Assembly: GCA_014379965.1 (NCBI GenBank)
Contig: JACMKU010000211.1
Coordinates: forward strand, 1-64,000
Direction of reading: 5' to 3'
From: Chitinophagaceae bacterium
Lineage (GTDB): Bacteria; Bacteroidota; Bacteroidia; Chitinophagales; Chitinophagaceae
Length of the DNA: 64,000 nt
The position numbers and the translations under genes were made by a program. Below, piece by piece: positions 1-64,000 of the stretch; the stretch's first letter is position 1, and every line of letters begins with the position of its first letter. The notes below the pieces were generated by a model, which was not told the DNA's origin, did not search any database, and saw only the letters and a program-made list of their open reading frames with translations.

Positions 1-168
1 CCTGTTTCTAATTTGTAATGAGGAAGAGATTCAGAAATAGCGATGAGAGAGAGGAACAGAAACAGAAACAGGAACAGAAACAGGAATAGAGCGAGAAACA
101 GAGCGGGAGCGAGGGGCAGGAACAGGAACAGAGCGAGAAACAGAGCGGGAGCGAGGGGCAGACACCCA
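1..168. repeat. GAAACAG/GAGCGAG word repeat (family F), right arm
   Basis: This stretch upstream of umuC is a low-complexity run of the words GAAACAG, GGAACAG and GAGCGAG. The block GAGCGAGAAACAGAGCGGGA occurs twice, about 44 bases apart. Positions 1-9 (CCTGTTTCT) are complementary to the run and are probably the end of a left arm lying before the window. The same words recur at 43104-43281 and 44535-44702. Read in frame the repeat gives an Arg/Asn-rich peptide that is not part of UmuC. Confidence 0.85.
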
Positions 169-186
169 CCCAACAAAACACTCAAC

Positions 187-1470
187 ATGAAAGCAATCGT
201 AGACTGTAATAACTTTTATTGTTCATGTGAACGACTATTCCAACCCCGTCTTTGGAACAAGCCGGTTGTCGTGCTTAGCAACAACGATGGTTGCATTATT
301 TCGCGCAGCGACGAGGCCAAGAAGATCGGAATTGAAATGTCTGGTCCCTATTTCCTCGCCAAGCCCCTCATTCAGAAGCATGATGTGGCTGTATTCTCTT
401 CTAACTACAATCTGTATGGCGATCTTAGCTGGCGGGTTATGGAGACTCTTCGCATCATCCTGGGCAAAAAAAATGTGGAAGTCTATTCCGTTGACGAGGC
501 CTTCCTCGACCTTGATATTTTTCCCGACGAGGATTTACCCCGCATCTCATCATTGATCCGCGAGACCGCGGAAGAGTGGACGGGCATCAAGGTTTCCGTT
601 GGAGTAGCTCCCACGAAAGTACTGGCTAAACTCGCCAATCGCCTTTCGAAGAAAGACAAACAGAAAACGAACTGCATCATGATTCTCGATACGGAGGATA
701 AGATACTGGAAGCACTCGAGAGAACACCCGTTGGCGACATTTGGGGTGTCGGAAGGAAATATGCTAAGAAACTTTCGGAAGAGTGGGGCATCTACGATGC
801 TCTTCAATTGAGAAACGTGAGCGAGGAATTTGCCAGGACCCATCTTGGTGGAGTGGTTGGTGCCCGCCTCGTCCGGGAACTGAAAGGCATTGCCTCACAC
901 GAGATGGTAGACGAGCTCGTGTCCAAAAAAATGATAGCGACAACCCGCATGTTTGGAAATCCTGTAGGAAAAATTGGCGATATCAAGGAGGCGGTTGCGA
1001 CCTACACTTCCCGGGCGGCTGAGAAACTACGTCGCCAGCATGGCGCCGCTTCCATAGTCAGTGTATTTGTCGTTGAAAAGGAACAGGACCACACGTTAAA
1101 TTTCCGGCGACCCGGCACCATAAGCACTCAAACTATACTTCCTTCCGCAACCTCTTTTACCAATGAACTAATTAAGCCCGCCGTGTTACTTGTCGATCAA
1201 CTCTTCCGCGAAGGTCAAATGTATACAAAAGCTGGAGTGATGCTGAGTGGCATTGTACCCGACTCGTCTATACAGGGCAACCTGTTCAGATCGGATCCTA
1301 AAAATTCAGAGCGGGTGCTAATGGATATGATCGACAACGTAAACTTCAGCCAGCGTGACGATGTTTTGAAGTTCGCTGCCTCAGGGACCACCCGTGACTG
1401 GAAGATGCGGCAGGAACTGAAGAGCAAGAGATATACTACGCGCTGGGAAGAACTATATGAGGTGCGTTAG
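187..1470 (+). CDS. umuC: Y-family DNA polymerase, UmuC subunit of Pol V
   Basis: Catalytic subunit of an error-prone translesion polymerase of the UmuC/DinB type, acting at stalled forks during the SOS response. The ATG at 187 gives a 427-residue protein starting MKAIVDCNNFYCSCERLFQP, the usual UmuC N-terminus and length. An in-frame start at 43 only adds an Arg/Asn-rich peptide encoded by the upstream repeat and is rejected. Visible metal ligands are Asp6 in the first motif and Asp103-Glu104 in SVDEAF. A helix-hairpin-helix region (GDIWGVGRKYAKKL) and a little-finger domain follow. The partner UmuD, usually directly upstream, is not in the window and may lie before base 1. The gene ends 7 bases before the converging DUF72 gene. 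Confidence 0.93.
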   Translation: MKAIVDCNNFYCSCERLFQPRLWNKPVVVLSNNDGCIISRSDEAKKIGIEMSGPYFLAKPLIQKHDVAVFSSNYNLYGDLSWRVMETLRIILGKKNVEVYSVDEAFLDLDIFPDEDLPRISSLIRETAEEWTGIKVSVGVAPTKVLAKLANRLSKKDKQKTNCIMILDTEDKILEALERTPVGDIWGVGRKYAKKLSEEWGIYDALQLRNVSEEFARTHLGGVVGARLVRELKGIASHEMVDELVSKKMIATTRMFGNPVGKIGDIKEAVATYTSRAAEKLRRQHGAASIVSVFVVEKEQDHTLNFRRPGTISTQTILPSATSFTNELIKPAVLLVDQLFREGQMYTKAGVMLSGIVPDSSIQGNLFRSDPKNSERVLMDMIDNVNFSQRDDVLKFAASGTTRDWKMRQELKSKRYTTRWEELYEVR

Positions 1471-1477
1471 CCAAGTT

Positions 1478-2413
1478 TCATTTACGTTTTTTCTTCGGAG
1501 TTTCCTTGGAAAACTCGGGTACTAGGAGGTTTAATCCACATTGCTTATTTAGTTTCTCGACGAGATAGATCGTGAGTTCCGGCGACTTAGCCTCATCGTG
1601 CATGTGCATGAAGAAATAAAGTTCCTCCAGTCCATGGTCCAGCCAGTATTTGATTCGCCTTACCCAGGAATCTGTTCTTTTATAATCGGTAGGATGAAGG
1701 CTATTACCTACATACCTGATGAAAGCTCTTGGTGAGGTCAGATGCATATGAGCACAATCGCGACGCCCCGCCGTATCGGTAATCACCGCACCAATATTAT
1801 GTTCTTTTAAAAATGTAAAAAGATCGGCGCGCTCAGTTTTATTGGCAAACCATTCGGGATGGCGTACTTCCAGGAAAAACGAAAGGTCTTCTGGAAGAGT
1901 TTCGAGGAAGCTGAACAACTCAGATTTCCGTTTTGGTGTAAATAGTTCATTCACCTGTATGAAAGTTGGTCCAAGCTGCGTACCAAAGGCCCGGATACCA
2001 CGCAGGAATTCATTAGTGATGAATCGCTTTGAGCTGAAGTTGCCATAGTGCGTTATGCCTTTATACATTTTGGGGCAAAAGACGAAATCAAGGTCTTTCG
2101 CTTTCTCACCCCATTTTCGAATAGCAGTGGGTCCATAGACCTTATAATGTGTCGCGTTTAGTTCAATGGAATTATAATGTTTCACGTAGTGCTGTAGAAA
2201 ATCCTTTTCCTTCGTTCCAGATGGATAGATCTTTCCAACCCACTCCGTGCGTCCCCATTTTGCGCATCCGACATGTATCTTCGGTGGATTTAGTTTCCTG
2301 GCTTTTTTTGTGATCACGGTTGATGATAATACTTCGGCATTGGCGACAGGCTCCTTCGGCAAGCGGAAATTAATCTTGTTCAACTCCTTTACAGGCACCC
2401 TTCCGAATTCCAT
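1478..2413 (-). CDS. DUF72 (YecE-like) family protein
   Basis: A TIM-barrel DUF72 protein of 311 residues; the biochemical role of this family is not established. The family opening is visible as HVGCAKWGRTEWVGKIYP, followed by the barrel with the conserved stretches FCPKMYKGITH, LGPTFIQVNE and FFLEVRHPEWF. A longer reading from a TTG at 2437 exists, but that codon sits inside a -7 promoter box (2435-2442), so the ATG at 2413 is preferred. A basic tail (KETPKKKRK) ends the protein. It converges on umuC and diverges from the sulfatase gene, with a repeat element between. Confidence 0.85.
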   Translation of the reverse strand: MEFGRVPVKELNKINFRLPKEPVANAEVLSSTVITKKARKLNPPKIHVGCAKWGRTEWVGKIYPSGTKEKDFLQHYVKHYNSIELNATHYKVYGPTAIRKWGEKAKDLDFVFCPKMYKGITHYGNFSSKRFITNEFLRGIRAFGTQLGPTFIQVNELFTPKRKSELFSFLETLPEDLSFFLEVRHPEWFANKTERADLFTFLKEHNIGAVITDTAGRRDCAHMHLTSPRAFIRYVGNSLHPTDYKRTDSWVRRIKYWLDHGLEELYFFMHMHDEAKSPELTIYLVEKLNKQCGLNLLVPEFSKETPKKKRK

Positions 2414-2434
2414 AGATGATGTGTTTAGCAGGTA

Positions 2435-2442
2435 CAAATCTA
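2435..2442 (-). promoter_or_regulatory. Bacteroidota -7 box for the DUF72 gene
   Basis: On the minus strand the sequence is TAGATTTG, a full match to TAnnTTTG. It predicts a start site near 2431 and an 18-base leader before the ATG at 2413. No clear TTG -33 box was seen. Confidence 0.45.
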
Positions 2443-2463
2443 ACTATTGTCCATAGGAAACGA

Positions 2464-2600
2464 AGTTACGGGTTATGAGTTATGGGTTATGGGTGGAACC
2501 CTTATTGGGAGCATGCCGTTCCAGTTTGGTTCTCAACGGAGGACGGGAGGTTCGATGTTTAAAGTCTCCATCCGTAACCCATAACTCACAATCCGTAACT
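2464..2600. repeat. Inverted word repeat (GGTTATG/GTTACGG family)
   Basis: Left arm 2464-2497 repeats the word GGGTTATG; right arm 2567-2600 is its imperfect reverse complement (CCATAACTC, GTAACCC). The arms are about 34 bases with few mismatches, separated by 69 bases of unrelated sequence. It lies between the divergent DUF72 and sulfatase genes, where no terminator is expected. Confidence 0.85.
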
Positions 2601-2636
2601 CAACGTAAATATGTAACTTGAATTCAATAACCGTTT

Positions 2637-4181
2637 ATGAAACTACTACTGCTTGCAATGCTCGTGTCTTCTGCCTTAGCAGGACAGCAAACCCCGAACA
2701 TCATCTACATCATGAGTGACGATCATGACAACGACGCCATCAGCGCATACAACAAACAGTTTATCCAGACGCCTAACATCGACAGGATAGCCAGGGAAGG
2801 TGCTAAATTCAATAAGGCCTTCGTTGGAAATTCGATCTGTTCGCCAGCAAGAGCGACGTTGCTCACCGGTCAGCATTCTCATAAGAATGGAGTGAAAAAT
2901 AATTTTACACGGTTCGATTCGTCGAAGACAAACATAGCGCACCTTCTTACGAAGCAAGGTTACCAGACTGCCCTAATTGGTAAATGGCACCTTCACTCCT
3001 ACCCCACAGGATTTGACTATTGGCGGATACTCCCGGGAATGGGACAATACTTTGATACCCGGATGATCACTATGAAAGGTGATACGATCATCGAGAAAGG
3101 CTATTCTACAGACGTTATTACGAATGATGCGCTTCAATGGCTGGACGAGATCAATGCACAGAAACCTTTCGCGCTTTTTCTACACCATAAAGCACCGCAT
3201 CGCAACTTTGTACCGGCTTTAAAACACCTGGAAGAGTTTCACAAGAAAACCTTTCCTGTACCTGCCACGTTGTACAATGATTCAACAGGAAGAGGAAGCG
3301 CCTGGCGAATGCAGACGATGAGCATCCTGGAAGACATGCGTCTATGCAGCGACCTTAAAATTAATCCAAAGTATTTGGAAGGTATACCCGAACTCAAACC
3401 AGATGCAAACGAGGTGGCTACCTACAATGCCATCATGCGGCGCATGGGTGAGAAGGACCGCGCACGGTTTGAGGAGATCTATGCTGAAAGGGGAAAAGTC
3501 CTGCAGGAGCTTAAGCCAAAAGGGCATGAACTGCTAAAATACAAATACCAGTGGTACATGCAGGACTACCTTGCCTGCATCGCCTCGATTGACGAAAGCG
3601 TCGGGCGAGTCCTCGATTATCTGGATCAAAATGAATTGTCTGATCGTACCGTCGTAATATACACGAGTGACCAAGGTTTCTATCTTGGTGAAAATGGCTG
3701 GTTCGACAAACGATTCGCGTATGATGTATCGATGCAGACGCCATTGATGGTGCGCTGGCCCGAACATATCAAGGCGGGATTCGTTAGCAATACACTCGTG
3801 CAAAACATAGACTTCGCACCCACTCTTCTTGACTTCGCCGGCGCAAAAGCTCCAGGCTCGATGCAGGGAGTCAGTCTTAAATCACTCCTTACCGGAAAGC
3901 AGAGAAACCTATCCAGGAAATACCTTTACTACCACTATTATGAGTATGGAAAAGATCATACTGTCATTCCGCACCTGGCCATCCGCGGCGATCAATATAA
4001 GCTCATCTACTTCTATACAGTCAACGAATGGGAACTATACGACCTGGTCGCTGATCCCGCTGAACAACGCAACCTCATCCGCTCCACAAGACATCAACAG
4101 GTAGTTAATCAGATGAAAAACGAATTGAATAAACTACGGGATTTGTATGATGATCATGAGGTTGCGGGGATGCTGAATTGA
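2637..4181 (+). CDS. Secreted sulfatase (formylglycine-dependent, S1 type)
   Basis: A 514-residue exported sulfatase that should hydrolyse a sulfate ester on a carbohydrate or related substrate; the substrate cannot be told from sequence. Residues 1-15 form a signal peptide (MKLLLLAMLVSSALA). Metal ligands Asp28-Asp29 lie in IYIMSDDH. The formylglycine motif C-S-P-A-R is at 68-72, so Cys68 is the residue a maturase would convert. Lys and His residues follow in GKWHLHSYP and HHKAPHR, and SDQGFYLGENGWFDKR carries the second metal site. No sulfatase-maturing enzyme is nearby. The gene stands alone and is followed by repeat sequence directly after its TGA. Confidence 0.9.
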   Translation: MKLLLLAMLVSSALAGQQTPNIIYIMSDDHDNDAISAYNKQFIQTPNIDRIAREGAKFNKAFVGNSICSPARATLLTGQHSHKNGVKNNFTRFDSSKTNIAHLLTKQGYQTALIGKWHLHSYPTGFDYWRILPGMGQYFDTRMITMKGDTIIEKGYSTDVITNDALQWLDEINAQKPFALFLHHKAPHRNFVPALKHLEEFHKKTFPVPATLYNDSTGRGSAWRMQTMSILEDMRLCSDLKINPKYLEGIPELKPDANEVATYNAIMRRMGEKDRARFEEIYAERGKVLQELKPKGHELLKYKYQWYMQDYLACIASIDESVGRVLDYLDQNELSDRTVVIYTSDQGFYLGENGWFDKRFAYDVSMQTPLMVRWPEHIKAGFVSNTLVQNIDFAPTLLDFAGAKAPGSMQGVSLKSLLTGKQRNLSRKYLYYHYYEYGKDHTVIPHLAIRGDQYKLIYFYTVNEWELYDLVADPAEQRNLIRSTRHQQVVNQMKNELNKLRDLYDDHEVAGMLN

Positions 4182-4652
4182 GCGGTGAGTGGTCAGTGGT
4201 CAGTGGGTCGTTTAAGTTCATTTTCTCCCTATGTAAGGAAACCTGAACTTTACAGGCTCTGTAGTCCCTGGGATTCGTGGAAAACCTGGATTGTATTCCG
4301 AACGGTCCTATTTAGCAAGGCAGTATCCGGAAGCGATTGGGAAGAAACAGACCCTACTTGCAGAGCGCAGGACAATACAAATAACCGAAGCAGATAGATG
4401 CTGATAGTTTCATGAAAAAATGGTAGCGAAGCGTGAAAAACGATTCACAATATAATGAAGAGAGGTGAATTCGCAATCAGCAATGGATGAATGGAAATTC
4501 TGGAGTTTTGGGTGTGAATTAGTTATGTGGAATTGGGAATCCGGAATCGGGAATCCGGACTTGCGATTGAAGAACGTGTACGATTCGTAAAGCCCAATTC
4601 CTGATTACCAATTTCCCGATTACAAACCCCGATTCTCAACTTCCTCAACCAG
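4182..4652. other. Gene-free stretch with repeat fragments
   Basis: About 470 bases without a convincing gene. It starts with a short run of the GTGAGTGGTCAGTGG word (4183-4212), continues with about 300 bases in which I recognise nothing, and ends with an inverted GAATCCGG repeat. A 70-codon open frame from 4185 begins inside the repeat and lacks any family signature. Confidence 0.6.
4528..4644. repeat. Inverted word repeat (GGAATCCGG/AATTGGG family)
   Basis: Left arm 4528-4562 is made of GGGAATCCGG-type words. Right arm 4593-4644 holds the complementary words CCAATTCC, TTTCCCGATTA and CCCCGATT, less perfect than at other loci. The spacer is about 30 bases. It lies between the ends of the converging sulfatase and lipoprotein genes. 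Confidence 0.7.
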
Positions 4653-5132
4653 TTACAGTGTGCATTTTATTTTAACGAATGGCCGGTTGCTGTCGAATTG
4701 GAGATTCGCTGGATCAGTAAACATGGTGGTATCGTTTCGCTGAGTGACGTCCCCGCTGGCTGGCCACAGTTCGCCGGGTCTTACCCTCCAGGCAACCTGC
4801 CTGACTGACATTACACCCTCGGAACGAAATAGGTACCAGCCTGTGATGATGCTATCAGTGAGTTCAGCCTTGATGCTGCCATCATTCATATCTTTCTCAA
4901 AGATCTTATAACTGAGAGGGCCTGTGACGTTAGTTCCGCTCATGTCAATCTGTAACATGGCGGTGTCCCTATTGTACAATTGGGAATAACAGCCGCCGAT
5001 AGTAGTGTCTTTACCAGCCACAGCTTTGCCGGAAAGACTATCGGTAACCGTCGTTGAACCGGTGGTGGTGGTGTTGTCGTTGCAGGACAGGATGATAAGA
5101 ATCAGTGTCGCCACGCAAAAAAATCGAATCAT
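4653..5132 (-). CDS. Hypothetical lipoprotein
   Basis: A 159-residue protein of unknown function. Residues 1-16 form a hydrophobic signal and the lipobox LILSC-like end places the acylated Cys at 17, so it should be anchored in the outer or inner membrane. A Thr/Ser-rich linker follows (NTTTTGSTTVTDS), then a compact domain with GCYSQLYNRDTAMLQIDM and GPLSYKIFEKDMNDG. Bacteroidota have many such small lipoproteins with a lipocalin-like or beta-sandwich look, but I cannot name a family. It lies downstream of the GH63-like gene on the same strand, separated by an inverted repeat. Confidence 0.7.
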   Translation of the reverse strand: MIRFFCVATLILIILSCNDNTTTTGSTTVTDSLSGKAVAGKDTTIGGCYSQLYNRDTAMLQIDMSGTNVTGPLSYKIFEKDMNDGSIKAELTDSIITGWYLFRSEGVMSVRQVAWRVRPGELWPASGDVTQRNDTTMFTDPANLQFDSNRPFVKIKCTL

Positions 5133-5158
5133 ACGGTTAGTGTTTAAAAGGGTGAGTG

Positions 5159-5313
5159 GTCAGCGGTGACACAGTGAATAGTGAGTAGTGAATAGTGAAT
5201 GCTCCCCGTTTATTCAACTGACCTATTTATTCAACTACCCCAATTTAAGGAAAAATCAATAGGAACGATCCACTCACTATTCACCATTCACTATTCACTG
5301 TGTCACCTCTGAC
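5159..5313. repeat. Inverted word repeat (GTGAATAGTGA family)
   Basis: Left arm 5159-5201 and right arm 5270-5313 are near-perfect reverse complements built from GTGAATAGTGA words, with a 68-base spacer. The right arm overlaps the 3' end of the next gene and encodes its last codons (GQR) and TGA stop. Related words without a clear partner arm occur at 4183-4212, 29034-29080 and 43066-43100. Confidence 0.88.
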
Positions 5314-7918
5314 CATACTCGCTAATTAATTCGGCCACCAGGGCTGTCCATCCGGTCTGGTGACTGGCTCCGAGGCCCCTTCCATTGTCACCATGAAAAT
5401 ATTCATAAAACAGTACGAGGTGTTCGTTACCCGGTTGTTTATAGAACCAGCTATAATCGCCATATAGTCGGCGGTTGCCATCTTCATCTTTTTCGAAGAG
5501 ACGAATGACCCGCTTCGTGAGTTCATCGGCGACCATAGAAAGCGATTTCTTCACACCAGAGCCGGAAGGGTACTCTACCTGCAATGAATCCCCATAAAAC
5601 TCCCCGTATTTGCGAATTGACTGGATGATCAGGAAATTAATAGGCATCCACACAGGTCCGCGCCAGTTTGAATTGCCACCGAACAGGTCCGAAGTGGAAT
5701 CACCTGGATCATATTTGATGCTGTATGTATTGCCTTCCACGGTCACGGAGTAAATATTGTTCTCATGGTGTTTGGACAAGGCCCTGATTCCTCCTCCAGA
5801 TAAAAACTCGGCTTCGTCCAGCAGTCGTTGAAGGAGGTCAACAAGTTTATCTTTTGGTACGAGTGATAAGAGGACCTCTTCGTCGTCACTCCTCTCCTCG
5901 TTCGGCCAGAATTTCTTGTTCTTCTTCCGGTAGTTCTCGAACCATGTGATTCGTTTTCGGAAATCGATCAGGTGGTCAAGTACCTTCTTACTTATCGTAG
6001 ACACGGCATAGAGCGAGGTGACACCCACTATAGATTGAATGCGAAGTGGAATGGGATCGGCGCCAGTGACGCAAAGCACGTCATAGAAGAAACGGTCTTC
6101 CTCATTCCACAAGCCATGCTCGTTCAATGATTCAGCAATGAGTACAAAGTGTTCGAAGAACTTGGTAGCGGTATCTTCGAAACTAATATCATGCATCGCT
6201 ATCTCGATGGCCATATCCATCATGTCCAGTGCATAGGTACCCATCCAACTCGTACCATCTGCCTGCTCCAATTGCACTTCACCTGGAAAATGAAAACTTC
6301 GATTGAATACACCGATGTTGTCGAGGCCAAGGAACCCTCCTTCGAATATGTTGTTGCCGTTGATATCCTTCCGGTTGATCCACCACGTGAAATTGATGAT
6401 GAGTTTATGAAAACATTTTTTCAGGAAATCGATATCGCCGGTTCCAGTGCGTTTCTTTTCAATATGATACACCTGCATTGCTGCCCATGCCTGAACGGGT
6501 GGATTCACATCGCTGAAGTTCCATTCGTATGCAGGCAACTGCCCATCCGGCTTCATGTACCATTCCCGCATCACCAGCAGAAGCTGGTGTTTCGCGAAGG
6601 TGGGATCCACCACGGCCATCGATATACATTGAAACGCAAGGTCCCATGCGGCATACCATGGATACTCCCATTTGTCCGGCATCATGATCACATCCTGGTT
6701 CTTCAGGTGCGTCCAGTCATTATTACGGCCAGTACTCCTGGAATTGGTGATGGGCGTGATGCCGTCACTAACAGTAAGCCAGCGTTCAACATCGAAATGA
6801 TAGTATTGCTTGCTCCATAACACACCTGCGAGCGCCTGTCGTTGTATCTGTGCCATCTCCTGGCTCATGCCTTTCGGCAGTATTGCCGCATAGAAATCAT
6901 CAGCCTCCTGTTTACGTACTGCAAAAATGTCCTTGAACCCGTTAGCGAAGGGATTGTCAACGGCCTTGTTGTTAAGTCTGCAATAGACGGTCTTGGTAGC
7001 ACCGCCTGCGATTTTCATCTTATAGACCGGTGAAAATTTCGTTCCTGACTTTTTCTTCGTGAGTTCCGGGATGTTCTTACCGCGGATAATTGCCTCATGA
7101 AACGCATCTTTCACGAAGATCGATTCATTGGGAACACCGGTAACGATCTCGGTATTGGTTTCGTTCTCCGTGAATAACATCTTATCCGCCGGCTGGAAAT
7201 AGAAATAATACTCACCTAGTCTCTCGTGCTCGGCTTTGACGGAAGTCTTTGTAGCGTATGAAATGTTTGGCTTCTCTTTGAAACTCCCTTGTTTCCACCG
7301 GTTGTAGAACCAAAGCGTGGGCAGAAGTGAAATCTCCGCAGCCTTATTGAAACGGTTAGTAATATCAATCTTTATGAAAATGTCCTGGGCGCCTTGCTTG
7401 GCATATGTGACCTTCACATCGAAATACTGGTTCTTATTGAAGACGCCGGTATCTAGTATTTCATACTCTGGATCATGCCTGCTTCTTTTCTGGTTTTCTT
7501 CCTTGAGGAGGTCGTAAGGAAATGCTTGTTGTGGATACTTGTACAAGTACTCCATGTAATAATGCGTAGGAAGGTTGTCGAGGTAGTAATAAAGTTCTTT
7601 TACATCCTCTCCATGATTTCCTTGCGGGTTACCGAGGCCAAACAGTCTTTCTTTAAGAATATGATCGTTGCCATTCCATAAGGCCACGCAGAAACAAAGG
7701 TTTCCGAAGAAATCTGAGATGCCCGCGAGGCCGTCCTCGCCCCACATATAAGCCCTGCAATGTGCATGATCGAAGGGAAAATATCGCCAGGCATCACCAT
7801 TCGCACTATAATCTTCACGAACGGTACCCCACTGTCGCTCGCTCATGTATGGACCCCATTGGGCCAATGGTATCGCCTTTGTTGCATTTACTGCCAGTCG
7901 CTGATGTTCTGCTGTCAT
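5303..7918 (-). CDS. GH63-like / MGH1-type glycosidase
   Basis: A large (871 residues) cytoplasmic-looking protein of the GH63-related, mannosylglycerate-hydrolase-like (alpha/alpha)6 toroid group; proteins of this size are usually annotated as glucosidase. No signal peptide is seen. The N-terminus carries the conserved RQWGTVREDYSANGDAWRYF and the aromatic HAHCRAYMWGEDGL stretches. The catalytic toroid holds PDKWEYPWYAAWDLAFQ, QLPAYEWNFSDVNPPVQAW, WMGTYALDMM and NWRGPVWMPINF. The substrate is not predictable from sequence. The final residues and stop codon come from the neighbouring repeat arm. The gene is isolated, with repeats on both sides. Confidence 0.85.
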   Translation of the reverse strand: MTAEHQRLAVNATKAIPLAQWGPYMSERQWGTVREDYSANGDAWRYFPFDHAHCRAYMWGEDGLAGISDFFGNLCFCVALWNGNDHILKERLFGLGNPQGNHGEDVKELYYYLDNLPTHYYMEYLYKYPQQAFPYDLLKEENQKRSRHDPEYEILDTGVFNKNQYFDVKVTYAKQGAQDIFIKIDITNRFNKAAEISLLPTLWFYNRWKQGSFKEKPNISYATKTSVKAEHERLGEYYFYFQPADKMLFTENETNTEIVTGVPNESIFVKDAFHEAIIRGKNIPELTKKKSGTKFSPVYKMKIAGGATKTVYCRLNNKAVDNPFANGFKDIFAVRKQEADDFYAAILPKGMSQEMAQIQRQALAGVLWSKQYYHFDVERWLTVSDGITPITNSRSTGRNNDWTHLKNQDVIMMPDKWEYPWYAAWDLAFQCISMAVVDPTFAKHQLLLVMREWYMKPDGQLPAYEWNFSDVNPPVQAWAAMQVYHIEKKRTGTGDIDFLKKCFHKLIINFTWWINRKDINGNNIFEGGFLGLDNIGVFNRSFHFPGEVQLEQADGTSWMGTYALDMMDMAIEIAMHDISFEDTATKFFEHFVLIAESLNEHGLWNEEDRFFYDVLCVTGADPIPLRIQSIVGVTSLYAVSTISKKVLDHLIDFRKRITWFENYRKKNKKFWPNEERSDDEEVLLSLVPKDKLVDLLQRLLDEAEFLSGGGIRALSKHHENNIYSVTVEGNTYSIKYDPGDSTSDLFGGNSNWRGPVWMPINFLIIQSIRKYGEFYGDSLQVEYPSGSGVKKSLSMVADELTKRVIRLFEKDEDGNRRLYGDYSWFYKQPGNEHLVLFYEYFHGDNGRGLGASHQTGWTALVAELISEYGQR

Positions 7919-8278
7919 TCCGTTTTGTTTACCACAACTAATAGCGCCGTGAAAAAATAAAATCCGCCATTACAGTCATCCATCTATGAATGCTGTACCA
8001 GCTCATCCTTCCACAGAGCATTTCCGCCCCTCCCATACAGCAATGCAATCCCCGAATTCGGGCCAGGTGCAAATTTAGCCCTTACACGCTAATTAACTTG
8101 TAAACGTTTGCTTTCATATAAAGGCTAGTGGCTAGTAGGAAGTGGCTAGTGGGGATCCTTAGGCGAAGATTGCATTCAAGATTGTTGCTCGAATACGTTA
8201 GAAAGCTTTCAATATTTTTGGAGCCATCCCCACTAGCCACTTCCTACTAACCACTCGCCTATTTCCACTAGCTGCCTG
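7919..8278. other. Gene-free stretch with an inverted repeat
   Basis: About 360 bases without a gene between two minus-strand genes. The part 7919-8120 should hold the promoter of the GH63-like gene, but I see no full -7 box. The rest is the GGCTAGTGG inverted repeat. Confidence 0.6.
8121..8264. repeat. Inverted word repeat (GGCTAGTGG family)
   Basis: Left arm 8121-8158 consists of GGCTAGTGG-type words; right arm 8226-8264 is its reverse complement with few mismatches. The spacer is 67 bases of unrelated sequence. A single arm of the same family lies at 36547-36617. Confidence 0.88.
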
Positions 8279-9097
8279 TTACTGGTACTTACTTATTAAT
8301 GCCGACAATATCTTCTTATCTGCATCCGTGATAACCCGCAACGTGTCGCCGGGTACGAAATGTATCTTGAATGATTGGATAGCGTTCTCAGGATTCTTGA
8401 TATCGTATCCTACTATTCTCAAAGCATGCATCGCGTTGAAATCAACAGGGACGTTAATGGCGGTGGTATCATACCAATGACCATATCCGTTCTCTGCGAG
8501 TCGCTGCCATGGAAAGAACCTGTTTGGATCGACTTTCCTTCCGGGTGCGATATCTGCATGCCCGATAAAATTCCCGGTCGGTATGTTGTAGGCTCTCTTC
8601 AATCTTCCTAGCAATTCCATCACACTATTGATTTGATCGTCGGTGAATGGTTCGAATCCATTATTATCGATCTCTATCCCAATGCTGCTACTGTTTAGAT
8701 CCGTAGCATTACCCCACTTGCTTACGCCCGCATGGTGCGCCCTCAAAAGATCATTAAGCATATGATGAACCTTTCCATCCTTGCACACGACGTAGTGTGA
8801 ACTCACCTGCGTGCGTGCGAGCGTGAAGGTCTTCAGCGTCTGGTCGCAACTATTTTGAGCCGTGTGATGAATCACCACATAATTGGGACGTCGTACACTG
8901 AAATTTGTGGTCCCTACCCATGGAGATGCATAGTTCAACCCGGCCGAATCCGCCACCGGGTACTCGCGTAATAATTTCGCATACTCTTTGGTCTGTTTAC
9001 GATACACCTTATTCGTAGATCTGTAGGGATGCGATACACAACTGCCGGTGACGACCAGCGCAGCCAGTAAAAATCCCAATGCCTGCCTGTTTATCAT
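8279..9097 (-). CDS. N-acetylmuramoyl-L-alanine amidase (Amidase_2), lipoprotein
   Basis: A zinc amidase of the AmpD/PGRP fold, predicted to cut the bond between MurNAc and the stem peptide in the periplasm. The start at 9097 gives 272 residues with signal MINRQALGFLLAALVVTGSC and lipid-modified Cys20; a longer reading to 9196 adds residues upstream of the signal peptide and is rejected. Zinc-site residues are visible as the first His in YVVIHHTAQ, His in RAHHAG, and the late IGHADIAPGRKVDPN stretch with the Asp typical of this family. A -7 box lies directly before the start. It could supply anhydro-muropeptides to the sugar-recycling genes at 20-22.6 kb, but that link is only inferred. Confidence 0.88.
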   Translation of the reverse strand: MINRQALGFLLAALVVTGSCVSHPYRSTNKVYRKQTKEYAKLLREYPVADSAGLNYASPWVGTTNFSVRRPNYVVIHHTAQNSCDQTLKTFTLARTQVSSHYVVCKDGKVHHMLNDLLRAHHAGVSKWGNATDLNSSSIGIEIDNNGFEPFTDDQINSVMELLGRLKRAYNIPTGNFIGHADIAPGRKVDPNRFFPWQRLAENGYGHWYDTTAINVPVDFNAMHALRIVGYDIKNPENAIQSFKIHFVPGDTLRVITDADKKILSALISKYQ

Positions 9098-9101
9098 GCG
9101 G

Positions 9102-9109
9102 CAAATGTA
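9102..9109 (-). promoter_or_regulatory. -7 box, nearly leaderless amidase transcript
   Basis: The minus strand reads TACATTTG, a full TAnnTTTG match ending 5 bases before the ATG at 9097. If the start site is about 4 bases downstream, the mRNA would start at or next to the ATG. Confidence 0.5.
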
Positions 9110-9206
9110 TGAATAAGTATAATCGTCCTCTTTAAGGGACCAGATAATAAACTCATTGCAACGAATCATTAACCACCCTGCCGTACCTTCATACAAATTA
9201 TCAACT

Positions 9207-10652
9207 ATGGCCGCGCATTTTGGTATGATAGGCTTGGGAACAATGGGTAGTAACCTCGTATTGAATGTGGCAGATCATGGATTTGAAGCCTGCGGTTATG
9301 ACCGTGATCCTGCACAACAGAAGAAGCTTATGGAAGAAGCGGGTGACAGGCCCGTAACGACTGCTGCTACTTTGCCCGATTTCGTTAAAGCTCTAAAGAC
9401 ACCGAGGGTGATCATGCTGCTGGTGCCAGCTGGTAAGATTGTAGATAATGTGATAAACGATTTGTTGCCATTGGTACAGAAAGGAGACATCATCATTGAT
9501 GGAGGAAATTCACACTTCGTGGATACTGATAGGCGATATCTCTTGTTACAAAATTCCGGCGTTCATTTCATTGGAATGGGGGTAAGTGGTGGTGAGGAAG
9601 GCGCGCGATTAGGTCCAAGCCTGATGCCTGGAGGCAACAAAGAAAGTTATGAATTGGTAAAGGATGTCCTGAGTGCAATAGCCGCGAAGACGGATGAAGG
9701 TCCCTGCGTAGCATTCATTGGAAATACAGCGGCAGGTCACTATACCAAGATGGTGCACAATGGTATCGAATATGCCATGATGCAGCTGATCAGCGAAGTG
9801 TATGGTATTCTCAAATCCGCTGGTCAGTTAAGCAATACAGAATTTCATGAATTGTTCAAGAGCTGGAATAAGTCGGTGCTTCAATCTTTCCTCATTGAAA
9901 TCACCGCGGATATCTTCCTGAAGAAGGATGAAGAATTGAAGGAAGACCTGGTGGACTTCATACTTGACAAGGCCAAACAGAAAGGCACAGGGATGTGGAC
10001 GAGCCAGAGTGCGATGGACCTCAATGTATCCATTCCAACGATCGACGCTGCGGTGAGCATGCGTTATTTATCTGCTCTGAAAGATGAAAGGGTAAAGAAC
10101 AGTAAACTATATCCTGTCTCAGGCAACGGAAAGGTCGGATCGAAGGAACAGTTAATTGCTCTATGCCAAAACGCATTACATTTTGGATTTCTACTTTCTT
10201 ACGGTCAGGGTTTGCAGCTATTAAATGTAGCGTCGGCTCAATACAACTACGCTATCGACATCGCGGAGATAATTAGGGTATGGAAAGGAGGTTGCATAAT
10301 CAGGTCTGGGCTGTTGAATGATCTTCGGAAGGCGTACCTGCAGGAAAAAACCCTGTCAAACATAATCTCATCACCCTTATTTGTGCCAGTGCTGGTTTCA
10401 CTAAGGAAAGACGTAGCCGCGCTGGTCAAAGTCGCCATCGATCACCAGCTTCCTTTAGCTTCGCTAAGCGCGTCATTAAATTATTTTGATGCGTATATTA
10501 CGGGCCGCCTCCCCGCGAATCTGATCCAGGCGCAGCGGGATTTCTTTGGCGCGCATACATACGAAAGACTCGACAAGGAAGGAGTTTTTCACACGGAGTG
10601 GGTGGACAAACCTCCGGTAGTAACGTCAACGCAAAAACCGAAAGAGGAGTAA
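9207..10652 (+). CDS. gnd: 6-phosphogluconate dehydrogenase (decarboxylating)
   Basis: Oxidises 6-phosphogluconate to ribulose 5-phosphate and CO2 with reduction of NAD(P). From the ATG at 9207 it has 481 residues, the usual long-form length; an upstream in-frame start at 9156 only adds an unrelated peptide. The Rossmann motif GLGTMGSN is at 9-16. Family signatures IGMGVSGGEEGARLGPSLMP, HYTKMVHNGIEYAMMQLI and KGTGMWTSQSAMDL are present, and the C-terminal tail contains the dimer-tail region. It is the first gene of a gnd-zwf-pgl operon with a 7-base gap to zwf, so the whole oxidative pentose phosphate branch is made from one transcript. Confidence 0.96.
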   Translation: MAAHFGMIGLGTMGSNLVLNVADHGFEACGYDRDPAQQKKLMEEAGDRPVTTAATLPDFVKALKTPRVIMLLVPAGKIVDNVINDLLPLVQKGDIIIDGGNSHFVDTDRRYLLLQNSGVHFIGMGVSGGEEGARLGPSLMPGGNKESYELVKDVLSAIAAKTDEGPCVAFIGNTAAGHYTKMVHNGIEYAMMQLISEVYGILKSAGQLSNTEFHELFKSWNKSVLQSFLIEITADIFLKKDEELKEDLVDFILDKAKQKGTGMWTSQSAMDLNVSIPTIDAAVSMRYLSALKDERVKNSKLYPVSGNGKVGSKEQLIALCQNALHFGFLLSYGQGLQLLNVASAQYNYAIDIAEIIRVWKGGCIIRSGLLNDLRKAYLQEKTLSNIISSPLFVPVLVSLRKDVAALVKVAIDHQLPLASLSASLNYFDAYITGRLPANLIQAQRDFFGAHTYERLDKEGVFHTEWVDKPPVVTSTQKPKEE

Positions 10653-10659
10653 CCGATTT

Positions 10660-12195
10660 ATGAAAGAGAAAAAACTTGCCGCCGCCAACATCGTCATATT
10701 TGGAGGAAAGGGTGATCTGGCCTGGAGAAAACTTATTCCCGCCTTTTATCATTTATTCATTGGAGGTTTCCTTCCCGACAAATTCGCAATATATGGCGTA
10801 CACTATGAGAAGATGAAAGAGAAAGATTACGAGTTACACCTACTGGAAGGAATCAACGAGTTCTCGCGTACGGGCAAGGCTGACAAAAAACAGTGGGCGA
10901 AGTTTGTCGAAAGTGTATTTTATTTCGAGGGCGACTTCACTGCAGAGGATACTTATCGCCGCATGAGCGACCGCCTGGCCGCAAACGACAAGGCCTGGAG
11001 GGTGCGGGCGGTGCGTGTTTTCTATTATTCAGTTGCGCCACGCTTTATAGAGCCCATTTCCTTATGGCTCGCCACTTTTCATCTCGCATCGGATACCAAT
11101 AACGACAGGATTGTCGTGGAGAAACCTTTCGGAAATGATCTCCCCACGGCGAGAGAGTTGAATAAACTACTTACCAATCATTTTAAGGAAAAACAGATCT
11201 ATAGAATTGACCATTACCTCGGCAAAGAGACTGTTCAAAACCTGATGGCATTCCGCTTTGCCAATATCGTGTATGAGTCGATATGGAACAACAACTTCAT
11301 CGAACATGTACAAATAACAGTCGCTGAAAACATCGGTGTTGGTAGCCGTGGTAACTATTATGAGCAGGCGGGTGCGCTGCGCGATATGATCCAGAATCAT
11401 TTGCTTCAGCTCCTATGCGTGACTGCCATGGAGCCCCCGGTGACACTAGAGGCTGAGGATGTGAGGAGCAAGAAAGTGGATGTACTGAAAGCCATACGTC
11501 CTTTTACAAAAAAGGATATTTCGCAGCAGGTGATAAGGGGACAGTATGGTGAAGGGAAGCTGAACGGCAAGAAGCAAAGGGGCTACAGACAGGAGAAAAA
11601 CGTAAATCCAAAATCAAATACAGAGACGTTCGTCGCGATGAAGCTGTTCATAGACAATTGGCGCTGGAAGAATGTTCCCTTTTACCTTCGAACCGGCAAA
11701 TGCCTGGCAAAGACCACATCGCTCATCGTGATTCAATTCAAACAGGTGCCGCATAGCCTGTTCAGTTCAAAAGTGATGTCGGACACCCGACCAAATCAAC
11801 TCATCACCAGTATTCAGCCGGAGATGGAGACCACACTTCTTTTTCATGCTAAAGAACCGGGAGTTCAGTTGCGCATAAGGCCCGTGGAGATGGACTTTAC
11901 ATACAAAGAAAACTATGATACTCCTGTACCCGAGGCATACGAGACACTACTGCTCGAGGTGTTGGAAGGAGACGCGACTTTGTTCATGCGTGCAGACCAG
12001 GTAGAAGAAGCATGGAGAGTGGTAACTCCGATATTAGAAGCCTGGAAGAAACCCCCTGCACCCCGGTTCCCTAACTATGAGCCCGGTAGTTGGGGGCCGA
12101 AAGCTGCCGATGACTTGATCAAGCCTGAAGGCTGTACATGGACACTACTCCCAGAAAACGGCCCCGCGAAAACTTCAACGAAGAAAGCTAAATGA
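10660..12195 (+). CDS. zwf: Glucose-6-phosphate 1-dehydrogenase
   Basis: Oxidises glucose 6-phosphate to 6-phosphoglucono-lactone, making NADPH. It has 511 residues, normal for the family. The coenzyme motif reads GGKGDLAWRKL at about 15-25, whereas most homologues have GASGDLxxRKL; the Lys-Gly and Trp changes are noticeable. EKPFG is at 154-158 and the active-site signature RIDHYLGKE at 182-190 with the catalytic His185. The substrate-binding YRIDHYLGKE and FRFAN stretches are intact, so the enzyme should be active. A Lys-rich tail ends the protein. Its TGA stop overlaps the ATG of pgl. Confidence 0.96.
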   Translation: MKEKKLAAANIVIFGGKGDLAWRKLIPAFYHLFIGGFLPDKFAIYGVHYEKMKEKDYELHLLEGINEFSRTGKADKKQWAKFVESVFYFEGDFTAEDTYRRMSDRLAANDKAWRVRAVRVFYYSVAPRFIEPISLWLATFHLASDTNNDRIVVEKPFGNDLPTARELNKLLTNHFKEKQIYRIDHYLGKETVQNLMAFRFANIVYESIWNNNFIEHVQITVAENIGVGSRGNYYEQAGALRDMIQNHLLQLLCVTAMEPPVTLEAEDVRSKKVDVLKAIRPFTKKDISQQVIRGQYGEGKLNGKKQRGYRQEKNVNPKSNTETFVAMKLFIDNWRWKNVPFYLRTGKCLAKTTSLIVIQFKQVPHSLFSSKVMSDTRPNQLITSIQPEMETTLLFHAKEPGVQLRIRPVEMDFTYKENYDTPVPEAYETLLLEVLEGDATLFMRADQVEEAWRVVTPILEAWKKPPAPRFPNYEPGSWGPKAADDLIKPEGCTWTLLPENGPAKTSTKKAK

Positions 12196-12911
12196 AAAAT
12201 TCACCACAAAGGACCGTTTGGAAAGATATTAAGGCGATGAGCATGGCTGCGGCCCATTCTTTCGTGACCGATTGCCACCAGTCAATCGCAAGCCACGGAA
12301 AATTCGTCGTCGCGTTGTCGGGAGGGAATACACCAAGGCGTTTCTTTGAATTGCTTGCGACGCAGGAATTCTCAAGAAACATTCCGTGGAAGAAAGTATT
12401 CCTATTCTGGAGCGATGAACGCTTCGTATCACATTCGTCACCCGACAGCAATTATAACCTCGCAAGGAAATCGCTGCTCGACCGCATCGACATCCCTCCG
12501 GGAAATGTTTTCCCTGTGCCTGTAAGCGGCGATCCCGAGGAAAGTGCGAGACAATATGAACAGACGATCAGGAAATTCTTCGACAACAAGCCTGCAAGCT
12601 TCGACTGGGTTCTGCTTGGAACGGGAAAGGATGGGCATACCGCCTCGCTATTCCCAAATACACCGGTGCTCATTGAAAACAGGAAACTCATCAAGCAGGT
12701 TTGGGTGGAAGAAAAACAGGCGTGGCGTATCACTTTTACTTATCCTCTCATCAACAGGGCGCGGCAAATCATTATTCTTGTCTCAGGCAAGGAGAAGGAG
12801 CATGTAGTAAGCGCTGTGTTTACCAAGCGGTCGAGAAAGATCTTTCCCGTGCAATACGTGCAGCCGGAGAGATCGCTTTGGATAATGGATGAAGATGCAG
12901 CCGGAGTTTAG
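12192..12911 (+). CDS. pgl: 6-phosphogluconolactonase
   Basis: Hydrolyses 6-phosphogluconolactone to 6-phosphogluconate, the step between Zwf and Gnd. The 239-residue protein is of the DevB/SOL type, related to glucosamine-6-phosphate isomerases. Signatures are ALSGGNTPRRFFELL near the N-terminus, FLFWSDERFVSHSSPDSNY, and the LLGTGKDGHTASLFP loop. The ATG overlaps the zwf stop codon (ATGA), indicating translational coupling in the operon. A GTTGATT-word repeat follows directly after the stop. Confidence 0.94.
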   Translation: MKNSPQRTVWKDIKAMSMAAAHSFVTDCHQSIASHGKFVVALSGGNTPRRFFELLATQEFSRNIPWKKVFLFWSDERFVSHSSPDSNYNLARKSLLDRIDIPPGNVFPVPVSGDPEESARQYEQTIRKFFDNKPASFDWVLLGTGKDGHTASLFPNTPVLIENRKLIKQVWVEEKQAWRITFTYPLINRARQIIILVSGKEKEHVVSAVFTKRSRKIFPVQYVQPERSLWIMDEDAAGV

Positions 12912-13048
12912 TTGAGTGGTTGATTGAGTTTATTAAGTTGATTAGGACAAACCAGTATGGGTGAAGAAATCTCTTGGCGGCTTTGCGAAACTTTGCGGCT
13001 TTGCGAGAAACCTTTCTCTGCGCCTCCGCGCCTCTGCGTGAACCTGGT
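12911..13048. repeat. GTTGATT words followed by CTTTGCG words
   Basis: Two word families lie side by side. Positions 12911-12949 carry GTTGATT-type words as at 24682 and 28948. Positions 12971-13045 carry CTTTGCGG, CTTTGCGA, CTCTGCGC and CTCCGCGC words like the arms at 53342 and 53763. No complementary arm was found here. Confidence 0.75.
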
Positions 13049-13071
13049 ATTCTTTTTGAAATTCTTTCGGC

Positions 13072-13650
13072 ATGGCAACATTATCCGGAAAGAAAGTAGC
13101 AATCCTCACTGAAAGTGGTTTCGAAGAAGTAGAACTCACCAGTCCCAAGAAGGAATTGGAAGCTGCAGGTGCGGAAGTCCACATCGTTTCTCCACAGAAA
13201 GACATCGTGAAAGGCTGGAATCATGATCATTGGTCTATCGAACTAAAGGTCGACGTCGTTCTCGATGACGCTAACCCTGAAGACTATGATGCATTAGTAA
13301 TACCGGGAGGTGTCATCAATCCAGATAAGATGCGTGCCAATAAGGCTTGTGTGGAATTTGCGCAACATTTCCTCGAGAATGGAAAGCCCGTTGCGGCCAT
13401 TTGTCACGGCCCTCAGCTATTGATCGAAACCGGGCTTGTAAATGGTCGTAACATGACCTCCTATGCTTCGATAAAAACAGACCTGGTCAATGCAGGCGCG
13501 CTATGGGCCGATAAAGAAGTAGTAACCGACAACGGTCTCGTCACCAGCCGTAGTCCAAAGGATCTTCCAGCTTTCAATAAGAAAATGATCGAAGAGATCA
13601 GGGAAGGCAAACATTCACCCGCAAAGTATACCCCGACTCCGTCTCATTAG
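13072..13650 (+). CDS. DJ-1/PfpI family protein (YhbO-like)
   Basis: A 192-residue type 1 glutamine-amidotransferase-like protein of the PfpI/YhbO group. Members are stress-induced and have been described as proteases, chaperones or deglycases; the activity here is open. The nucleophile elbow is AICHGPQLL with Cys111 and His112, and the conserved acidic residue lies in SGFEEVEL near residue 18. The stretch DYDALVIPGG (71-80) precedes the elbow as expected. A rho-independent terminator follows at 13680-13703. The next gene is a CsbD-like stress protein, which fits a stress context. Confidence 0.9.
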   Translation: MATLSGKKVAILTESGFEEVELTSPKKELEAAGAEVHIVSPQKDIVKGWNHDHWSIELKVDVVLDDANPEDYDALVIPGGVINPDKMRANKACVEFAQHFLENGKPVAAICHGPQLLIETGLVNGRNMTSYASIKTDLVNAGALWADKEVVTDNGLVTSRSPKDLPAFNKKMIEEIREGKHSPAKYTPTPSH

Positions 13651-13679
13651 CAGGAGTTGTCATTATATATATACCAGTT

Positions 13680-13703
13680 AAACCACCCAAAGGGTGGTTT
13701 TTT
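13680..13703 (+). terminator. Rho-independent terminator after the pfpI-type gene
   Basis: AACCACCC-AAA-GGGTGGTT stem followed by a run of T. Confidence 0.88.
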
Positions 13704-13756
13704 ATGTTCGGATCAGTGATGGCTTGAATATTGCCGCTCAATAGGAAAACCTATTC

Positions 13757-13969
13757 ATGGGATCTACACTAAATCTTAAAGCGCCGTGGGAAAAGGTAAA
13801 AGAATTATTGAAAGAGAACGACCATACTCTCACAGACGACGATCTTAGGTATACGCCGGGCCAGGAGGATGAATTGCTAGGGCGTCTGCAGGAAAAGATG
13901 AAGAAAGACAAACAGGCTGTGAAGGAATACATCGAAAGCATCTCTTCCAATTCTGCGAAGGCTTCCTAA
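13757..13969 (+). CDS. CsbD-like small stress protein
   Basis: A 70-residue highly charged, hydrophilic protein that resembles the CsbD family, whose members are induced by general stress and have no known activity. The opening LNLKAPWEKVKELLKE and the segment ELLGRLQEKMKKDKQ with predicted helices match the family's look and length. No signal peptide or membrane segment is seen. It converges on the DUF421 gene with a 4-base gap. Confidence 0.72.
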   Translation: MGSTLNLKAPWEKVKELLKENDHTLTDDDLRYTPGQEDELLGRLQEKMKKDKQAVKEYIESISSNSAKAS

Positions 13970-13973
13970 TCTT

Positions 13974-14672
13974 TCAGCTTATCCTTCGCTTATTGATCGC
14001 CTTCACCCACAATTCCTTTTTGCATTCCGGGCATTGGTGTCGTGCAGAGGGGACGAGTTTTTCGGTGTAACCACAAAAAGAACAGGCATATTGATCTTCC
14101 TTACTGATCTTCTTTAACTGGCCGTTGATGCTATCGGGCATGATAGGTAAACCATACTTTACCTCTTTGTCTTCATAGAAAAAAACACTGATCCCTCCAT
14201 TCGTCTCGATGATAGCTTTCTCTACCTGGCCCAGGTGTGAGACACCATTCAATCGGAGTTCCGCGAAGAATTCATCCTGGCCCAGTGGCTCCTTTTTAAA
14301 ATTTTCAATGGCGAATTTGCCCTTTTCCACGAGGCAAACGGGTTTTCCCTCCACAAGATGTTCGACTTTCTTGTTTCGTCCGACCATATGGGTTACGAAA
14401 ATGTATAAGCCAATAACGATCGCAAACACTATCAAAGCTGGAAGAAGTCCAACATCCTTATAAAACATCGGGTCGCCGGCTGCGGATCCGAGGCCGATGA
14501 TCACTACAAGTTCAAATACAGATAATTGTTTAACGCCCCTTTTTCCAAGGATACTAAGTCCAATTAGAATAACAGTGAACATGAACAGCGTCCGAAACGA
14601 TACCTCGAGCAGGAAACTCCAATCCTCGCCGCCGAGAAGAAACTCCTTCCATATGATCTTGAGTAAATCCAT
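13974..14672 (-). CDS. DUF421 (YetF/YcaP) membrane protein with C-terminal zinc ribbon
   Basis: A 232-residue membrane protein of the DUF421 family, function unknown. About three membrane segments lie in residues 20-100, with the conserved LSILGKRGVKQLSVFELV loop. The soluble DUF421 domain follows (NLKKEPL-like region, ELRLNGVSHLGQVEKAI, then FFYEDKEV). After the usual domain end there is a short ribbon with CSFCGY and CPECKK, two CxxC pairs about 18 residues apart, which looks like a rubredoxin-type metal site. The start lies 2 bases after the icmF stop, so both are probably on one transcript. Confidence 0.82.
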   Translation of the reverse strand: MDLLKIIWKEFLLGGEDWSFLLEVSFRTLFMFTVILIGLSILGKRGVKQLSVFELVVIIGLGSAAGDPMFYKDVGLLPALIVFAIVIGLYIFVTHMVGRNKKVEHLVEGKPVCLVEKGKFAIENFKKEPLGQDEFFAELRLNGVSHLGQVEKAIIETNGGISVFFYEDKEVKYGLPIMPDSINGQLKKISKEDQYACSFCGYTEKLVPSARHQCPECKKELWVKAINKRRIS

Positions 14673-14674
14673 CG

Positions 14675-17600
14675 TTACATATTTCTTCGATATTGACCGC
14701 CTACCTCATACAATGCGTGAGTGATCTGTCCTAGGGAACAATACCGTGTAGTCTCCATCAGCTCTTCAAAAAGATTGCCATTCTTTATAGCCACTTCTTG
14801 CAGGCGCTTTAGCATCTCTTTCGATTTGCCCTCGTTGCGTTGCTGGAATAAGCGAAGATTCTGAATCTGTCGCTCCTTTTCTTCGGTTGTACTCCTGATG
14901 ACTTCGGAAGGTATAATAGTTGGTGAACCTTTTTTATTAAGAAATGTGTTCACGCCGATCAAGGGTAATTCGCCCGTGTGTTTCTGGTGTTCATAGAAAA
15001 GGCTTTCTTCCTGTATCTTATTTCGCTGATACATTCTCTCCATCGCACCGAGTACGCCGCCGCGGTCGGAGATACGATCGAATTCGGTGAGTACCGCCTC
15101 TTCTACTAGGTCGGTTAATTCTTCAATGGCGAAACTGCCCTGGTTGATGTTCTCCGTCTTCGCAGTGCCAAGTTCACGGTTTATGATCAATTGGATTGCC
15201 ATAGCTCTTCTAACACTTTCTTCTGTTGGCGTGGTGATCGCTTCATCATACGCGTTTGTATGAAGGGAATTGCAATTGTCATAGATCGCATAGAGTGCCT
15301 GTAGCGTAGTACGGATATCGTTAAAGTCAATTTCCTGTGCGTGTAGACTCCTGCCGGAAGTCTGGATGTGATACTTCAACATCTGGCTGCGTTTGTTGGC
15401 CTTGTACTTATATCGCATCGCCTTTGCCCAGATGCGTCGCGCCACACGGCCAATCACACTGTATTCGGGGTCCATTCCGTTACTAAAGAAGAAAGAAAGA
15501 TTAGGCGCGAACTCATCGATGTTCATGCCGCGACTCAGGTAATATTCAACATAGGTAAACCCATTAGATAAAGTAAATGCTAGTTGCGTAATTGGGTTCG
15601 CGCCAGCCTCGGCAATATGATAGCCGCTGATGGACACACTATAGAAGTTACGCACCTTGTTTTCTATAAAGTATTCCTGCACATCACCCATCAGTTTCAA
15701 GGCAAACTCGGTTGAGAATATGCAAGTGTTCTGTGCCTGGTCTTCCTTAAGGATATCAGCCTGCACGGTGCCTCTTACCTGTGATAAAGCTTCTGATTTT
15801 ACCTTCCCATACTCCTCGCCTGGAAGGATATCGGCACCTGATAATCCAAGCAGTCTAAGTCCTAGTCCACTGTTGCCCGCGGGAAGCTCACCCTCCAATA
15901 CTTTTTCAAGAATTCCTGTATTTGTTTTGGCTTGGGTTATATCTCCCGCATAGGTCGGCCTTGCCACGCCTCCGTACTTTTTCTCAAACGCCTGACTTAC
16001 CAGGTCCCATTTTCCATTAGCCTCAAGCCATTTCTCACACTGCTGATCGATGGCGGCATTCATGAAGAAAGCCAATAGCATCGGGGCCGGACCATTGATC
16101 GTCATGCTGACGGATGTCCGAGGATCACAAAGATCGAAGCCGCTATATAGTTTCTTCGCATCATCCACCGTGGCGATGCTCACTCCGCTGTTGCCAACTT
16201 TGCCGTATATATCAGGACGATGATCGGGATCTTCTCCATATAGTGTCACGCTATCGAATGCGGTCGACAATCGTTTAGCCGGTTGGTCCACGGATACATA
16301 ATGAAATCTCCTGTTGGTTCTCTCGGGGCCGCCCTCGCCTGCAAACATTCGCGTTGGATCTTCGCCTTCACGTTTCAAAGGAAACACACCTGCAGTAAAA
16401 GGGAAATGACCGGGCACGTTCTCTTGCGATTCCCACGTCAGAATGTCGCCCCAGTCTTTATATTTCGGCAGAACCACCTTTGGAATACGTGTTCCGCTCA
16501 GGCTCTTTGTGAACATCGGCTGCCTGATGACCTTCTCACGCACCGTATACTCATAGAAATCCTTGCCGTATTCTTTGAGTTTATCGTCCCATCCCAGGAG
16601 CAGCTTGCGACTTACAGGGGAAAGTTGCTCCATGAGCGTATCGATATGCTGCTGGACCGTTTCAATTGACTCGGCACTCGCCGTCGAAGGTTTTTCGCCT
16701 TCTGGCGCCTTCGGCAATTCTTTGAAGATTTCGAGTGCACCATGCAGTCGGTATATTTTCGACGCAATGGAGGCCTGTTCCTTTACCTGGCTGTCGTAGC
16801 TCCTGTTGTTCTCCGTGATCTCTGACAGGTAACGGACACGACTCGGCGGAATGATCGCAGGAGAAACTGAAGCCGACTCGGGAAACTGATATTCGCCGAA
16901 GCGACACTTCGTCTTCTTCTCGATCTTTTCGACCAGCGACTGAAACAATCGATTCACTCCTTCGTCGTTGAACTTACTCGCCATAGTACCGATAATCGGT
17001 AGCTCATCGTCTTTGGCGGAAAACATCTGGTGATTGCGCTTATACTGTTTACGTACATCGGCGAGGGCATCCAAAGCTCCGGCCTTGTCAAACTTATTTA
17101 TACAGACAATGTCTGCATAATCGAGCATGTTTATCTTTTCCAATTGCGATGCCGCCCCATATTCAGGAGTCATCACATACATGCTGACATCGCAGTGATC
17201 GAGAATGGAAGCATCACTCTGCCCCACTCCCGCCGATTCGAGGATTATGAAATCATAGCCAGCCTGTATGCAAATATCTATGGCCTCCTGGACGTGTGAA
17301 CTGAGTGCAGTATTATCATCTCGGGTTGCGAGACTCCGCATATAGGCACGGGGATGCGAGATGGAATTCATACGGATCCTGTCTCCAAGCAGCGCTCCAC
17401 CTGTCTTCTTCTTGGAGGGATCTACCGATACAACAGCAATAGTCTTTTCCTTAAAGTTTTGCAGGAAGCGCCTAACGATCTCATCGGTAACACTGCTCTT
17501 GCCAGCACCACCAGTGCCCGTGATACCAAGAACGGGCGGCTTGTTGGTAACCGCAACTGCCTTTTCGCCGTTGAGTGGATTGCCGTTCTCGGCATTAGTT

Positions 17601-18103
17601 ATTTGCCGGGCGATCATCCTGATATCTTTCGCTTCCTCCAGCTTTAGCTCCATTTTATATTCTGCCTTGCCGTTAAGCTGTACATCGCAAAAACTGATCA
17701 ACTCTTCTATCATTCCTTCCAGTCCAAGTTTCCGCCCGTCGTCAGGGGAATATATCCTCGTGATACCATACTTATGCAACTCTTCAATTTCATCTGGAAG
17801 AATGGTGCCGCCGCCACCGCCGAATATTTTGATATGCCCGCATCCATTCTCATCCAGCAAGTCTTTCATGTATTTGAAAAACTCAACATGTCCTCCCTGA
17901 TAGGAGGTAATGGCTATGCCTTGAACGTCCTCCTCGATGGCCGTCTCAACGATCTCCTTCACGGATCGGTTGTGACCAAGATGGATGATCTCCGCACCTT
18001 TACCCTGCATGATCCTTCGCATGATATTGATGGCAGCGTCGTGGCCGTCGAACAAACTGGCGGCAGTAACGATACGGACTTTATTTACTGGCGTATAACC
18101 CAT
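14675..18103 (-). CDS. icmF: Fused isobutyryl-CoA mutase with G-protein chaperone
   Basis: IcmF interconverts isobutyryl-CoA and n-butyryl-CoA (some members also act on pivalyl- or isovaleryl-CoA) with adenosylcobalamin. At 1142 residues it has the typical fused architecture. First comes the B12-binding domain (about 1-140) with the lower-ligand His21 in SLFDGHDAA and the GGGGG loop near 95-99. Next is a MeaI-type GTPase (about 185-420) with P-loop GTGGAGKSS at 196-204 and base-recognition NKFD. The mutase TIM barrel forms the C-terminal half, with [18 protein letters not shown] and [14 protein letters not shown]. It has its own promoter and is followed by the DUF421 gene. Confidence 0.95.
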
Positions 18104-18122
18104 AGATGAAATTTCTCAACGG

Positions 18123-18153
18123 CAAAACTATTGTAAAATAGCGGCGTTACAAA
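18123..18153 (-). promoter_or_regulatory. Promoter of icmF
   Basis: On the minus strand TTTG (18150-18153), a 19-base spacer, and TAGTTTTG (18123-18130) give a complete Bacteroidota -33/-7 promoter. The predicted leader before the ATG at 18103 is about 16 bases. Confidence 0.65.
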
Positions 18154-18172
18154 CACGCGTTCGTGCCCGCTT

Positions 18173-18317
18173 AATCGTTTAACGTTTAAGGTTTAACGTT
18201 TAACGTTCTCCAATTCGACCCTTCACCCAACCTTCCATCAGCCTTTTTATCGTGCAATAGGGCAAAGCAGCTTCAACCTAAAGAACGTTAAACGTTAAAC
18301 CTTAAACGTTAAACGTC
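18173..18317. repeat. Inverted word repeat (TTTAACG family), copy 1
   Basis: Left arm 18173-18210 reads TTTAACGTTTAACGTTCT at its inner end; right arm 18281-18317 is its reverse complement. The spacer is 70 bases. It lies between the divergent icmF and 18344 genes. The arms match those at 32747-32894 and 49648-49792, while the spacers differ. Confidence 0.9.
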
Positions 18318-18327
18318 AAAGAATATC

Positions 18328-18335
18328 TACTTTTG
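18328..18335 (+). promoter_or_regulatory. -7 box for the 18344 gene
   Basis: TACTTTTG fits TAnnTTTG and ends 8 bases before the ATG at 18344. The -33 position falls in the preceding repeat arm, where no TTG is present. Confidence 0.5.
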
Positions 18336-18343
18336 CCCGCTAT

Positions 18344-19279
18344 ATGCGGAAAGCCTGCCTGATCATAGTTTTCAATCATCGTTACGATAAGAACATACCC
18401 GTGCTCCGTAAGATGTATTCCGGTCGGTTTAGTCATATCTTTTTCCTCGTGCCTTTTTATGATGGAGCCGATCCCGACGTGATCCCGGTTTATGAGAGCT
18501 CGTACTATTTCCAGTCCTTCTTCGCCCAGGGTTTTCACCGGTTCTTTCGTCCAGACTTTACCCATTATGTCTTTGCGGGAGACGATTGTCTACTCAATCC
18601 TGCAATCGACGAAAACAACCTGCTCGACGTGACAGGGATTCCTGATGGTGCCGACTTCATTCCTGAATTCATTGAACTGCATTCGCTGAAGGACGGTGGA
18701 TGGTGGCATACCAAGAAGGCAATAGATTTCTTTCATAACCGGGGCGGTGCCGAAGTGCAGCGCGAATTACCCTCGCGAGAAGAAGCGCTTCGCCGATTCA
18801 ATGCCCACGGGCTCACGATCAAGCCACTGACGCGCGAGAATATTTTCGGGAATAAGAAAATCTCCTTCCTTAATCCTTTGCAATCCTGGATGTATAAACA
18901 ATTTTTCCTCCAGGTAAAATGGAAGAAGTATCGCAAGGATGGACTTATCGAGCTGCCATACCCGGTAGCGGGATCGTATTCTGATATGTTCGTTGTGACA
19001 AAGGATAGCATTTCGGACTTCTGCCGTTATTGCGGCATCCTGGCTGCCGTCGGTTTGTTCGTAGAGCTGGCGATTCCCACGGCTCTTGTATTGTCGTCGA
19101 AAAGAATAGTCCAGGAAAAAGACCTCAGACTGAAAGGCCTGGCGGTGTGGACGCCAGCGGAGGTTGAAACGATAGAGAATAAATTCAATCGTTCCCTCAA
19201 AGACCTCCTCGCAAAATTCCCGGAAGGGCAGTTGTATTATCATCCAGTTAAACTCTCGAAATGGACCAACGACCTATGA
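18344..19279 (+). CDS. Hypothetical protein, possible glycosyltransferase-like fold
   Basis: A 311-residue protein I cannot assign to a family. It has no signal peptide. The opening RKACLIIVFNHRYDKNIPVL (a beta strand and loop), followed by FLVPFYDG and YVFAGDDCLLNP, is laid out like a GT-A glycosyltransferase with an acidic metal motif near residues 78-80. Its stop codon overlaps the start of the STELLO-like gene (ATGA at 19276), so the two are translationally coupled and probably act together on surface or exported glycans. That role is inferred from the neighbour only. Confidence 0.75.
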   Translation: MRKACLIIVFNHRYDKNIPVLRKMYSGRFSHIFFLVPFYDGADPDVIPVYESSYYFQSFFAQGFHRFFRPDFTHYVFAGDDCLLNPAIDENNLLDVTGIPDGADFIPEFIELHSLKDGGWWHTKKAIDFFHNRGGAEVQRELPSREEALRRFNAHGLTIKPLTRENIFGNKKISFLNPLQSWMYKQFFLQVKWKKYRKDGLIELPYPVAGSYSDMFVVTKDSISDFCRYCGILAAVGLFVELAIPTALVLSSKRIVQEKDLRLKGLAVWTPAEVETIENKFNRSLKDLLAKFPEGQLYYHPVKLSKWTNDL

Positions 19280-20250
19280 AAAAATTTATCGTTATCACCA
19301 GCATATTCGAGCCTACGGAAGCTATCGCGGCCTTTGCCGACTTGTCCGATCATCATCTGGTGGTGGTGGGCGATAAGAAAACGCCGGCCGGCTGGAACTA
19401 TAAGAATTGTACTTATCTCGACATTCCCAGGCAGGTGGAACTCTCCGCTTCCCTCGCCAATTCCATTCCCTTCAATCACTATGGCAGGAAGATGCTTGGC
19501 TATGTATATGCAATGAACGAGGGAGCCGATGTCATCATCGATACTGATGACGATAACATTCCTTACCCTGGATGGGAGTTTCCCGGATTTGTTGGAGACT
19601 ATCGTAGTTCTCTTCCGGATCTTGGATGGGTAAACATCTACCATCATTTCTCTGATAAGCATATCTGGCCGCGCGGCCTTCCACTTAGAAATATCAACGA
19701 CAGCCGTGAAAAGTTAAAATGGGAGAAAAGTACATCGACGCAAAAAGTCGGCATCTGGCAGGGTTTGGCAGACGTTGATCCAGATGTGGATGCCATCTAC
19801 CGGCTCACAGATAACACACCGTGTACTTTCAACGATAGCGAGCCTGTGGTGTTGAAGAAAGGAACGGTGTGCCCATTCAATTCTCAAAATACGGCCATCC
19901 AGCGAGCATTGTTTCCTCTCCTCTTTCTTCCTTCGTTTGTCACATTTAGGTTTACTGATATCCTGAGGGGTATCATCGCCCAGCCCATACTTTGGCAACA
20001 AGGCTATTGCCTGGGTTTCACCAAGGCGACGGTAGTGCAGAAAAGGAACGAACACGACTATTTCAAGGACTTTGAAAGCGAAGTTCCGATGTATCTACAT
20101 ACCGAGAAATCACTTACGGCAGTGACTGCGACTGTCAGGGAGGGAAGCGTGACTGACAATCTGTGGAATGCTTACGAGGCGCTCCTGAAGTTGGGTGTAG
20201 TGGAAGACAGGGAAATGACTGTACTCAGGGAATGGCTGAAAGTATTTTGA
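19276..20250 (+). CDS. STELLO-like (DUF288) glycosyltransferase family protein
   Basis: A 324-residue protein resembling the STELLO/DUF288 glycosyltransferase family, first known from plant Golgi proteins. The start at 19276 is chosen because it overlaps the previous stop; an in-frame ATG at 19261 would lengthen it by five residues. The opening KKFIVITSIFEPTEAI, the strand HHLVVVGDKKTP, and the acidic metal motif DTDDDN at 89-94 followed by PYPGWEF are the family's hallmarks. The DSEPVVLKKGTVCPFNSQNT stretch also fits. No membrane segment is seen, so it should be cytoplasmic. The acceptor is unknown. Confidence 0.75.
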   Translation: MKKFIVITSIFEPTEAIAAFADLSDHHLVVVGDKKTPAGWNYKNCTYLDIPRQVELSASLANSIPFNHYGRKMLGYVYAMNEGADVIIDTDDDNIPYPGWEFPGFVGDYRSSLPDLGWVNIYHHFSDKHIWPRGLPLRNINDSREKLKWEKSTSTQKVGIWQGLADVDPDVDAIYRLTDNTPCTFNDSEPVVLKKGTVCPFNSQNTAIQRALFPLLFLPSFVTFRFTDILRGIIAQPILWQQGYCLGFTKATVVQKRNEHDYFKDFESEVPMYLHTEKSLTAVTATVREGSVTDNLWNAYEALLKLGVVEDREMTVLREWLKVF

Positions 20251-20258
20251 TACATTTG
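20251..20258 (+). promoter_or_regulatory. -7 box, nearly leaderless kinase gene transcript
   Basis: TACATTTG begins directly after the stop codon of the STELLO-like gene and ends 4 bases before the ATG at 20263. A transcript from it would have almost no leader. Confidence 0.45.
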
Positions 20259-20262
20259 CTGT

Positions 20263-21765
20263 ATGCAGGCATTGATTGATTCTGTAAGAGATCTATATAC
20301 CCATTGGAAAGGCATCGAACCTCTCTCGGTAGACGTACTCCCCATCTCCGGGAGTGAACGTCGGTACTTCAGAATACACGAGAAAGACCACTCGCTCATA
20401 GCTACGTATGGCGCGAACATTAAGGAGAATGAATCATTCATTTATTTCGCGGAAAGTTTTCATAAGAAAAAACTGTCAGTGCCTGCGATATACGCTGTCA
20501 GTGATGACAGGATGTTTTATATACAGGAAGACTTCGGCGATGTCTCGCTATTGACGCGTCTCGAGTCGGAAGGCTTTGCGCAACCGGTGTATGAATTGTT
20601 TCGTAAAAGTCTCGAAGCCCTAGCTCTTCTTCAGGTAAAAGGCGACAAAGGCCTGGACTATAAACGCTGTCTTACCAACAAAGAGTTTGGTAAAGAAGCC
20701 ATCATGGCCGACCTGCTTTATTTCAAATACTATTTCCTCGATGCTCTGCGGAAACCTTATGATAAGCAGAAACTTTTGAAAGACTTCGAGGCGCTGAGCA
20801 ACTACCTGACGCATACGGAATATAAGTATTTCATGTTTCGCGACTTTCAAAGCCGTAACATCTTCGTCAAGGAAGATGACTCTGTACATTTCATCGATTT
20901 CCAGGGCGGAATGAAGGGTGCGCCCCAATATGATGTGGCGAGTTTGCTATGGCAGGCAAGAGCCAATCTGCCCGATGTATGGAAAGATCAACTGCTGGTA
21001 GATTACATGAATGCCTTTGAGCGACTGATCAACGGCCCGATGGACCAGATGGTCTTCAGAAGCCAGTACAATGGTTATGTACTCATTCGCCTGTTGCAGG
21101 TCCTGGGTGCTTATGGCTTTCGCGGCTTATTCGAACGCAAGGCACAGTTCCTTACTGCTATTCCTTTAGGGCTTCGTAATCTCAAGGATTTTTTTCGTAA
21201 CCAGAGTCTTGGCATTTCCGTACCCGAATTCAAGAAGATGCTCGACCTCTGTGTCTCTGACGAGGTCATCGAACTTTTCACACCTACTCAGGCATCTGAA
21301 GACACACCGCTCATAGTCAAGATCAATAGTTTTTCATACCGTAAAGGTTGCCCTCCGGATGAGAGCACGAATGGCGGTGGTTTTGTGTTCGATTGTCGTG
21401 GAATATTGAATCCAGGCCGTATTGAAGAATATAAAACGCAGCATGGACGTGACAAGGGAGTGAAGGATTACCTGGAGCAGCAAACGAAGATGCTCAATTA
21501 TCTCAACAGCGTATTCGATATCGTTGACATGACAGTTGAGGAATACATTAAAAGAGGATTCGAAAGCCTGATGGTAAACTTCGGTTGTACTGGTGGGCAA
21601 CATCGGAGCGTATATGCGGCGGATGCATTGGCAAGACACCTACGAAATAAATTCAAGGTGAAGATCGAATTGAATCACCGTGTACAGGATGAAAAGAACT
21701 GGCAAAATCCCATCGAGTCTAAACCGAGCCAGGTAACGGAGAATAAGGAGCATACCGGAAGTTGA
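20263..21765 (+). CDS. AmgK-like sugar kinase fused to RapZ C-terminal domain
   Basis: A 500-residue two-domain protein. Residues 1-310 form an aminoglycoside-phosphotransferase-type kinase like AmgK, which phosphorylates MurNAc/GlcNAc at the anomeric carbon in cell-wall recycling. The catalytic loop reads FRDFQSRN (192-199), with Asp194 and Asn199, and the metal Asp212 is in IDFQGG. Residues about 350-485 match the C-terminal domain of RapZ, with GGGFVFDCRGILNPG (371-385) and GCTGGQHRSV (441-450); in enterobacteria this domain binds glucosamine 6-phosphate. RapZ's own N-terminal P-loop domain is absent. A MurU-like gene follows about 100 bases downstream, supporting a recycling role. Confidence 0.85.
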   Translation: MQALIDSVRDLYTHWKGIEPLSVDVLPISGSERRYFRIHEKDHSLIATYGANIKENESFIYFAESFHKKKLSVPAIYAVSDDRMFYIQEDFGDVSLLTRLESEGFAQPVYELFRKSLEALALLQVKGDKGLDYKRCLTNKEFGKEAIMADLLYFKYYFLDALRKPYDKQKLLKDFEALSNYLTHTEYKYFMFRDFQSRNIFVKEDDSVHFIDFQGGMKGAPQYDVASLLWQARANLPDVWKDQLLVDYMNAFERLINGPMDQMVFRSQYNGYVLIRLLQVLGAYGFRGLFERKAQFLTAIPLGLRNLKDFFRNQSLGISVPEFKKMLDLCVSDEVIELFTPTQASEDTPLIVKINSFSYRKGCPPDESTNGGGFVFDCRGILNPGRIEEYKTQHGRDKGVKDYLEQQTKMLNYLNSVFDIVDMTVEEYIKRGFESLMVNFGCTGGQHRSVYAADALARHLRNKFKVKIELNHRVQDEKNWQNPIESKPSQVTENKEHTGS

Positions 21766-21865
21766 GTTGGTATGACGTGAAGAAATTATCTGCAGATACA
21801 ATCAGACAGCTAATCTAAATTTCAGACGGGTAAAAAATGATGCCCGGTCGTTCTAAATCCGAATA

Positions 21866-22615
21866 ATGAGCAAATCAAAAAGTGGTGCACCAGGTGTAGG
21901 AAATGCGATGATCTTTTCCGCTGGGCTGGGCACTCGCTTCAAACCGTGGACGGATAAACATCCCAAGGCACTGGCCCTGGTAAACGGTAAATCACTCCTT
22001 CAACGCAATTTGGAATATCTCCAGCAATTTGGAATTTCGAACGTGATTGTAAATGTTCACCATTTTGCGGAGCAGGTAGTTGAAGCCATAAAGAATAACG
22101 ATGGTTGGGGAAGTAACGTGATCATCAGTGATGAGACAGACAAGGTATTGGAAACCGGTGGTGGATTACTAAAAGCTAAGGATCTCTTCGTACCGGACCA
22201 ACGCTTCATCACCTGTAACGTGGACATTCTTACTGATCTCGATATAGGTGAGCTGATCCATTTTCATGAGACGCGTCGACCATTGATCTCTTTCGGAGTT
22301 ACGGATAGGAAGACATCGAGGTATTTCCTATTCGACGACCACGATAGGTTGTGCGGATGGCGCAACACCCGTACCGGTGAAGAGAGAATAGAAGTGCCGG
22401 GTGATGTGCTCATCGAAAAGGCATATAGTTGTGTTGTCGTTTTCGAGTATGATGTATTCCGCTTAATGCCGATGACTGGGAAATTCTCGCTAACTGATGT
22501 GTACCTGGACCTGGCGAAAGAACATCTTATTCTTGGATATGATCACAGCGGGGACCAGCTTGTAGATGTAGGTAAACCGGAAAGCGTTGATATCGCGGAA
22601 AAAATCTTCCCTTAA
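21866..22615 (+). CDS. MurU-like sugar-1-phosphate nucleotidyltransferase
   Basis: A 249-residue NTP_transferase that should couple a sugar 1-phosphate to UTP or another NTP. The signature GLGTRFKPWTDKHPKA at 20-35 is intact, with the catalytic Arg24 and Lys34. VLETGGGLL and FITCNVDILTDLD supply substrate and metal contacts. Length and sequence fit MurU (MurNAc-1-P uridylyltransferase), and the AmgK-like gene upstream points the same way. ManC-like mannose-1-phosphate use is the main alternative. A rho-independent terminator follows. Confidence 0.85.
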   Translation: MSKSKSGAPGVGNAMIFSAGLGTRFKPWTDKHPKALALVNGKSLLQRNLEYLQQFGISNVIVNVHHFAEQVVEAIKNNDGWGSNVIISDETDKVLETGGGLLKAKDLFVPDQRFITCNVDILTDLDIGELIHFHETRRPLISFGVTDRKTSRYFLFDDHDRLCGWRNTRTGEERIEVPGDVLIEKAYSCVVVFEYDVFRLMPMTGKFSLTDVYLDLAKEHLILGYDHSGDQLVDVGKPESVDIAEKIFP

Positions 22616-22654
22616 ACACGGGGATATTCCATTCTTCATAAATATTTACGAATA

Positions 22655-22686
22655 CGCTCTGCAGCCGCAACCGCAGGGCGTTTTTG
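22655..22686 (+). terminator. Terminator after the MurU-like gene
   Basis: CGCTCTGC, an unpaired loop, then GCAGGGCG followed by TTTTTG. The stem contains one mismatch. Confidence 0.7.
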
Positions 22687-22720
22687 CGTTAAATTGTGAG
22701 CTCGTTTATAACCCTTGCAT

Positions 22721-24673
22721 ATGAAGATATCCCGTCTAGGTCTTTTTTGTCTATTGATTACTGTGTCTGCTTCGTCGCAATCCGTGTATAATGCCAAGGA
22801 GGCTTTCTTCCCACAATTCTATCCTTACGCTGGCAATGAATATCGAAGCGCAAGTGGTGAGCCGGGTCCAAAGTATTGGCAAAATCGTGCAGACTACAAA
22901 ATCACCTGTACAATCGACACCACCTTGCATTCTATATCTGGTGTAGTTGAATTAAATTATACTAACAACAGTCCGGACAACCTGAAGTTTCTCTGGTTGC
23001 AACTCGATCAGAACATTTATAGGAAAGACTCGCGCGGTTCGTCAACGACGACGGAGACAGGGGGGCGTTATGCTAACGAGGGATATACCCAAGGCTATGT
23101 AATCAGGTCGGTTACCGTCACGAATAGTGGTAAGAACTATAAACCCAGACACATTACTTCCGACACACGCATGCAAGTGTGGTTGGAGGACGCGTTGAAG
23201 TCATCTGGAGGAAGTGTAAAGATTGCCATCGAGTTCTCCTTTTCTGTTCCAGAATATGGTACGGATAGGATGGGAAGGCTTAATACGCAGAATGGCTGGG
23301 TGTACACCATCGCGCAATGGTTTCCAAGAGTATGCGTATATGATGACCTCCAGGGATGGAACGTGTTACCTTATATAGGTGCGGGTGAATTCTATCTCGA
23401 ATTTGGTGACATTGAGTATTCCGTTACTGCGCCGGCAAACATGATCATTGTCGGTTCAGGTGAATTACAGAATCCCTCTGAGTCTTTCACACCAGAACAA
23501 TACAAGCGATACAAGGAGGCAATGAACAGTGATAAAACAGTCACGATAAGAAGCGAGCGACAAGTGAATGATAAGAAAGTTGTTACAAAAAAGGGGATGT
23601 CGACCTGGAACTTCACCATGAAGAATACGAGGGATGTAGCATGGGCCGCCTCGAGTGGCTTCATCGTCGATGGCGCCCGCATCAATTTATCCAGTGGTAA
23701 GAAGGCGCTAGCGCTTAGCGCATATCCCATCGAAAGCACAAAGGAGCGGAAAGGAAATGACTGGCGCCGCTCCACCGAGATGGTGAAGGCATCAATCGAG
23801 CATTATTCGGAGAAATGGTATGAATATCCCTACCCTTCGGCGGTAAATGTGGCTGGCATTGTTGGGGGAATGGAATACCCAGGAATTATCTTTTGTTACT
23901 ACAAGGCTACTGGCAGCGGGTTGTGGAGTGTGACGGATCACGAGCTAGGACACACCTGGTTTCCAATGATCGTCGGTAGCAATGAACGGAAATATGCGTG
24001 GATGGATGAAGGATTCAATGAATTCATCAATGGCCTGTCTACCGAGGCATACAATAAAGGAGAGTTCCACGCTAAGACGAACCTTACGTCGACATATACT
24101 GTCAGGGGAATATTCGGAGAGCACGTGGATGGATTATTCAACGTACCGGATGCTGTGCAGGAAGGTAGTCTTGCCACCACCGCATATTACAAACCAGCGA
24201 TGATGCTCGCGTTACTTCGCGAATCTGTTCTCGGACCAGAGCGTTTCGATGCCGCATTTAAAGAATATATCCATCGCTGGGCCTTCAAGCACCCCACTCC
24301 CTGGGATTTCTTTCACACAATGGAGAACGTAGCTGGCGAAGACCTCAACTGGTTCTGGCGGGGATGGGTGATGAACAACTGGAAGATCGACCAGGCTGTG
24401 AAAGGAGTAGTCTATGTGAAGGATGTACCTGCGAATGGCGCAGTGATCACGGTAGAAAACATGGAGAAGATGCCGATGCCGGTAACCGTCCTCGTCAAGG
24501 AAACTAACGGTAAAGAACATCGAATAAACCTGCCGGTAGAAATCTGGCAGCGAGGCTCCGAGTGGACTTTCGGCGTACCAACGACGAGTGAGATAAAGGA
24601 AGTAATACTTGATCCGGATAATAGGTTGCCGGATTGGAATAGGGAGAATAATTTATTGAGAAAAGGCTTTTGA
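22721..24673 (+). CDS. Secreted M1-family metallopeptidase
   Basis: A 650-residue gluzincin of the aminopeptidase N type. The ATG at 22721 is preferred to a TTG two codons earlier. Residues 1-20 form a signal peptide (MKISRLGLFCLLITVSASSQ). The N-terminal beta domain is followed by GGMEYPGIIF, the exopeptidase-type GxMEN-like strand, and the zinc site HELGH at 407-411 with Glu430 in WMDEGFNEF. It is shorter than E. coli PepN, lacking most of the C-terminal helical domain, as usual for the Bacteroidota periplasmic members. It converges on the metallophosphoesterase gene over a perfect hairpin. Confidence 0.92.
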   Translation: MKISRLGLFCLLITVSASSQSVYNAKEAFFPQFYPYAGNEYRSASGEPGPKYWQNRADYKITCTIDTTLHSISGVVELNYTNNSPDNLKFLWLQLDQNIYRKDSRGSSTTTETGGRYANEGYTQGYVIRSVTVTNSGKNYKPRHITSDTRMQVWLEDALKSSGGSVKIAIEFSFSVPEYGTDRMGRLNTQNGWVYTIAQWFPRVCVYDDLQGWNVLPYIGAGEFYLEFGDIEYSVTAPANMIIVGSGELQNPSESFTPEQYKRYKEAMNSDKTVTIRSERQVNDKKVVTKKGMSTWNFTMKNTRDVAWAASSGFIVDGARINLSSGKKALALSAYPIESTKERKGNDWRRSTEMVKASIEHYSEKWYEYPYPSAVNVAGIVGGMEYPGIIFCYYKATGSGLWSVTDHELGHTWFPMIVGSNERKYAWMDEGFNEFINGLSTEAYNKGEFHAKTNLTSTYTVRGIFGEHVDGLFNVPDAVQEGSLATTAYYKPAMMLALLRESVLGPERFDAAFKEYIHRWAFKHPTPWDFFHTMENVAGEDLNWFWRGWVMNNWKIDQAVKGVVYVKDVPANGAVITVENMEKMPMPVTVLVKETNGKEHRINLPVEIWQRGSEWTFGVPTTSEIKEVILDPDNRLPDWNRENNLLRKGF

Positions 24674-24681
24674 AGGTGAAT

Positions 24682-24746
24682 AGGTTGATTGGGTTGACTA
24701 AGTTGATTAGGTAGGGCCTAATCAACTTAGTCAACCCAATCAACTT
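24682..24746. repeat. GTTGATT word hairpin between convergent genes
   Basis: Arms 24682-24711 and 24717-24746 form a 30-bp stem with one mismatch and a 5-base loop. It is built from GTTGATT and GTTGACT words. It could end transcription from both sides, but there is no long T run. Confidence 0.9.
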
Positions 24747-24758
24747 AATCAACCAACC

Positions 24759-25853
24759 TCAAATCTTCCTCACCAACTCCTCCAACGTTATACTCTCCAG
24801 CAGCTCTCGTTGTGATCTCTCTTCCTTTTTTATCCATTTAATAAGGCGAATAGTTCCATCCGCGATTTCGATGCCCGTGATGTCGCCATCATTGAAGCAG
24901 CAACATCCGCTGTTGAAATAGTAAGGCTGCATTTTCATGTAGTCGAGTGCGACTGCTGTGAACTCTCTTTCGATGAGTCTTATCTCCGCCTGTAATGCCG
25001 CAACCTGCTCGGGATTGTTATTATTGCTGGCAAACTGGTATTTCTTATATAACCGTTCAAGGTGCGTCAGTGAGGCGAAGACAGGCTGGTGGGTATGACC
25101 GGTGATCAACAGGAGATCCTTCTGTTGCGACGACCATTCATACATGATGTCATTATGAAGTGTCTTCTTCTCCTTGTTGAAAGCAGGCGTGTTTGGGTTG
25201 ATTCGCAGGTACGCCTGTAGCGGTGCCCATATCCGAGCCACGAAGAATTTACTGAACCAGTTACCATCACTACGTGCGTCACCCTGGTGTCCATGTGCAC
25301 AGAAGATGTTTAATGGAGTAGCTCCGATCGATACCGACAACACCACGCCTTCATATATCTTCACATCCTGTCCAAAGATTCTCTTCAGTTGCCACCAGGC
25401 AATGGGATCGTTATCCCAGAAGAGATCGTGATTGCCGAATATTTTGACAAATCCAGCGCGTTCAGCGAATTTCTTTTCTGCGTCGAAACAGGCCTTGTTG
25501 TGCTTCACCACCTGGGTAAGGGTATTCTCCCAAAGCTCCTCGCAGTCGCCCAATCCAATAAGTGTATACCCGTTCCTGTCGTAATGATCCAGTGCGGCTA
25601 AATAATTTGCTTCCGACAGGATAAAATCGTCCGCGCCATTGCGAGCGCCCTTGTGCTGATCGGAGAATATGATAAATTTCCCCGTGTCCTTTTCGAATGG
25701 GATGACCAGTCCTTTCTTTCCCGAATTTTCAAGGATACTTTTGTACAGCTTGTCTAATGCGCTGAATATCTTCTGCCTGTCTGGCTTTGAGGCAAATTTG
25801 GCTGTTGCCCTGAGTACGGGTTTAAACAATATTTTCTGTAAAAATCTCCTCAT
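24759..25853 (-). CDS. Calcineurin-like metallophosphoesterase
   Basis: A 364-residue two-metal phosphoesterase; the substrate is unknown. All blocks of the family are present in order: FSDQHKG, GLGDCEELWEN, IFGNHDLFW, FCAHGHQGD and ITGHTHQP. There is no signal peptide, so it is probably cytoplasmic, perhaps associated with the membrane through its basic N-terminus (MRRFLQKILFKPVLRATAKF). The tail contains a Cys-rich NSGCCCFNDGDITGIEI strand. The start at 25853 is supported by a -7 box about 14 bases upstream. Confidence 0.88.
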   Translation of the reverse strand: MRRFLQKILFKPVLRATAKFASKPDRQKIFSALDKLYKSILENSGKKGLVIPFEKDTGKFIIFSDQHKGARNGADDFILSEANYLAALDHYDRNGYTLIGLGDCEELWENTLTQVVKHNKACFDAEKKFAERAGFVKIFGNHDLFWDNDPIAWWQLKRIFGQDVKIYEGVVLSVSIGATPLNIFCAHGHQGDARSDGNWFSKFFVARIWAPLQAYLRINPNTPAFNKEKKTLHNDIMYEWSSQQKDLLLITGHTHQPVFASLTHLERLYKKYQFASNNNNPEQVAALQAEIRLIEREFTAVALDYMKMQPYYFNSGCCCFNDGDITGIEIADGTIRLIKWIKKEERSQRELLESITLEELVRKI

Positions 25854-25866
25854 CAGCTATTGTTCC

Positions 25867-25874
25867 CGAAGGTA
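25867..25874 (-). promoter_or_regulatory. -7 box of the metallophosphoesterase gene
   Basis: The minus strand reads TACCTTCG, a common TAnnTTyG variant, giving a leader of about 10 bases before 25853. Confidence 0.4.
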
Positions 25875-25939
25875 AAACAGGAAGGGCAATAAGCGCAGGC
25901 GATTGTTCGTTTTGGGGTTTCTACTTCGCCCCGAATAAT

Positions 25940-25947
25940 TATATTTG
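25940..25947 (+). promoter_or_regulatory. -7 box of the metalloprotease gene
   Basis: TATATTTG fits TAnnTTTG exactly and places the start site about 17 bases before the ATG at 25969. It also argues against the earlier in-frame start at 25945, which lies inside the box. Confidence 0.5.
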
Positions 25948-25968
25948 TCGTCTTACCTATTTAATCAC

Positions 25969-28935
25969 ATGAGAAAATTCCACCTGTTTTCCATCCTGAT
26001 CTTGTGCGCTATTCAAACCGTTTCCGCCCAGACAATCGATGACCTCTTCCAGGCACGTACTCAACTCTCACGAGACTATCGGCAGGTTGCAGCCAAATAT
26101 CAATCTCTCGAGATTAACCCGGCGCGATTGACAACGCTTCGCCAGCAAGGAAGTACGACACTGAGACTACAACTTCCCTTCGAGCAGCGGCAGCTCAATC
26201 TCGACTTGCACAAGGTCAAGATCACGACAGAGAATTTTTCAGTGATAGAAGCATTGCCAAATGGAGGTAGACGCACCGTGGATTACTCGGGCGCTGTATT
26301 TTACCAAGGTAAGATCGAGGGAGTGCCAGGTTCCTTCGCCTCGATAAGTATTGTAAATGATCAGGTGATTGGAGTGATTGCCGATGATAAGTCGAATATC
26401 GTGTTAGGCGCGATCGAAAATAACGGAAGGGCTACACAGGAATATGTTCTTTACCGCGAGCCTGACCTGCAGGTAGCGAACCCAATGAATTGCTTCACCA
26501 GCGATGTGCCTATCGATGGAACCGCGAATTATTCGAATCCCAACGCTCGCCCGAATGCGGTGGGAGAACCAGTAGAAATCTATTTCGAATGCGATTATAA
26601 GTTCTTCCTCGATAAGGGAAGCAGCACAGTGAACGTGATTAATTACGTGCTTGGATTCTTTAATAACACAGCACTGTTGTATGCAAATGAAGACGTGAAG
26701 TTGCAGGTATCACAGATATTGGTGTGGACGACGCAGGATCCGGAAGCTGCATCCGGCCTGACGACTACTTCCACCTGCCTTGTGTCATTCAGAGACCGGA
26801 TGGTTGCTACTGACTATATCGGCGACTATGCGCATCTGCTTTCAACCCGCTCACTTGGCGGCGGCATTGCATATATATTGAGCAACCCATGTAACAGCTC
26901 CAAACAATTCAGGTCGGCTGTGAGCGCAATCAACAACAGCTATAATAATTTTCCGACTTATACCTGGACTGTGCAGGTGGTCACGCATGAGCTTGGGCAC
27001 AACCTTGGCTCCAACCATACTCAATGGTGTGGATGGGTCGGGGGCGCTCTCGACAATTGCTACACCACAGAGGTGGGTTGCCTACAGGGGCCACCACCAG
27101 TGAATGGAGGTACCATCATGAGCTATTGCCATCTGACGAGTAATGGTATCAATTTCAGCAATGGGTTTGGTGCACAACCCGGCGACAGGATAAGAGCGGT
27201 AGTGAGTAACTCTGCTTGTTTCGGCAATTGTCGCATGACTATTGAAGTGACGAAGCAAGATGCCTCTTGCGGGCAAAACAACGGTTCGGCGACCGTAGTT
27301 GCAACGAACGGTACAGGAACGATTACATACACATGGAGTAATGGGCAGACGGGTGCGACTCTCATCAACGCGGGTCCTGGAACTTATCATGTCACAGTAA
27401 AGGATGGCATCAGCTGCCAGGTGATGCAGGTAGTCACAATTGGCAATAGCGGATCTACACTCACCTTTGCGATGACTCCAAACGGAACGGCGGGTTTCTG
27501 TTCGGGTGGCAACCTCTTGTTGTCTGCTACTGCCAATCCAGGATATGCATATGTATGGAAGAAAGACGGGAACACTATTAGTGGTGCGACCACATCGAAT
27601 TATAATGTTACCGTGCCTGGAACGTATTCTGTGACGGCGACTTCTGGAATATGTTCCGGAACTCAATCGGTTGTGGTAAGCATATTACCTCCTCCTACTG
27701 CCACTGTCAATGCCGGAGGTCCAACGGTTTTTTGTGGTGGAAATAATGTGTTGCTGAATGGAAATGCAGGCGGATCCTATACATACCAGTGGTATAGCAA
27801 TGGAATTGCGATCGCCGGTGCAACGGGTCCTACATATTCAGCTACAAATACTGGTGATTATACACTTAAGATATCGGCAGGAAGCACATGCGAAGCTACC
27901 TCTGCGCCCGTCTCCGTAATCGTCAAAGCGGCACCTGCCTCAGGTCTGATCGCTACTGGTCTAACCAGCTTCTGCGCCGGCAATAGTGTTGCGCTCTCCT
28001 CAGTGACCGGCACGGGGTATACATATGAGTGGAATAGGAACGGTGTGCTCATACCAGGTGCATCGCAGCCGAATTATAGTGCAATGGAGAGTGGCATCTA
28101 CACGGTGGTCACTGCGATAGGTCCATGTTCAAAGACATCGAGCGGCATTCCTGTGTTGGTGTGGGCTAATCCAGTGGTTACAATACTACCTGCCGTTTCA
28201 ACCATACAGAAATTCCAAACACAGACACTCACTGCAACCGGCGCTCCATCCTACAACTGGGCGGATCAGCCAGCGATGGTTAGTTCCAGTACAAACAGCG
28301 CGGTGTACAAACCGCTGACGACAACACAGTACACGCTCCAGGGAATCGACGTCAATGGATGCAAGGGCACTGCGACTGCCACTATAACTGTTATTGGTTG
28401 CGGCGAGGTCACTAACATAACGGAAACTCCTTATAGTCCATCGAGGGTAATTGTAAGGTGGAAGAATCCTGACGGAGCTACTACCGACACGCTTCAATAC
28501 AGGAAGGTGGGCTCAACGGCATGGATAAGCGTTTATGTAAGTGGTGAAGAATATGAATTGAATGGATTGGTACCGGGAACGGACTACGAATACAACATTA
28601 TTCCGTTGTGTACCACGACAACTGTCTTCATTGCTTCCGCTACGAAGACTTTCAGGACGGGTGTACTGAATGGTGGGTTGTATATACGCCTGTATCCAAA
28701 TCCCGTTTCACTAAATGCCAAACTGGAGATCATTTCCTCGGAGAATATCAAACTACAGATTTCTCTATTCGACAATACAGGACGGGTTGTAAAATATGTA
28801 AGTCCAGTCGAGAATTTTCCACCGGGACAGGTTGTCAAGACCATCGACATTGGCAATTTACCAAATGGAATCTATCTTTTGTCTATTGGGATCAATGGGA
28901 AAGTGCATCATGAGAAGATGGTGGTAGCGAGGTAG
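25969..28935 (+). CDS. T9SS-exported reprolysin-like metalloprotease
   Basis: A 988-residue secreted metzincin. Residues 1-20 are a signal peptide (RKFHLFSILILCAIQTVSAQ). A propeptide-like region runs to about 170. The zinc motif HELGHNLGSNH is at 340-350, and IMSYCH is the Met-turn. Then come a SprB-type repeat (SCGQNNGSATV, YTWSNGQTG), three Ig-like modules each opening with a FCxGxxxxL pattern and containing YxWxxNG, a fibronectin III-like module (VIVRWKNPDG), and a type A T9SS sorting domain (IRLYPNPVS to the end, MVVAR). It should be exported by the type IX system, which gldA near the window end also hints at. Its substrate is unknown. Confidence 0.92.
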   Translation: MRKFHLFSILILCAIQTVSAQTIDDLFQARTQLSRDYRQVAAKYQSLEINPARLTTLRQQGSTTLRLQLPFEQRQLNLDLHKVKITTENFSVIEALPNGGRRTVDYSGAVFYQGKIEGVPGSFASISIVNDQVIGVIADDKSNIVLGAIENNGRATQEYVLYREPDLQVANPMNCFTSDVPIDGTANYSNPNARPNAVGEPVEIYFECDYKFFLDKGSSTVNVINYVLGFFNNTALLYANEDVKLQVSQILVWTTQDPEAASGLTTTSTCLVSFRDRMVATDYIGDYAHLLSTRSLGGGIAYILSNPCNSSKQFRSAVSAINNSYNNFPTYTWTVQVVTHELGHNLGSNHTQWCGWVGGALDNCYTTEVGCLQGPPPVNGGTIMSYCHLTSNGINFSNGFGAQPGDRIRAVVSNSACFGNCRMTIEVTKQDASCGQNNGSATVVATNGTGTITYTWSNGQTGATLINAGPGTYHVTVKDGISCQVMQVVTIGNSGSTLTFAMTPNGTAGFCSGGNLLLSATANPGYAYVWKKDGNTISGATTSNYNVTVPGTYSVTATSGICSGTQSVVVSILPPPTATVNAGGPTVFCGGNNVLLNGNAGGSYTYQWYSNGIAIAGATGPTYSATNTGDYTLKISAGSTCEATSAPVSVIVKAAPASGLIATGLTSFCAGNSVALSSVTGTGYTYEWNRNGVLIPGASQPNYSAMESGIYTVVTAIGPCSKTSSGIPVLVWANPVVTILPAVSTIQKFQTQTLTATGAPSYNWADQPAMVSSSTNSAVYKPLTTTQYTLQGIDVNGCKGTATATITVIGCGEVTNITETPYSPSRVIVRWKNPDGATTDTLQYRKVGSTAWISVYVSGEEYELNGLVPGTDYEYNIIPLCTTTTVFIASATKTFRTGVLNGGLYIRLYPNPVSLNAKLEIISSENIKLQISLFDNTGRVVKYVSPVENFPPGQVVKTIDIGNLPNGIYLLSIGINGKVHHEKMVVAR

Positions 28936-28947
28936 TTCGGATTCTTG

Positions 28948-29080
28948 GTTGATTGGTTGATTGGTTGATTGGTTGATTAGGCGGCACTTCGGCGAAATTG
29001 CTAGGAGTGGTAAGGCAGTATCAACCCTTTGGGTGTCACTCACCATTCACTACTCACCATTCACTACTCACCATTCACTT
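28948..29080. repeat. Two tandem word repeats (TTGATTGG and TCACCATTCACTAC)
   Basis: Positions 28948-28980 hold four to five copies of GGTTGATT. Positions 29034-29080 hold about three copies of a CACTACTCACCATT word. The two are different families and not complementary to each other. The second run reaches into the 3' end of ridA. Confidence 0.85.
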
Positions 29081-29455
29081 AACTGCGATCATACTAATCT
29101 CCACATTCACAAACTTTGGCAGCGCAGACACCTGGATCGTTTCCCGTGCAGGAAAGTCGCCGTCGAAATACTTTCCATAGATCTCGTTGATCTCGGAGAA
29201 TTGGTTCATATCTGTAATGAAGATTGTCGTTTTCACGACGTGGTTGAATCCCATATGCGCGGCGACAAGTATGGCCTTGAGATTTTGCATCACCTGGTGA
29301 GTTTCTTCCTGTATATCTCTTTTCTTCAGTTCACCCGTTTTAGGGTCTATACAAATCTGGCCGGAAATATAGAGCGTCTCCCCTGCGAGCACAGCCTGGT
29401 TGTACGGGCCTATCGGAGAAGGTGCATCGTCTGTAGTAATGATTATTTTATCCAT
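29075..29455 (-). CDS. ridA: RidA family (YjgF/UK114) deaminase
   Basis: A 126-residue RidA-type protein that hydrolyses reactive enamine/imine intermediates from PLP enzymes, releasing ammonia and protecting them from damage. The start at 29455 is chosen over the longer reading to 29512 since homologues begin close to MDKIII and the promoter lies just upstream. GPYNQAVLAGETLYISGQ and the substrate-binding Arg104 in FPARETIQV are intact, so it should be an active RidA rather than a paralogue that lost the Arg. It is a single-gene unit with its own promoter. Confidence 0.93.
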   Translation of the reverse strand: MDKIIITTDDAPSPIGPYNQAVLAGETLYISGQICIDPKTGELKKRDIQEETHQVMQNLKAILVAAHMGFNHVVKTTIFITDMNQFSEINEIYGKYFDGDFPARETIQVSALPKFVNVEISMIAVK

Positions 29456-29482
29456 GTGCCTGATTTTAAAAAAACCGAACAG

Positions 29483-29512
29483 CGAATATAGCTTTATGCA
29501 CTTTCTTTGCAA
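29483..29512 (-). promoter_or_regulatory. Promoter of ridA
   Basis: Minus strand TTG (29510-29512), 19-base spacer, TATATTCG (29483-29490). The predicted leader is about 24 bases. Confidence 0.6.
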
Positions 29513-29523
29513 AAAATTGTATA

Positions 29524-30153
29524 ATGACAGTGCTGGTAATTGCCGATGATGCGATGCGAATTGAGCTGGGCCAGCCTATTGCGAATTCCGAGCTGCAACT
29601 GACCTGGGCAGATGACTTCTCTCCCGCTTCAATGAATGAAATAGACGTGTGTGTTGATCTGCTCTTCGATAACTCTTCCGAACGCATTCACCTTCTGAAG
29701 CAATTATCTTCAGCCGTAGTTATTATCAATTCTGTCATTGATCCTCTTTCAGGTATTGATGAAAATTTTATACGGATCAACGCGTGGCCCGGCTTCCTGA
29801 AGCGCGCCCTTGTTGAAGCAGCCGGAGAAAACATAAGAGCGAAGGAAACTGCTGAAAAAATCTTTGCATTGTTTGGAAAAAAAATGGAATGGGTTCCCGA
29901 CATTCCTGGATTGATCTCCGCGCGTGTGATTGTATCTATCATCAACGAAGCATGGTTTGCCAACGAAGAAGAAGTGAGTACACGAAATGAAATAGATATT
30001 GCAATGAAGCTCGGCACCAATTATCCCTATGGCCCATTCGACTGGTGCGATAAGATCGGACTGGTAAATGTGCATCGATTATTAAGCATGTTGGCATCAC
30101 GTCAGGAAAGATATAAACCGGCAGCATCACTGGAAAAAGCAGCTACTGCCTAA
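29524..30153 (+). CDS. 3-hydroxyacyl-CoA dehydrogenase C-terminal-like protein
   Basis: A 209-residue protein. Its C-terminal half (about 105-195) resembles the C-terminal domain of 3-hydroxyacyl-CoA dehydrogenases, with IPGLISARVIVSIINEAW and LGTNYPYGPFDWCDKIGL. The N-terminal half (1-100) keeps a Rossmann-like layout of strands (VLVIADD, VVIINSVID) but has no GxGxxG nucleotide motif and is shortened. It may be a non-catalytic relative or act on something else; I cannot assign an activity. Its TAA overlaps the ATG of tsaB by one base (TAATG), so the two are co-translated, a link without obvious biochemical sense. Confidence 0.75.
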   Translation: MTVLVIADDAMRIELGQPIANSELQLTWADDFSPASMNEIDVCVDLLFDNSSERIHLLKQLSSAVVIINSVIDPLSGIDENFIRINAWPGFLKRALVEAAGENIRAKETAEKIFALFGKKMEWVPDIPGLISARVIVSIINEAWFANEEEVSTRNEIDIAMKLGTNYPYGPFDWCDKIGLVNVHRLLSMLASRQERYKPAASLEKAATA

Positions 30154-30815
30154 TGGTAGGTTTGCTACATATCGAAACCTCCGGCGACACTGCCTCCATT
30201 TGTCTGTCAGACGAGACCACCGTTCTGCGCACCGCCAGCAATCCAAACCAGAAAGAACATTCAACCTGGCTTCATCCTTCAATTAAGCAACTCATGGCAG
30301 ACGAGAAACTTGAAATGAAGGACATTATGGCGGTTGCGGTGTCGATCGGGCCTGGCTCTTACACGGGACTCAGGATTGGGTTATCCGCGGCGAAAGGATT
30401 GTGCTATGCCCTTCGAATCCCTCTAATTACCATCGGCACCTTAGAAATCATGGCCCTTTCCGCACTGGACGAAAATACCGACCTGGTCAGCCCCGTGATC
30501 GATGCCCGGCGTATGGAGGTGTTTAACGGGGTATATGATAGAAAAGGGATAGAGGTTATTCCTCCGAGGGCCCTTATTCTCGACGAACACGTCTTTGATG
30601 ATATTCTAGCAAAGGGCACGGTTTGTTTTTGTGGAAATGGGAAAAAAAAGCTACAAAATATTATCACACATACGAATGCAAAATTCAGCGATAATGAAAT
30701 TACCGCGGCGGATATGGCGGTGTCTACATACCATCGTTTTCTTCATGGTAAATTTGCCAACTTAGCCTATACACAACCACTTTACATCAAGGAATTCTAT
30801 ACTCCTCTTCGTTGA
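30153..30815 (+). CDS. tsaB: tRNA threonylcarbamoyladenosine biosynthesis protein TsaB
   Basis: TsaB is the scaffold partner of TsaD in the complex that installs t6A37 on tRNAs reading ANN codons. The 220-residue protein belongs to the ASKHA fold. Signatures are LLHIETSGDTASICL at the start, EHSTWLHPSIKQLM, the IGPGSYTGLRIGLSAAKGL stretch near 65-85, and VIDARRMEVFNGVYD. Length is normal. The start overlaps the upstream stop by one base. Confidence 0.94.
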   Translation: MVGLLHIETSGDTASICLSDETTVLRTASNPNQKEHSTWLHPSIKQLMADEKLEMKDIMAVAVSIGPGSYTGLRIGLSAAKGLCYALRIPLITIGTLEIMALSALDENTDLVSPVIDARRMEVFNGVYDRKGIEVIPPRALILDEHVFDDILAKGTVCFCGNGKKKLQNIITHTNAKFSDNEITAADMAVSTYHRFLHGKFANLAYTQPLYIKEFYTPLR

Positions 30816-30852
30816 CTGTTAGGTGAAAACCAGTACGTATTAACAATTTTAA

Positions 30853-30884
30853 TTGTCCCCAATCTTTATATGGACTTATTTTTG
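30853..30884 (+). promoter_or_regulatory. Promoter of the ArsR-type regulator
   Basis: TTG at 30853-30855, 21-base spacer, TATTTTTG at 30877-30884. This is a complete -33/-7 pair; the leader would be about 22 bases. Confidence 0.65.
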
Positions 30885-30910
30885 CACCTTCATTTTTAAC
30901 CGCAACAACT

Positions 30911-31249
30911 ATGAACAACTATATGTTAACGCTGAATACTATACCGGAAAAAGGGGAGGCTCTGCAAGTGGATTTGCTGAACGTGAAAAAGGCTTCGTTG
31001 ATCCTCAGGGCTATTAACCATAAATTGAGGCAACAGATCCTAAAGTTGATCGACGAGCAGGGTAAGATCACTGTGACCGAGATTTATGTAAAGCTTAGGT
31101 TAGAACAATCGGTTGCCTCGCAGCACCTGGCGATCCTTCGCAAGGCAGGATTCGTGAGAACGGAGCGGGATGGCAAGTTCATCTACTACACTGTCAATAC
31201 AGCAAGACTGGAAGAATTGAACAAATTCACCGAATCTTTGTTAAACTAA
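30911..31249 (+). CDS. ArsR-family winged-helix regulator
   Basis: A 112-residue DNA-binding repressor-type protein of the ArsR/SmtB fold. The helix-turn-helix lies around ITVTEIYVKLRLEQSVASQHLAIL, and the wing is RTERDGKFIYYTVN. It contains no cysteine at all and no clear metal-binding His/Asp cluster, so a thiol or metal switch of the classic ArsR, BigR or SqrR type is unlikely. It precedes a persulfide-dioxygenase-like gene on the same strand but is separated from it by a strong terminator and a new -7 box, so it may regulate that gene without being in the same operon. Confidence 0.87.
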   Translation: MNNYMLTLNTIPEKGEALQVDLLNVKKASLILRAINHKLRQQILKLIDEQGKITVTEIYVKLRLEQSVASQHLAILRKAGFVRTERDGKFIYYTVNTARLEELNKFTESLLN

Positions 31250-31272
31250 TCAGTTATAAATCATCTTGATAT

Positions 31273-31301
31273 AACGATCCGCCCCGGCGGATCGTTTTTA
31301 T
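31273..31301 (+). terminator. Rho-independent terminator after the ArsR gene
   Basis: A perfect 11-bp stem, AACGATCCGCC and GGCGGATCGTT, with a 2-base loop, then TTTTAT. Confidence 0.9.
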
Positions 31302-31323
31302 TTGAAATAGGTTTTTTTGGTTC

Positions 31324-31331
31324 TAATTTCG
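31324..31331 (+). promoter_or_regulatory. -7 box, nearly leaderless MBL-rhodanese gene
   Basis: TAATTTCG (TAnnTTyG) ends 4 bases before the ATG at 31336. Confidence 0.4.
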
Positions 31332-31335
31332 CAAC

Positions 31336-32748
31336 ATGTACATCAAACAATTATATACTGGCTGCCTGAGTGAAGCCGCGTACTACATTGAAAGTAAGGG
31401 TGAAGCAGCCGTGATCGACCCCCTAAGGGATATAGATCATTACATCGACCTCGCTGCGGAGCGAAAGGCGAACATCAAGTATATTTTTGAAACACATTTT
31501 CATGCTGATTTCGTAAGTGGTCATATTGACCTGAGTAAGGCGACAGGCGCGCCGATCGTATATGGGCCTGGAACTGAGACTAAGTTTCCAGTTCATATTG
31601 CCAAAGACGGCGAAATATTCAAGATTGGTGATCTCACGATTGAAGTGAGACATACTCCCGGTCACACATTGGAATCAAGTTGCTACCTCCTCAAAGATGA
31701 ACAAGGTAAGGATCATTGTGTGTTTACCGGTGATACCTTGTTTGCCGGTGATGTTGGGAGGCCCGATCTCGCACAGAAGTCTGATGAGATAACTACTGAA
31801 GATCTGGCGGGCATGATGTACGAGAGTTTGCAGAAAAAAATTATGCCTCTTGGTGACGATGTAATTGTTTATCCTGCTCACGGACCGGGTAGTTCATGCG
31901 GAAAGAACCTTGGGCCGAATACATTTAGCACCATTGGCGAGGAGAAAGAATACAACTATGCCTTGCGTGCAGCGAATAAGACAGATTTCATTAAGGCAGT
32001 CACTGACGGTATTCCTCCACCGCCACAATACTTCCCTATCAATGCAAAGATCAACAAGGAAGGATATGACAGCATCGATGATATTGTTATTACAGGTATG
32101 AGGCCCATTCCGGTTCCCGAATTCAAGAAGATGATATTGGACGACTCAATCATTGTTCTCGATACGCGGCGTGCGGATGAATTCACAAAAGGTTTCGTCC
32201 CCGGGTCAATCAGCATTGGTCTCGATGGAAGATTTGCCGAATGGGCGGGCAGCTTGTTGTCATTCGAAGCACCTATGTTACTCATCACCGATGCAGGAAA
32301 AGAAAAGGAGAGCATCATCCGGCTGGCGCGTGTGGGCCTTGACAAGGTACAGGGATTCCTCGAAGGCGGATATGAAGCCTGGAGGAAAAGTGGGGAGCCT
32401 TCAGATATGATCATTGATATTGAGGCGGATGAGCTGATGATGGATATTCCATTCGATCCACAACTCAAAGTTCTTGATGTACGCAAGCCTGCAGAGTTTG
32501 CAGAAGGACATCTTCGCGGTGCGCTTAACTTGCCGTTGAATGATATGACGGATCCCGCCAGCATGGCAAATTTCGAAGACGACCAGAATTTATACGTGCA
32601 TTGCGCTGGCGGTTATCGCAGCGTCATTGCTGCCTCTATGTTGAAGCGCCAGGGGATTCATAACATTCGCAACATCCTTGGTGGATGGGGAAAGATAAAG
32701 GAACAGGAGAAGGCGGAGATTGTCAAAGAGGCGAATGTGTTGAACTAA
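31336..32748 (+). CDS. MBL-fold persulfide-dioxygenase-like protein with two rhodanese domains
   Basis: A 470-residue protein. Residues 1-250 form a metallo-beta-lactamase fold of the persulfide dioxygenase (ETHE1/Blh) group, with metal ligands in THFHADFVSGH (His54, His56, Asp58, His63), HTPGHTLES and FTGDTLFAGD. Two rhodanese domains follow. The second (about 370-460) has the active Cys423 in VHCAGGYRS. The first (about 265-355) reads LLITDAGKE at the equivalent site and has no Cys, so it is probably structural. The enzyme should oxidise glutathione-type or other persulfides to sulfite. Its TAA stop lies at the edge of the following repeat. Confidence 0.88.
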   Translation: MYIKQLYTGCLSEAAYYIESKGEAAVIDPLRDIDHYIDLAAERKANIKYIFETHFHADFVSGHIDLSKATGAPIVYGPGTETKFPVHIAKDGEIFKIGDLTIEVRHTPGHTLESSCYLLKDEQGKDHCVFTGDTLFAGDVGRPDLAQKSDEITTEDLAGMMYESLQKKIMPLGDDVIVYPAHGPGSSCGKNLGPNTFSTIGEEKEYNYALRAANKTDFIKAVTDGIPPPPQYFPINAKINKEGYDSIDDIVITGMRPIPVPEFKKMILDDSIIVLDTRRADEFTKGFVPGSISIGLDGRFAEWAGSLLSFEAPMLLITDAGKEKESIIRLARVGLDKVQGFLEGGYEAWRKSGEPSDMIIDIEADELMMDIPFDPQLKVLDVRKPAEFAEGHLRGALNLPLNDMTDPASMANFEDDQNLYVHCAGGYRSVIAASMLKRQGIHNIRNILGGWGKIKEQEKAEIVKEANVLN

Positions 32749-32894
32749 CGTTTAACGTTTAAGGGTTTAACGTTTAACGTTCTTTAAACCGAGGTTGCAA
32801 TAAATTATTGGACTACCCCTTTTGGAAAATCATTACATCAACGGATCTTCTGAAATCAGAACGTTAAACGTTAAACTCTTAAACTTTAAACGTC
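32747..32894. repeat. Inverted word repeat (TTTAACG family), copy 2
   Basis: Left arm 32747-32784 and right arm 32858-32894 are complementary runs of TTTAACG words, with a spacer of about 73 bases. The left arm includes the stop of the upstream gene and the right arm encodes the last residues and stop of the converging acyltransferase gene. Confidence 0.9.
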
Positions 32895-33775
32895 TTAGGA
32901 TGCCTAACCTCCCCAAACTCTTCCTTCCACACCCATTTCCACCGCCTATGACTCCATAGCCACATCTCTGGGTATCGGCGGATTACATTTTCCAGGTATT
33001 CTACAAACTTCGCAGTGAGTTCCTGTTCCGTCATACGAGTCGGCTCTTCTGTGGCTACGGTGAACACCGTTTCGTAATAACCGCGTTTCAGTTTATGAAT
33101 GAAAGCGAAGATCACCACGGTATTGTTTCCTATCGCACCTCTTGCGGGGCCTTTTACAAATGGTGCTGGCCGACCGAAGAAGTCGAACCACCAGCCGCTC
33201 GCTGGGTTACCCGGATTCTGATCTGCCGCTAGCGCCAACACGTATGGGGCGTCCTTATAAATTTGGAAGTCTTCCTTCATGTGTGTTGCCCTTAGCAACT
33301 TTGTCCCGAATCTTGAGCGAAGTTTCAGGAATAAGCGCTCAAATAATTTATTTGTCATCGGCATATACACGCCGAGGAATGGATACCTAAGGTTGATCGG
33401 GCAACTAACATTGCAGAGCTCCCAGTTGAAATTGTGACCGGCATGCAGTTGAATGCTTCTGCCCGAAGGATAAAATTGGTTGACTGCTTCCCAGTTTGCA
33501 ACGAATCTCTTAGAGAGTGCGGCCTCCGATGCAGATAACATTTTAATCGTCTCCATGAAAGTGTCGAGGAGATTATGATAGAATTTTTTCGCGATCTTCC
33601 ATCTTTCTTCTTCCGACTTCTCTGGAAATGCCATGGCCAGGTTTGACAGCACTACGTCTCGCCGGTATTTCAATATATAGAACACGAGGCCATAGATGGC
33701 ATCCGATATCAGGTAAAGAACGCGCCATGGCAACAAAGACAGGAGCCAGAATATGCCATACACGAAGTAATACAT
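32879..33775 (-). CDS. Lipid A-type lysophospholipid acyltransferase (LpxL/HtrB-like), copy A
   Basis: A 298-residue membrane-associated acyltransferase of the LpxL/HtrB group, which adds a secondary acyl chain to lipid A or a related glycolipid. The N-terminal hydrophobic helix is YYFVYGIFWLLSLLPWRVLY, and the HX4E catalytic pair is His114 and Glu119 in GHNFNWE. WLWSHRRWKWVWKE near the C-terminus is typical of the family. It is a paralogue of the gene at 33816, with the HX4E motif at identical residue numbers. The last four residues (TFKV) and stop are encoded by the repeat arm. Confidence 0.88.
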   Translation of the reverse strand: MYYFVYGIFWLLSLLPWRVLYLISDAIYGLVFYILKYRRDVVLSNLAMAFPEKSEEERWKIAKKFYHNLLDTFMETIKMLSASEAALSKRFVANWEAVNQFYPSGRSIQLHAGHNFNWELCNVSCPINLRYPFLGVYMPMTNKLFERLFLKLRSRFGTKLLRATHMKEDFQIYKDAPYVLALAADQNPGNPASGWWFDFFGRPAPFVKGPARGAIGNNTVVIFAFIHKLKRGYYETVFTVATEEPTRMTEQELTAKFVEYLENVIRRYPEMWLWSHRRWKWVWKEEFGEVRHPKTFKV

Positions 33776-33815
33776 GGAGAAAAGATATTAATTAACGTTC
33801 AACATCCGCAGGATA

Positions 33816-34787
33816 TTAATTGCCTACAGCGGGTTTGGTTTTTAATTGGGTTTCTGAATTCTTAATTACTTCCAGGGACGATTCTTTTTTCCCGGGAATC
33901 GGGTTAGAATCAACCCAGAAATTTTCAAACGATGCATTCCACTGATGCTTCCATCGCCGGTGACTCCATAGATACAGTGAAGGCTGTAAGCGGATATTTT
34001 CCTCCACATGTGCTACATACCGCCTGATGAGTTCCCCGTCCGGCAACTCCCTGGGTTTTTCCGCCAGCATGAAATAATCAAAATAATAATGACCTCTCTT
34101 TTTACGGGTAGTCGTCATCATCAATACAGGTATGTTCAAAATACGGGCAAACTTCTCAGGACCTTTTAGGAATACTGCAGGCTGGTTCATGAAGTAGAGC
34201 CAGTATCCGGTGTCAGCATTCGGAGGACTTTGGTCGCCACCCAGGGCTAGTAAATACTTTTTTCCGCGCCATGGCAGGATCGCGCGTGCCATGTCGGACG
34301 CAGGCAATTGCGGATTGCCCCACCTTGCCCGCACCCGTACCAGCAACTTATTCATCAGTTCACTGCTTTGAGGCAGATAGACAGTTAAAAAGGTATATGG
34401 TTGGCTGATGCCGGTATACAGTGTCATGATCTCCCAATTGAAGAAATGACCAAGGTTCACCTGCACACCTGTTTCCTTCTTATGCAATTCGTGGAAGATG
34501 TCGAAGTTGCCGCTGATTCTTTTGCGCAAGGAAGCTTTGCTAATGGAAAGAAGCTTTACCGTTTCAATCCAGTTGTCCATGAAATTGCGATAGAACTGGC
34601 GGGCAATCGACCTCAATTCCTTGTCATTCTTTTCAGGAAACGCGTTCCTGAGGTTTTGCATCACTACGTTCTTGCGGTAACCTGTGAGATAGTATATTAT
34701 CACGAAGAATACATCCGCGATACCATACAAAATGAAAAACGGGAGCAGGGACACCAAATAAAGCAATCCAAAAACCACATAGTACAT
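33816..34787 (-). CDS. Lipid A-type lysophospholipid acyltransferase (LpxL/HtrB-like), copy B
   Basis: A 323-residue paralogue of copy A, with the same N-terminal layout (YYVVFGLLYLVSLLPFFILY) and HX4E at His114 and Glu119 in GHFFNWE. YLWSHRRWKHQWN is near the C-terminus. A Lys/Ser-rich tail of about 30 residues has no counterpart in copy A. The two probably transfer different acyl chains or act in sequence; which is which cannot be told. It lies 17 bases downstream of nadB and 40 bases upstream of copy A, forming an operon. Confidence 0.88.
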   Translation of the reverse strand: MYYVVFGLLYLVSLLPFFILYGIADVFFVIIYYLTGYRKNVVMQNLRNAFPEKNDKELRSIARQFYRNFMDNWIETVKLLSISKASLRKRISGNFDIFHELHKKETGVQVNLGHFFNWEIMTLYTGISQPYTFLTVYLPQSSELMNKLLVRVRARWGNPQLPASDMARAILPWRGKKYLLALGGDQSPPNADTGYWLYFMNQPAVFLKGPEKFARILNIPVLMMTTTRKKRGHYYFDYFMLAEKPRELPDGELIRRYVAHVEENIRLQPSLYLWSHRRWKHQWNASFENFWVDSNPIPGKKESSLEVIKNSETQLKTKPAVGN

Positions 34788-34804
34788 GACAGCAAAGATA
34801 AAAG

Positions 34805-36406
34805 CTATAACACAATGTTTTGAACCATCGCACTCTTGGATGGGTAGTCGGTATTGTAGTGAAGTCCGCGACTTTCCTTTCGGAAGGCGGCACCTTTTAC
34901 GATCAGGTAGCCAACAGATATCAGGTTCCTGAGTTCAAGAAGTTGAAGTGAGATGGATGTGTTTTGATATAGTTGTTCCGTTTCCTCCCAAAGTAGATCG
35001 AGTCGCCGCAGGGCGCGCTGAAGACGTACGTCGTTCCTTACGATGCCCACGTAATCGCTCATGACGAGCTGGAGTTCTTTTAGGCTCTGGGTGATCAGGA
35101 TCATTTCTTTGGGCTCACTCGTTCCTTTCGCATTCCAGTCGGGGATGGCATCGTTGAATGAAAGCGCGTGGACAATATTGACGGCGTCGGTATAACAGCG
35201 ATGAGCGAATACCATTGCTTCAAGCAATGAATTACTTGCGAGACGATTCGCTCCGTGTAGTCCAGTACTCGCACATTCGCCACACACGAAAAGGTGTTTG
35301 ATCGAACTCCTTCCCCATTCATCGGTTTTGATCCCACCACAACTGTAATGAGCGGCAGGTGTGACGGGTATCATATTCCTGGTTATGTCGATGCCTACCG
35401 AGAGGCATTTCTCATATATATTGGGGAAATGCTCAACGAATTTTTCCTTGGTGAAATGCCGGCAGTCCAACCAGACGTGTTCGTTACCGGTCCTTTTCAT
35501 CTCGCTGTCTATCGCTCTCGCAACGATATCGCGTGGTGCGAGGTCCTTGCGATCATCATATCTTTCCATGAATGCTTCACCCTCTTTATTACGAAGTATG
35601 CCACCGTCGCCACGCACAGCTTCGGTGATGAGGAATGCCTGTCCTTTCATTCCAGGTTCATAAAGGGCCGTGGGATGAAACTGGATAAATTCCATATTCT
35701 CGATTCGTCCTTTCGCCCGGTATACCATGGCTATGCCATCGCCAGTGGCGATCGAGGGATTCGTCGTGGTACGATATACCTGCCCGTTGCCTCCAGTTGC
35801 CAGTAAAGTGATCTTCGCAAGGATCTTCTCTACCTGGGTAGTATTCGAGTTTAAGACGTATACGCCATAGCACTCTATGTCGGGAGTTGCCTTTGTGACC
35901 AGGTACCCCATGTGGTGCTGCGTGATGATGTCTATCACGAAGCAATGCTTGACGATAGTAATGTTCGACTGCCTCGCCACCGCATCCAGCAGTGCACGCT
36001 CCATCTCCCACCCAGTAATATCCTTGTGATGTATGATCCGAAACTCGGAGTGCCCGCCTTCCTTTCCAAGCTTATAGTCTCCGTCCTGCTCCTTGTCGAA
36101 CCTCGCACCCCATTCGATAAGCTCCCTCACCCTGTCCGGCCCTTCTTTAACGACTATCTCAACTACATTGCGATTGCACAATCCATCTCCGGCTATAAGT
36201 GTATCCTCGATATGTTTTTCAAAGCTATCATTCTCCAGATCATTGACTACGGCTACTCCACCCTGGGCATATTTAGTATTGGTCTCATCGGCCGCGGCTT
36301 TTGTCATCACCAATACTTTCTTTTCTGGATAGTAGCGGGCGACCTTTAGAGCATAGGTCAGCCCCGCAATACCCGATCCGATAACAAGAAAATCTGTCTT
36401 TTGCAT
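34805..36406 (-). CDS. nadB: L-aspartate oxidase
   Basis: FAD enzyme that oxidises L-aspartate to iminoaspartate, the first step of NAD synthesis. The 533-residue length is normal. The FAD-binding GSGIAG is at 10-15, and KYAQGGVAVV, EGGHSEFRIIHHKD, GGNGQVYRTTTNPS and PAAHYSCGGIKTDEWGRSS follow as in NadB. The C-terminal helical domain is complete. nadA and nadC are not nearby. It heads a three-gene operon with the two acyltransferases, an association with no clear metabolic reason. Confidence 0.95.
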   Translation of the reverse strand: MQKTDFLVIGSGIAGLTYALKVARYYPEKKVLVMTKAAADETNTKYAQGGVAVVNDLENDSFEKHIEDTLIAGDGLCNRNVVEIVVKEGPDRVRELIEWGARFDKEQDGDYKLGKEGGHSEFRIIHHKDITGWEMERALLDAVARQSNITIVKHCFVIDIITQHHMGYLVTKATPDIECYGVYVLNSNTTQVEKILAKITLLATGGNGQVYRTTTNPSIATGDGIAMVYRAKGRIENMEFIQFHPTALYEPGMKGQAFLITEAVRGDGGILRNKEGEAFMERYDDRKDLAPRDIVARAIDSEMKRTGNEHVWLDCRHFTKEKFVEHFPNIYEKCLSVGIDITRNMIPVTPAAHYSCGGIKTDEWGRSSIKHLFVCGECASTGLHGANRLASNSLLEAMVFAHRCYTDAVNIVHALSFNDAIPDWNAKGTSEPKEMILITQSLKELQLVMSDYVGIVRNDVRLQRALRRLDLLWEETEQLYQNTSISLQLLELRNLISVGYLIVKGAAFRKESRGLHYNTDYPSKSAMVQNIVL

Positions 36407-36546
36407 TCATTCAATTTTAACCGGTGTTCATATGTCACGGATCTTTTGGACGGCCGATCCATTCGGAACAAACCTACGAGTGAAGCATTTTAACCACATT
36501 GGCACATAGGTACATAGGTTGTCACACAGATATTCAATATTAAGAC

Positions 36547-36617
36547 TCCCCACCCCACTAGCCAATCCCTACTAGCCACTCGCCAACTTACTAGCCACTC
36601 GCCAACTTACTAGCCAC
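36547..36617. repeat. GGCTAGTGG-family single arm
   Basis: Four copies of a CTAGCCACTCGCCAACTTA-type word in tandem, without a complementary arm. The last copy supplies the VASG codons and TAG stop of the YhhN gene. Confidence 0.85.
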
Positions 36618-37308
36618 TCGCTACTTCCTCAAAATTACTCTTCATATTGATATACCTGGCCGCGCCTTCGACGATAATAAACTGGGCGGCCGCGTAAGTA
36701 AGCATAATAAGTATGGACGCCATTTCGAAAGGGCGGTAAAATTTATCGATAGCGAGTATTGAATCTGAAATCACGAAGAGAAGTGCACCGGTCATTAGGA
36801 GGCGTCCTATGTTCTTTGCCGCCATGAAAGGCATGTGCATAGCTAAGAGGAACATGAAACTAATGACGATTCCATAGATACGGACTGGTACTTTCATATC
36901 TAGAAGGTGTGGAGACAGGAAATACATTAGTGTGGCATAGTACACCGCAACAATGACTAAGAGCCAGGGATTGCTCTTAATATTCTCGCCTACTCGTAAT
37001 TGATGAAAGAAGATGATATAGAAAACATGCGCAAGCAGGAAGGACGAAAGTCCAAGTATGAAGAAAATCGAATCCCTTCCCTGGAACATTAATAATATAT
37101 CGCCCACCCAGGAAAAGAAGAGTGCCAGTGCTACCCATTTTATCAAGGATGAGCGGCTGCGACCGACACACGAAAAAAAATATACACCCAGCGTGAGGAT
37201 GATCAATGGCTTTGTGACTTGCTGCAAAAGAAGATGGCCGGCGGCGATGGCCGTGAGATGTGCAATGACGACAGCCATGAAGATAATCATCCAGAGCTTT
37301 CTGTTCAC
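36610..37308 (-). CDS. YhhN family membrane protein (lysoplasmalogenase-like)
   Basis: A 232-residue integral membrane protein with about eight hydrophobic segments, of the YhhN/TMEM86 family. Characterised members are lysoplasmalogenases that cleave the vinyl-ether bond of lysoplasmalogens. Conserved polar residues inside membrane segments are in FSWVGDILLMF and FVISDSILAIDKF. Whether a plasmalogen-free bacterium uses it for another ether or vinyl-ether lipid is unknown. The final residues are encoded by a repeat arm. ispG lies 10 bases upstream on the same strand, so they may be co-transcribed. Confidence 0.82.
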   Translation of the reverse strand: MNRKLWMIIFMAVVIAHLTAIAAGHLLLQQVTKPLIILTLGVYFFSCVGRSRSSLIKWVALALFFSWVGDILLMFQGRDSIFFILGLSSFLLAHVFYIIFFHQLRVGENIKSNPWLLVIVAVYYATLMYFLSPHLLDMKVPVRIYGIVISFMFLLAMHMPFMAAKNIGRLLMTGALLFVISDSILAIDKFYRPFEMASILIMLTYAAAQFIIVEGAARYINMKSNFEEVASG

Positions 37309-37318
37309 TTGAAGAGGT

Positions 37319-39361
37319 TTAGGTGGCGGGTTCTACCCAGGCGGCATTTTCCTTAAGAAGGTTGATGAGTTCATCTACTGCTACATCGCTATTCACGTTT
37401 CTCTTCATTACGTCCTTTCCGCGATACAGTGTGATCTTTCCCGGGCCACTCCCCACATATCCGAAATCCGCATCGGCCATTTCACCAGGTCCATTCACGA
37501 TGCAGCCCATGATGGCTATCTTAACGCCCTTGAGATGATGAGTAACCGCCCGTATCCTGGCAGTTGTCTCCTGTAGGTCGAACAGCGTCCTTCCGCAACT
37601 GGGACAACTAATATATTCCGTCTTGGATATCCTGGTTCGTGTCGCCTGCAGGATATTAAAAGCAGTATTATTGATGAACTGTTCTACACTTTGGTTTTGG
37701 AGGTAATTCCTTCCTGAAGCATTTACTGAACCGTTGCCTGAGCCTATCGATTGATAAGCGGCGGATGTCATGCCCAGGCAGACTCCATCACCGAATCCAT
37801 CGAGCAGCAGGCCACCAGTCTCGGTTGCAAAATGTATCAGGTGTTCATCCGCCGTCTGTGCCGAACTGTCGGTGATCAGTATGACGGGGTTCTTTATACT
37901 CTTCTCCACGAGAGTGATCATCATGCGGCGTACCGATGACAATGCATTCTTATTGGTACTACTCAGGCAAATAACTACTGTCGGGTCATTCAGCTGGTCA
38001 AGGTAGGGTGATTCGATGCCATTATTGTAACAATCCACCATCACGAAATTCAGGTGGTCACTCTTCAACGATGCATCAACAAAACCACTATCCTGGAAGA
38101 TGGGGAAAAATTTTGTTTTATCTGAAGCCGCCTGCCAGGTATCGGGATAGACAATCACTTTGAGTGTACCCGGCAATTGAAGATCGGGTAACATATGGCC
38201 GGTAAAAATATAATCAGCGGCAGCATCGCTTATTGTCCACTTATCCGTGACTATATCATAGGTGTAGCCAACACTTTGCAGACTCTCGGTGGTGATCGTA
38301 TCCAACTTGCTAAGGTCTGCTATGACAACCGGCACATGTTTGCCGCCTATGTTATCGACGGGCAATGACTCCCTCCGTTGATAGTGGAAAGGATCATAAT
38401 AAATTCCACCACGAGGTAGGGACGGCGCGCGCGGATTTTCCTGGGACATGGTAAATAGCTTTCCTGATTCCTGGCTATTTTGCTCGTATCGTTTGACGAT
38501 ATCCCTACAGACGGGAATTTCAAGTTCTGGATCTTCAGTAAGTGAAACGCGAATAGTGTCCCCTAGCCCATCTTCCATCAGGGAGCCGATGCCTATCGCG
38601 CTCTTTATCCTTCCATCTTCCCCATCGCCCGCTTCGGTCACGCCAAGATGCAATGGATAACACTCGCCGAATTCATCCGCCATCGTCTTTACCAACAATC
38701 GATAAGCCTGTACCATCACCTGCGGGTTACTGGCCTTCATGCTCAACACGATGTTGTGATAAGTTTCTGCCCTGGCAATGCGGAGGAACTCCATTGCACT
38801 TTCCACCATTCCCATCGGGGTGTCCCCATATCGGCTCATGATCCTGTCGCTGAGCGAACCATGATTGGTACCGATACGCATGGCAGTACCATATTCCTTA
38901 CATATTTTGACCAGGGGAGTAAATCGTTCGCGAATGCGATCGATCTCTTCCGCATAATCCATATCCGAATATTCGATTAGTTCGAATTTCTTCTTGTCTA
39001 CGTAATTTCCCGGATTGACCCTGACCTTCTCGACGATTCGTGCCGCAATCTCGGCGGCATTCGGGGTGAAATGGATGTCTGCAACCAGTGGCGCCGTATA
39101 TCCTCGCCTGCGCAATTCATTTTTAATATTCAAGAGGTTCTCCGCCTCCGTCCTCGATGGAGCGGTGATGCGCACGAGCTCGGACCCTGCTTCGATGCAG
39201 CGAATACTCTGCTCCACCGTACCCATAGTATCCATGGTATCGGTGGTGGTCATCGTCTGGATCCTGATGGGATGGAAATTACCAAGCAATAGGTCTCCAA
39301 CCCTTACCTCTCTTGTTGTAAGACGTTTGTATTCAGTAAGTGATTCGGAGTATAGCTGCAT
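37319..39361 (-). CDS. ispG: 4-hydroxy-3-methylbut-2-enyl diphosphate synthase, long form
   Basis: IspG (GcpE) is the 4Fe-4S enzyme that makes HMBPP in the MEP isoprenoid pathway. The start at 39361 gives 680 residues; the longer reading begins with a TTG inside the promoter. It is the long form found in Bacteroidota, Chlamydia and plants, with a large insertion (about 290-560) between the TIM barrel and the iron-sulfur domain. Barrel signatures are IQTMTTTDTMDT and MRIGTNHGSLS. The cluster Cys are in ISCPSCGRTL and IMGCIVNGPGEM near the C-terminus. It is followed by the YhhN gene. Confidence 0.95.
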   Translation of the reverse strand: MQLYSESLTEYKRLTTREVRVGDLLLGNFHPIRIQTMTTTDTMDTMGTVEQSIRCIEAGSELVRITAPSRTEAENLLNIKNELRRRGYTAPLVADIHFTPNAAEIAARIVEKVRVNPGNYVDKKKFELIEYSDMDYAEEIDRIRERFTPLVKICKEYGTAMRIGTNHGSLSDRIMSRYGDTPMGMVESAMEFLRIARAETYHNIVLSMKASNPQVMVQAYRLLVKTMADEFGECYPLHLGVTEAGDGEDGRIKSAIGIGSLMEDGLGDTIRVSLTEDPELEIPVCRDIVKRYEQNSQESGKLFTMSQENPRAPSLPRGGIYYDPFHYQRRESLPVDNIGGKHVPVVIADLSKLDTITTESLQSVGYTYDIVTDKWTISDAAADYIFTGHMLPDLQLPGTLKVIVYPDTWQAASDKTKFFPIFQDSGFVDASLKSDHLNFVMVDCYNNGIESPYLDQLNDPTVVICLSSTNKNALSSVRRMMITLVEKSIKNPVILITDSSAQTADEHLIHFATETGGLLLDGFGDGVCLGMTSAAYQSIGSGNGSVNASGRNYLQNQSVEQFINNTAFNILQATRTRISKTEYISCPSCGRTLFDLQETTARIRAVTHHLKGVKIAIMGCIVNGPGEMADADFGYVGSGPGKITLYRGKDVMKRNVNSDVAVDELINLLKENAAWVEPAT

Positions 39362-39388
39362 GTTCAGTGTGCCGTGATGATAATGCGG

Positions 39389-39396
39389 CAAAGTTA
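39389..39396 (-). promoter_or_regulatory. -7 box of ispG
   Basis: The minus strand reads TAACTTTG, a full TAnnTTTG match, with a leader of about 24 bases to 39361. It lies just downstream of the batC stop. Confidence 0.5.
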
Positions 39397-39422
39397 ACGA
39401 AGATTAGCCTGATAAGAATTCA

Positions 39423-40040
39423 TTACCAGTCCTTCTGACCTCCAGTGGATTTGGTCTTTTGTTTCTGCATTTTCTCTTGCAAATCCTTTTCTTTCTGCTC
39501 GAGCAGCTTGAGTTTCTGATCCGCTTCCTTCTGGTTCATTTTCGGCTGTTGCTTCTTATCCTGTTTTTGTTGTTGTTTCTTCTTCTGGTCTTCCTTTTTC
39601 TGAGGATTCTTCTTTTTTAACTCCAACAACGCTTTCTGTAAGTTTTCCCTTGCCTGCTTGTCGTTGGGATCCTGGCGAAGAGCGTTCTTATAAGCATCGA
39701 TACTTTCCTCGAGCTTTTTCTGGTTTGACAGGATCGCGCCTTTGTTGTAGTATGACTTTGCTTTCTCGCCACTTTCACTGGTCTTAACCGCAAGTTCCTC
39801 GAAGGAGCGAATAGCCTCATCGGGCTTTGCAAGACGATAAGCTGTACTCGCCCTGTTGAATCGCGCCGCCTTGTTCTCAGGATCTTTGGCAATGGCCTCG
39901 TCGTAGGCAGATGCTGCAGGTTCATACTGCTGCCTCTTATAAAGTTCGTTTCCTTTTTGGATGGCTACCTCGGGTGCCTGGGCAAACGCTGCCATCGGAA
40001 GGCAAATGCAAAGTAATAATATGAGTGAGAAGTTTTTCAA
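39423..40040 (-). CDS. batC: BatC-like TPR protein
   Basis: A 205-residue exported protein. Residues 1-20 are a signal peptide (MKNFSLILLLCICLPMAAFA). Three TPR-like units cover about 25-140 (NELYKRQQYEPAASAYDEAI, NRASTAYRLAKPDEA, YYNKGAILSNQKKLEESI). The remainder is very rich in Lys and Gln and ends in QKDW, as BatC homologues do. It belongs to the Bacteroides aerotolerance (Bat) genes, whose exact role is unsettled. The start overlaps the batB stop by 4 bases. The other Bat genes (moxR, batA, batD, batE) are not in the window. Confidence 0.82.
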   Translation of the reverse strand: MKNFSLILLLCICLPMAAFAQAPEVAIQKGNELYKRQQYEPAASAYDEAIAKDPENKAARFNRASTAYRLAKPDEAIRSFEELAVKTSESGEKAKSYYNKGAILSNQKKLEESIDAYKNALRQDPNDKQARENLQKALLELKKKNPQKKEDQKKKQQQKQDKKQQPKMNQKEADQKLKLLEQKEKDLQEKMQKQKTKSTGGQKDW

Positions 40041-41038
40041 GCTGCCAATTTTTTTCTTTCAGGAATAAATGCTTCCACGATCAGTAGAATAAGCATGGCA
40101 CCTGCAAACCACCAGTAAAACGTTTTGAAATTCATGAGCGATACATCACCGAACGCTCTGGTCTCTATCTGTGACAATTGATTTTTCACTATCCTCACCG
40201 CATCATCACTGCTTTGAAGGCGGACATATACACCACGGGTGTTTTCAGCGAGCATCTTCAATTCGTTTTCATTCAGCCTTGATATCACCGGGTTCCCCGC
40301 GTCATCTTTCTTATTCTCCCCGGTCGCCGGGTCTACTATGTATCCACCTTCGGGTGAACCAACTCCTACAGTATTGATCATTAGCCCCTGGTCGGCTAGC
40401 TCGGCAGACGTCTGTATCGCCTCTTCGTCGTGATCTTCGCCATCAGAGATCAATACTACGGCTTTGAATCGTCTCTCCGCAGTGTTAAACGCGTTTGCAC
40501 TCATTTTTAACGCGTCGTTGATAACTGTACCCTGCTGCGGCACGGCATCAGTACTTGCCGATGATACATACATCTGGGCGGCCCCATGATCGGTGCTTAG
40601 AGGCATTTGCATATAAGCCTTACCTGCAAACCAAACAAGGCCTATTCTGTCGTCTGGCAGCGCATTGATCAGCTTGCTGACAAATTGCTTCGCCCGGTCG
40701 ATGCGACTGGGTTGAAGGTCTGTGGCAAGCATGCTCTTACTGACATCCAGGGCGACTACGACGTCGATACCCTTCCTGATGATCCCATCTGGACCGCCAG
40801 GTTTCCGAAGGTTCATCACTGCAACTACACCTGCACCGACGGCAAGAAGAATGAGTAAGAATTTTAGAGTAAATAATCGCGGAGAGAAATTGGCCGTCAT
40901 CTCCTTCACAAGGTTCTTATCCCCCATCCTTTTGACGACACGCTTTTTCCATTGAAGCAGGAATATAAATAAAAGGATAAACAGGGGAACTGCTGCGAGC
41001 AGCCAAACGAACTCGATATGTTGGAATTGGAATTTCAA
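40037..41038 (-). CDS. batB: BatB-like von Willebrand factor A membrane protein
   Basis: A 333-residue protein with membrane segments at about 8-26 and 55-75, a periplasmic VWA domain, and a final membrane segment near 308-326. The MIDAS motif is intact as DVSKSM in VVALDVSKSMLATDL. Bacteroides aerotolerance operons normally carry batA and batB together after moxR and a DUF58 gene; here only one VWA gene is present and the next gene upstream is a beta-lactamase. This is either a detached batB-batC pair or a single-VWA variant of the operon. Confidence 0.83.
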   Translation of the reverse strand: MKFQFQHIEFVWLLAAVPLFILLFIFLLQWKKRVVKRMGDKNLVKEMTANFSPRLFTLKFLLILLAVGAGVVAVMNLRKPGGPDGIIRKGIDVVVALDVSKSMLATDLQPSRIDRAKQFVSKLINALPDDRIGLVWFAGKAYMQMPLSTDHGAAQMYVSSASTDAVPQQGTVINDALKMSANAFNTAERRFKAVVLISDGEDHDEEAIQTSAELADQGLMINTVGVGSPEGGYIVDPATGENKKDDAGNPVISRLNENELKMLAENTRGVYVRLQSSDDAVRIVKNQLSQIETRAFGDVSLMNFKTFYWWFAGAMLILLIVEAFIPERKKLAA

Positions 41039-41145
41039 AATATTTGGATGACAGGGCTAATATTCAACAATTAAACCAAATGATCACAATTTGATATAAA
41101 TTATCCCGCGGAAAACTACTGTTTTCCAATATCAATGCGGCATGT

Positions 41146-41958
41146 CTACATTTTCCCTTCCAGAAAACCGAGGTGTTTAAGTATGTCTTTGAGCATCTTC
41201 AACCTAACGCCCCACATATCATAATTTCTATCTGGCGATTCTATGTTTAGGACAAAGAAATATGGATGATTATTCTCCTCCACCCAGCCAACTACCCAAC
41301 CAATAGAATGCTGATTCTCCGTAAAGCCCCATCCGGTCTTGTACCCGAGCCGATAATTTGTATTGTTTTCAAACAACATTGCCCTTTTCACCATCTCCTG
41401 GTATACTCTATGAAAAGGAAGTTGTCCGAAGTATAATCTCTTCACAAGTCCAAGCTGCTCATCAGGTGTAATCTTAAGATTATTATTCAGCCAGAAAGAA
41501 TCAACGGATCCTTTGATCTGTCTCGTTCCGTACTTGAGTGAATCGAGCCAAAATTGCATCGTGTCACGTCCAATGCGGCGGGCTACCTCCTGGTAATAGT
41601 TTACGGCCGACACCCTGAAAGCCTTGAACATTGTAAGGTCCTGGTTCCAATCCTCGGAGAAACGTTTAATGCCATCCCACTTGATCACCATGCTGTCGTT
41701 GGTAATCTTGCCCGTTTGCAGACCAATGAGGGAGTTGACAATCTTAAAGGTTGATGCAGGGAGATAGCTGCTGTCGCGATACCTGGCGAGATTGTGCACA
41801 GTAAACTTTCCTGTTCCGTTGTCCATCAACGCGAAGGTTCCTTCGACCTTGTTGTCGTCGAAATAGCGCTTCAGGCTCTCGTCAGTCTTCACGTTGTTAA
41901 GCGAGCAAGAGCTGAATAGGAACCATAGACAAGGAAGGAAATAGACGGCGAATCTCAT
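41146..41958 (-). CDS. Class D (OXA-type) beta-lactamase, lipoprotein
   Basis: A serine beta-lactamase of class D. The start at 41958 gives 270 residues with a lipoprotein signal and Cys18 (FLFSSC); the longer reading to 42045 would run into an inverted repeat and pass over the promoter. Class D motifs are intact: STFK at 69-72 (nucleophile Ser69, Lys72, carboxylated in this class), SAV at 117-119, YGT at 143-145 in place of YGN, and KTGWG at 207-211. It should hydrolyse penicillin-type drugs, though spectrum cannot be read from sequence. A BlaR1-type sensor domain is a less likely alternative because the protein lacks its membrane and protease part. No mobile element adjoins it. Confidence 0.9.
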   Translation of the reverse strand: MRFAVYFLPCLWFLFSSCSLNNVKTDESLKRYFDDNKVEGTFALMDNGTGKFTVHNLARYRDSSYLPASTFKIVNSLIGLQTGKITNDSMVIKWDGIKRFSEDWNQDLTMFKAFRVSAVNYYQEVARRIGRDTMQFWLDSLKYGTRQIKGSVDSFWLNNNLKITPDEQLGLVKRLYFGQLPFHRVYQEMVKRAMLFENNTNYRLGYKTGWGFTENQHSIGWVVGWVEENNHPYFFVLNIESPDRNYDMWGVRLKMLKDILKHLGFLEGKM

Positions 41959-41971
41959 GAGGGATTTTTCC

Positions 41972-41979
41972 CAAAGGTA
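41972..41979 (-). promoter_or_regulatory. -7 box of the beta-lactamase gene
   Basis: The minus strand reads TACCTTTG, a full match, with a TTTG 22 bases upstream. The leader to 41958 is about 10 bases. Confidence 0.55.
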
Positions 41980-42012
41980 ATCGCTGTAGAAATGTAGAAT
42001 GCAAATTGTCGG

Positions 42013-42115
42013 GAGGTCCGGAAGTCCGGAAGACCGAAAGACCACTCCTATACTTTAAACATTCTTCAAAGTTAGGAACAGGTCTTTCGGACTTTCGGTC
42101 TTCCGGACTTTCGGT
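42013..42115. repeat. Inverted word repeat (GTCCGGAAGACCGAAAG family)
   Basis: Left arm 42013-42043 and right arm 42081-42115 are complementary runs of CCGGAAGTCC and GACCGAAAG words, with a 37-base spacer. It lies between two minus-strand genes. Confidence 0.87.
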
Positions 42116-42130
42116 TTTGCAGTCGCCTTT

Positions 42131-42259
42131 TTAGAGGTAGAATCCGCCTCGCTGTTTGTAATGCTTATTACCTTGACAGTCTCTCTTGACGGATGCACAT
42201 GATGATAGCATAAACAATACGGTTGCGCTTACAATGAAGCACAAAATGAACTTCTTCAT
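42131..42259 (-). CDS. Short lipoprotein of 42 residues
   Basis: A small open frame on the minus strand that fits a Bacteroidota mini-lipoprotein. It starts ATG at 42259 and ends TAA at 42131. The first 20 residues are a clear signal (MKKFILCFIVSATVLFMLSS) with the lipid-modified Cys21, and the mature part is only 22 residues, basic, with DCQGNKHYKQRGGFY. I know no function. It lies upstream of the beta-lactamase gene on the same strand, with an inverted repeat between. Confidence 0.7.
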   Translation of the reverse strand: MKKFILCFIVSATVLFMLSSCASVKRDCQGNKHYKQRGGFYL

Positions 42260-42478
42260 TTCTTAGTTTTTTCGGGTCCAATAAATTGTTAGGGAGATTT
42301 CAGAGGAAGTCGGTAGAGTTAGGCCATCAAAGGAGAAAACGAAAGTAATAATCAGATATTGTTTTTCATAACTTCAGTCAATATATTTCATAAATAATAT
42401 GTAAAAACCTGTAGGGTTCTTTTTTATCGTAAAAACACGAATTTTTATACATTTATATTCTAAACAAAACCTCTTGCC

Positions 42479-43069
42479 ATGAAACAGCACATTCTCCTCC
42501 TGATGATGTTTACATATATTCTCACTTCCTGTGGAAATAATAAGAAAACTGTTGAGGCTACCAGTGAAGATGGAAAGACTACAGTCACTGCGGATGTGAG
42601 CAAGTCTGACCAGGTAACCGAAGAAATGAAGAAGCAGACCGAAGAGCTGCAAAAATTACCTCCTTTGAACCTCGAAGAATTGAAGGCACTCTTACCCGAA
42701 CAACTTATGGGCGCAAAGCGCTCCAATTTCCAGGCTACGTCTGCAACAGGTACCGGACTTGCAACGGCTGAATATGCATTAAACGATACTACTAACGTAC
42801 AGGTAAACATATGGGACTGCGGTGGCCCAGGCGGAGCGGGTATTTATAGCAGCCAGTATCTGGGCATGTTCAACTTTCAATCTGAGAGTGATAACGAATA
42901 CACCAAGACCATCGAATTCCAGGGAAACAAGGCAATCGAGCATTGCGAAAAGGCAGGCACTCGTTGTACGCTTACCTATTTCACCAGCCCTCGTTACATG
43001 GTTGTGCTAGAGGGCAACAACATTCATCCGGATGGGTTGAAGCAGGCTGCGGGGGAATTGAAGCTGTGA
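42479..43069 (+). CDS. Hypothetical lipoprotein
   Basis: A 196-residue lipoprotein with signal MKQHILLLMMFTYILTSC and Cys18. A charged, possibly coiled segment (about 40-75, KSDQVTEEMKKQTEELQK) precedes a compact domain with NVQVNIWDCGGPGGAGIYS and CEKAGTRCTLTYFTSPRYMVVLEG. I cannot name the domain. It is a single-gene unit; its stop codon adjoins GTGAATAGTG words and the large GAAACAG hairpin. Confidence 0.72.
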   Translation: MKQHILLLMMFTYILTSCGNNKKTVEATSEDGKTTVTADVSKSDQVTEEMKKQTEELQKLPPLNLEELKALLPEQLMGAKRSNFQATSATGTGLATAEYALNDTTNVQVNIWDCGGPGGAGIYSSQYLGMFNFQSESDNEYTKTIEFQGNKAIEHCEKAGTRCTLTYFTSPRYMVVLEGNNIHPDGLKQAAGELKL

Positions 43070-43103
43070 GTTGTGAGTGGTGAGTAGTGAATAGTGAGTG
43101 TCT

Positions 43104-43281
43104 CCCTGTTTCTCGCTCTGTTTCTGTTTCTGTTCCTCGCTCTCGCTCTGTTTCTCGATCTGTTTCTGTTTCTGTTGCTCGCTCTCGCTCTGTTTCTCGC
43201 TCTTGGGCTAGAGAAACAGGAACAGAAACAGGAACAGGAACAGAAACAGAAACAGAGCGAGAAACAGAGCGGGAGCGAGGG
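43104..43281. repeat. Large inverted word repeat (GAAACAG/GAGCGAG family), copy 2
   Basis: Left arm 43104-43204 is made of CTGTTTCT and CTCGCTCT words; right arm 43209-43281 of GAAACAG, GGAACAG and GAGCGAG. The loop is only a few bases, so the RNA could fold into a hairpin of 60-70 bp with several possible registers. It lies directly before kbl and its -7 box. Spurious open frames run through it in four readings. Confidence 0.9.
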
Positions 43282-43296
43282 TAGTTGCACCACCCC

Positions 43297-43304
43297 TATC
43301 TTTG
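43297..43304 (+). promoter_or_regulatory. -7 box of kbl
   Basis: TATCTTTG fits TAnnTTTG and gives a leader of about 14 bases before 43322. The -33 position falls at the end of the repeat arm. Confidence 0.5.
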
Positions 43305-43321
43305 TTGTCTAAACAAATCCC

Positions 43322-44527
43322 ATGAACGAAAAGTTTGCACATCGCATTGCAGCAGAAGTAGAAGAGATCAGTGCTGCAGGTCTGTTCAAGAAAGAAAGAA
43401 TCATTTCCAGTCCGCAAGGAGCAGAGATAGTTGTTAACGGGAAAACTGTATTGAATTTCTGTGCAAATAATTATCTCGGACTGTCCTCGCATCCAAAAGT
43501 GATCGAGGCCGCACATGCTGCTATTGAAGCGCATGGGTATGGAATGAGCAGTGTCAGATTCATCTGCGGCACCCAGGATATTCACAAGGAACTAGAAGAA
43601 AAAATATCTGCTTTCCTCGGTACGGAGGAAACCATTCTGTATGCGGCAGCCTTCGATGCGAATGGGGGGGTATTCGAACCTTTGTTCGGCGAGCAGGATG
43701 CGATAATATCAGATGCGCTTAATCACGCCTCGATTATTGATGGGGTACATCTTTGTAAAGCCCAACGGTATCGTTACGAACACAATGACATGGCAGATCT
43801 CGAAGCCAAGCTCCGCGAGGCGGCAAGCTGTCGTAGCCGCATCATTGTAACCGATGGTTCATTCAGTATGGATGGAACGATTGCTCAACTTGATGAAATC
43901 GTCAGGTTGGCGGAGAAGTACGATGCCGTTATCATGATCGACGAATGTCACTCTTCTGGCTTCCTTGGAAAAACGGGAAGAGGAACACATGAATACAGGG
44001 GAGTGATGGGAAAGATCGATATCATCACCGGCACACTTGGCAAGGCACTGGGAGGTGCTTCGGGTGGATTTACTTCTGGAAAGAAGGAAGTAATAGAAAT
44101 GCTGCGTCAGAAGTCGAGGCCATATCTTTTCAGCAATACACTCGCTCCTTCGATCGTGGGTGGTTCGATTGCCGTACTTGATATGCTTACAGAAACAACA
44201 ACACTTCGCGATAAGCTTGAATACAATACTCAATATTTCCGTAAAAACATGACCGAGGCTGGCTTCGATATAAAGCCGGGCGATCACCCGATTGTTCCTA
44301 TCATGTTGTATGAGGCTACAGTTGCGCAGGAGTTCGCTTCGAAATTACTCGACGAAGGAATCTACGTTATTGGCTTCTTCTTCCCGGTAGTCCCCAAAGG
44401 AAAGGCAAGGATCAGGGTTCAATTAAGCGCCGCGCACGAGAAGGATCATCTTGATAGGGCTGTTGAGGCGTTTAGGAAGGTGGGTGAGGCGATGGGTGTA
44501 GTAAAGAAGGTAGTAAAACAAGTGTAG
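43322..44527 (+). CDS. kbl: Glycine C-acetyltransferase (2-amino-3-ketobutyrate CoA ligase)
   Basis: PLP enzyme that converts 2-amino-3-oxobutanoate and CoA to glycine and acetyl-CoA, the second step of threonine breakdown through threonine dehydrogenase. The 401-residue length is standard. NFCANNYLGLSSHP, YGMSSVRFICGTQD, MIDECHSSGFLG and the PLP-binding Lys241 in TGTLGKALGGASGG are present. The phrase GMSSVRFICGTQ favours Kbl over serine palmitoyltransferase or BioF. The partner tdh is not in the window. Large GAAACAG hairpins flank the gene on both sides. Confidence 0.94.
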   Translation: MNEKFAHRIAAEVEEISAAGLFKKERIISSPQGAEIVVNGKTVLNFCANNYLGLSSHPKVIEAAHAAIEAHGYGMSSVRFICGTQDIHKELEEKISAFLGTEETILYAAAFDANGGVFEPLFGEQDAIISDALNHASIIDGVHLCKAQRYRYEHNDMADLEAKLREAASCRSRIIVTDGSFSMDGTIAQLDEIVRLAEKYDAVIMIDECHSSGFLGKTGRGTHEYRGVMGKIDIITGTLGKALGGASGGFTSGKKEVIEMLRQKSRPYLFSNTLAPSIVGGSIAVLDMLTETTTLRDKLEYNTQYFRKNMTEAGFDIKPGDHPIVPIMLYEATVAQEFASKLLDEGIYVIGFFFPVVPKGKARIRVQLSAAHEKDHLDRAVEAFRKVGEAMGVVKKVVKQV

Positions 44528-44534
44528 GTTCCAG

Positions 44535-44702
44535 CCTCGCTCTCGCTCTGTTTCTCGCTCTGTTTCTGATTTCTGTTTTCTGTTCCTGTTTCTGTTTTCT
44601 GTTCCTGTTTTCTGTTTCCGTTCCTCGCTCTTTTTCTCGCTCTCAGGTTAAAGAAACAGGAACAGAAACAGGAACAGAGCGAGAAACAGAGCGAGAGCGA
44701 GG
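44535..44702. repeat. Large inverted word repeat (GAAACAG/GAGCGAG family), copy 3
   Basis: Left arm 44535-44645, right arm 44651-44702. The outermost 28 bases (44535-44562) are an exact reverse complement of 44675-44702. The loop is about 5 bases. It lies 7 bases after kbl. Confidence 0.9.
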
Positions 44703-44802
44703 GGTAAATGCAATCCACCCCCACTATCCCGCATTTCATATCCCAATTACTGCATTTGGTCAATTATTGGTTTTTCCCTGCGTAACGGATGTTTACTTTT
44801 AC

Positions 44803-44829
44803 TGTAACATTTTCCGGCAGGCGGTCGTC
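44803..44829 (+). promoter_or_regulatory. Candidate ECF-type promoter 1 (TGTAAC-N17-CGTC)
   Basis: TGTAAC at 44803-44808, 17 bases, then CGTC at 44826-44829. The same spacing with CGTT occurs at 45100-45126 before the ECF sigma gene. AAC in the -35 box and CGT in the -10 box are usual for ECF promoters. Confidence 0.45.
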
Positions 44830-44831
44830 AA

Positions 44832-45059
44832 ATGGAGAAACCAGCAAACTTGAGAAAGACGAATATCATACGAACACTCCTCCTAGCCCTGGCCATCACA
44901 GGGGGGATCCTGGTTTTGTGGGCTGCCACCCCTGGCAAAGAGTCTCATCCCTGTAATGAGGTCATGGACGGAACATGCCAGAAAAAACATGGCGATGACG
45001 GCAATAAGATGATCTGGGAAAGCCTCTCCCATCAATTTTTCTCCTCCGCTTCTTTCTGA
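44832..45059 (+). CDS. Small hypothetical membrane or exported protein
   Basis: A 75-residue open frame. A hydrophobic segment of about 20 residues (TLLLALAITGGILVLWAA) is followed by a short polar tail containing HPCNEVMDGTCQKKHGDDGN with two Cys. No family recognised. The candidate ECF promoter ends only 2 bases before the ATG, so a transcript from it would begin inside the frame; a TTG at 44850, before RKTNIIRTLLL, could then be the start. Its position ahead of the sigma gene and the shared promoter motif suggest it belongs to the ECF regulon. Confidence 0.55.
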   Translation: MEKPANLRKTNIIRTLLLALAITGGILVLWAATPGKESHPCNEVMDGTCQKKHGDDGNKMIWESLSHQFFSSASF

Positions 45060-45099
45060 TTAGCAACTGTTTAAGCTGGTGATAAAAATACCACCGGAC

Positions 45100-45126
45100 T
45101 GTAACATTTACTTATAACCAATCGTT
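45100..45126 (+). promoter_or_regulatory. Candidate ECF-type promoter 2 (TGTAAC-N17-CGTT)
   Basis: TGTAAC at 45100-45105, 17 bases, CGTT at 45123-45126, located about 54 bases before the ECF sigma start. It would allow the sigma factor to drive its own operon. Confidence 0.45.
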
Positions 45127-45152
45127 TAACCTAAAATTCCGGGTTCCATCGG

Positions 45153-45160
45153 TATTTTTG
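45153..45160 (+). promoter_or_regulatory. Housekeeping -7 box of the ECF sigma gene
   Basis: TATTTTTG fits TAnnTTTG and gives a leader of about 16 bases before 45180. Together with the ECF-type motif it suggests two start sites. Confidence 0.45.
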
Positions 45161-45179
45161 AACCTGCCTTCGGCTGTTT

Positions 45180-45665
45180 ATGACTGAGAAAGAGTACAAC
45201 CAATGTGTAAAAACGTATGCAGATAATGTATACAGATTTATCGTCAAAAACCTCAAGCATGAGGAAGACGCAAGGGACGTGGTGCAGACCGCATTTGAGA
45301 AAATGTGGCGCAACCGTGAGGAGATCGACCCGGTGAAGTGCAAGTCTTACCTGTTTACCGTCGCCTATCACCAGATGATCGATCACATCCGCAAAGTGAA
45401 GAGGGTTCAATTGAAAGAGGAGTTTAGTGCGGAGACCCGGGTACATGACAAACCCGCCCACAACCTGAAGAAGGTTTTGGAAGAGGCGCTTAGCCGCCTT
45501 AGCGAGACACAAAGATCGCTGGTGTTGCTGAAGGATTATGAAGGATATAGCTATAATGAGATTGGACAGATAACCGGGTTGAGTGAAAGCCAGGTCAAGG
45601 TTTACCTTCACAGGGCGCGGGTGCAACTCAAGGAATACCTGGTAAAAATCGAGAACGTGATATGA
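45180..45665 (+). CDS. ECF-family RNA polymerase sigma factor
   Basis: A 161-residue sigma-70 factor with only regions 2 and 4, as usual for ECF sigmas. Region 2 is in about 10-75 (HEEDARDVVQTAFEKMWRN, then CKSYLFTVAYHQMIDHIRK). Region 4 is in about 105-155, with SETQRSLVLLKDYEGYSYNEIGQITGLSESQVKV holding the helix-turn-helix for the -35 box. It is the first gene of an operon with a membrane anti-sigma-like protein and an outer-membrane barrel, so it probably responds to envelope conditions. Confidence 0.93.
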   Translation: MTEKEYNQCVKTYADNVYRFIVKNLKHEEDARDVVQTAFEKMWRNREEIDPVKCKSYLFTVAYHQMIDHIRKVKRVQLKEEFSAETRVHDKPAHNLKKVLEEALSRLSETQRSLVLLKDYEGYSYNEIGQITGLSESQVKVYLHRARVQLKEYLVKIENVI

Positions 45666-45701
45666 TGGGCTTGATAGCCTGTTGAAAAAAGTGAGAAGTC
45701 A

Positions 45702-46811
45702 ATGATGCTTAACAGAAATAATTACGAAGAATTCTTTATCCTCTACGTGGATAATGAACTTGGATCTGAGGATCGCCGGGCCGTAGAGTTGTTTACCAAG
45801 GAGAACCCGGATCTGAAGGAAGAACTCGATCTTCTATTGTCAAGTAAACTAACACCGGACACTTCGATTGTTTTTGATAAAAAGGAAATACTGATGTCTG
45901 GCATTTCCTCCCCGATCGATCTATCTAATTATGAGTCGAAATTCCTTTCCTATATCGACAATGAACTTCCCGAAGCTGAAAGACGTGAGGTAGAAAACTT
46001 CGTGTCCGTTCATCCTTCGCTCAAAGGAGAATTGGATTGGCTTCAACGGTCAAAGTTACAGCCGGAGTCAATTGTCTTCCCGGATAAGAACAGCCTGTAC
46101 CGCAAGGAAGAAAAGGCCCGCGTAATTGGAATCACCTGGAGGCGCCTCTCAGTGGCTGCTGTGTTACTAGTGGCAATCAGTACTACCGCCATCATTATTG
46201 TGAATTCAAACAGGAATGGAGATGTTGTAGGGCCAGTTGCATCGACTATCGACAACCAGGGGAAGAAAAACGAAAAGGCTGCTACAGAACCAGCAAATAT
46301 TGAGACCAAGCTGGCAGAGGTGAGCCAGCTACCTTCTTCAGTCGACGCGCCTGCAATAACGGCGAAGAAAATGGTGACCGATCAGAAAAAAGAACCTGCA
46401 GTTCGTTATCAACCGCTGCAACCTTTGACGGATAAGAGTACAACAATCGCTTCCCAGGGAAACGTAATTAAGAAACGCGGCAACGACTTACCTCAACCGG
46501 TAAACAATCCGAACATAATTAGAAATGAGGATACAAAGAATACAACAGCCCAAATAGATGTTCCCAAGAAACCATTAACAATTCCTGAAGAATTCCGGGG
46601 TAGTACTGTTGTAACAGATGATGTTGTTGCAACGTCAAACAATATATCACCTGCGGACGAGGAAGGTATCGAACAGCCTGCTGAAAAGAAAAACAAACTC
46701 CGTGGTTTTTTCCGGAAAATAACCAGGACGATTGAGAAGAGAACCAACATCAAAGCGACCGATGACGATGACCGGTTACTGATCGCAGGGCTGTCCATTA
46801 AACTGAAATAA
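45702..46811 (+). CDS. Anti-sigma-like membrane protein with duplicated N-terminal domain
   Basis: A 369-residue single-pass protein, the likely anti-sigma factor of the ECF gene 36 bases upstream. A cytoplasmic domain occurs twice in tandem, about 7-64 and 76-133, offset by 69 residues: both copies show NYE, a DNEL helix, ExxRRxVE or DRRAVE, PxLKxELD, SKLxP and SIVFxDK. No HxxxCxxC zinc motif is present. A membrane segment lies near 150-170 (LSVAAVLLVAISTTAIIIV). The rest is a Lys/Pro/Thr-rich periplasmic region ending in a basic tail. Sequence family beyond this is not recognised. Confidence 0.8.
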   Translation: MMLNRNNYEEFFILYVDNELGSEDRRAVELFTKENPDLKEELDLLLSSKLTPDTSIVFDKKEILMSGISSPIDLSNYESKFLSYIDNELPEAERREVENFVSVHPSLKGELDWLQRSKLQPESIVFPDKNSLYRKEEKARVIGITWRRLSVAAVLLVAISTTAIIIVNSNRNGDVVGPVASTIDNQGKKNEKAATEPANIETKLAEVSQLPSSVDAPAITAKKMVTDQKKEPAVRYQPLQPLTDKSTTIASQGNVIKKRGNDLPQPVNNPNIIRNEDTKNTTAQIDVPKKPLTIPEEFRGSTVVTDDVVATSNNISPADEEGIEQPAEKKNKLRGFFRKITRTIEKRTNIKATDDDDRLLIAGLSIKLK

Positions 46812-46835
46812 ATCACTACATTTAAAATTAAAAAA

Positions 46836-47669
46836 ATGAAAAGGTTAATTACCCTGTGTCTATTGCTATGTGCTGTCACGAGCGGTTTTGCCCAAACGGA
46901 CTCTACAAGGAGCACTCCCGATACGATCAAGATCGGCGGCATGATCATCATACGCGATAAGGACAGCAAACCTGAAAAAGAAGAGGACAGAGGCATCCTT
47001 CGCATACGCAAAAGAGAGAACAACGAAGAGCCATCAGCCATCAGTACGAATTGGTGGATCATTGACATCGGCTTCTCGAATTATAATGACCGTACTGATT
47101 ATGCAAGCGCCTCCACACAAGCGTTTGCACCGGGCAGCAATGAAGACTGGTTCAAACTGCGTGCAGGCAAATCGAGGAACATAAATCTCTGGTTCTTCAT
47201 GCAGCGGATCAGCATCGCGAAGAGAGTGTTGAACCTTAAGTATGGAGTAGGACTCGAATTGAATAACTATCATTTCGATGAATCACGTATTAAGTTCTCC
47301 AAGAAGCCTACGCTCGTCGCACTCGATGAAAGCCTCAAAGGAGCACGAAAGAACAAGCTTGCAGCCGATTACCTCACGGTGCCGGTTATGTTAAATATTA
47401 ATTTCACTCCTGGTCGCCAAAGAGGTTTCGGTTTTAGCGGAGGTGTAAGCGCAGGATTCCTTTATAGCGCAAGGCAGAAGACTAAAAACGATGGAGACGT
47501 AGATAAGACGAAGAGTGACTTCAACCTCGATCGTTGGAAACTGGCCTACGTAGGCGAACTATTATTAGGACCTGTAAAGCTATATGGCAGTTACGCTTTC
47601 AAGAATATGTGGGAGAAAGGACTTGACCAGGTACCTTATACGGTGGGTTTTCGCATCAGTAGCTGGTAA
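46836..47669 (+). CDS. Outer-membrane beta-barrel protein (PorT-like)
   Basis: A 277-residue protein with signal MKRLITLCLLLCAVTSGFAQ. A charged linker (KDSKPEKEEDRGILRIRKRE) is followed by alternating amphipathic strands, such as LNLKYGVGLELNNYHF, GFGFSGGVSAGFLYSARQK and VKLYGSYAFKNMWEKG, ending in an aromatic residue (FRISSW), as barrels do. It resembles the outer membrane protein beta-barrel/PorT-like group. Being third in the operon after the ECF sigma and anti-sigma genes, it is probably a target or sensor of that system. A terminator follows. Confidence 0.82.
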   Translation: MKRLITLCLLLCAVTSGFAQTDSTRSTPDTIKIGGMIIIRDKDSKPEKEEDRGILRIRKRENNEEPSAISTNWWIIDIGFSNYNDRTDYASASTQAFAPGSNEDWFKLRAGKSRNINLWFFMQRISIAKRVLNLKYGVGLELNNYHFDESRIKFSKKPTLVALDESLKGARKNKLAADYLTVPVMLNINFTPGRQRGFGFSGGVSAGFLYSARQKTKNDGDVDKTKSDFNLDRWKLAYVGELLLGPVKLYGSYAFKNMWEKGLDQVPYTVGFRISSW

Positions 47670-47721
47670 AACTTGCAGTTAGATAGATTGATCAGGGACA
47701 ATTACCTCTTTTGTTTTCCAC

Positions 47722-47753
47722 ATCCCGCTGAAAATGTTCAGCGGGATTTTTCT
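47722..47753 (+). terminator. Rho-independent terminator after the barrel gene
   Basis: A perfect 11-bp stem, ATCCCGCTGAA and TTCAGCGGGAT, with an AATG loop, then TTTTCTTT. Confidence 0.9.
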
Positions 47754-47866
47754 TTGCATCATTTTTGCTAATTGCGTACAATTGTAAAGCCATCGTTAAA
47801 ACTATCCGATCCAGAAATAAGAATCCAATTATCCCGTTTTGAATCCGGACGGACAAGGATACAACT

Positions 47867-48448
47867 ATGAAAAATGTAATCGTACTCACCTCAGTATTGC
47901 TGGGAAGCAGTTTCCTGGTATTCAATACTCCCTCAACTTCAGATGCCAGCATCAAGAAAGCTGGTAAGAAGACATTTAAGAGATTCGATGCTACAGCAGG
48001 TCCTGTTGGGGGCATATCCATCATTATCGATAAATCAGATTACGAGTTAAGCATATACGATGACAAGGGCTGGTACGCTACCTATCCTGTTGTCTTCGGA
48101 AATAATACGCTCGATGACAAGAAAATGGAAGGCGACAAGAACACTCCAGAAGGCACCTTCCGCATAGTACACAAGAAACCTCATGAAAAATGGGCTCGTT
48201 TCATGGCTATCGATTATCCGACTAAAGAAAGCTGGGATAAATTCAAGAAGAGAAAAGACAAGGGCGAGATTCCGGCCTCAGCCAGCATTGGTGGTGCAAT
48301 CGGCATTCATGGCACCTGGCCTCACGAGGACTTCGTGGTTGACAGGTATAAGAACTGGACAATGGGTTGTATCTCGATGAAGAGAGATGACGTGCAGGAA
48401 ATCTATGGCTTCACGGGTGTAGGGACCCGAGTGACGATCAGAAAATAG
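47867..48448 (+). CDS. L,D-transpeptidase (YkuD domain)
   Basis: A 193-residue exported protein with an N-terminal hydrophobic signal (KNVIVLTSVLLGSSFLVF). The YkuD domain starts at ISIIIDKSDYELSIYDDKG and ends at the C-terminus. Catalytic residues are the His in GIHGTWP and Cys168 in MGCISMKRDDV. These enzymes make 3-3 cross-links in peptidoglycan or attach proteins to it. No SPOR or LysM domain is present. A single gene, converging on the hydrolase gene with a 1-base gap. Confidence 0.9.
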   Translation: MKNVIVLTSVLLGSSFLVFNTPSTSDASIKKAGKKTFKRFDATAGPVGGISIIIDKSDYELSIYDDKGWYATYPVVFGNNTLDDKKMEGDKNTPEGTFRIVHKKPHEKWARFMAIDYPTKESWDKFKKRKDKGEIPASASIGGAIGIHGTWPHEDFVVDRYKNWTMGCISMKRDDVQEIYGFTGVGTRVTIRK

Positions 48449-48449
48449 C

Positions 48450-49433
48450 TTACCTGTTCATTTCAAGAAAATCTCCTACCTCACTTTTCCATAATTCGGG
48501 ATCTTCCTTCAAAAACAAAGAATGCGGCGCATTCTCATATATCACTAATTTCTTATTGGTGGAACCTATGGCAGAATAGATCGCATCTGTCTCGTACTGG
48601 AGTACCAGTTCATCCTTCCTTCCATATTGCATAAGCACCGGACATGTCAGTTTCTTCGCATACCTCGCGGTGTTGAACAAGTTTCCATTAAACCCTCTCT
48701 CGACTCCAATCCAGAAAGAGGTAAGAAATCCAAACGGTTGTTCGGGAAATCCAAGAATGCGCGCCCTTCCTTTGAGGTGTGATTGCAATGACAGGAAGGG
48801 CATTTCGATGATGATACCTGAAGGCTGCAACGGATATTCGGCAACTGCTTTCACTACTTCTACCGCGCCCATTGACGATCCCCAGATAAATATGGATTGC
48901 TCGCCGGTGGACTTCACATAATCATACGCCAGCTTCACTTCTTCTGCTTCACGATAGCCGATAGTTATTACATTCCCGCCACTGTTGCCATGTCCCCTAA
49001 CGTCGAGGAGCATTACGTTGAAGCCGAAATTTCGAAAGGCTTCTGCCTCATGCAGGAGTTGTCCTTTATTACCCATCAGGCCATGGAAAAGGATAACGGT
49101 TCCTTTCGGCGTTACAGAGTCAGTTTTCGCATGCCAGGCCTCCAGGGGAATTCCGGAAGTCGTCTTGAGAGTCAAGGTAGTAAACGCGTATGTTGGTTTG
49201 GCTTTGCTGTACTGGTGATAGAATTTGGGGCCGGTAAACAGGCGCCAAGTCTTGGTAAAAATGTTGTCAGACGCGGATTTAGTCCAGGTGTGTTCGTCGG
49301 GAGTATAGAGATGAGTGAGCTTGTGGGCGTAGAGCGCCGCACTGATATTGATGAGAATGAATTGGGCTAGCAGCACCCACAGGGACCAGGTAATGATCGA
49401 GCGCAGTCTCTTCCTCGGTTTTGATTTTTTCAT
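48450..49433 (-). CDS. Alpha/beta hydrolase, membrane-anchored
   Basis: A 327-residue hydrolase of unknown substrate. An N-terminal membrane segment (about 12-34, SIITWSLWVLLAQFILINIS) anchors it, with the catalytic domain probably on the periplasmic side. The oxyanion HGLMGNKG, the nucleophile elbow GSSMG (185-189, Ser187), the Asp in GRKDELV and the His in NAPHSLF form the triad. VMLLDVRGHGNSGG is typical of the serine aminopeptidase S33 (bem46-like) group. It is a single gene converging on the L,D-transpeptidase gene. Confidence 0.88.
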   Translation of the reverse strand: MKKSKPRKRLRSIITWSLWVLLAQFILINISAALYAHKLTHLYTPDEHTWTKSASDNIFTKTWRLFTGPKFYHQYSKAKPTYAFTTLTLKTTSGIPLEAWHAKTDSVTPKGTVILFHGLMGNKGQLLHEAEAFRNFGFNVMLLDVRGHGNSGGNVITIGYREAEEVKLAYDYVKSTGEQSIFIWGSSMGAVEVVKAVAEYPLQPSGIIIEMPFLSLQSHLKGRARILGFPEQPFGFLTSFWIGVERGFNGNLFNTARYAKKLTCPVLMQYGRKDELVLQYETDAIYSAIGSTNKKLVIYENAPHSLFLKEDPELWKSEVGDFLEMNR

Positions 49434-49602
49434 AAGATATCCACCCGGTAAATACCGGAGCGGTCAAAAGTAGTTTTTAAGGCTTGCAATAGAGAAGAAC
49501 CCTCGATATTTTTATCACATCGCAAATTGATACCCTTTCGGGTATAATTTTTGCAGAATCTATTAAGCGCGTTTGTTTAAAAAATATTTGGAAAACCCCT
49601 TG

Positions 49603-49632
49603 AAGCAGTCGTAAAGACTGCTTTATTGTTTT
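49603..49632 (+). terminator. Terminator-like hairpin with no upstream plus-strand gene
   Basis: AAGCAGTC-GTAAA-GACTGCTT stem followed by ATTGTTTTAT. There is no plus-strand gene before it within this gap. Confidence 0.5.
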
Positions 49633-49647
49633 ATAACTGCCTGAGAT

Positions 49648-49792
49648 ACGTTTAAGGGTTTAACGTTTAACGTTCTGTAATTCGATCATATTTTACTGGA
49701 CGATTTGGTTAAGCACAGGTGGGTTAATAAAATTTCTAAACTGTCTAGCCTGTCCGATCTAAAGTACGTTAAACGTTAAAACGTTAAACGTC
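49648..49792. repeat. Inverted word repeat (TTTAACG family), copy 3
   Basis: Left arm 49648-49676, right arm 49765-49792, spacer about 88 bases. The arms match those at 18173 and 32747, including the inner TTTAACGTTTAACGTTCT. It lies between two minus-strand genes, adjoining the acs stop. Confidence 0.9.
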
Positions 49793-49795
49793 GCA

Positions 49796-51733
49796 TCACA
49801 CCTTCCCAGCGCGAATCTCCTCCACCACTCCCGGATCAAGCAACGTGCTGACGTCGCCCAGGTTACTCGTTTCCCCTTCCGCAATTTTTCTAAGTATTCT
49901 TCTCATGATCTTACCGCTTCGTGTCTTTGGTAGCCCAGGCACAAATTGTATTTTATCCGGCTTGGCTATGGGCCCAATGATGCGGCTTACAGTGGCGAGA
50001 ATATCCTTGCGAGTCATGTCGTCGTCCTTCTTGTGACCGTTGAATATCACATAGGCGTAGATTCCCTGTCCTTTGATCTCATGCGCATAGCCTACAACCG
50101 CGCTCTCTACCACGCCCGCATGCATATTAATGGCGTTCTCAACTTCGGCAGTGCCGATCCTATGACCGCTAACATTCAATACGTCGTCCACTCTGCCAGT
50201 GATGCGGTAAAATCCATTCTCATCTTTCAAAGCGCCATCGCCAGTGAAATATAAATTCTCGTAGGTGGCGAAATAATTGACTCTACACCTTTCATGATCG
50301 CCGTAGGTAGTCCTGATGATGCCTGGCCAAGGGGCGGCGATACAGAGGTTTCCTTTCAACAATCCATTCTCGTCCTTCTCTACTACTTCCTTTCCCTGCT
50401 CATCGACGAGTTTCGGCAATACTCCGGGCAAGGGAAGCGTGGCCCATCCGGGTCGCGATGGTGTGACCCCGGCGAGGTTCGAAATAAGGACGCCTCCTGT
50501 TTCGGTTTGCCACCAGGTATCTACTATCGGACATTTTTTATTTCCCACATTCTCATCATACCAATGCCAGGCCTCTTCATTGATCGGCTCGCCAACGGTA
50601 CCAAGCTTCTTAAGCGAAGACAGGTCTTTGCCCTTCAATGGGTCGAGTCCGAAACCCATCAGGCTGCGGATTGCCGTAGGCGCCGTATAAAGAAAGTTGA
50701 CTTTGTGCTTGTCCACGATATCCCAGAACCTGCCTGCATCTGGATAAGTAGGAATTCCTTCGAACATCAATGATGTAGCACCTGCGCAGAGGGGACCATA
50801 TATTATATAACTATGACCCGTGATCCAACCAACGTCCGCGGTGCAGAAGTGGATCTCGCCCGGTTTATATTGAAAGACATTAACGAACGTATACGTAGCC
50901 CAGATCATGTAGCCTGCGCAGGAATGAACTACACCTTTTGGCTTACCCGTACTGCCGGAAGTATATAAAATAAATAAAGGATCTTCCGCATCCATTTCCG
51001 TGGCGGGCATCGATACTACGTTTTCCCTCTCCACCTGCGCTTCGGCATGCTCCATTTCATCTTCCCACCATACATCGCGTCCTTTGATCATCGACACAGG
51101 TGTACGTGTACGGGTATAGACTATTACCCGCTTCACGACTTTGTTACCCATCAATGCGTCGTCTATCACGCTCTTGAGGGGAATATCTTTTCCACCCCTG
51201 TATGCGCCGTCGCAGGTAACGATGTACTCGGCCTTTGCATCCTCAAGACGGTCAGCAATACTCTGCGCAGAGAATCCGCCGAAGATCACGCTGTGGATAG
51301 CGCCGATGCGTGCGCAACCGAGTACAGCATACGCCAATTCTGGAACCATGCCCATATATATGCATACCCTGTCACCTTTCTTCACTCCATTATTCTTTAA
51401 TACCTGGGCGAACTGGCAGACACGTTTGTGAAGCCTGTTGTAAGTGACTATTCTCGTTCTTTCATCGGGATGATTGGGTTCCCAGATAATCGCAGGCTTA
51501 TCTCCCATCGTCTCGAGATGTCGGTCGATACAGTTCTCTGTAATGTTTAACTTACCCCCGCCAAACCATTCGATCTTTGGTTCAATGAAGTTCCAGTCAA
51601 GCACACGATCCCATTTTTTTCTCCAGTGAAAATGTTCCGCTACCGATGACCAGTACTGATCGGGATTGTCGATGCTCTCGCGGTATGCTTTTTCATACTG
51701 CTCCATGCTGGTGATCTGGAAAGGATATGCCAT
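49796..51733 (-). CDS. acs: Acetate-CoA ligase (acetyl-CoA synthetase)
   Basis: Activates acetate to acetyl-CoA through acetyl-AMP. The 645 residues and the full-length N-terminal helix region (SVAEHFHWRKKWDRVLDWNF) fit Acs. Adenylation motifs are YTSGSTGKPKGVVHS, GEPINEEAWHWY, DTWWQTETGG and the acetylatable Lys in TRSGKIMRRILRK. Divergent from a metabolite:proton symporter gene with about 80 bases between, so both may be controlled together and the transporter may bring in a monocarboxylate. Confidence 0.96.
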   Translation of the reverse strand: MAYPFQITSMEQYEKAYRESIDNPDQYWSSVAEHFHWRKKWDRVLDWNFIEPKIEWFGGGKLNITENCIDRHLETMGDKPAIIWEPNHPDERTRIVTYNRLHKRVCQFAQVLKNNGVKKGDRVCIYMGMVPELAYAVLGCARIGAIHSVIFGGFSAQSIADRLEDAKAEYIVTCDGAYRGGKDIPLKSVIDDALMGNKVVKRVIVYTRTRTPVSMIKGRDVWWEDEMEHAEAQVERENVVSMPATEMDAEDPLFILYTSGSTGKPKGVVHSCAGYMIWATYTFVNVFQYKPGEIHFCTADVGWITGHSYIIYGPLCAGATSLMFEGIPTYPDAGRFWDIVDKHKVNFLYTAPTAIRSLMGFGLDPLKGKDLSSLKKLGTVGEPINEEAWHWYDENVGNKKCPIVDTWWQTETGGVLISNLAGVTPSRPGWATLPLPGVLPKLVDEQGKEVVEKDENGLLKGNLCIAAPWPGIIRTTYGDHERCRVNYFATYENLYFTGDGALKDENGFYRITGRVDDVLNVSGHRIGTAEVENAINMHAGVVESAVVGYAHEIKGQGIYAYVIFNGHKKDDDMTRKDILATVSRIIGPIAKPDKIQFVPGLPKTRSGKIMRRILRKIAEGETSNLGDVSTLLDPGVVEEIRAGKV

Positions 51734-51814
51734 ACTATATCTTTCTTTTGGGCCTTAAATGTACGAAGACAAAAAATTTATGTGCCGCATAAAATCTATT
51801 CGTACTTTAAACGC

Positions 51815-53326
51815 ATGAACGAAACCAGCAACATCCGGAAGGTGATTGTAGCCTCATCGGTGGGAACGATGATCGAATGGTATGATTTTTACATCTTCGG
51901 AATGCTCGCAAAAACGATCTCTACCCAGTTCTTTCCCGAAGGCAATGCAACCGCTGCGCTCTTAAGTACATTGGCCATCTTCGCGGCCGGATTTATCGTT
52001 CGCCCTTTCGGCGCATTGGTATTTGGGCGACTTGGAGATCTCATCGGCAGGAAATATACTTTTCTTCTCACCCTCGTATTGATGGGCGGTTCCACTTTTC
52101 TCATCGGTCTCGTACCTAGCTACAAGGCCATTGGTCTAGCGGCCCCGTTACTCGTTTTGCTATTGAGACTTGTGCAGGGACTGGCGTTAGGCGGTGAATA
52201 CGGTGGCGCCGCTACGTATGTTGCCGAACATTCTCCTGCAGCTCGAAGAGGATATTATACAAGTTGGATACAGACGACGGCGACACTGGGATTATTCGTT
52301 GCACTTGGTGTCATCATGCTGGTCAAGCTCAACATGAGCGATGCTTCTTTCAATGCCGAGTGGGGCGGATGGAGATATCCCTTCTGGATATCCATTCTGC
52401 TGGTGGCTGTATCTGTCTATATCCGGTTGAAAATGTCCGAGTCTCCACTCTTCTCAAAACTGAAAAAGGAGGGCAAGACTTCAGTCAACCCATTAAAAGA
52501 GAGTTTCAGGAACAGGACGAACTTCAAGATGGTTCTCCTAGCACTTTTTGGCGCTGTGATGGGCCAGGGAGTTATTTGGTACACAGGTCAGTTCTATGCA
52601 CAAAACTTCCTCGAGACAAAATGCAATATTGAATTCGAGCAAAGCAGAACTATCATGCTTTGGGCGATCGCGTTTGCTACACCTTTCTTCCTGCTATTTG
52701 GTTGGCTAAGTGATAAGATCGGTCGCAAATGGATTATGATGATTGGGATGTTTTTAGGGATCGTTACGTATCGACCCATCTTCAGCACATTTCTCAATAA
52801 TACCAACGTAGAGGCCTGGAAAGCGGAGTCTCCTGTAGCCAATAGTGAATTGTGGTCAGCGACGAATGAAAAAACGAACCCTGAAACATCAGTTGTCCGC
52901 GCATCGAGAAGGGTGACGCTGGAGAATGGTTCCAGTTTCGTAGAAGAACGAACTGATGGTCCACTTTTCAACGGGAATGCTCCTTCAGTCTACAAGGATA
53001 AGCATCTGTCAGGAGGCGTTTATTGGAAATTCATTGGTCTTGTCTTCCTCCTTATCTTTTATGTGACGATGGTCTATGGACCAATCGCGGCGTTCCTGGT
53101 AGAGATGTTCCCAACGAAGATCAGGTATACTTCGATGTCGCTTCCATATCACATTGGAAACGGTGTCTTCGGCGGACTGGTACCGTTCATTGGTTTATTG
53201 TTGACGACTACATACCCCGCCGATCCATTGGTTGGACTATGGTACCCGATCGGCGTGGCGACGCTATGCCTGATCATAGGAGTTATATATCTGAACAATA
53301 AGATTGATAAGGAGGTAAATGATTAA
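51815..53326 (+). CDS. MFS transporter, metabolite:H+ symporter (MHS) type
   Basis: A 503-residue inner-membrane transporter with about twelve membrane segments. The ATG at 51815 fits the MHS opening SSVGTMIEWYDFYIFG; the earlier in-frame start at 51782 is rejected. GRLGDLIGRKYTF and GWLSDKIGRKW are the two MFS loop-2/3 and loop-8/9 motifs. A soluble stretch of about 65 residues (about 328-392, NNTNVEAW to GVYWK), rich in Ser/Thr/Asn, interrupts the C-terminal half and is not found in ProP- or KgtP-type proteins I know. The substrate is unknown; the divergent acs suggests acetate or another carboxylate. Confidence 0.88.
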   Translation: MNETSNIRKVIVASSVGTMIEWYDFYIFGMLAKTISTQFFPEGNATAALLSTLAIFAAGFIVRPFGALVFGRLGDLIGRKYTFLLTLVLMGGSTFLIGLVPSYKAIGLAAPLLVLLLRLVQGLALGGEYGGAATYVAEHSPAARRGYYTSWIQTTATLGLFVALGVIMLVKLNMSDASFNAEWGGWRYPFWISILLVAVSVYIRLKMSESPLFSKLKKEGKTSVNPLKESFRNRTNFKMVLLALFGAVMGQGVIWYTGQFYAQNFLETKCNIEFEQSRTIMLWAIAFATPFFLLFGWLSDKIGRKWIMMIGMFLGIVTYRPIFSTFLNNTNVEAWKAESPVANSELWSATNEKTNPETSVVRASRRVTLENGSSFVEERTDGPLFNGNAPSVYKDKHLSGGVYWKFIGLVFLLIFYVTMVYGPIAAFLVEMFPTKIRYTSMSLPYHIGNGVFGGLVPFIGLLLTTTYPADPLVGLWYPIGVATLCLIIGVIYLNNKIDKEVND

Positions 53327-53341
53327 TGTTTCTCGCAAAGA

Positions 53342-53425
53342 TTTGTTTCACGCAAAGTCGCAAAGTCTCGCAAAGACGCAAAGGATCCTCTGCTGCAGAA
53401 AACTCTTTGCGCTTTTGCATGAAAC
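53342..53425. repeat. Inverted word repeat (CTTTGCG/GCAAAG family), copy A
   Basis: Left arm 53342-53388 of CGCAAAG words; right arm 53403-53425 of CTTTGCGC words, ending in a CATGAAAC that matches TTTCACG at the left end. The loop is about 14 bases. Confidence 0.85.
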
Positions 53426-53441
53426 AAAAAATTGAACTAAT

Positions 53442-53690
53442 ATGAACAGCCTTAAAAAATATCTGGGAATTGTGTGGCTCCTGCTAGGCCCACTCGTCGT
53501 ATTTTTCCTCGTAAGTGGTGCGATCTCCAATATTGACCCCGATGGCACGAAGGACATCAACAACCCAGTGATCTGGGTCATCATCATTGCCATCTTTACT
53601 CCGATTGCGATAGGGTTGATGATCTTTGGGTGGTATGCGTTAAAAGGGGAGTATGATAAGATGCCTCAGAGTTCTCGTGAACTGGAATAA
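53442..53690 (+). CDS. Small two-helix membrane protein
   Basis: An 82-residue protein with two membrane segments (about 8-28, IVWLLLGPLVVFFLVSGAI, and 44-66, VIWVIIIAIFTPIAIGLMIF) joined by a polar loop with DPDGTKDINN. It may correspond to a Bacteroidota domain of unknown function (DUF6814-like), but I cannot confirm that. It follows the MHS transporter gene in the same direction, with a repeat between, and could be an accessory subunit of it. Confidence 0.7.
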   Translation: MNSLKKYLGIVWLLLGPLVVFFLVSGAISNIDPDGTKDINNPVIWVIIIAIFTPIAIGLMIFGWYALKGEYDKMPQSSRELE

Positions 53691-53700
53691 AAGGTTGCAC

Positions 53701-53812
53701 GCAACGATTTCACGCTAAGACGCAAATATTCGCAAAGCCGCAAAGGGTATTCTACTTTAGAAAACTCTTTGCGCCTTTGCGAATCTTGGCGTCTTTGCGT
53801 GAAACAAACGGA
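53701..53812. repeat. Inverted word repeat (CTTTGCG/GCAAAG family), copy B
   Basis: Left arm 53701-53748 and right arm 53763-53812 are complementary runs of GCAAAG and CTTTGCG words with a loop of about 14 bases. It lies between convergent genes. Confidence 0.87.
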
Positions 53813-53834
53813 TTAAGAACGGGCCCCTCAAATT

Positions 53835-55697
53835 CTAGGAGGATTTATATGCTATCGGATGATAAGGCTTCTTATGCTGTCCAAGGAATATACGCGAGTA
53901 GATCCTTAGCAGGCATATTTCAATAAACAGGAAACTGATCGATGTGAAAATGACGACAGCCAACTGATTCGCATGAATATGCGTGAACAACAAGTCAATT
54001 CCCAGGAATGTGGGTGTAAATGGAAGACCCGCCATCGCCAGGCACGAGATCAGTACTACCACTGCCCATCGCGGTTGCTCGTACGCATAGCCATGAAAAT
54101 TATTAAGGCTGATATCATTATCGATCCTCTTTATACGGTTTAATCCCACCACACCGGTAATAGCCGCCACAGCAATCCCACTCAGGAAAATCAATATCTG
54201 GTGAGGCGGTACATCTCCATTGAATGAGATTGAAAGCGTAATGAAACACTGCGCCACAGCAACTAGTATGAATGCACGCAACGCGCTTCCCCTCTCCGCG
54301 AATGCCCGCAAAACAAGCAGGCAGCCAATGCCGGCAAAGACTATCGGCATGTAAGTGATGACCTCGGCAGGCAATTCCTCCTTCATTGCAAACATGACGA
54401 TACCCGCAATGAGTACAATCACTACACCTGTAACAGCAATGCCTGCGGGAACGCGGTTGAGTTGCTTACCAAGCCATTTGAATGGTGACCACAAGAATCT
54501 ATATTGAAAGAAATCGAGGTTCCATTCCTTGATGCCTAACATGTAAAGTGAATTACCCAGTTTGCTTTGCTTCTTCTTAGCCGCCTGGCCGGGTGTGAAA
54601 CTGAAGAACATGTCGTGGATAAGATAACTCAGCACCGAAGGCGACACCAGGAGCTGATATGTTCTTAAAAATGCATTCGCTGAAAAATGGATGAGTGCCA
54701 GGATATGCCAGCCGAGTGCCACTTCGATAAACATTAACCCTATCTGCGCAAGGGAAGAATATGCAATCTGGGTCTTCACCGTTGGCTGTACCCTTGCAAT
54801 GGCGGTAGCCACCAACGCTGTGACGGCACCGACAACGATCACCATTATTTTAATAGCCGTCACGTCCTGCCACAAAGGATAGGTACGCAATAGCAGGAAC
54901 ACGCCAATATGCACGGACAATGACCCATAGAATACGGCACTCGATGAGGTAGGGCCTTCCATTGCTCTTGGCACCCAGGAAGAGAATGGGAACTGGCCGG
55001 ATTTAACCGCCGCGCCCACCAGCAGCATGATGCCGACCAACAGGATCATTGTTCCGTTGCCAGGCAGGTACTCCTGCACGAAGCCGGGGAGATTCAACTG
55101 GGAGAAGGTGATGTTAGCATGAAATATGTGATGACACAGCCATAAGGCGATAATAAGGCAAATATCTCCAAGGCGATAAATCGAGATGACCTTTAGTGCG
55201 TTCTTCACTGGCAAATATCGATCGCGATAGAAGCCGATCAGCAGGAAAGAACAGATACCCAATAGTTCCCATCCAACGAAGAATGTCTCGAAATTACCTG
55301 AGAAGATGATGCAATGGTATGCCGCAAAGAATATGAGAATATTGTTGAAGAATCGTTTGAAGCCCGCCTCGCGATGCATATAGAATCGGCTGAACAGTAC
55401 TACGAGCAACATGATCACGTCGCCCACCCATGAATAGACCGCGGTGATCCTGTCGAAATAGAAATCGATCGCGAATTCAAAAGAAGGTGATTCATATACA
55501 ATGAACTGCTTTATGTCCAGCGCATCGCCGCCGCGTATTAGCCAGGCTGAAATGAAGGCAGTCAATAGAATGAGATGCGCGCCCACTGTGCCCATTGCGA
55601 TCCAGGAAAGAGGTCTTTCTTTCTTGCGGGGTACAAACAAGCTAAGAACAAATCCGAGTAATGGTAGTGCTATAAATACTTGTAAGAATTGCTGCAT
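53835..55697 (-). CDS. dabB: Inorganic-carbon uptake membrane subunit DabB (NuoL-like)
   Basis: A 620-residue protein with about 14 membrane segments, of the proton-pumping subunit family of complex I (NuoL/MrpA). It is not part of a complex I gene set; next to DabA it forms the DAB type of energy-coupled CO2-hydrating pump, in which the proton or ion flow drives bicarbonate accumulation. FFVGWELLGICSFLLIGFYR and the polar SSWVPRAMEGPTSSSAVFYG segment (Lys-bearing helix equivalents) are visible. It begins 3 bases after the dabA stop. Sodium as the coupling ion cannot be excluded. Confidence 0.88.
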   Translation of the reverse strand: MQQFLQVFIALPLLGFVLSLFVPRKKERPLSWIAMGTVGAHLILLTAFISAWLIRGGDALDIKQFIVYESPSFEFAIDFYFDRITAVYSWVGDVIMLLVVLFSRFYMHREAGFKRFFNNILIFFAAYHCIIFSGNFETFFVGWELLGICSFLLIGFYRDRYLPVKNALKVISIYRLGDICLIIALWLCHHIFHANITFSQLNLPGFVQEYLPGNGTMILLVGIMLLVGAAVKSGQFPFSSWVPRAMEGPTSSSAVFYGSLSVHIGVFLLLRTYPLWQDVTAIKIMVIVVGAVTALVATAIARVQPTVKTQIAYSSLAQIGLMFIEVALGWHILALIHFSANAFLRTYQLLVSPSVLSYLIHDMFFSFTPGQAAKKKQSKLGNSLYMLGIKEWNLDFFQYRFLWSPFKWLGKQLNRVPAGIAVTGVVIVLIAGIVMFAMKEELPAEVITYMPIVFAGIGCLLVLRAFAERGSALRAFILVAVAQCFITLSISFNGDVPPHQILIFLSGIAVAAITGVVGLNRIKRIDNDISLNNFHGYAYEQPRWAVVVLISCLAMAGLPFTPTFLGIDLLFTHIHANQLAVVIFTSISFLFIEICLLRIYSRIFLGQHKKPYHPIAYKSS

Positions 55698-55700
55698 TAG

Positions 55701-58328
55701 TTATGATTCGTTTACCAAATGAACAGGTAAGTTTTCCACCGTAGCGTCTACGATATAATTTGTCTCCATCTCCTTGGCGTCGGTTACCAGTTTTAGGATA
55801 TCGTCTGCCGCCGGCACTTCGGGCGTAATAGGGTCATAGATTGTGAACTCTCCGTTCTTGAAATAATGAAACTTGTTCGTGCCGGGATGAAGGGCAATCA
55901 GGTGCACCCATTCATTAAGGTACCATTCGTAAATCTCCGGCGTAGACTGTATTGACTTTAATACAATCTCGGGCTGATGCTCAACCACGATCAGCAATCG
56001 CACGGGATCGTGCACTTCGATCATCTGCACGGGAAGACCTGGTCGCAGATCTCCGTCGCTGCTGTTTGCCACACCGAAAAGTCCCATTATGTTGTGAGGG
56101 AGTTTAGTCCCTGCCCCTAATTTGTGATTATCGACACGGGAAAAATAGTATTCGAGGTTGATTCCACCACATACCAGCCCGATGGGGCGCATCACGCCGG
56201 TAAGGACGCTACCATCCGGATCTGTGCGATAGTCATATGAGTTTAAGAATGCTCTGCGGTCGAGGAAGAGACCTTTCGTGATATCCCGGTTGCCTACTAT
56301 ACAAAGAGTATTGGTGCCATGGCCAAGCTCGGGCCTCGGCTCAAACATCGATACTGATCTGTCCAGGATATCCTTCCGTACTTTCTTCAGATCTCTCTTT
56401 GTATTAATAGAGGCAAATCTCCTTGATCTTTCTGTTGCATTACGGTCGAGAGCTTCTTCGAAAGCGACCAGATTTACCTGATGGGCCTGTTTCTTTTCAT
56501 CGTCCAGGATATCGGCATCATAGAAATCCATTTGATCCGCGGCGGTATCATGCATTGCTCCTACAAACCAGGTAGATTCTGGAATGGCGAGGCCTTTTTC
56601 CTTAAGAATATTTCTTACTTCCCGGTGATTTGCCATATGGGCAAACACGCGAGCATTTACCGACCCGGGTCGACCACTACATGCTCCGCAATCATGCGCG
56701 CTGTGATGGGGATTGTTGGCACTACTGCTACCGTGCGCCATCACATATACAAGCGGAGCGAAATCCTTTACCATTCCGATCCCTCTTAACAATCCTTCCA
56801 CCCTTGCGGCCATTTCCGGGACAGTAAATCCTACTTGCAGATCGTTCTCCCGATGGTTCACATCCCTATTCTCAATCACTAGCGGCGCTTTCTTGTTCAT
56901 GTGCGAAAACGCATTCGAAATGGCCGGGCTCATCCTCGGCCGGAACATCGTTTGAAACAGTCGAATGGCGGCCATGAATCCAAGACTCAGTGTGCCCAGC
57001 GTGCCTTCGAGCAATGTATGGGTCTTAGGAGTGTACAGTAACTCATGACCACGTTTATGCGATACCGGCTCTTCTTTGATCAGGTATTTAGGAGTAACGG
57101 GTGCAGGACATAATTTTTCGTAAAACTTTCCATTCTCTGGCTGAAAATAAAACTCCACACCGAAGAATCCCGGGGATCCAAACGTCTCGCAATTGCGATC
57201 GACCGCTTCAACGTGTCTTCTAATAGAACACTCACGCTCATCAATACAAAAGATGGCCTGGAAGCTGAGGTTAGGCGAAGTACTCTTGCCCTCCCCTATA
57301 GTTTCAATCGATCGGGTCTTTAATTGCTGCATTCCGGACAGCACTTCGTCGTAATAACTCCATTCGAATGCATCCTGCCAAAGTATGAATACCTCCTGCA
57401 ATTCGGTGGTGTCCACGTGGGCAAACAGGTCAACTGGCGGGGCTTCGACACGATCGCCGAGTGGCTCCCAATCTTTCCCCAGTGAATGATCAAGCGCATC
57501 TATCTCCAGCAACAGTTCGAGCATGACGAAGTCCATCAGCGAGATCTTCCTGCTATCCATCAGCGTATGAGGTGAGTCTTCAACCGCGGCAACAATCCCG
57601 CTCCATCCCTGGTGGGTGAATTGCTGATCGAAAAGATATTGTTCAAAATACTCTTCCTGGCCAACAACTATCTGCAAGAGCTTCCTGCAGTCAAGGTTAT
57701 CGGAAAGCAGTAATTCCTTTGCTCTCTTTGTCTTGAAAAAACTAGTGAAACTATTTTGCTCCAGCTCCTTTATGGAAGCCAGGAAGCCATCATCATGACT
57801 GCTTACCTTATGAAGAGAGATGCCCTGGTCAAGGTAGGAACAAACAATGCGGAAGAGCAAGGGCTGCACCAGGTTATCCAGATCCACCTGGTATTGATTC
57901 TTCCACTCCGCTCTCAATTGACCGATGCGCGGCGTGTTATTTACATCGTACGACTTCCGAAGGAGACGGTCCCTCCAGGTGTCGAGATTCACTCCGCCCT
58001 TGCCTTTTCTTCCCTCGATCACATGTTCGAGAACTTCATTCTTTATTCGTCCAATGGCATACAACTCCCTGAATTCGGTCAGTTGGAGTGTAGCCTGGAA
58101 TCCGAAAATTTTCGAGGCTTTGAAAATGGCCTCATAAAACTTCATGTGTTGGTAGGCATGAAGTGAATTGTGATGGATAAAATCCTTGATAGGAGTCTGC
58201 GAGGGGAGGTAATGCCGCAACTCATGAAGGATATGTGGCACGTCTGCGACCGCTTTTCCGTCACTATGGTACACTTTACTTCGTGCAGAATGCACGGTAG
58301 TGTCCACTTTATTGTTTTGTGTACTCAT
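55701..58328 (-). CDS. dabA: Inorganic-carbon uptake subunit DabA (DUF2309)
   Basis: An 875-residue soluble subunit of DUF2309, with a beta-carbonic-anhydrase-like zinc site. The ligand residues are visible as C-x-D in FCIDERECS (about residue 363) and as His and Cys in MAHGSSSANNPHHSAHDCGACSG (about 530-550, split across the region). In DAB complexes DabA hydrates CO2 to bicarbonate, coupled to DabB. It sits 2 bases downstream of the SulP gene, so the four-gene run carbonic anhydrase, SulP, dabA, dabB is one operon. The first 15 residues are polar and carry no signal. Confidence 0.92.
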   Translation of the reverse strand: MSTQNNKVDTTVHSARSKVYHSDGKAVADVPHILHELRHYLPSQTPIKDFIHHNSLHAYQHMKFYEAIFKASKIFGFQATLQLTEFRELYAIGRIKNEVLEHVIEGRKGKGGVNLDTWRDRLLRKSYDVNNTPRIGQLRAEWKNQYQVDLDNLVQPLLFRIVCSYLDQGISLHKVSSHDDGFLASIKELEQNSFTSFFKTKRAKELLLSDNLDCRKLLQIVVGQEEYFEQYLFDQQFTHQGWSGIVAAVEDSPHTLMDSRKISLMDFVMLELLLEIDALDHSLGKDWEPLGDRVEAPPVDLFAHVDTTELQEVFILWQDAFEWSYYDEVLSGMQQLKTRSIETIGEGKSTSPNLSFQAIFCIDERECSIRRHVEAVDRNCETFGSPGFFGVEFYFQPENGKFYEKLCPAPVTPKYLIKEEPVSHKRGHELLYTPKTHTLLEGTLGTLSLGFMAAIRLFQTMFRPRMSPAISNAFSHMNKKAPLVIENRDVNHRENDLQVGFTVPEMAARVEGLLRGIGMVKDFAPLVYVMAHGSSSANNPHHSAHDCGACSGRPGSVNARVFAHMANHREVRNILKEKGLAIPESTWFVGAMHDTAADQMDFYDADILDDEKKQAHQVNLVAFEEALDRNATERSRRFASINTKRDLKKVRKDILDRSVSMFEPRPELGHGTNTLCIVGNRDITKGLFLDRRAFLNSYDYRTDPDGSVLTGVMRPIGLVCGGINLEYYFSRVDNHKLGAGTKLPHNIMGLFGVANSSDGDLRPGLPVQMIEVHDPVRLLIVVEHQPEIVLKSIQSTPEIYEWYLNEWVHLIALHPGTNKFHYFKNGEFTIYDPITPEVPAADDILKLVTDAKEMETNYIVDATVENLPVHLVNES

Positions 58329-58330
58329 AA

Positions 58331-59956
58331 TTACATGTCGTTTTGTGCGATCATAGCCTGGAAGTCCTTCTGGGTAGCAACGGGCTCTTTTTCCGAATGC
58401 ACGTGCACAGCTTCACCAATCCTATATTCTTTCTTGAAATTCTTCAGCGTTACAGATATGTTCTTGTCTTTAGATCCGAAATTTAAGAAGTCGCGGATTA
58501 GTTCCAATACATCATAATCAATATAAACGGTGCTAGCCGCATTGATGATGACCTTGCTGTTTCGTGGAAGGTGTGCTAGCGTCTGCTTGATAGCAGCCTT
58601 ATTAAGAAACGAAACCTCTTGCGCAAGATCGATGTGGATGGTCTCGCCCTCGTGGTGCTTTTCCTTTTTGAAGAAGTAAGCGAGTTTCATATTCCCACGC
58701 AGGATGAAGAATACGCTCACCGCAAGGCCAATTCCAACGCCTTTCAGCAGGTCCGTCAACACGACGGCAATCACGGTAACGATAAATGGTATGAATTGGT
58801 GCTTGCCTGTGTGCCACATATGCTTGAAGACCTTGGGACTCGCTAGTTTCAAACCAATCATGATGAGTATCGCGGCCAGGCAGGCCATTGGGATCTTGTT
58901 CAGTATGTTGGGAATGAGAATTACAGTCAAAAGAATTAATACACCATGCGCAACCGCTGATAGCTTCGTCTTTGCGCCCGCATTAATGTTAGCCGTTGTA
59001 CGAACTATTACTGAGGTCATAGGCAATCCGCCTATAAATCCCGCTAGAATGTTACCAACTCCCTGGGCCTTCAACTCGGCATTAGATCCGGAATACCGTT
59101 TCATGGGATCCATCTTATCCGCCGCTTCGAGACACAGTAGGGTTTCGATACTAGCGACGATTGCAATAGTAACGCCTACTATCCAAACCTTGGAGTTAGC
59201 AAATCCGGAGAAGTTAGGTGTTGTAAACTGACCAATGAACTCGTTGAAGGATGCTGCCGTTGGCAGGGTCACCAGGTGCTCCTGGGAGATTGCGAGTGGA
59301 GAACCGCTAGCCTTGAATACTTCGTTGAGGAGGATGCCAACGACTACCGCGATAAGTGCGCCGGGAATAAATTTTATCTTTTTCAGGAAGGCGACCTTGT
59401 TGAAAGCGACCAAAATTCCAATGGAAACAATGGTAACAATGATGGCACCAAGGTGGGCATAATTCACCGCGTTGATTATTTCGGTAAAAAAACCTGTTTC
59501 AGATCCTTTTTCAAACGAGAAGAAGTCGCCTTCGTGTGCCTTGTCATAACCAATTGCGTGTGGCAATTCTTTTTTAATAATGATTATGCCGATAGCAGCA
59601 AGCATCCCTTCGATGACCGATGTAGGGAAATAGGTGGAAATACTACCCGCCTTCACAAGTCCTAACGTAAGCTGGATCACACCTGCTATCACAACGGCGA
59701 CGAGAAAGGTCTCATAGCCGAGGTCTGTGATTGCAACCAGGATGATGGCGATCAGCCCGGCTGCCGGGCCAGAAACGCTGACATTCGAATTACTCAGGGA
59801 TCCGACCACTATGCCACCGATGATGCCGGTGATAATGCCGGCGAAAGGAGGCGCGCCACTTGCCACGGCAATACCGAGGCAAAGTGGCAACGCAACCAGG
59901 AACACAACCATGCCCGATAGCATGTCAGTCTTGAAATACTTCGTATTGAACTTCAT
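58331..59956 (-). CDS. SulP family permease with STAS domain (BicA-like candidate)
   Basis: A 541-residue SLC26/SulP transporter. The membrane part (about 1-410) opens with SGMVVFLVALPLCLGIAVASG and NSNVSVSGPAAGLIAII, the substrate-binding region. The cytoplasmic STAS domain covers about 430-520. Sulfate is the usual substrate, but the gene neighbours (a beta-carbonic anhydrase upstream, dabA and dabB downstream) favour bicarbonate, as in BicA. No sulfate-assimilation gene is nearby. Substrate therefore rests on context. Confidence 0.88.
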   Translation of the reverse strand: MKFNTKYFKTDMLSGMVVFLVALPLCLGIAVASGAPPFAGIITGIIGGIVVGSLSNSNVSVSGPAAGLIAIILVAITDLGYETFLVAVVIAGVIQLTLGLVKAGSISTYFPTSVIEGMLAAIGIIIIKKELPHAIGYDKAHEGDFFSFEKGSETGFFTEIINAVNYAHLGAIIVTIVSIGILVAFNKVAFLKKIKFIPGALIAVVVGILLNEVFKASGSPLAISQEHLVTLPTAASFNEFIGQFTTPNFSGFANSKVWIVGVTIAIVASIETLLCLEAADKMDPMKRYSGSNAELKAQGVGNILAGFIGGLPMTSVIVRTTANINAGAKTKLSAVAHGVLILLTVILIPNILNKIPMACLAAILIMIGLKLASPKVFKHMWHTGKHQFIPFIVTVIAVVLTDLLKGVGIGLAVSVFFILRGNMKLAYFFKKEKHHEGETIHIDLAQEVSFLNKAAIKQTLAHLPRNSKVIINAASTVYIDYDVLELIRDFLNFGSKDKNISVTLKNFKKEYRIGEAVHVHSEKEPVATQKDFQAMIAQNDM

Positions 59957-60019
59957 CTTATTAAATGTTTAGGAAAACAGGCTTGCGCCTCTGGTTTGGT
60001 TTTTAGATTAATCGATTAT

Positions 60020-60709
60020 TTATTCTGGAGAAATGGCATTGTCCTCTACTCTGGTACGTTTGGCTGATCTCTTCCGTTTAGTGAGGTTCTTGAAGAAGTC
60101 CACCTCACCGTTCTCAATGTTATAAATGCCTCCGATAATGCCTATTTCGCCTTTTTCGAACATGTCTTTCACGATTTCACTGCGATTCAAAATCTGTTCG
60201 AGGCTGTTCTCAACATTAGCATAGGCAACATGATCTTGCAATTGGTAATCCTTGTCTTCAAATAGCAGGGCTTTGCTGATCGAAGGCTGTATACGTTGTA
60301 GCAGACCTGTGATATGTCCGTCGGCAACTCCCTGCTTTGCACTCTTGATCGCACCACATTCCGTATGTCCGAGAACCATAAGCACTTTTGAACCTATGTA
60401 CTTCACAGCATATTCGATGCTGGCGATAATGTCATCGTTCACGATATTACCGGCTATTCGTATGCTGAAGAGGTCGCCTAACCCCTGGTCGAATATCAAT
60501 TCAACAGAGGTACGTGAGTCCATGCAACTTAGGATAACGGCGAAGGGATATTGGCCCTCCCTGGTCTGGTTGATTAGTCCCAGGTGGTCATGATCGGTCT
60601 TAAGATTCTGAATAAAACGCTTGTTCCCTTCTTTCAATATTTCGAAACCCTGGTGGGGAGTAAGGTGGAGCAAGTATTCCTTTGAATGCTTTCTCATTGG
60701 TATAATCAT
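60020..60709 (-). CDS. Beta-carbonic anhydrase
   Basis: Zinc enzyme interconverting CO2 and bicarbonate. The 229-residue protein has ligands Cys62, His115 and Cys118 and the Asp64-Arg66 dyad in SCMDSRTSVE and LGHTECGAI. There is no signal peptide, so it is cytoplasmic. It heads the operon CA-SulP-dabA-dabB, 63 bases ahead of the SulP gene, and would equilibrate imported bicarbonate. The start could be Met1 or Met5. Second carbonic anhydrase in the region, 35% or so similar by eye only in the motifs. Confidence 0.93.
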   Translation of the reverse strand: MIIPMRKHSKEYLLHLTPHQGFEILKEGNKRFIQNLKTDHDHLGLINQTREGQYPFAVILSCMDSRTSVELIFDQGLGDLFSIRIAGNIVNDDIIASIEYAVKYIGSKVLMVLGHTECGAIKSAKQGVADGHITGLLQRIQPSISKALLFEDKDYQLQDHVAYANVENSLEQILNRSEIVKDMFEKGEIGIIGGIYNIENGEVDFFKNLTKRKRSAKRTRVEDNAISPE

Positions 60710-60725
60710 TTATAAGTGTTGCGAG

Positions 60726-60742
60726 CATGCATAAAATGCATG
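60726..60742. promoter_or_regulatory. Palindrome before the carbon-uptake operon
   Basis: CATGCAT-AAA-ATGCATG, a perfect 7-bp inverted repeat 17 bases before the carbonic anhydrase start, which could be an operator. No full -7 box was seen near it. Confidence 0.3.
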
Positions 60743-60815
60743 ACATCATTTATTTAAGTAAAAAATAAAGTAACAGGCCTGATAAGGCCATTAATAACGG
60801 AGCAATAAAGAGGAA

Positions 60816-61190
60816 TTATCCCAGATTGGGTGGTGGAACAAGTAGTTCACCATGGAAGGCGATGTAAGCGCGTGCATCCTCGCCCTTGTGAAAAGCGGAA
60901 GATGAAGCAAAGAAATAATCGGAGGAATGATGATCGTGAAGATACTCTTCAGAAAAACTGCTATTGGAAGTTGGGGCCTTCTCCTCGGTATTGTTGCCGA
61001 ATGGATTGGCCGCATCATCGTCGTTTGAGGAGTGCGGATTGTTAATGCCAAACGAGATATCCTGCTTGGCGAGTTCCTGCTGACTGGCATATACAAAGGG
61101 AGCACTGACAGTTAGCCACAGCAGGGCCAGTATCATCGCGAAGGACGATGCTAATTGAAATCTGTTATATATACTCCTGCTTTTTTTCAT
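60816..61190 (-). CDS. Hypothetical exported protein ending in VPPPNLG
   Basis: A 124-residue protein of unknown function. A long hydrophobic signal (about 14-36, ASSFAMILALLWLTVSAPFVYA) is followed by an Asp/Asn/Ser-rich mature part and a DHHSSDYF stretch with paired His. The C-terminus AYIAFHGELLVPPPNLG looks conserved among similar small Bacteroidota proteins I have seen, though I cannot name them. It lies between two carbonic anhydrase genes, next to the carbon-uptake operon, and may bind a metal or CO2-related ligand; that is a guess. Confidence 0.6.
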   Translation of the reverse strand: MKKSRSIYNRFQLASSFAMILALLWLTVSAPFVYASQQELAKQDISFGINNPHSSNDDDAANPFGNNTEEKAPTSNSSFSEEYLHDHHSSDYFFASSSAFHKGEDARAYIAFHGELLVPPPNLG

Positions 61191-61366
61191 GAAACTGCTG
61201 CAAAATAATAATTTAGAACCCTTTTACCAAGCCATTCATGTAAGTGGGAAAAAAATTCTAGCTCTTTCGTGTCCATAACACAGTATTCCAAAAGTTGTTT
61301 AAGGATAAGTTGCCTAATTTCACCTATGCCTAACAGACGTTAGTGAGATAGGGTTTTGATAAGCGC

Positions 61367-61374
61367 TATTTTTG
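61367..61374 (+). promoter_or_regulatory. -7 box of the second carbonic anhydrase gene
   Basis: TATTTTTG fits TAnnTTTG; the leader to 61401 is about 22 bases, which also argues against the earlier in-frame start at 61356. Confidence 0.5.
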
Positions 61375-61400
61375 ATCGACAACATAGATATTTATATTAT

Positions 61401-62036
61401 ATGAAACCATATGAGGTCTTACTGAAGGAAAACAAACATTGGGCCGCAAAAAAACTGGAAGATGACCCCGGTTTTTTCAACAGGCTATCCCATCTCCAAA
61501 CTCCGGAATTTCTATGGATTGGCTGTAGTGATAGCCGGGTACCCGCAAATGAGATCACAGGCACTGATCCAGGAGAGATTTTCGTTCACCGGAATGTGGC
61601 CAACCTGGTAATTAATACGGATGTGAATGTTTTGACCGTGTTGGATTATGCCGTCAATCATCTAAAAATTAGACATGTGATCGTATGTGGTCATTACGGG
61701 TGCGGTGGAGTGAAGGCGGCGATGACAAATACCGATTTGAAACCTTTGCTGAATATGTGGCTCCGGGGCATCAAGGATGTGATTAGGCTGCACCGACATG
61801 AATTGTCCGTAATCGACGATGAAGCGAAGCGAAGCGATCGCCTTGTTGAGCTGAATGTGCAGGAGCAGGTATTTAATCTCGCCAAGACTTCCATCATACA
61901 ACGCGCTTGGAAGAATGAACAGCGACCAGATCTGCATGGATGGGTGTATGGATTAAATGATGGCATCATCAAACCCGTGTTTGAGATGAAGGCTGGCACC
62001 CATATCGATCCGCTTTATGAATATGACAATCTCTAG
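61401..62036 (+). CDS. can: Beta-carbonic anhydrase (Can type)
   Basis: A 211-residue cytoplasmic carbonic anhydrase of the Can/CynT2 subgroup. Zinc ligands are Cys42, His98 and Cys101, with the dyad Asp44-Arg46, in GCSDSRVPANEI and VCGHYGCGGV. FVHRNVANLV is typical of Can. It supplies bicarbonate for carboxylases. The start at 61401 gives MKPYEVLLKENKHW, the usual opening. It is transcribed away from the carbon-uptake operon. Confidence 0.94.
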   Translation: MKPYEVLLKENKHWAAKKLEDDPGFFNRLSHLQTPEFLWIGCSDSRVPANEITGTDPGEIFVHRNVANLVINTDVNVLTVLDYAVNHLKIRHVIVCGHYGCGGVKAAMTNTDLKPLLNMWLRGIKDVIRLHRHELSVIDDEAKRSDRLVELNVQEQVFNLAKTSIIQRAWKNEQRPDLHGWVYGLNDGIIKPVFEMKAGTHIDPLYEYDNL

Positions 62037-62037
62037 G

Positions 62038-62142
62038 AATGTAAAATCTAGAATATAAATGTAAAATGTAAAAGTGACGCTTCACAAAAATGACTGGTCA
62101 ACTTTTACATTCTACCTTTTAGATTTTAAATTCTACATTTCA
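62038..62142. repeat. Inverted word repeat (AATGTAAAA family)
   Basis: Left arm 62038-62074 of ATGTAAAAT words, right arm 62100-62142 of ATTTTACAT-type words, spacer about 25 bases. It lies between two plus-strand genes, adjoining the stop of the carbonic anhydrase gene. Confidence 0.8.
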
Positions 62143-62158
62143 TTCCAAAATCTTCCTT

Positions 62159-63265
62159 ATGCGCATACTTTTCCTAGCCGTTTGCCTCGCTATTTTTTCC
62201 TGTCACGATGGAAATAACGAACCGTCTGTAACGGCGGCGAGTCCTGCAACATCGCCAGATCTATCTGCATTCAGGAAGATAGATAGTCTCAATCCGGTGT
62301 TGATTCCTGATTCCGGCCAGGTGTTTCAGTCGCCGATACTCGGCAAACAAGTTAAGTGGGAAGAGAAGGATGTATTCAATCCTGCTGCCATAGTGCGTAA
62401 TGATACAGTATTCATGCTTTACCGCGCCGAAGACAAGATCGGTAAGTATGCTGGCACGTCAAGGATTGGGTTGGCATGGAGCCTCGATGGTCTTCATTTT
62501 ACAAAACATCCGGTTCCGGTTTTCTATCCTGATAATGATGCCCAGAAGCATTTGGAGTGGGAAGGAGGTTGTGAGGACCCACGAATAGTTGCTGACAGCA
62601 GTGGTATGTATGTGATGACATATACGGCCTACGATGGAGATAAGGCAAGAATGCTCATCGCCACTTCGAGGGATCTCTATCATTGGACGAAACACGGCTC
62701 TGCGTTTGCAAAAACTTTAAATGGTAAGTATGCGGCGCCGTGGAGCAAATCCGGTTCAATTGTCTCGACCTATCCCGAGGGAAGTCCCGTAGCCCAGAGA
62801 GTAAATGGGAAGTACTGGATGTATTGGGGCGATACGGATATTTTCCTGGCTACCTCTGAAGATCTCATTAATTGGACGCCTGTTGAATCTACGGAAGGCA
62901 AATTGGTTACAGTGTTTGGACCGAGAGCTGGAATGTTCGATAGCGATCTGGTGGAACCGGGTCCACCAGCGATGATAGAAGAAAAAGGAATACGTCTCAT
63001 ATACAATAGCCGTAATGTGCGATCGAAAGGTGATACGAGCCTGGCAGAAGGAACGTACGCGGCGGGCTACGTTCTCTTCGACAAAAATGATCCAGCCAAG
63101 ATACTTGAGCGCTCTACAAATTATTTTATGAAACCGGATAGGCCGTACGAGATAAATGGGCAGGTGAATCATGTATGCTTCCTCGAAGGCCTGGTTCGAT
63201 ACAAAGGCCACTGGTATTTATATTATGGCACCGCTGACTCGAGGATTGCTGTCGCGGTTAACTAG
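62159..63265 (+). CDS. GH130-like five-bladed propeller lipoprotein
   Basis: A 368-residue lipoprotein (signal MRILFLAVCLAIFSC, Cys15). The mature part resembles the GH130 beta-propeller family, whose members are beta-mannoside phosphorylases or hydrolases; the block WEGGCEDPRIV, the FNPAAIVRNDTVFMLYRAED opening and the ending TADSRIAVA fit. Surface location and lack of sugar-kinase neighbours suggest a hydrolase or binding role rather than a phosphorylase. No PUL genes are adjacent. Substrate unknown. Confidence 0.82.
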   Translation: MRILFLAVCLAIFSCHDGNNEPSVTAASPATSPDLSAFRKIDSLNPVLIPDSGQVFQSPILGKQVKWEEKDVFNPAAIVRNDTVFMLYRAEDKIGKYAGTSRIGLAWSLDGLHFTKHPVPVFYPDNDAQKHLEWEGGCEDPRIVADSSGMYVMTYTAYDGDKARMLIATSRDLYHWTKHGSAFAKTLNGKYAAPWSKSGSIVSTYPEGSPVAQRVNGKYWMYWGDTDIFLATSEDLINWTPVESTEGKLVTVFGPRAGMFDSDLVEPGPPAMIEEKGIRLIYNSRNVRSKGDTSLAEGTYAAGYVLFDKNDPAKILERSTNYFMKPDRPYEINGQVNHVCFLEGLVRYKGHWYLYYGTADSRIAVAVN

Positions 63266-63316
63266 CCGTTGACTTGGAATCACCTAATTTCGCAACATTG
63301 CAAAACAGGAAGGTTT

Positions 63317-63424
63317 GCAAGTTTAAAAGTTTAAGGGTTTAAAAGTTCTTGATTCCAGAAAATTCGTTTCTTAAAAGCAACCACTAATTTCAGAACCTTT
63401 AAACTCTTAAACCCTTAAACTAGT
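63317..63424. repeat. Inverted word repeat (GTTTAAAAGTTTAAGGG family)
   Basis: Left arm 63317-63350 of GTTTAAAAG and TTTAAGGG words; right arm 63391-63424 complementary (CCTTTAAACTCTTAAACCC). The spacer is about 40 bases. The words are close to the TTTAACG family but lack the CG. Confidence 0.85.
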
Positions 63425-63459
63425 AACCCAGTAACCTCGCAAAACTGTAGTTGTCCTCT

Positions 63460-64000
63460 ATGTCGATTGAAGTACGGAACCTGCTCAAAATTTACGGCGA
63501 ACAAAAGGCTGTCAATGACATCTCCTTCAAGGTAGGAAAAGGCGAGATCGTTGGATTTCTTGGACCCAATGGGGCGGGAAAATCGACGACGATGAAGATC
63601 ATCACGGGGTACCTGCCCCAGACAGGGGGCGAGGCTTTTGTTTCGGGCATCAATGTCAACGAGAATCCCCTTGCCGTGAAAGAGAAGATCGGTTACCTGC
63701 CCGAGGCGAATGCCCTGTACTATGAGATGTACATCAGGGAATATCTTGCCTTCGTGGCATCGGTACATAAAGTAAAAGATGCAAAGTCGAAGATCGATGA
63801 AGTGATTACACTCACGGGCCTGACAGTTGAAAGCAAGAAAAGAATAGGGCAGTTGTCTAAAGGATACAAACAGCGGGTGGGTCTAGCTGCGGCCCTGATC
63901 CATGATCCGGAGGTGCTCGTACTAGATGAGCCTACATCGGGGCTGGACCCAAACCAGATTGTCGAAATCCGCGATGTGATCAAGAACCAGGGAAAGAATA
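63460..64000 (+). CDS. gldA: ABC transporter ATPase GldA-like, partial at window end
   Basis: The first 180 residues of an ABC ATP-binding subunit resembling GldA of the gliding-motility/T9SS-linked transporter GldAFG. The start is MSIEVRNLLKIYG. Walker A is GPNGAGKS at 35-42, the signature is LSKGYKQRVG and Walker B LVLDEPTSGLDP. The phrase GYLPEANALYYEMYIREYL fits GldA closely. The frame runs off the end of the window, so length and the downstream gldF are not visible. Alternatively another antibiotic- or Na+-efflux-type ABC ATPase; GldA is the best guess. Confidence 0.8.
   Translation, partial: MSIEVRNLLKIYGEQKAVNDISFKVGKGEIVGFLGPNGAGKSTTMKIITGYLPQTGGEAFVSGINVNENPLAVKEKIGYLPEANALYYEMYIREYLAFVASVHKVKDAKSKIDEVITLTGLTVESKKRIGQLSKGYKQRVGLAAALIHDPEVLVLDEPTSGLDPNQIVEIRDVIKNQGKN

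Follow-up and report, generated by a model that had tools for sequence, protein, structure and literature searches.

An AmgK-like kinase fused to a RapZ C-terminal domain: a candidate MurNAc salvage module of Bacteroidota

Results

Genes and domains at the locus

The window, i.e. the whole stretch of 64,000 nucleotides analyzed here, contains on the forward strand a gene of 500 codons (P0001; 20263..21765, ATG start) coding for an AmgK-type kinase fused to a RapZ C-terminal domain (RapZ_C), which is followed after a gap of 100 bp by the gene for a MurU-like nucleotidyltransferase of 249 amino acids on the same strand (21866..22615). Just upstream of the fusion gene lies an ORF that weakly matches a glycosyltransferase. 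The kinase part (aa 1-341; 20263..21285, + strand) shows an APH/choline-kinase-like fold and contains the Pfam APH domain PF01636 at aa 32-249 (2.5e-11). In an AlphaFold model covering all of the protein (pLDDT 90.6) it resembles 3csv as nearest solved structure (Z 28.9, rmsd 3.1, 311 residues), and the structure search with the whole fusion model is dominated by this part. The best specific NCBIfam kinase models for the fusion are those of AmgK (NF045759, 2.1e-13), while NF045761 (MurU, 2.3e-30) scores best for the second ORF, which also matches the MurU structure 8hhd in the PDB (8.8e-13). The description of an AmgK-like kinase joined to a RapZ C-terminal domain beside a MurU-like gene, as given in the first-pass annotation, is thus borne out by Pfam, NCBIfam and the structural model. 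Because the scores stay far below the equivalog cut-offs, both for the kinase (50.1 of 550 bits for NF045759, 36.6 of 500 bits for NF045698) and for MurU (106.1 of 250 and 100.3 of 370 bits, with both MurU models still being the top NCBIfam matches), the suffix "-like" is apt for both names.

The catalytic loop of the kinase (aa 192-199; 20836..20859, + strand) reads FRDFQSRN, with Phe at the position of the His in the HxD motif. This had been noted before and is correct as such, but it is no peculiarity of this protein: the His is missing in 34/34 aligned clade members, whose loop conforms to (F/Y/I)RDF(Q/N), and judging from the alignment its absence characterizes the clade as a whole. Nor is it tied to the RapZ_C domain, because the kinase of genome G009, which lacks RapZ_C, also contains FRDFQ; the kinases of family f17 have kept HRD(F/Y)H in 8/8 inspected cases (8 of 64 f17 genomes). 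An inactive kinase was considered and rejected, since the catalytic Asp194 and Asn199 as well as the metal-binding Asp212 are invariant in all 56 aligned members.

Features of the RapZ C-terminal domain

RapZ_C extends over aa 349-478 (21307..21696, + strand) and is recognized by PF22740 at aa 351-474 (7.7e-33, 113.7 bits against a cut-off of 27). The modelled domain superimposes on 5o5s (Z 19.8, rmsd 1.6, 123 residues), as does the C-terminal part of the whole model on E. coli RapZ (Z 19.6, rmsd 1.6, 127 residues). The RapZ model PRK05416 matches the fusion over its C-terminal half only (positions 148-276 of 278) and with 99.5 bits stays far short of its equivalog cut-off of 244, the APH fold taking the place of the N-terminal P-loop domain, and no other RapZ_C was found in this 90.4%-complete assembly, which agrees with the earlier statement that the P-loop half of RapZ is absent. 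Likewise, there is no sign of the RNA partner that had been proposed to be dispensable: an Rfam search of the 64-kb window gave no match, and 116 aligned members show no conservation in the columns that correspond to K270/K281/R282/K283, the RNA-binding residues of E. coli RapZ.

All residue and loop counts given here were taken from alignments; that of the 116 domains, in which near relatives were not thinned, shows Asp182, Cys247, Thr248, Gly249 and His252 (E. coli numbering) in 116/116 and Arg253 in 115/116 members, with His276 also retained. Four residues of the five-residue pocket of E. coli RapZ (H190, T248, G249, H252, R253) are therefore present, but H190 is not. Its position is occupied by Gly385 (21415..21417, + strand) in the fusion, by Gly in 115/116 and by Tyr in one of the members, and by His (8) or Tyr (3) in 11 canonical RapZ proteins. 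Compared with the latter, the alignment also places a five-residue insertion in the domain (ESTNG, aa 367-371; 21361..21375, + strand), which runs into a conserved GGG.

The segment Cys442-Thr-Gly-Gly-Gln-His-Arg448-Ser449 (21586..21609, + strand), equivalent to C247-S254 of E. coli RapZ, forms a CX5R(S) anion-binding loop that ranks among the invariant parts of the domain, whether this is fused or encoded separately. In the model, as regards secondary structure, the Cys closes a strand (88-95) and the Arg opens the helix that follows (101-117). A CX5R(S) motif at such a strand-loop-helix transition is a feature of cysteine phosphatases, and the loop of the modelled domain conforms to it as CX5R(S/T), with the Cys in 116/116 and the Arg in 115/116 members. 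Outside the clade, 14/14 RapZ or RapZ_C proteins likewise have a Cys at this position. Beyond the motif, a profile search revealed no likeness of RapZ_C to cysteine phosphatases and fold searches only rows at noise level: the comparison with DUSP1 gave a VIA Z of 5.3 (rmsd 3.2, 87 residues), below the stated line of 8, and the DUSP rows of the Foldseek search had E values of at least 1.5. In a tree of RapZ_C sequences the module domains form a separate group with 100/100 support; as this tree is based on few columns and long branches lead to its canonical and actinobacterial rows, it was used only for this branch and for the nested split rows.

Distribution and gene order

As to how common the fusion is, which had been left to be checked, it was found in 27 of the 296 Bacteroidota genomes sampled (140 genera), including the present one. 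GTDB contigs contain at least 588 relatives, and the 80 of these that were retained are all fusions. An assembly artefact is excluded by this recurrence of the same architecture. The only annotated fusion seen was named RNase adapter. RapZ_C occurs in 36/296 genomes, all of which also contain the kinase and MurU even where the genes are dispersed. Conversely, a kinase scoring at least 250 bits is present in 37/296 genomes, and RapZ_C in 36 of these and in no other. The domain is fused to the kinase or encoded beside it in 34/36 genomes; seven exhibit a split form with three separate adjacent genes in the order kinase, RapZ_C and murU, in which RapZ_C is a protein of 133-139 aa. The MurU-like gene lies directly downstream of the kinase/RapZ_C gene on the same strand in 28/36 loci (27 of these 28 genes were taken in by the neighbour clustering) and elsewhere in the genome in the other eight. 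This three-part module is spread over 29/140 sampled genera, gut Bacteroides among the carriers, and no other broadly conserved neighbour was found among the 36 loci; relatives of M1 peptidases occur in five of them, including the window. Each of the search profiles A1-A4 was derived from 13-15 selected members, and the alignments A5 and A6 consist of the window plus 55 of 80 named loci (L101, L103, L128, L131 and L147 being trimmed ahead of stop codons) and the window plus 41, respectively.

Genes of MurNAc-6-phosphate metabolism

AnmK is encoded in 26/36 module genomes (with a weak match of 1.2e-10 in G216), so the strict prediction that RapZ_C occurs only together with AnmK failed in 10/36. 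Nine of these ten contain a BadF-family kinase (E < 1e-20) instead; the one compared with the PDB matched best to a MurNAc/GlcNAc kinase (4.6e-40), and in 3/3 examined cases (of 9) the adjacent gene codes for an AmpG-type transporter. Thus, 35/36 RapZ_C genomes contain AnmK or a MurK-type kinase, the expected producers of MurNAc-6-P; the exception, G230, has neither AnmK nor a strong MurK-type match. The recourse to BadF/MurK-type kinases for these nine genomes was post hoc, and controls were run afterwards with 70 genomes (E <= 1e-15). Matches were obtained in 13/13 AnmK-lacking, RapZ_C-free genomes outside f17 and G009, in 7/7 other genomes of families f16 and f34, where MurK-type kinases are common with or without RapZ_C, in 8/12 further genomes from other classes of the phylum than that of the window, in 0/12 from the window's own class, and in 4/26 of family f17. 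A MurK-type kinase alone is therefore not specific for the module, because controls without RapZ_C also match. Score and length were the sole grounds for classing the four f17 matches (211-225 bits) as dehydratase-activator type and leaving them out; if they were MurK, they would be counterexamples. The check for BadF kinases covered 30 of 64 f17 genomes, among them G056, which gave no match in the search for the AmgK-type kinase. As the RapZ_C-free genomes with kinase and MurU represent just two lineages (f17 and G009), the contrast between module genomes and RapZ_C-free ones is phylogenetically thin.

MurQ is absent in 19/36 module genomes, all of which have either AnmK (12) or a MurK-type kinase (7), and all RapZ_C-free genomes with AnmK (n = 182) or with a MurK-type kinase but no AnmK (n = 13) contain MurQ. 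The remaining 17 module genomes have MurQ. A query with MupP of P. aeruginosa gave no match at E<=0.001 in 4/36 module genomes, two of which (G095, G265) contain AnmK and lack MurQ. The HAD matches at E <= 0.001 in the other 32 reach at best 32% identity and 99 bits and are by eye not enriched relative to 35 other genomes. With a single exception, the highest-scoring MupP matches (86-108 bits, 29-35% identity) came from the four f17 genomes tested, yet AnmK and MurQ were not found there. As far as can be judged from these sequence comparisons, a MupP orthologue is not evident in the module genomes. Other HAD phosphatases could perform the dephosphorylation of MurNAc-6-P.

Discussion

The module is best explained as the Bacteroidota form of an anabolic MurNAc salvage route. 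Going by the enzyme families and the gene pairing, the N-terminal kinase would add a phosphate to C1 of MurNAc, and the MurU-like enzyme would convert MurNAc-1-P to UDP-MurNAc. RapZ_C may then represent the domain of the module that handles MurNAc-6-phosphate, with the phosphate held in the CX5R loop (Cys442-Arg448), and would most likely remove the 6-phosphate with the cysteine as nucleophile. MurNAc-6-P from AnmK or MurK might thereby be handed over as MurNAc to the fused kinase, and the proposed step would be that of the unrelated HAD phosphatase MupP in Pseudomonas. We put this forward tentatively, as the foremost of several readings that falls short of an even chance. It draws on the co-occurrence of kinase, RapZ_C and MurU, their split arrangement in some genomes, the conserved CX5R loop, and the presence of enzymes expected to produce MurNAc-6-P. 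Should RapZ_C not hydrolyze its ligand, sensing of MurNAc-6-P to gate the kinase would be its next most likely role, although we regard a putative cysteine phosphatase as more likely than a sensor.

The cysteine of RapZ itself has attracted attention before. In PMC9841335, the exchanges C247A and C247S abolish the activity of E. coli RapZ, a catalytic -SH group is suggested, a crystal with GlcN6P is described as showing "likely a chemically transformed product", and the role of the cysteine is left as an open remark. Changes of C247 in E. coli also affect RNA binding, which offers another explanation for the phenotype. On the other side of the account, 16/35 genomes with a MurNAc-6-P source, the present one included, possess MurQ and so already have an outlet for this compound. 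Genome G230 with neither AnmK nor a strong MurK-type match, the thin phylogenetic contrast, the MupP matches in f17 and the missing likeness to cysteine phosphatases weigh in the same direction. Moreover, deletion of murK in Tannerella forsythia diverts MurNAc to the wall (PMC7670621), and this phenotype may count against a phosphatase, because the deletion would hardly matter if MurNAc-6-P were quickly dephosphorylated.

The next reading in order of probability, a real possibility, is that RapZ_C acts as an allosteric sensor without chemistry: with a phospho-amino-sugar as ligand (MurNAc-6-P or GlcN6P), or else a product such as UDP-MurNAc, it would raise or lower the activity of the kinase and so match salvage to supply. 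The retained phosphate-binding residues are consistent with it, as are the strong tie of the domain to the kinase (36/37), which also holds where MurQ gives another outlet (17/36), and the finding (PMC7073468) that the E. coli RapZ C-terminal domain alone binds GlcN6P with a KD of 10 nM. Sensing does not need an invariant cysteine of catalytic type and leaves the removal of the 6-phosphate unexplained in genomes without MurQ and without an evident MupP. The GlcN6P version of the first-pass annotation is one case of this reading. By simple transfer from E. coli it is weakened by the change of His190 to Gly in 115/116 members and by the five-residue insertion, which make specificity for GlcN6P doubtful, and the gene content suggests MurNAc-6-P as the better fitting ligand; GlcN6P sensing as in E. 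coli is thus not well supported, while allosteric control of the kinase as such is possible. For His190, PMC9841335 reports that GlmZ is no longer cleaved with the H190A variant of E. coli RapZ, an assay of the RNA function and not of GlcN6P binding.

It appears improbable that the kinase has GlcNAc or some other hexosamine as substrate and that the product of the module is a UDP-sugar destined for envelope glycans in place of UDP-MurNAc: the far-missed AmgK and MurU cut-offs, the action of AmgK on GlcNAc implied by its family name and the possible glycosyltransferase upstream would fit, but no specific model matches the two strictly paired genes better than AmgK and MurU, the presence of the module tracks AnmK, MurK-type and MurQ content, and conservation of the neighbourhood does not extend to the upstream genes. 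Equally poor prospects are given to a RapZ_C serving mainly for oligomerization or stability of the kinase with its pocket as a relic, for although the RapZ C-terminal domain dimerizes by itself with Asp182, here invariant, being important for the dimer (PMC7073468), an invariant CX5R loop in fused and split forms is not expected of a relic, and the split forms keep the domain as a separate protein.

Returning to the phosphatase, a broader version appears rather unlikely, yet worth stating: RapZ C-terminal domains in general, that of E. coli RapZ included, might be cysteine-dependent sugar-phosphate phosphatases, the Bacteroidota fusion being the missing MurNAc-6-P phosphatase of the phylum and RNA control in enterobacteria the purpose to which an ancient metabolic enzyme was put later on. 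For one ATP, a single protein would then carry the phosphate of MurNAc over from C6 to C1. Should RapZ_C act on MurNAc-6-P, this would fill a gap in the cell-wall recycling of a major phylum, provide a direct test for the role of the enigmatic RapZ cysteine, and illustrate how an RNA regulator arose from a metabolic domain. AmgK and RapZ were not found together in any paper of the literature searched.

Comparison with known systems

The module resembles the AmgK-MurU recycling systems of Pseudomonas and Caulobacter in the adjoining kinase and MurU-like genes (28/36), the presence of AnmK (26/36) and the closest curated models. It differs from them in the RapZ_C carried by the kinase or encoded as a separate gene, in a loop of the type (F/Y/I)RDF(Q/N) rather than the HRD(F/Y)H of f17 kinases, in scores far below the equivalog cut-offs and in the apparent lack of MupP. 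Furthermore, MurQ coexists with the module in 17/36 genomes, whereas PMC5371407 describes an either/or pattern in proteobacteria. The same paper reports a stimulation of MupP by Mg2+ and an accumulation of MurNAc-6-P in E. coli K-12 devoid of murQ. With E. coli RapZ, an RNase adapter and GlcN6P sensor, the domain shares the C-terminal fold and the residues Asp182, Cys247, Thr248, Gly249, His252, Arg253 and His276, but the P-loop domain, the RNA-binding tail and His190 are missing and the insertion has been added. MupP employs the Asp chemistry of HAD enzymes; RapZ_C is unrelated to it and would use Cys chemistry for the same proposed reaction, at the same place of the pathway between AnmK and AmgK. 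The likeness to the sugar-binding subdomain of phosphofructokinase, which has been published for RapZ, is weak (1pfk; Z 6.7, rmsd 3.3, 88 residues), and with the CX5R cysteine phosphatases RapZ_C has the motif and its placement in common, but no significant fold or sequence match.

Sequence and structure of the fusion

The kinase carrying a RapZ C-terminal domain (RapZ_C) is encoded by an ORF of 500 aa on the forward strand (20263-21765), which is followed 100 bp downstream on the same strand by a MurU-like ORF of 249 aa (21866-22615). Pfam places an APH kinase domain at aa 32-249 (2.5e-11) and the RapZ C-terminal domain at aa 351-474 (7.7e-33) of the fusion, and identifies the 249-aa ORF as a nucleotidyltransferase. 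The best specific NCBIfam kinase models for the fusion are those of AmgK, and the best NCBIfam matches of its neighbour are two MurU models, the scores being far under the equivalog cut-offs in both cases. As judged from PDB sequence matches, the C-terminal part is related to E. coli RapZ (5o5s, 3.9e-12) and the kinase part to 3csv (1.1e-8), while the neighbour matches the nucleotidyl transferase 4y7t (5.1e-13) and MurU (8hhd, 8.8e-13). An AlphaFold model of the whole fusion (56-row alignment, pLDDT 90.6, pTM 0.75) superimposes over aa 3-341 on 3csv (Z 28.9, rmsd 3.1, 311 residues) and over aa 346-478 on RapZ (Z 19.6, rmsd 1.6, 127 residues), and RapZ_C modelled alone (pLDDT 92.2) matches 5o5s equally closely (Z 19.8, rmsd 1.6, 123 residues). 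The fusion reported in the first-pass annotation, with its adjoining MurU-like gene, is real, and it is common, being present in 27 of 296 sampled genomes.

Upstream, the ORF at 19261-20250 is weakly similar over aa 230-283 to the Pfam family of STELLO glycosyltransferases (PF03385, 1.4e-7); the ORF before it (18344-19279) has no Pfam match. A 1142-aa ORF on the reverse strand (14675-18103) may, to judge from its translation, encode a protein of the methylmalonyl-CoA-mutase type fused to a G-protein part, and has relatives near the module in three other loci. The gene downstream of the module (22715-24673, forward strand, listed start TTG) encodes an M1-family peptidase (PF01433, 1e-14), relatives of which occur in 5 of the 36 module loci, the window counted.

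Distribution and history

Among the 296 genomes, sampled evenly over the phylum, RapZ_C occurs in 36, representing 29 of 140 genera. It is fused in 27 of them (proteins of 475-513 aa) and encoded by a separate gene of 133-139 aa in nine, seven of which show the order kinase - RapZ_C - murU (L043, L060-L065); in the other two (G180, G271) the kinase and murU genes lie elsewhere in the genome. The source genome (4.73 Mb, 90.4% complete) has a single RapZ_C domain, that of the fusion, and no full-length RapZ was detected in it. The kinase profile of the clade, at 250 bits or more, recovers the 36 genomes plus one further genome, G009, and the MurU profile matches in all 36 (lowest score 187.6 bits) and in G009. 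In 28 of the 36 stretches the MurU-like gene follows immediately in the same orientation, and in the remaining eight genomes it sits at a different place; no other broadly conserved neighbour was found among these stretches. GTDB contigs contain at least 588 relatives; going by their record titles, the 80 matches listed include the closest, a Chitinophagaceae protein of 76% identity, members of Saprospiraceae, Prolixibacteraceae, Bacteroides and Muribaculum, and single MAGs of Calditrichia and Delongbacteria. In a record of Bacteroides finegoldii the RefSeq annotation of the fusion is 'RNase adapter RapZ', and that of the adjoining gene 'nucleotidyltransferase family protein'. RapZ_C matches also occur in three Bacteroidales 'plasmid' records, L167 (NZ_OY725912.1), L182 (OY725990.1) and L168 (NC_022111.1), possibly chromosome pieces or second replicons; L167 carries a complete fusion with its MurU-like neighbour.

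In a tree of 131 RapZ_C rows (117 kinase-linked, 11 canonical RapZ, 3 actinobacterial stand-alone), built on few columns and with long outgroup branches, all fused and split kinase-linked domains form one group (support 100/100) apart from the canonical and actinobacterial rows, with the split domains at two places inside it. Since fusion and separation thus occur in one lineage, and the gene order is kept in seven of nine separate cases, this is classic evidence that the parts work together. The stand-alone actinobacterial genes, on linear plasmids of Streptomyces and Planobispora (L169:3001-3483, L170:2989-3384, L181), are annotated 'RNase adapter RapZ' and measure 396-543 bp, so that the P-loop half cannot fit as well; in all three the CX5R loop retains its Cys and its Arg.

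The catalytic loop, noted earlier as lacking the usual His of HxD, has Phe, Tyr or Ile at this position in all 34 aligned clade kinases, and Phe in the kinase of G009, a genome without RapZ_C; the His is kept in all eight sampled kinases of family f17. All 56 kinases compared share Asp194 and Asn199, the catalytic residues of such kinases, and the metal ligand Asp212, and an active kinase is expected.

Sources and outlets of MurNAc-6-P

AnmK makes MurNAc-6-P (available text of PMC5371407) and was scored by PF03702, whereas its consumer MurQ was scored by TIGR00274 and counted at E < 1e-50. AnmK is present in 208 of the 296 genomes and in 26 of the 36 module genomes (weakly in G216, 1.2e-10). 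The first prediction, that RapZ_C occurs only together with AnmK, thus failed in 10 genomes, and the link to MurK-type kinases was found afterwards: nine of the 10 encode a BadF-family kinase (about 300 aa, E < 1e-20), the match in G230 being weak (8.4e-9). For the G031 kinase, the one among the nine that was compared with the PDB, the best match is a MurNAc/GlcNAc kinase (4.6e-40), and an AmpG-type transporter gene is next to the kinase gene in all three of the nine cases examined (G031, G116, G294).

MurQ is absent from 19 of the 36 module genomes, all of which have a MurNAc-6-P source, either AnmK (12 genomes: G017, six of family f4, G005, G087, G128, G180, G271) or a MurK-type kinase (seven: G019, G031, G116, G124, G188, G140, G294). 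MurQ accompanies AnmK in all 182 AnmK genomes without RapZ_C, and all 13 genomes lacking both AnmK and RapZ_C, outside f17 and G009, have MurQ and a MurK-type kinase. An AmgK-type kinase without RapZ_C occurs in G009 and in 63 of 64 genomes of f17, presumably Chlorobiaceae, where the kinase scores 94-146 bits; MurU is present at E <= 1e-30 in 62 of the 64. By the criteria given above, neither AnmK nor MurQ was found in any of the 64 or in G009. Among the 30 of 64 f17 genomes examined for BadF kinases, four gave strong matches, taken to be another type, and G009 gave no match. The latter, in which MurU adjoins the kinase (contig C44, L183), is the only one of the 37 genomes with the clade kinase to lack RapZ_C, and represents a natural test case. 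The pattern, drawn from few independent lineages, is as expected if RapZ_C were needed when MurNAc-6-P must enter the AmgK route.

MupP was searched in 71 genomes with the P. aeruginosa protein (named so in RefSeq; NF009696 455 bits, cut-off 359). Four of the 36 module genomes gave no match at E <= 0.001; they include G095 and G265, two f4 genomes that lack MurQ and carry AnmK, MurU and an AmgK-type kinase. The best match among module genomes is that of G087 (32% identity, 99 bits). Of the five highest-scoring matches overall, four (86-108 bits) come from the four f17 genomes searched, which have kinase and MurU and no RapZ_C. By sequence comparison this makes a MupP-like enzyme in module genomes less likely, although one may still occur, HAD phosphatases being numerous and variable.

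Possible functions of RapZ_C

RapZ_C is tentatively read here as a MurNAc-6-P phosphatase domain, with somewhat less than even confidence. A phosphosugar sensor is only slightly less likely. In E. coli RapZ, His190, Thr248, Gly249, His252 and Arg253 bind sulfate and malonate (available text of PMC5737377), and Cys247 lies nearby (available text of PMC9841335). In an alignment of 116 kinase-linked domains (the window, 35 sampled stretches and 80 named loci, near relatives kept in), Asp182, Cys247, Thr248, Gly249 and His252 are present in all and Arg253 in 115, and at position 190 there are 115 Gly and a single Tyr; the 11 canonical RapZ have His (8) or Tyr (3) there. The kinase-linked domains aligned with these show a five-residue insertion ahead of the VFDCR strand, and the RNA-binding residues of E. 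coli RapZ are not kept across the 116. The anion site is thus conserved and an adjoining part of the pocket altered. A sensing role, as initially proposed, is possible, but GlcN6P is not favoured as the ligand. That the domain has a structural role is improbable, and that the module acts on another sugar is similarly unlikely.

AmgK and MurU have been discussed for Tannerella forsythia, a member of Bacteroidota (available text of PMC7670621), so that for this phylum the route itself is no novelty. In searches that left subscription papers mostly outside, no paper was found treating AmgK and RapZ together, nor one describing RapZ_C as a partner of AmgK/MurU.

The loop C-T-G-G-x-H-R-S of RapZ_C fits CX5R(S), the signature of cysteine phosphatases, and its Cys may be catalytic. 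In those enzymes, the motif joins a strand, with the Cys at its end, to a helix that begins with the Arg. Fold and profile searches gave no link of RapZ_C to phosphatases above noise. According to the available text of PMC9841335, E. coli RapZ no longer functions with C247A or C247S, the Cys247 -SH group is suggested to be catalytic, and GlcN6P seemed chemically transformed in a crystal of the C-terminal domain; since C247 also matters for RNA binding there, the mutant effect has a second explanation. Nothing further on RapZ with C247 was found, subscription papers being mostly outside the search. In the AlphaFold model of RapZ_C the Cys lies at a strand end and the Arg at the start of the next helix, a predicted placement like that in cysteine phosphatases.
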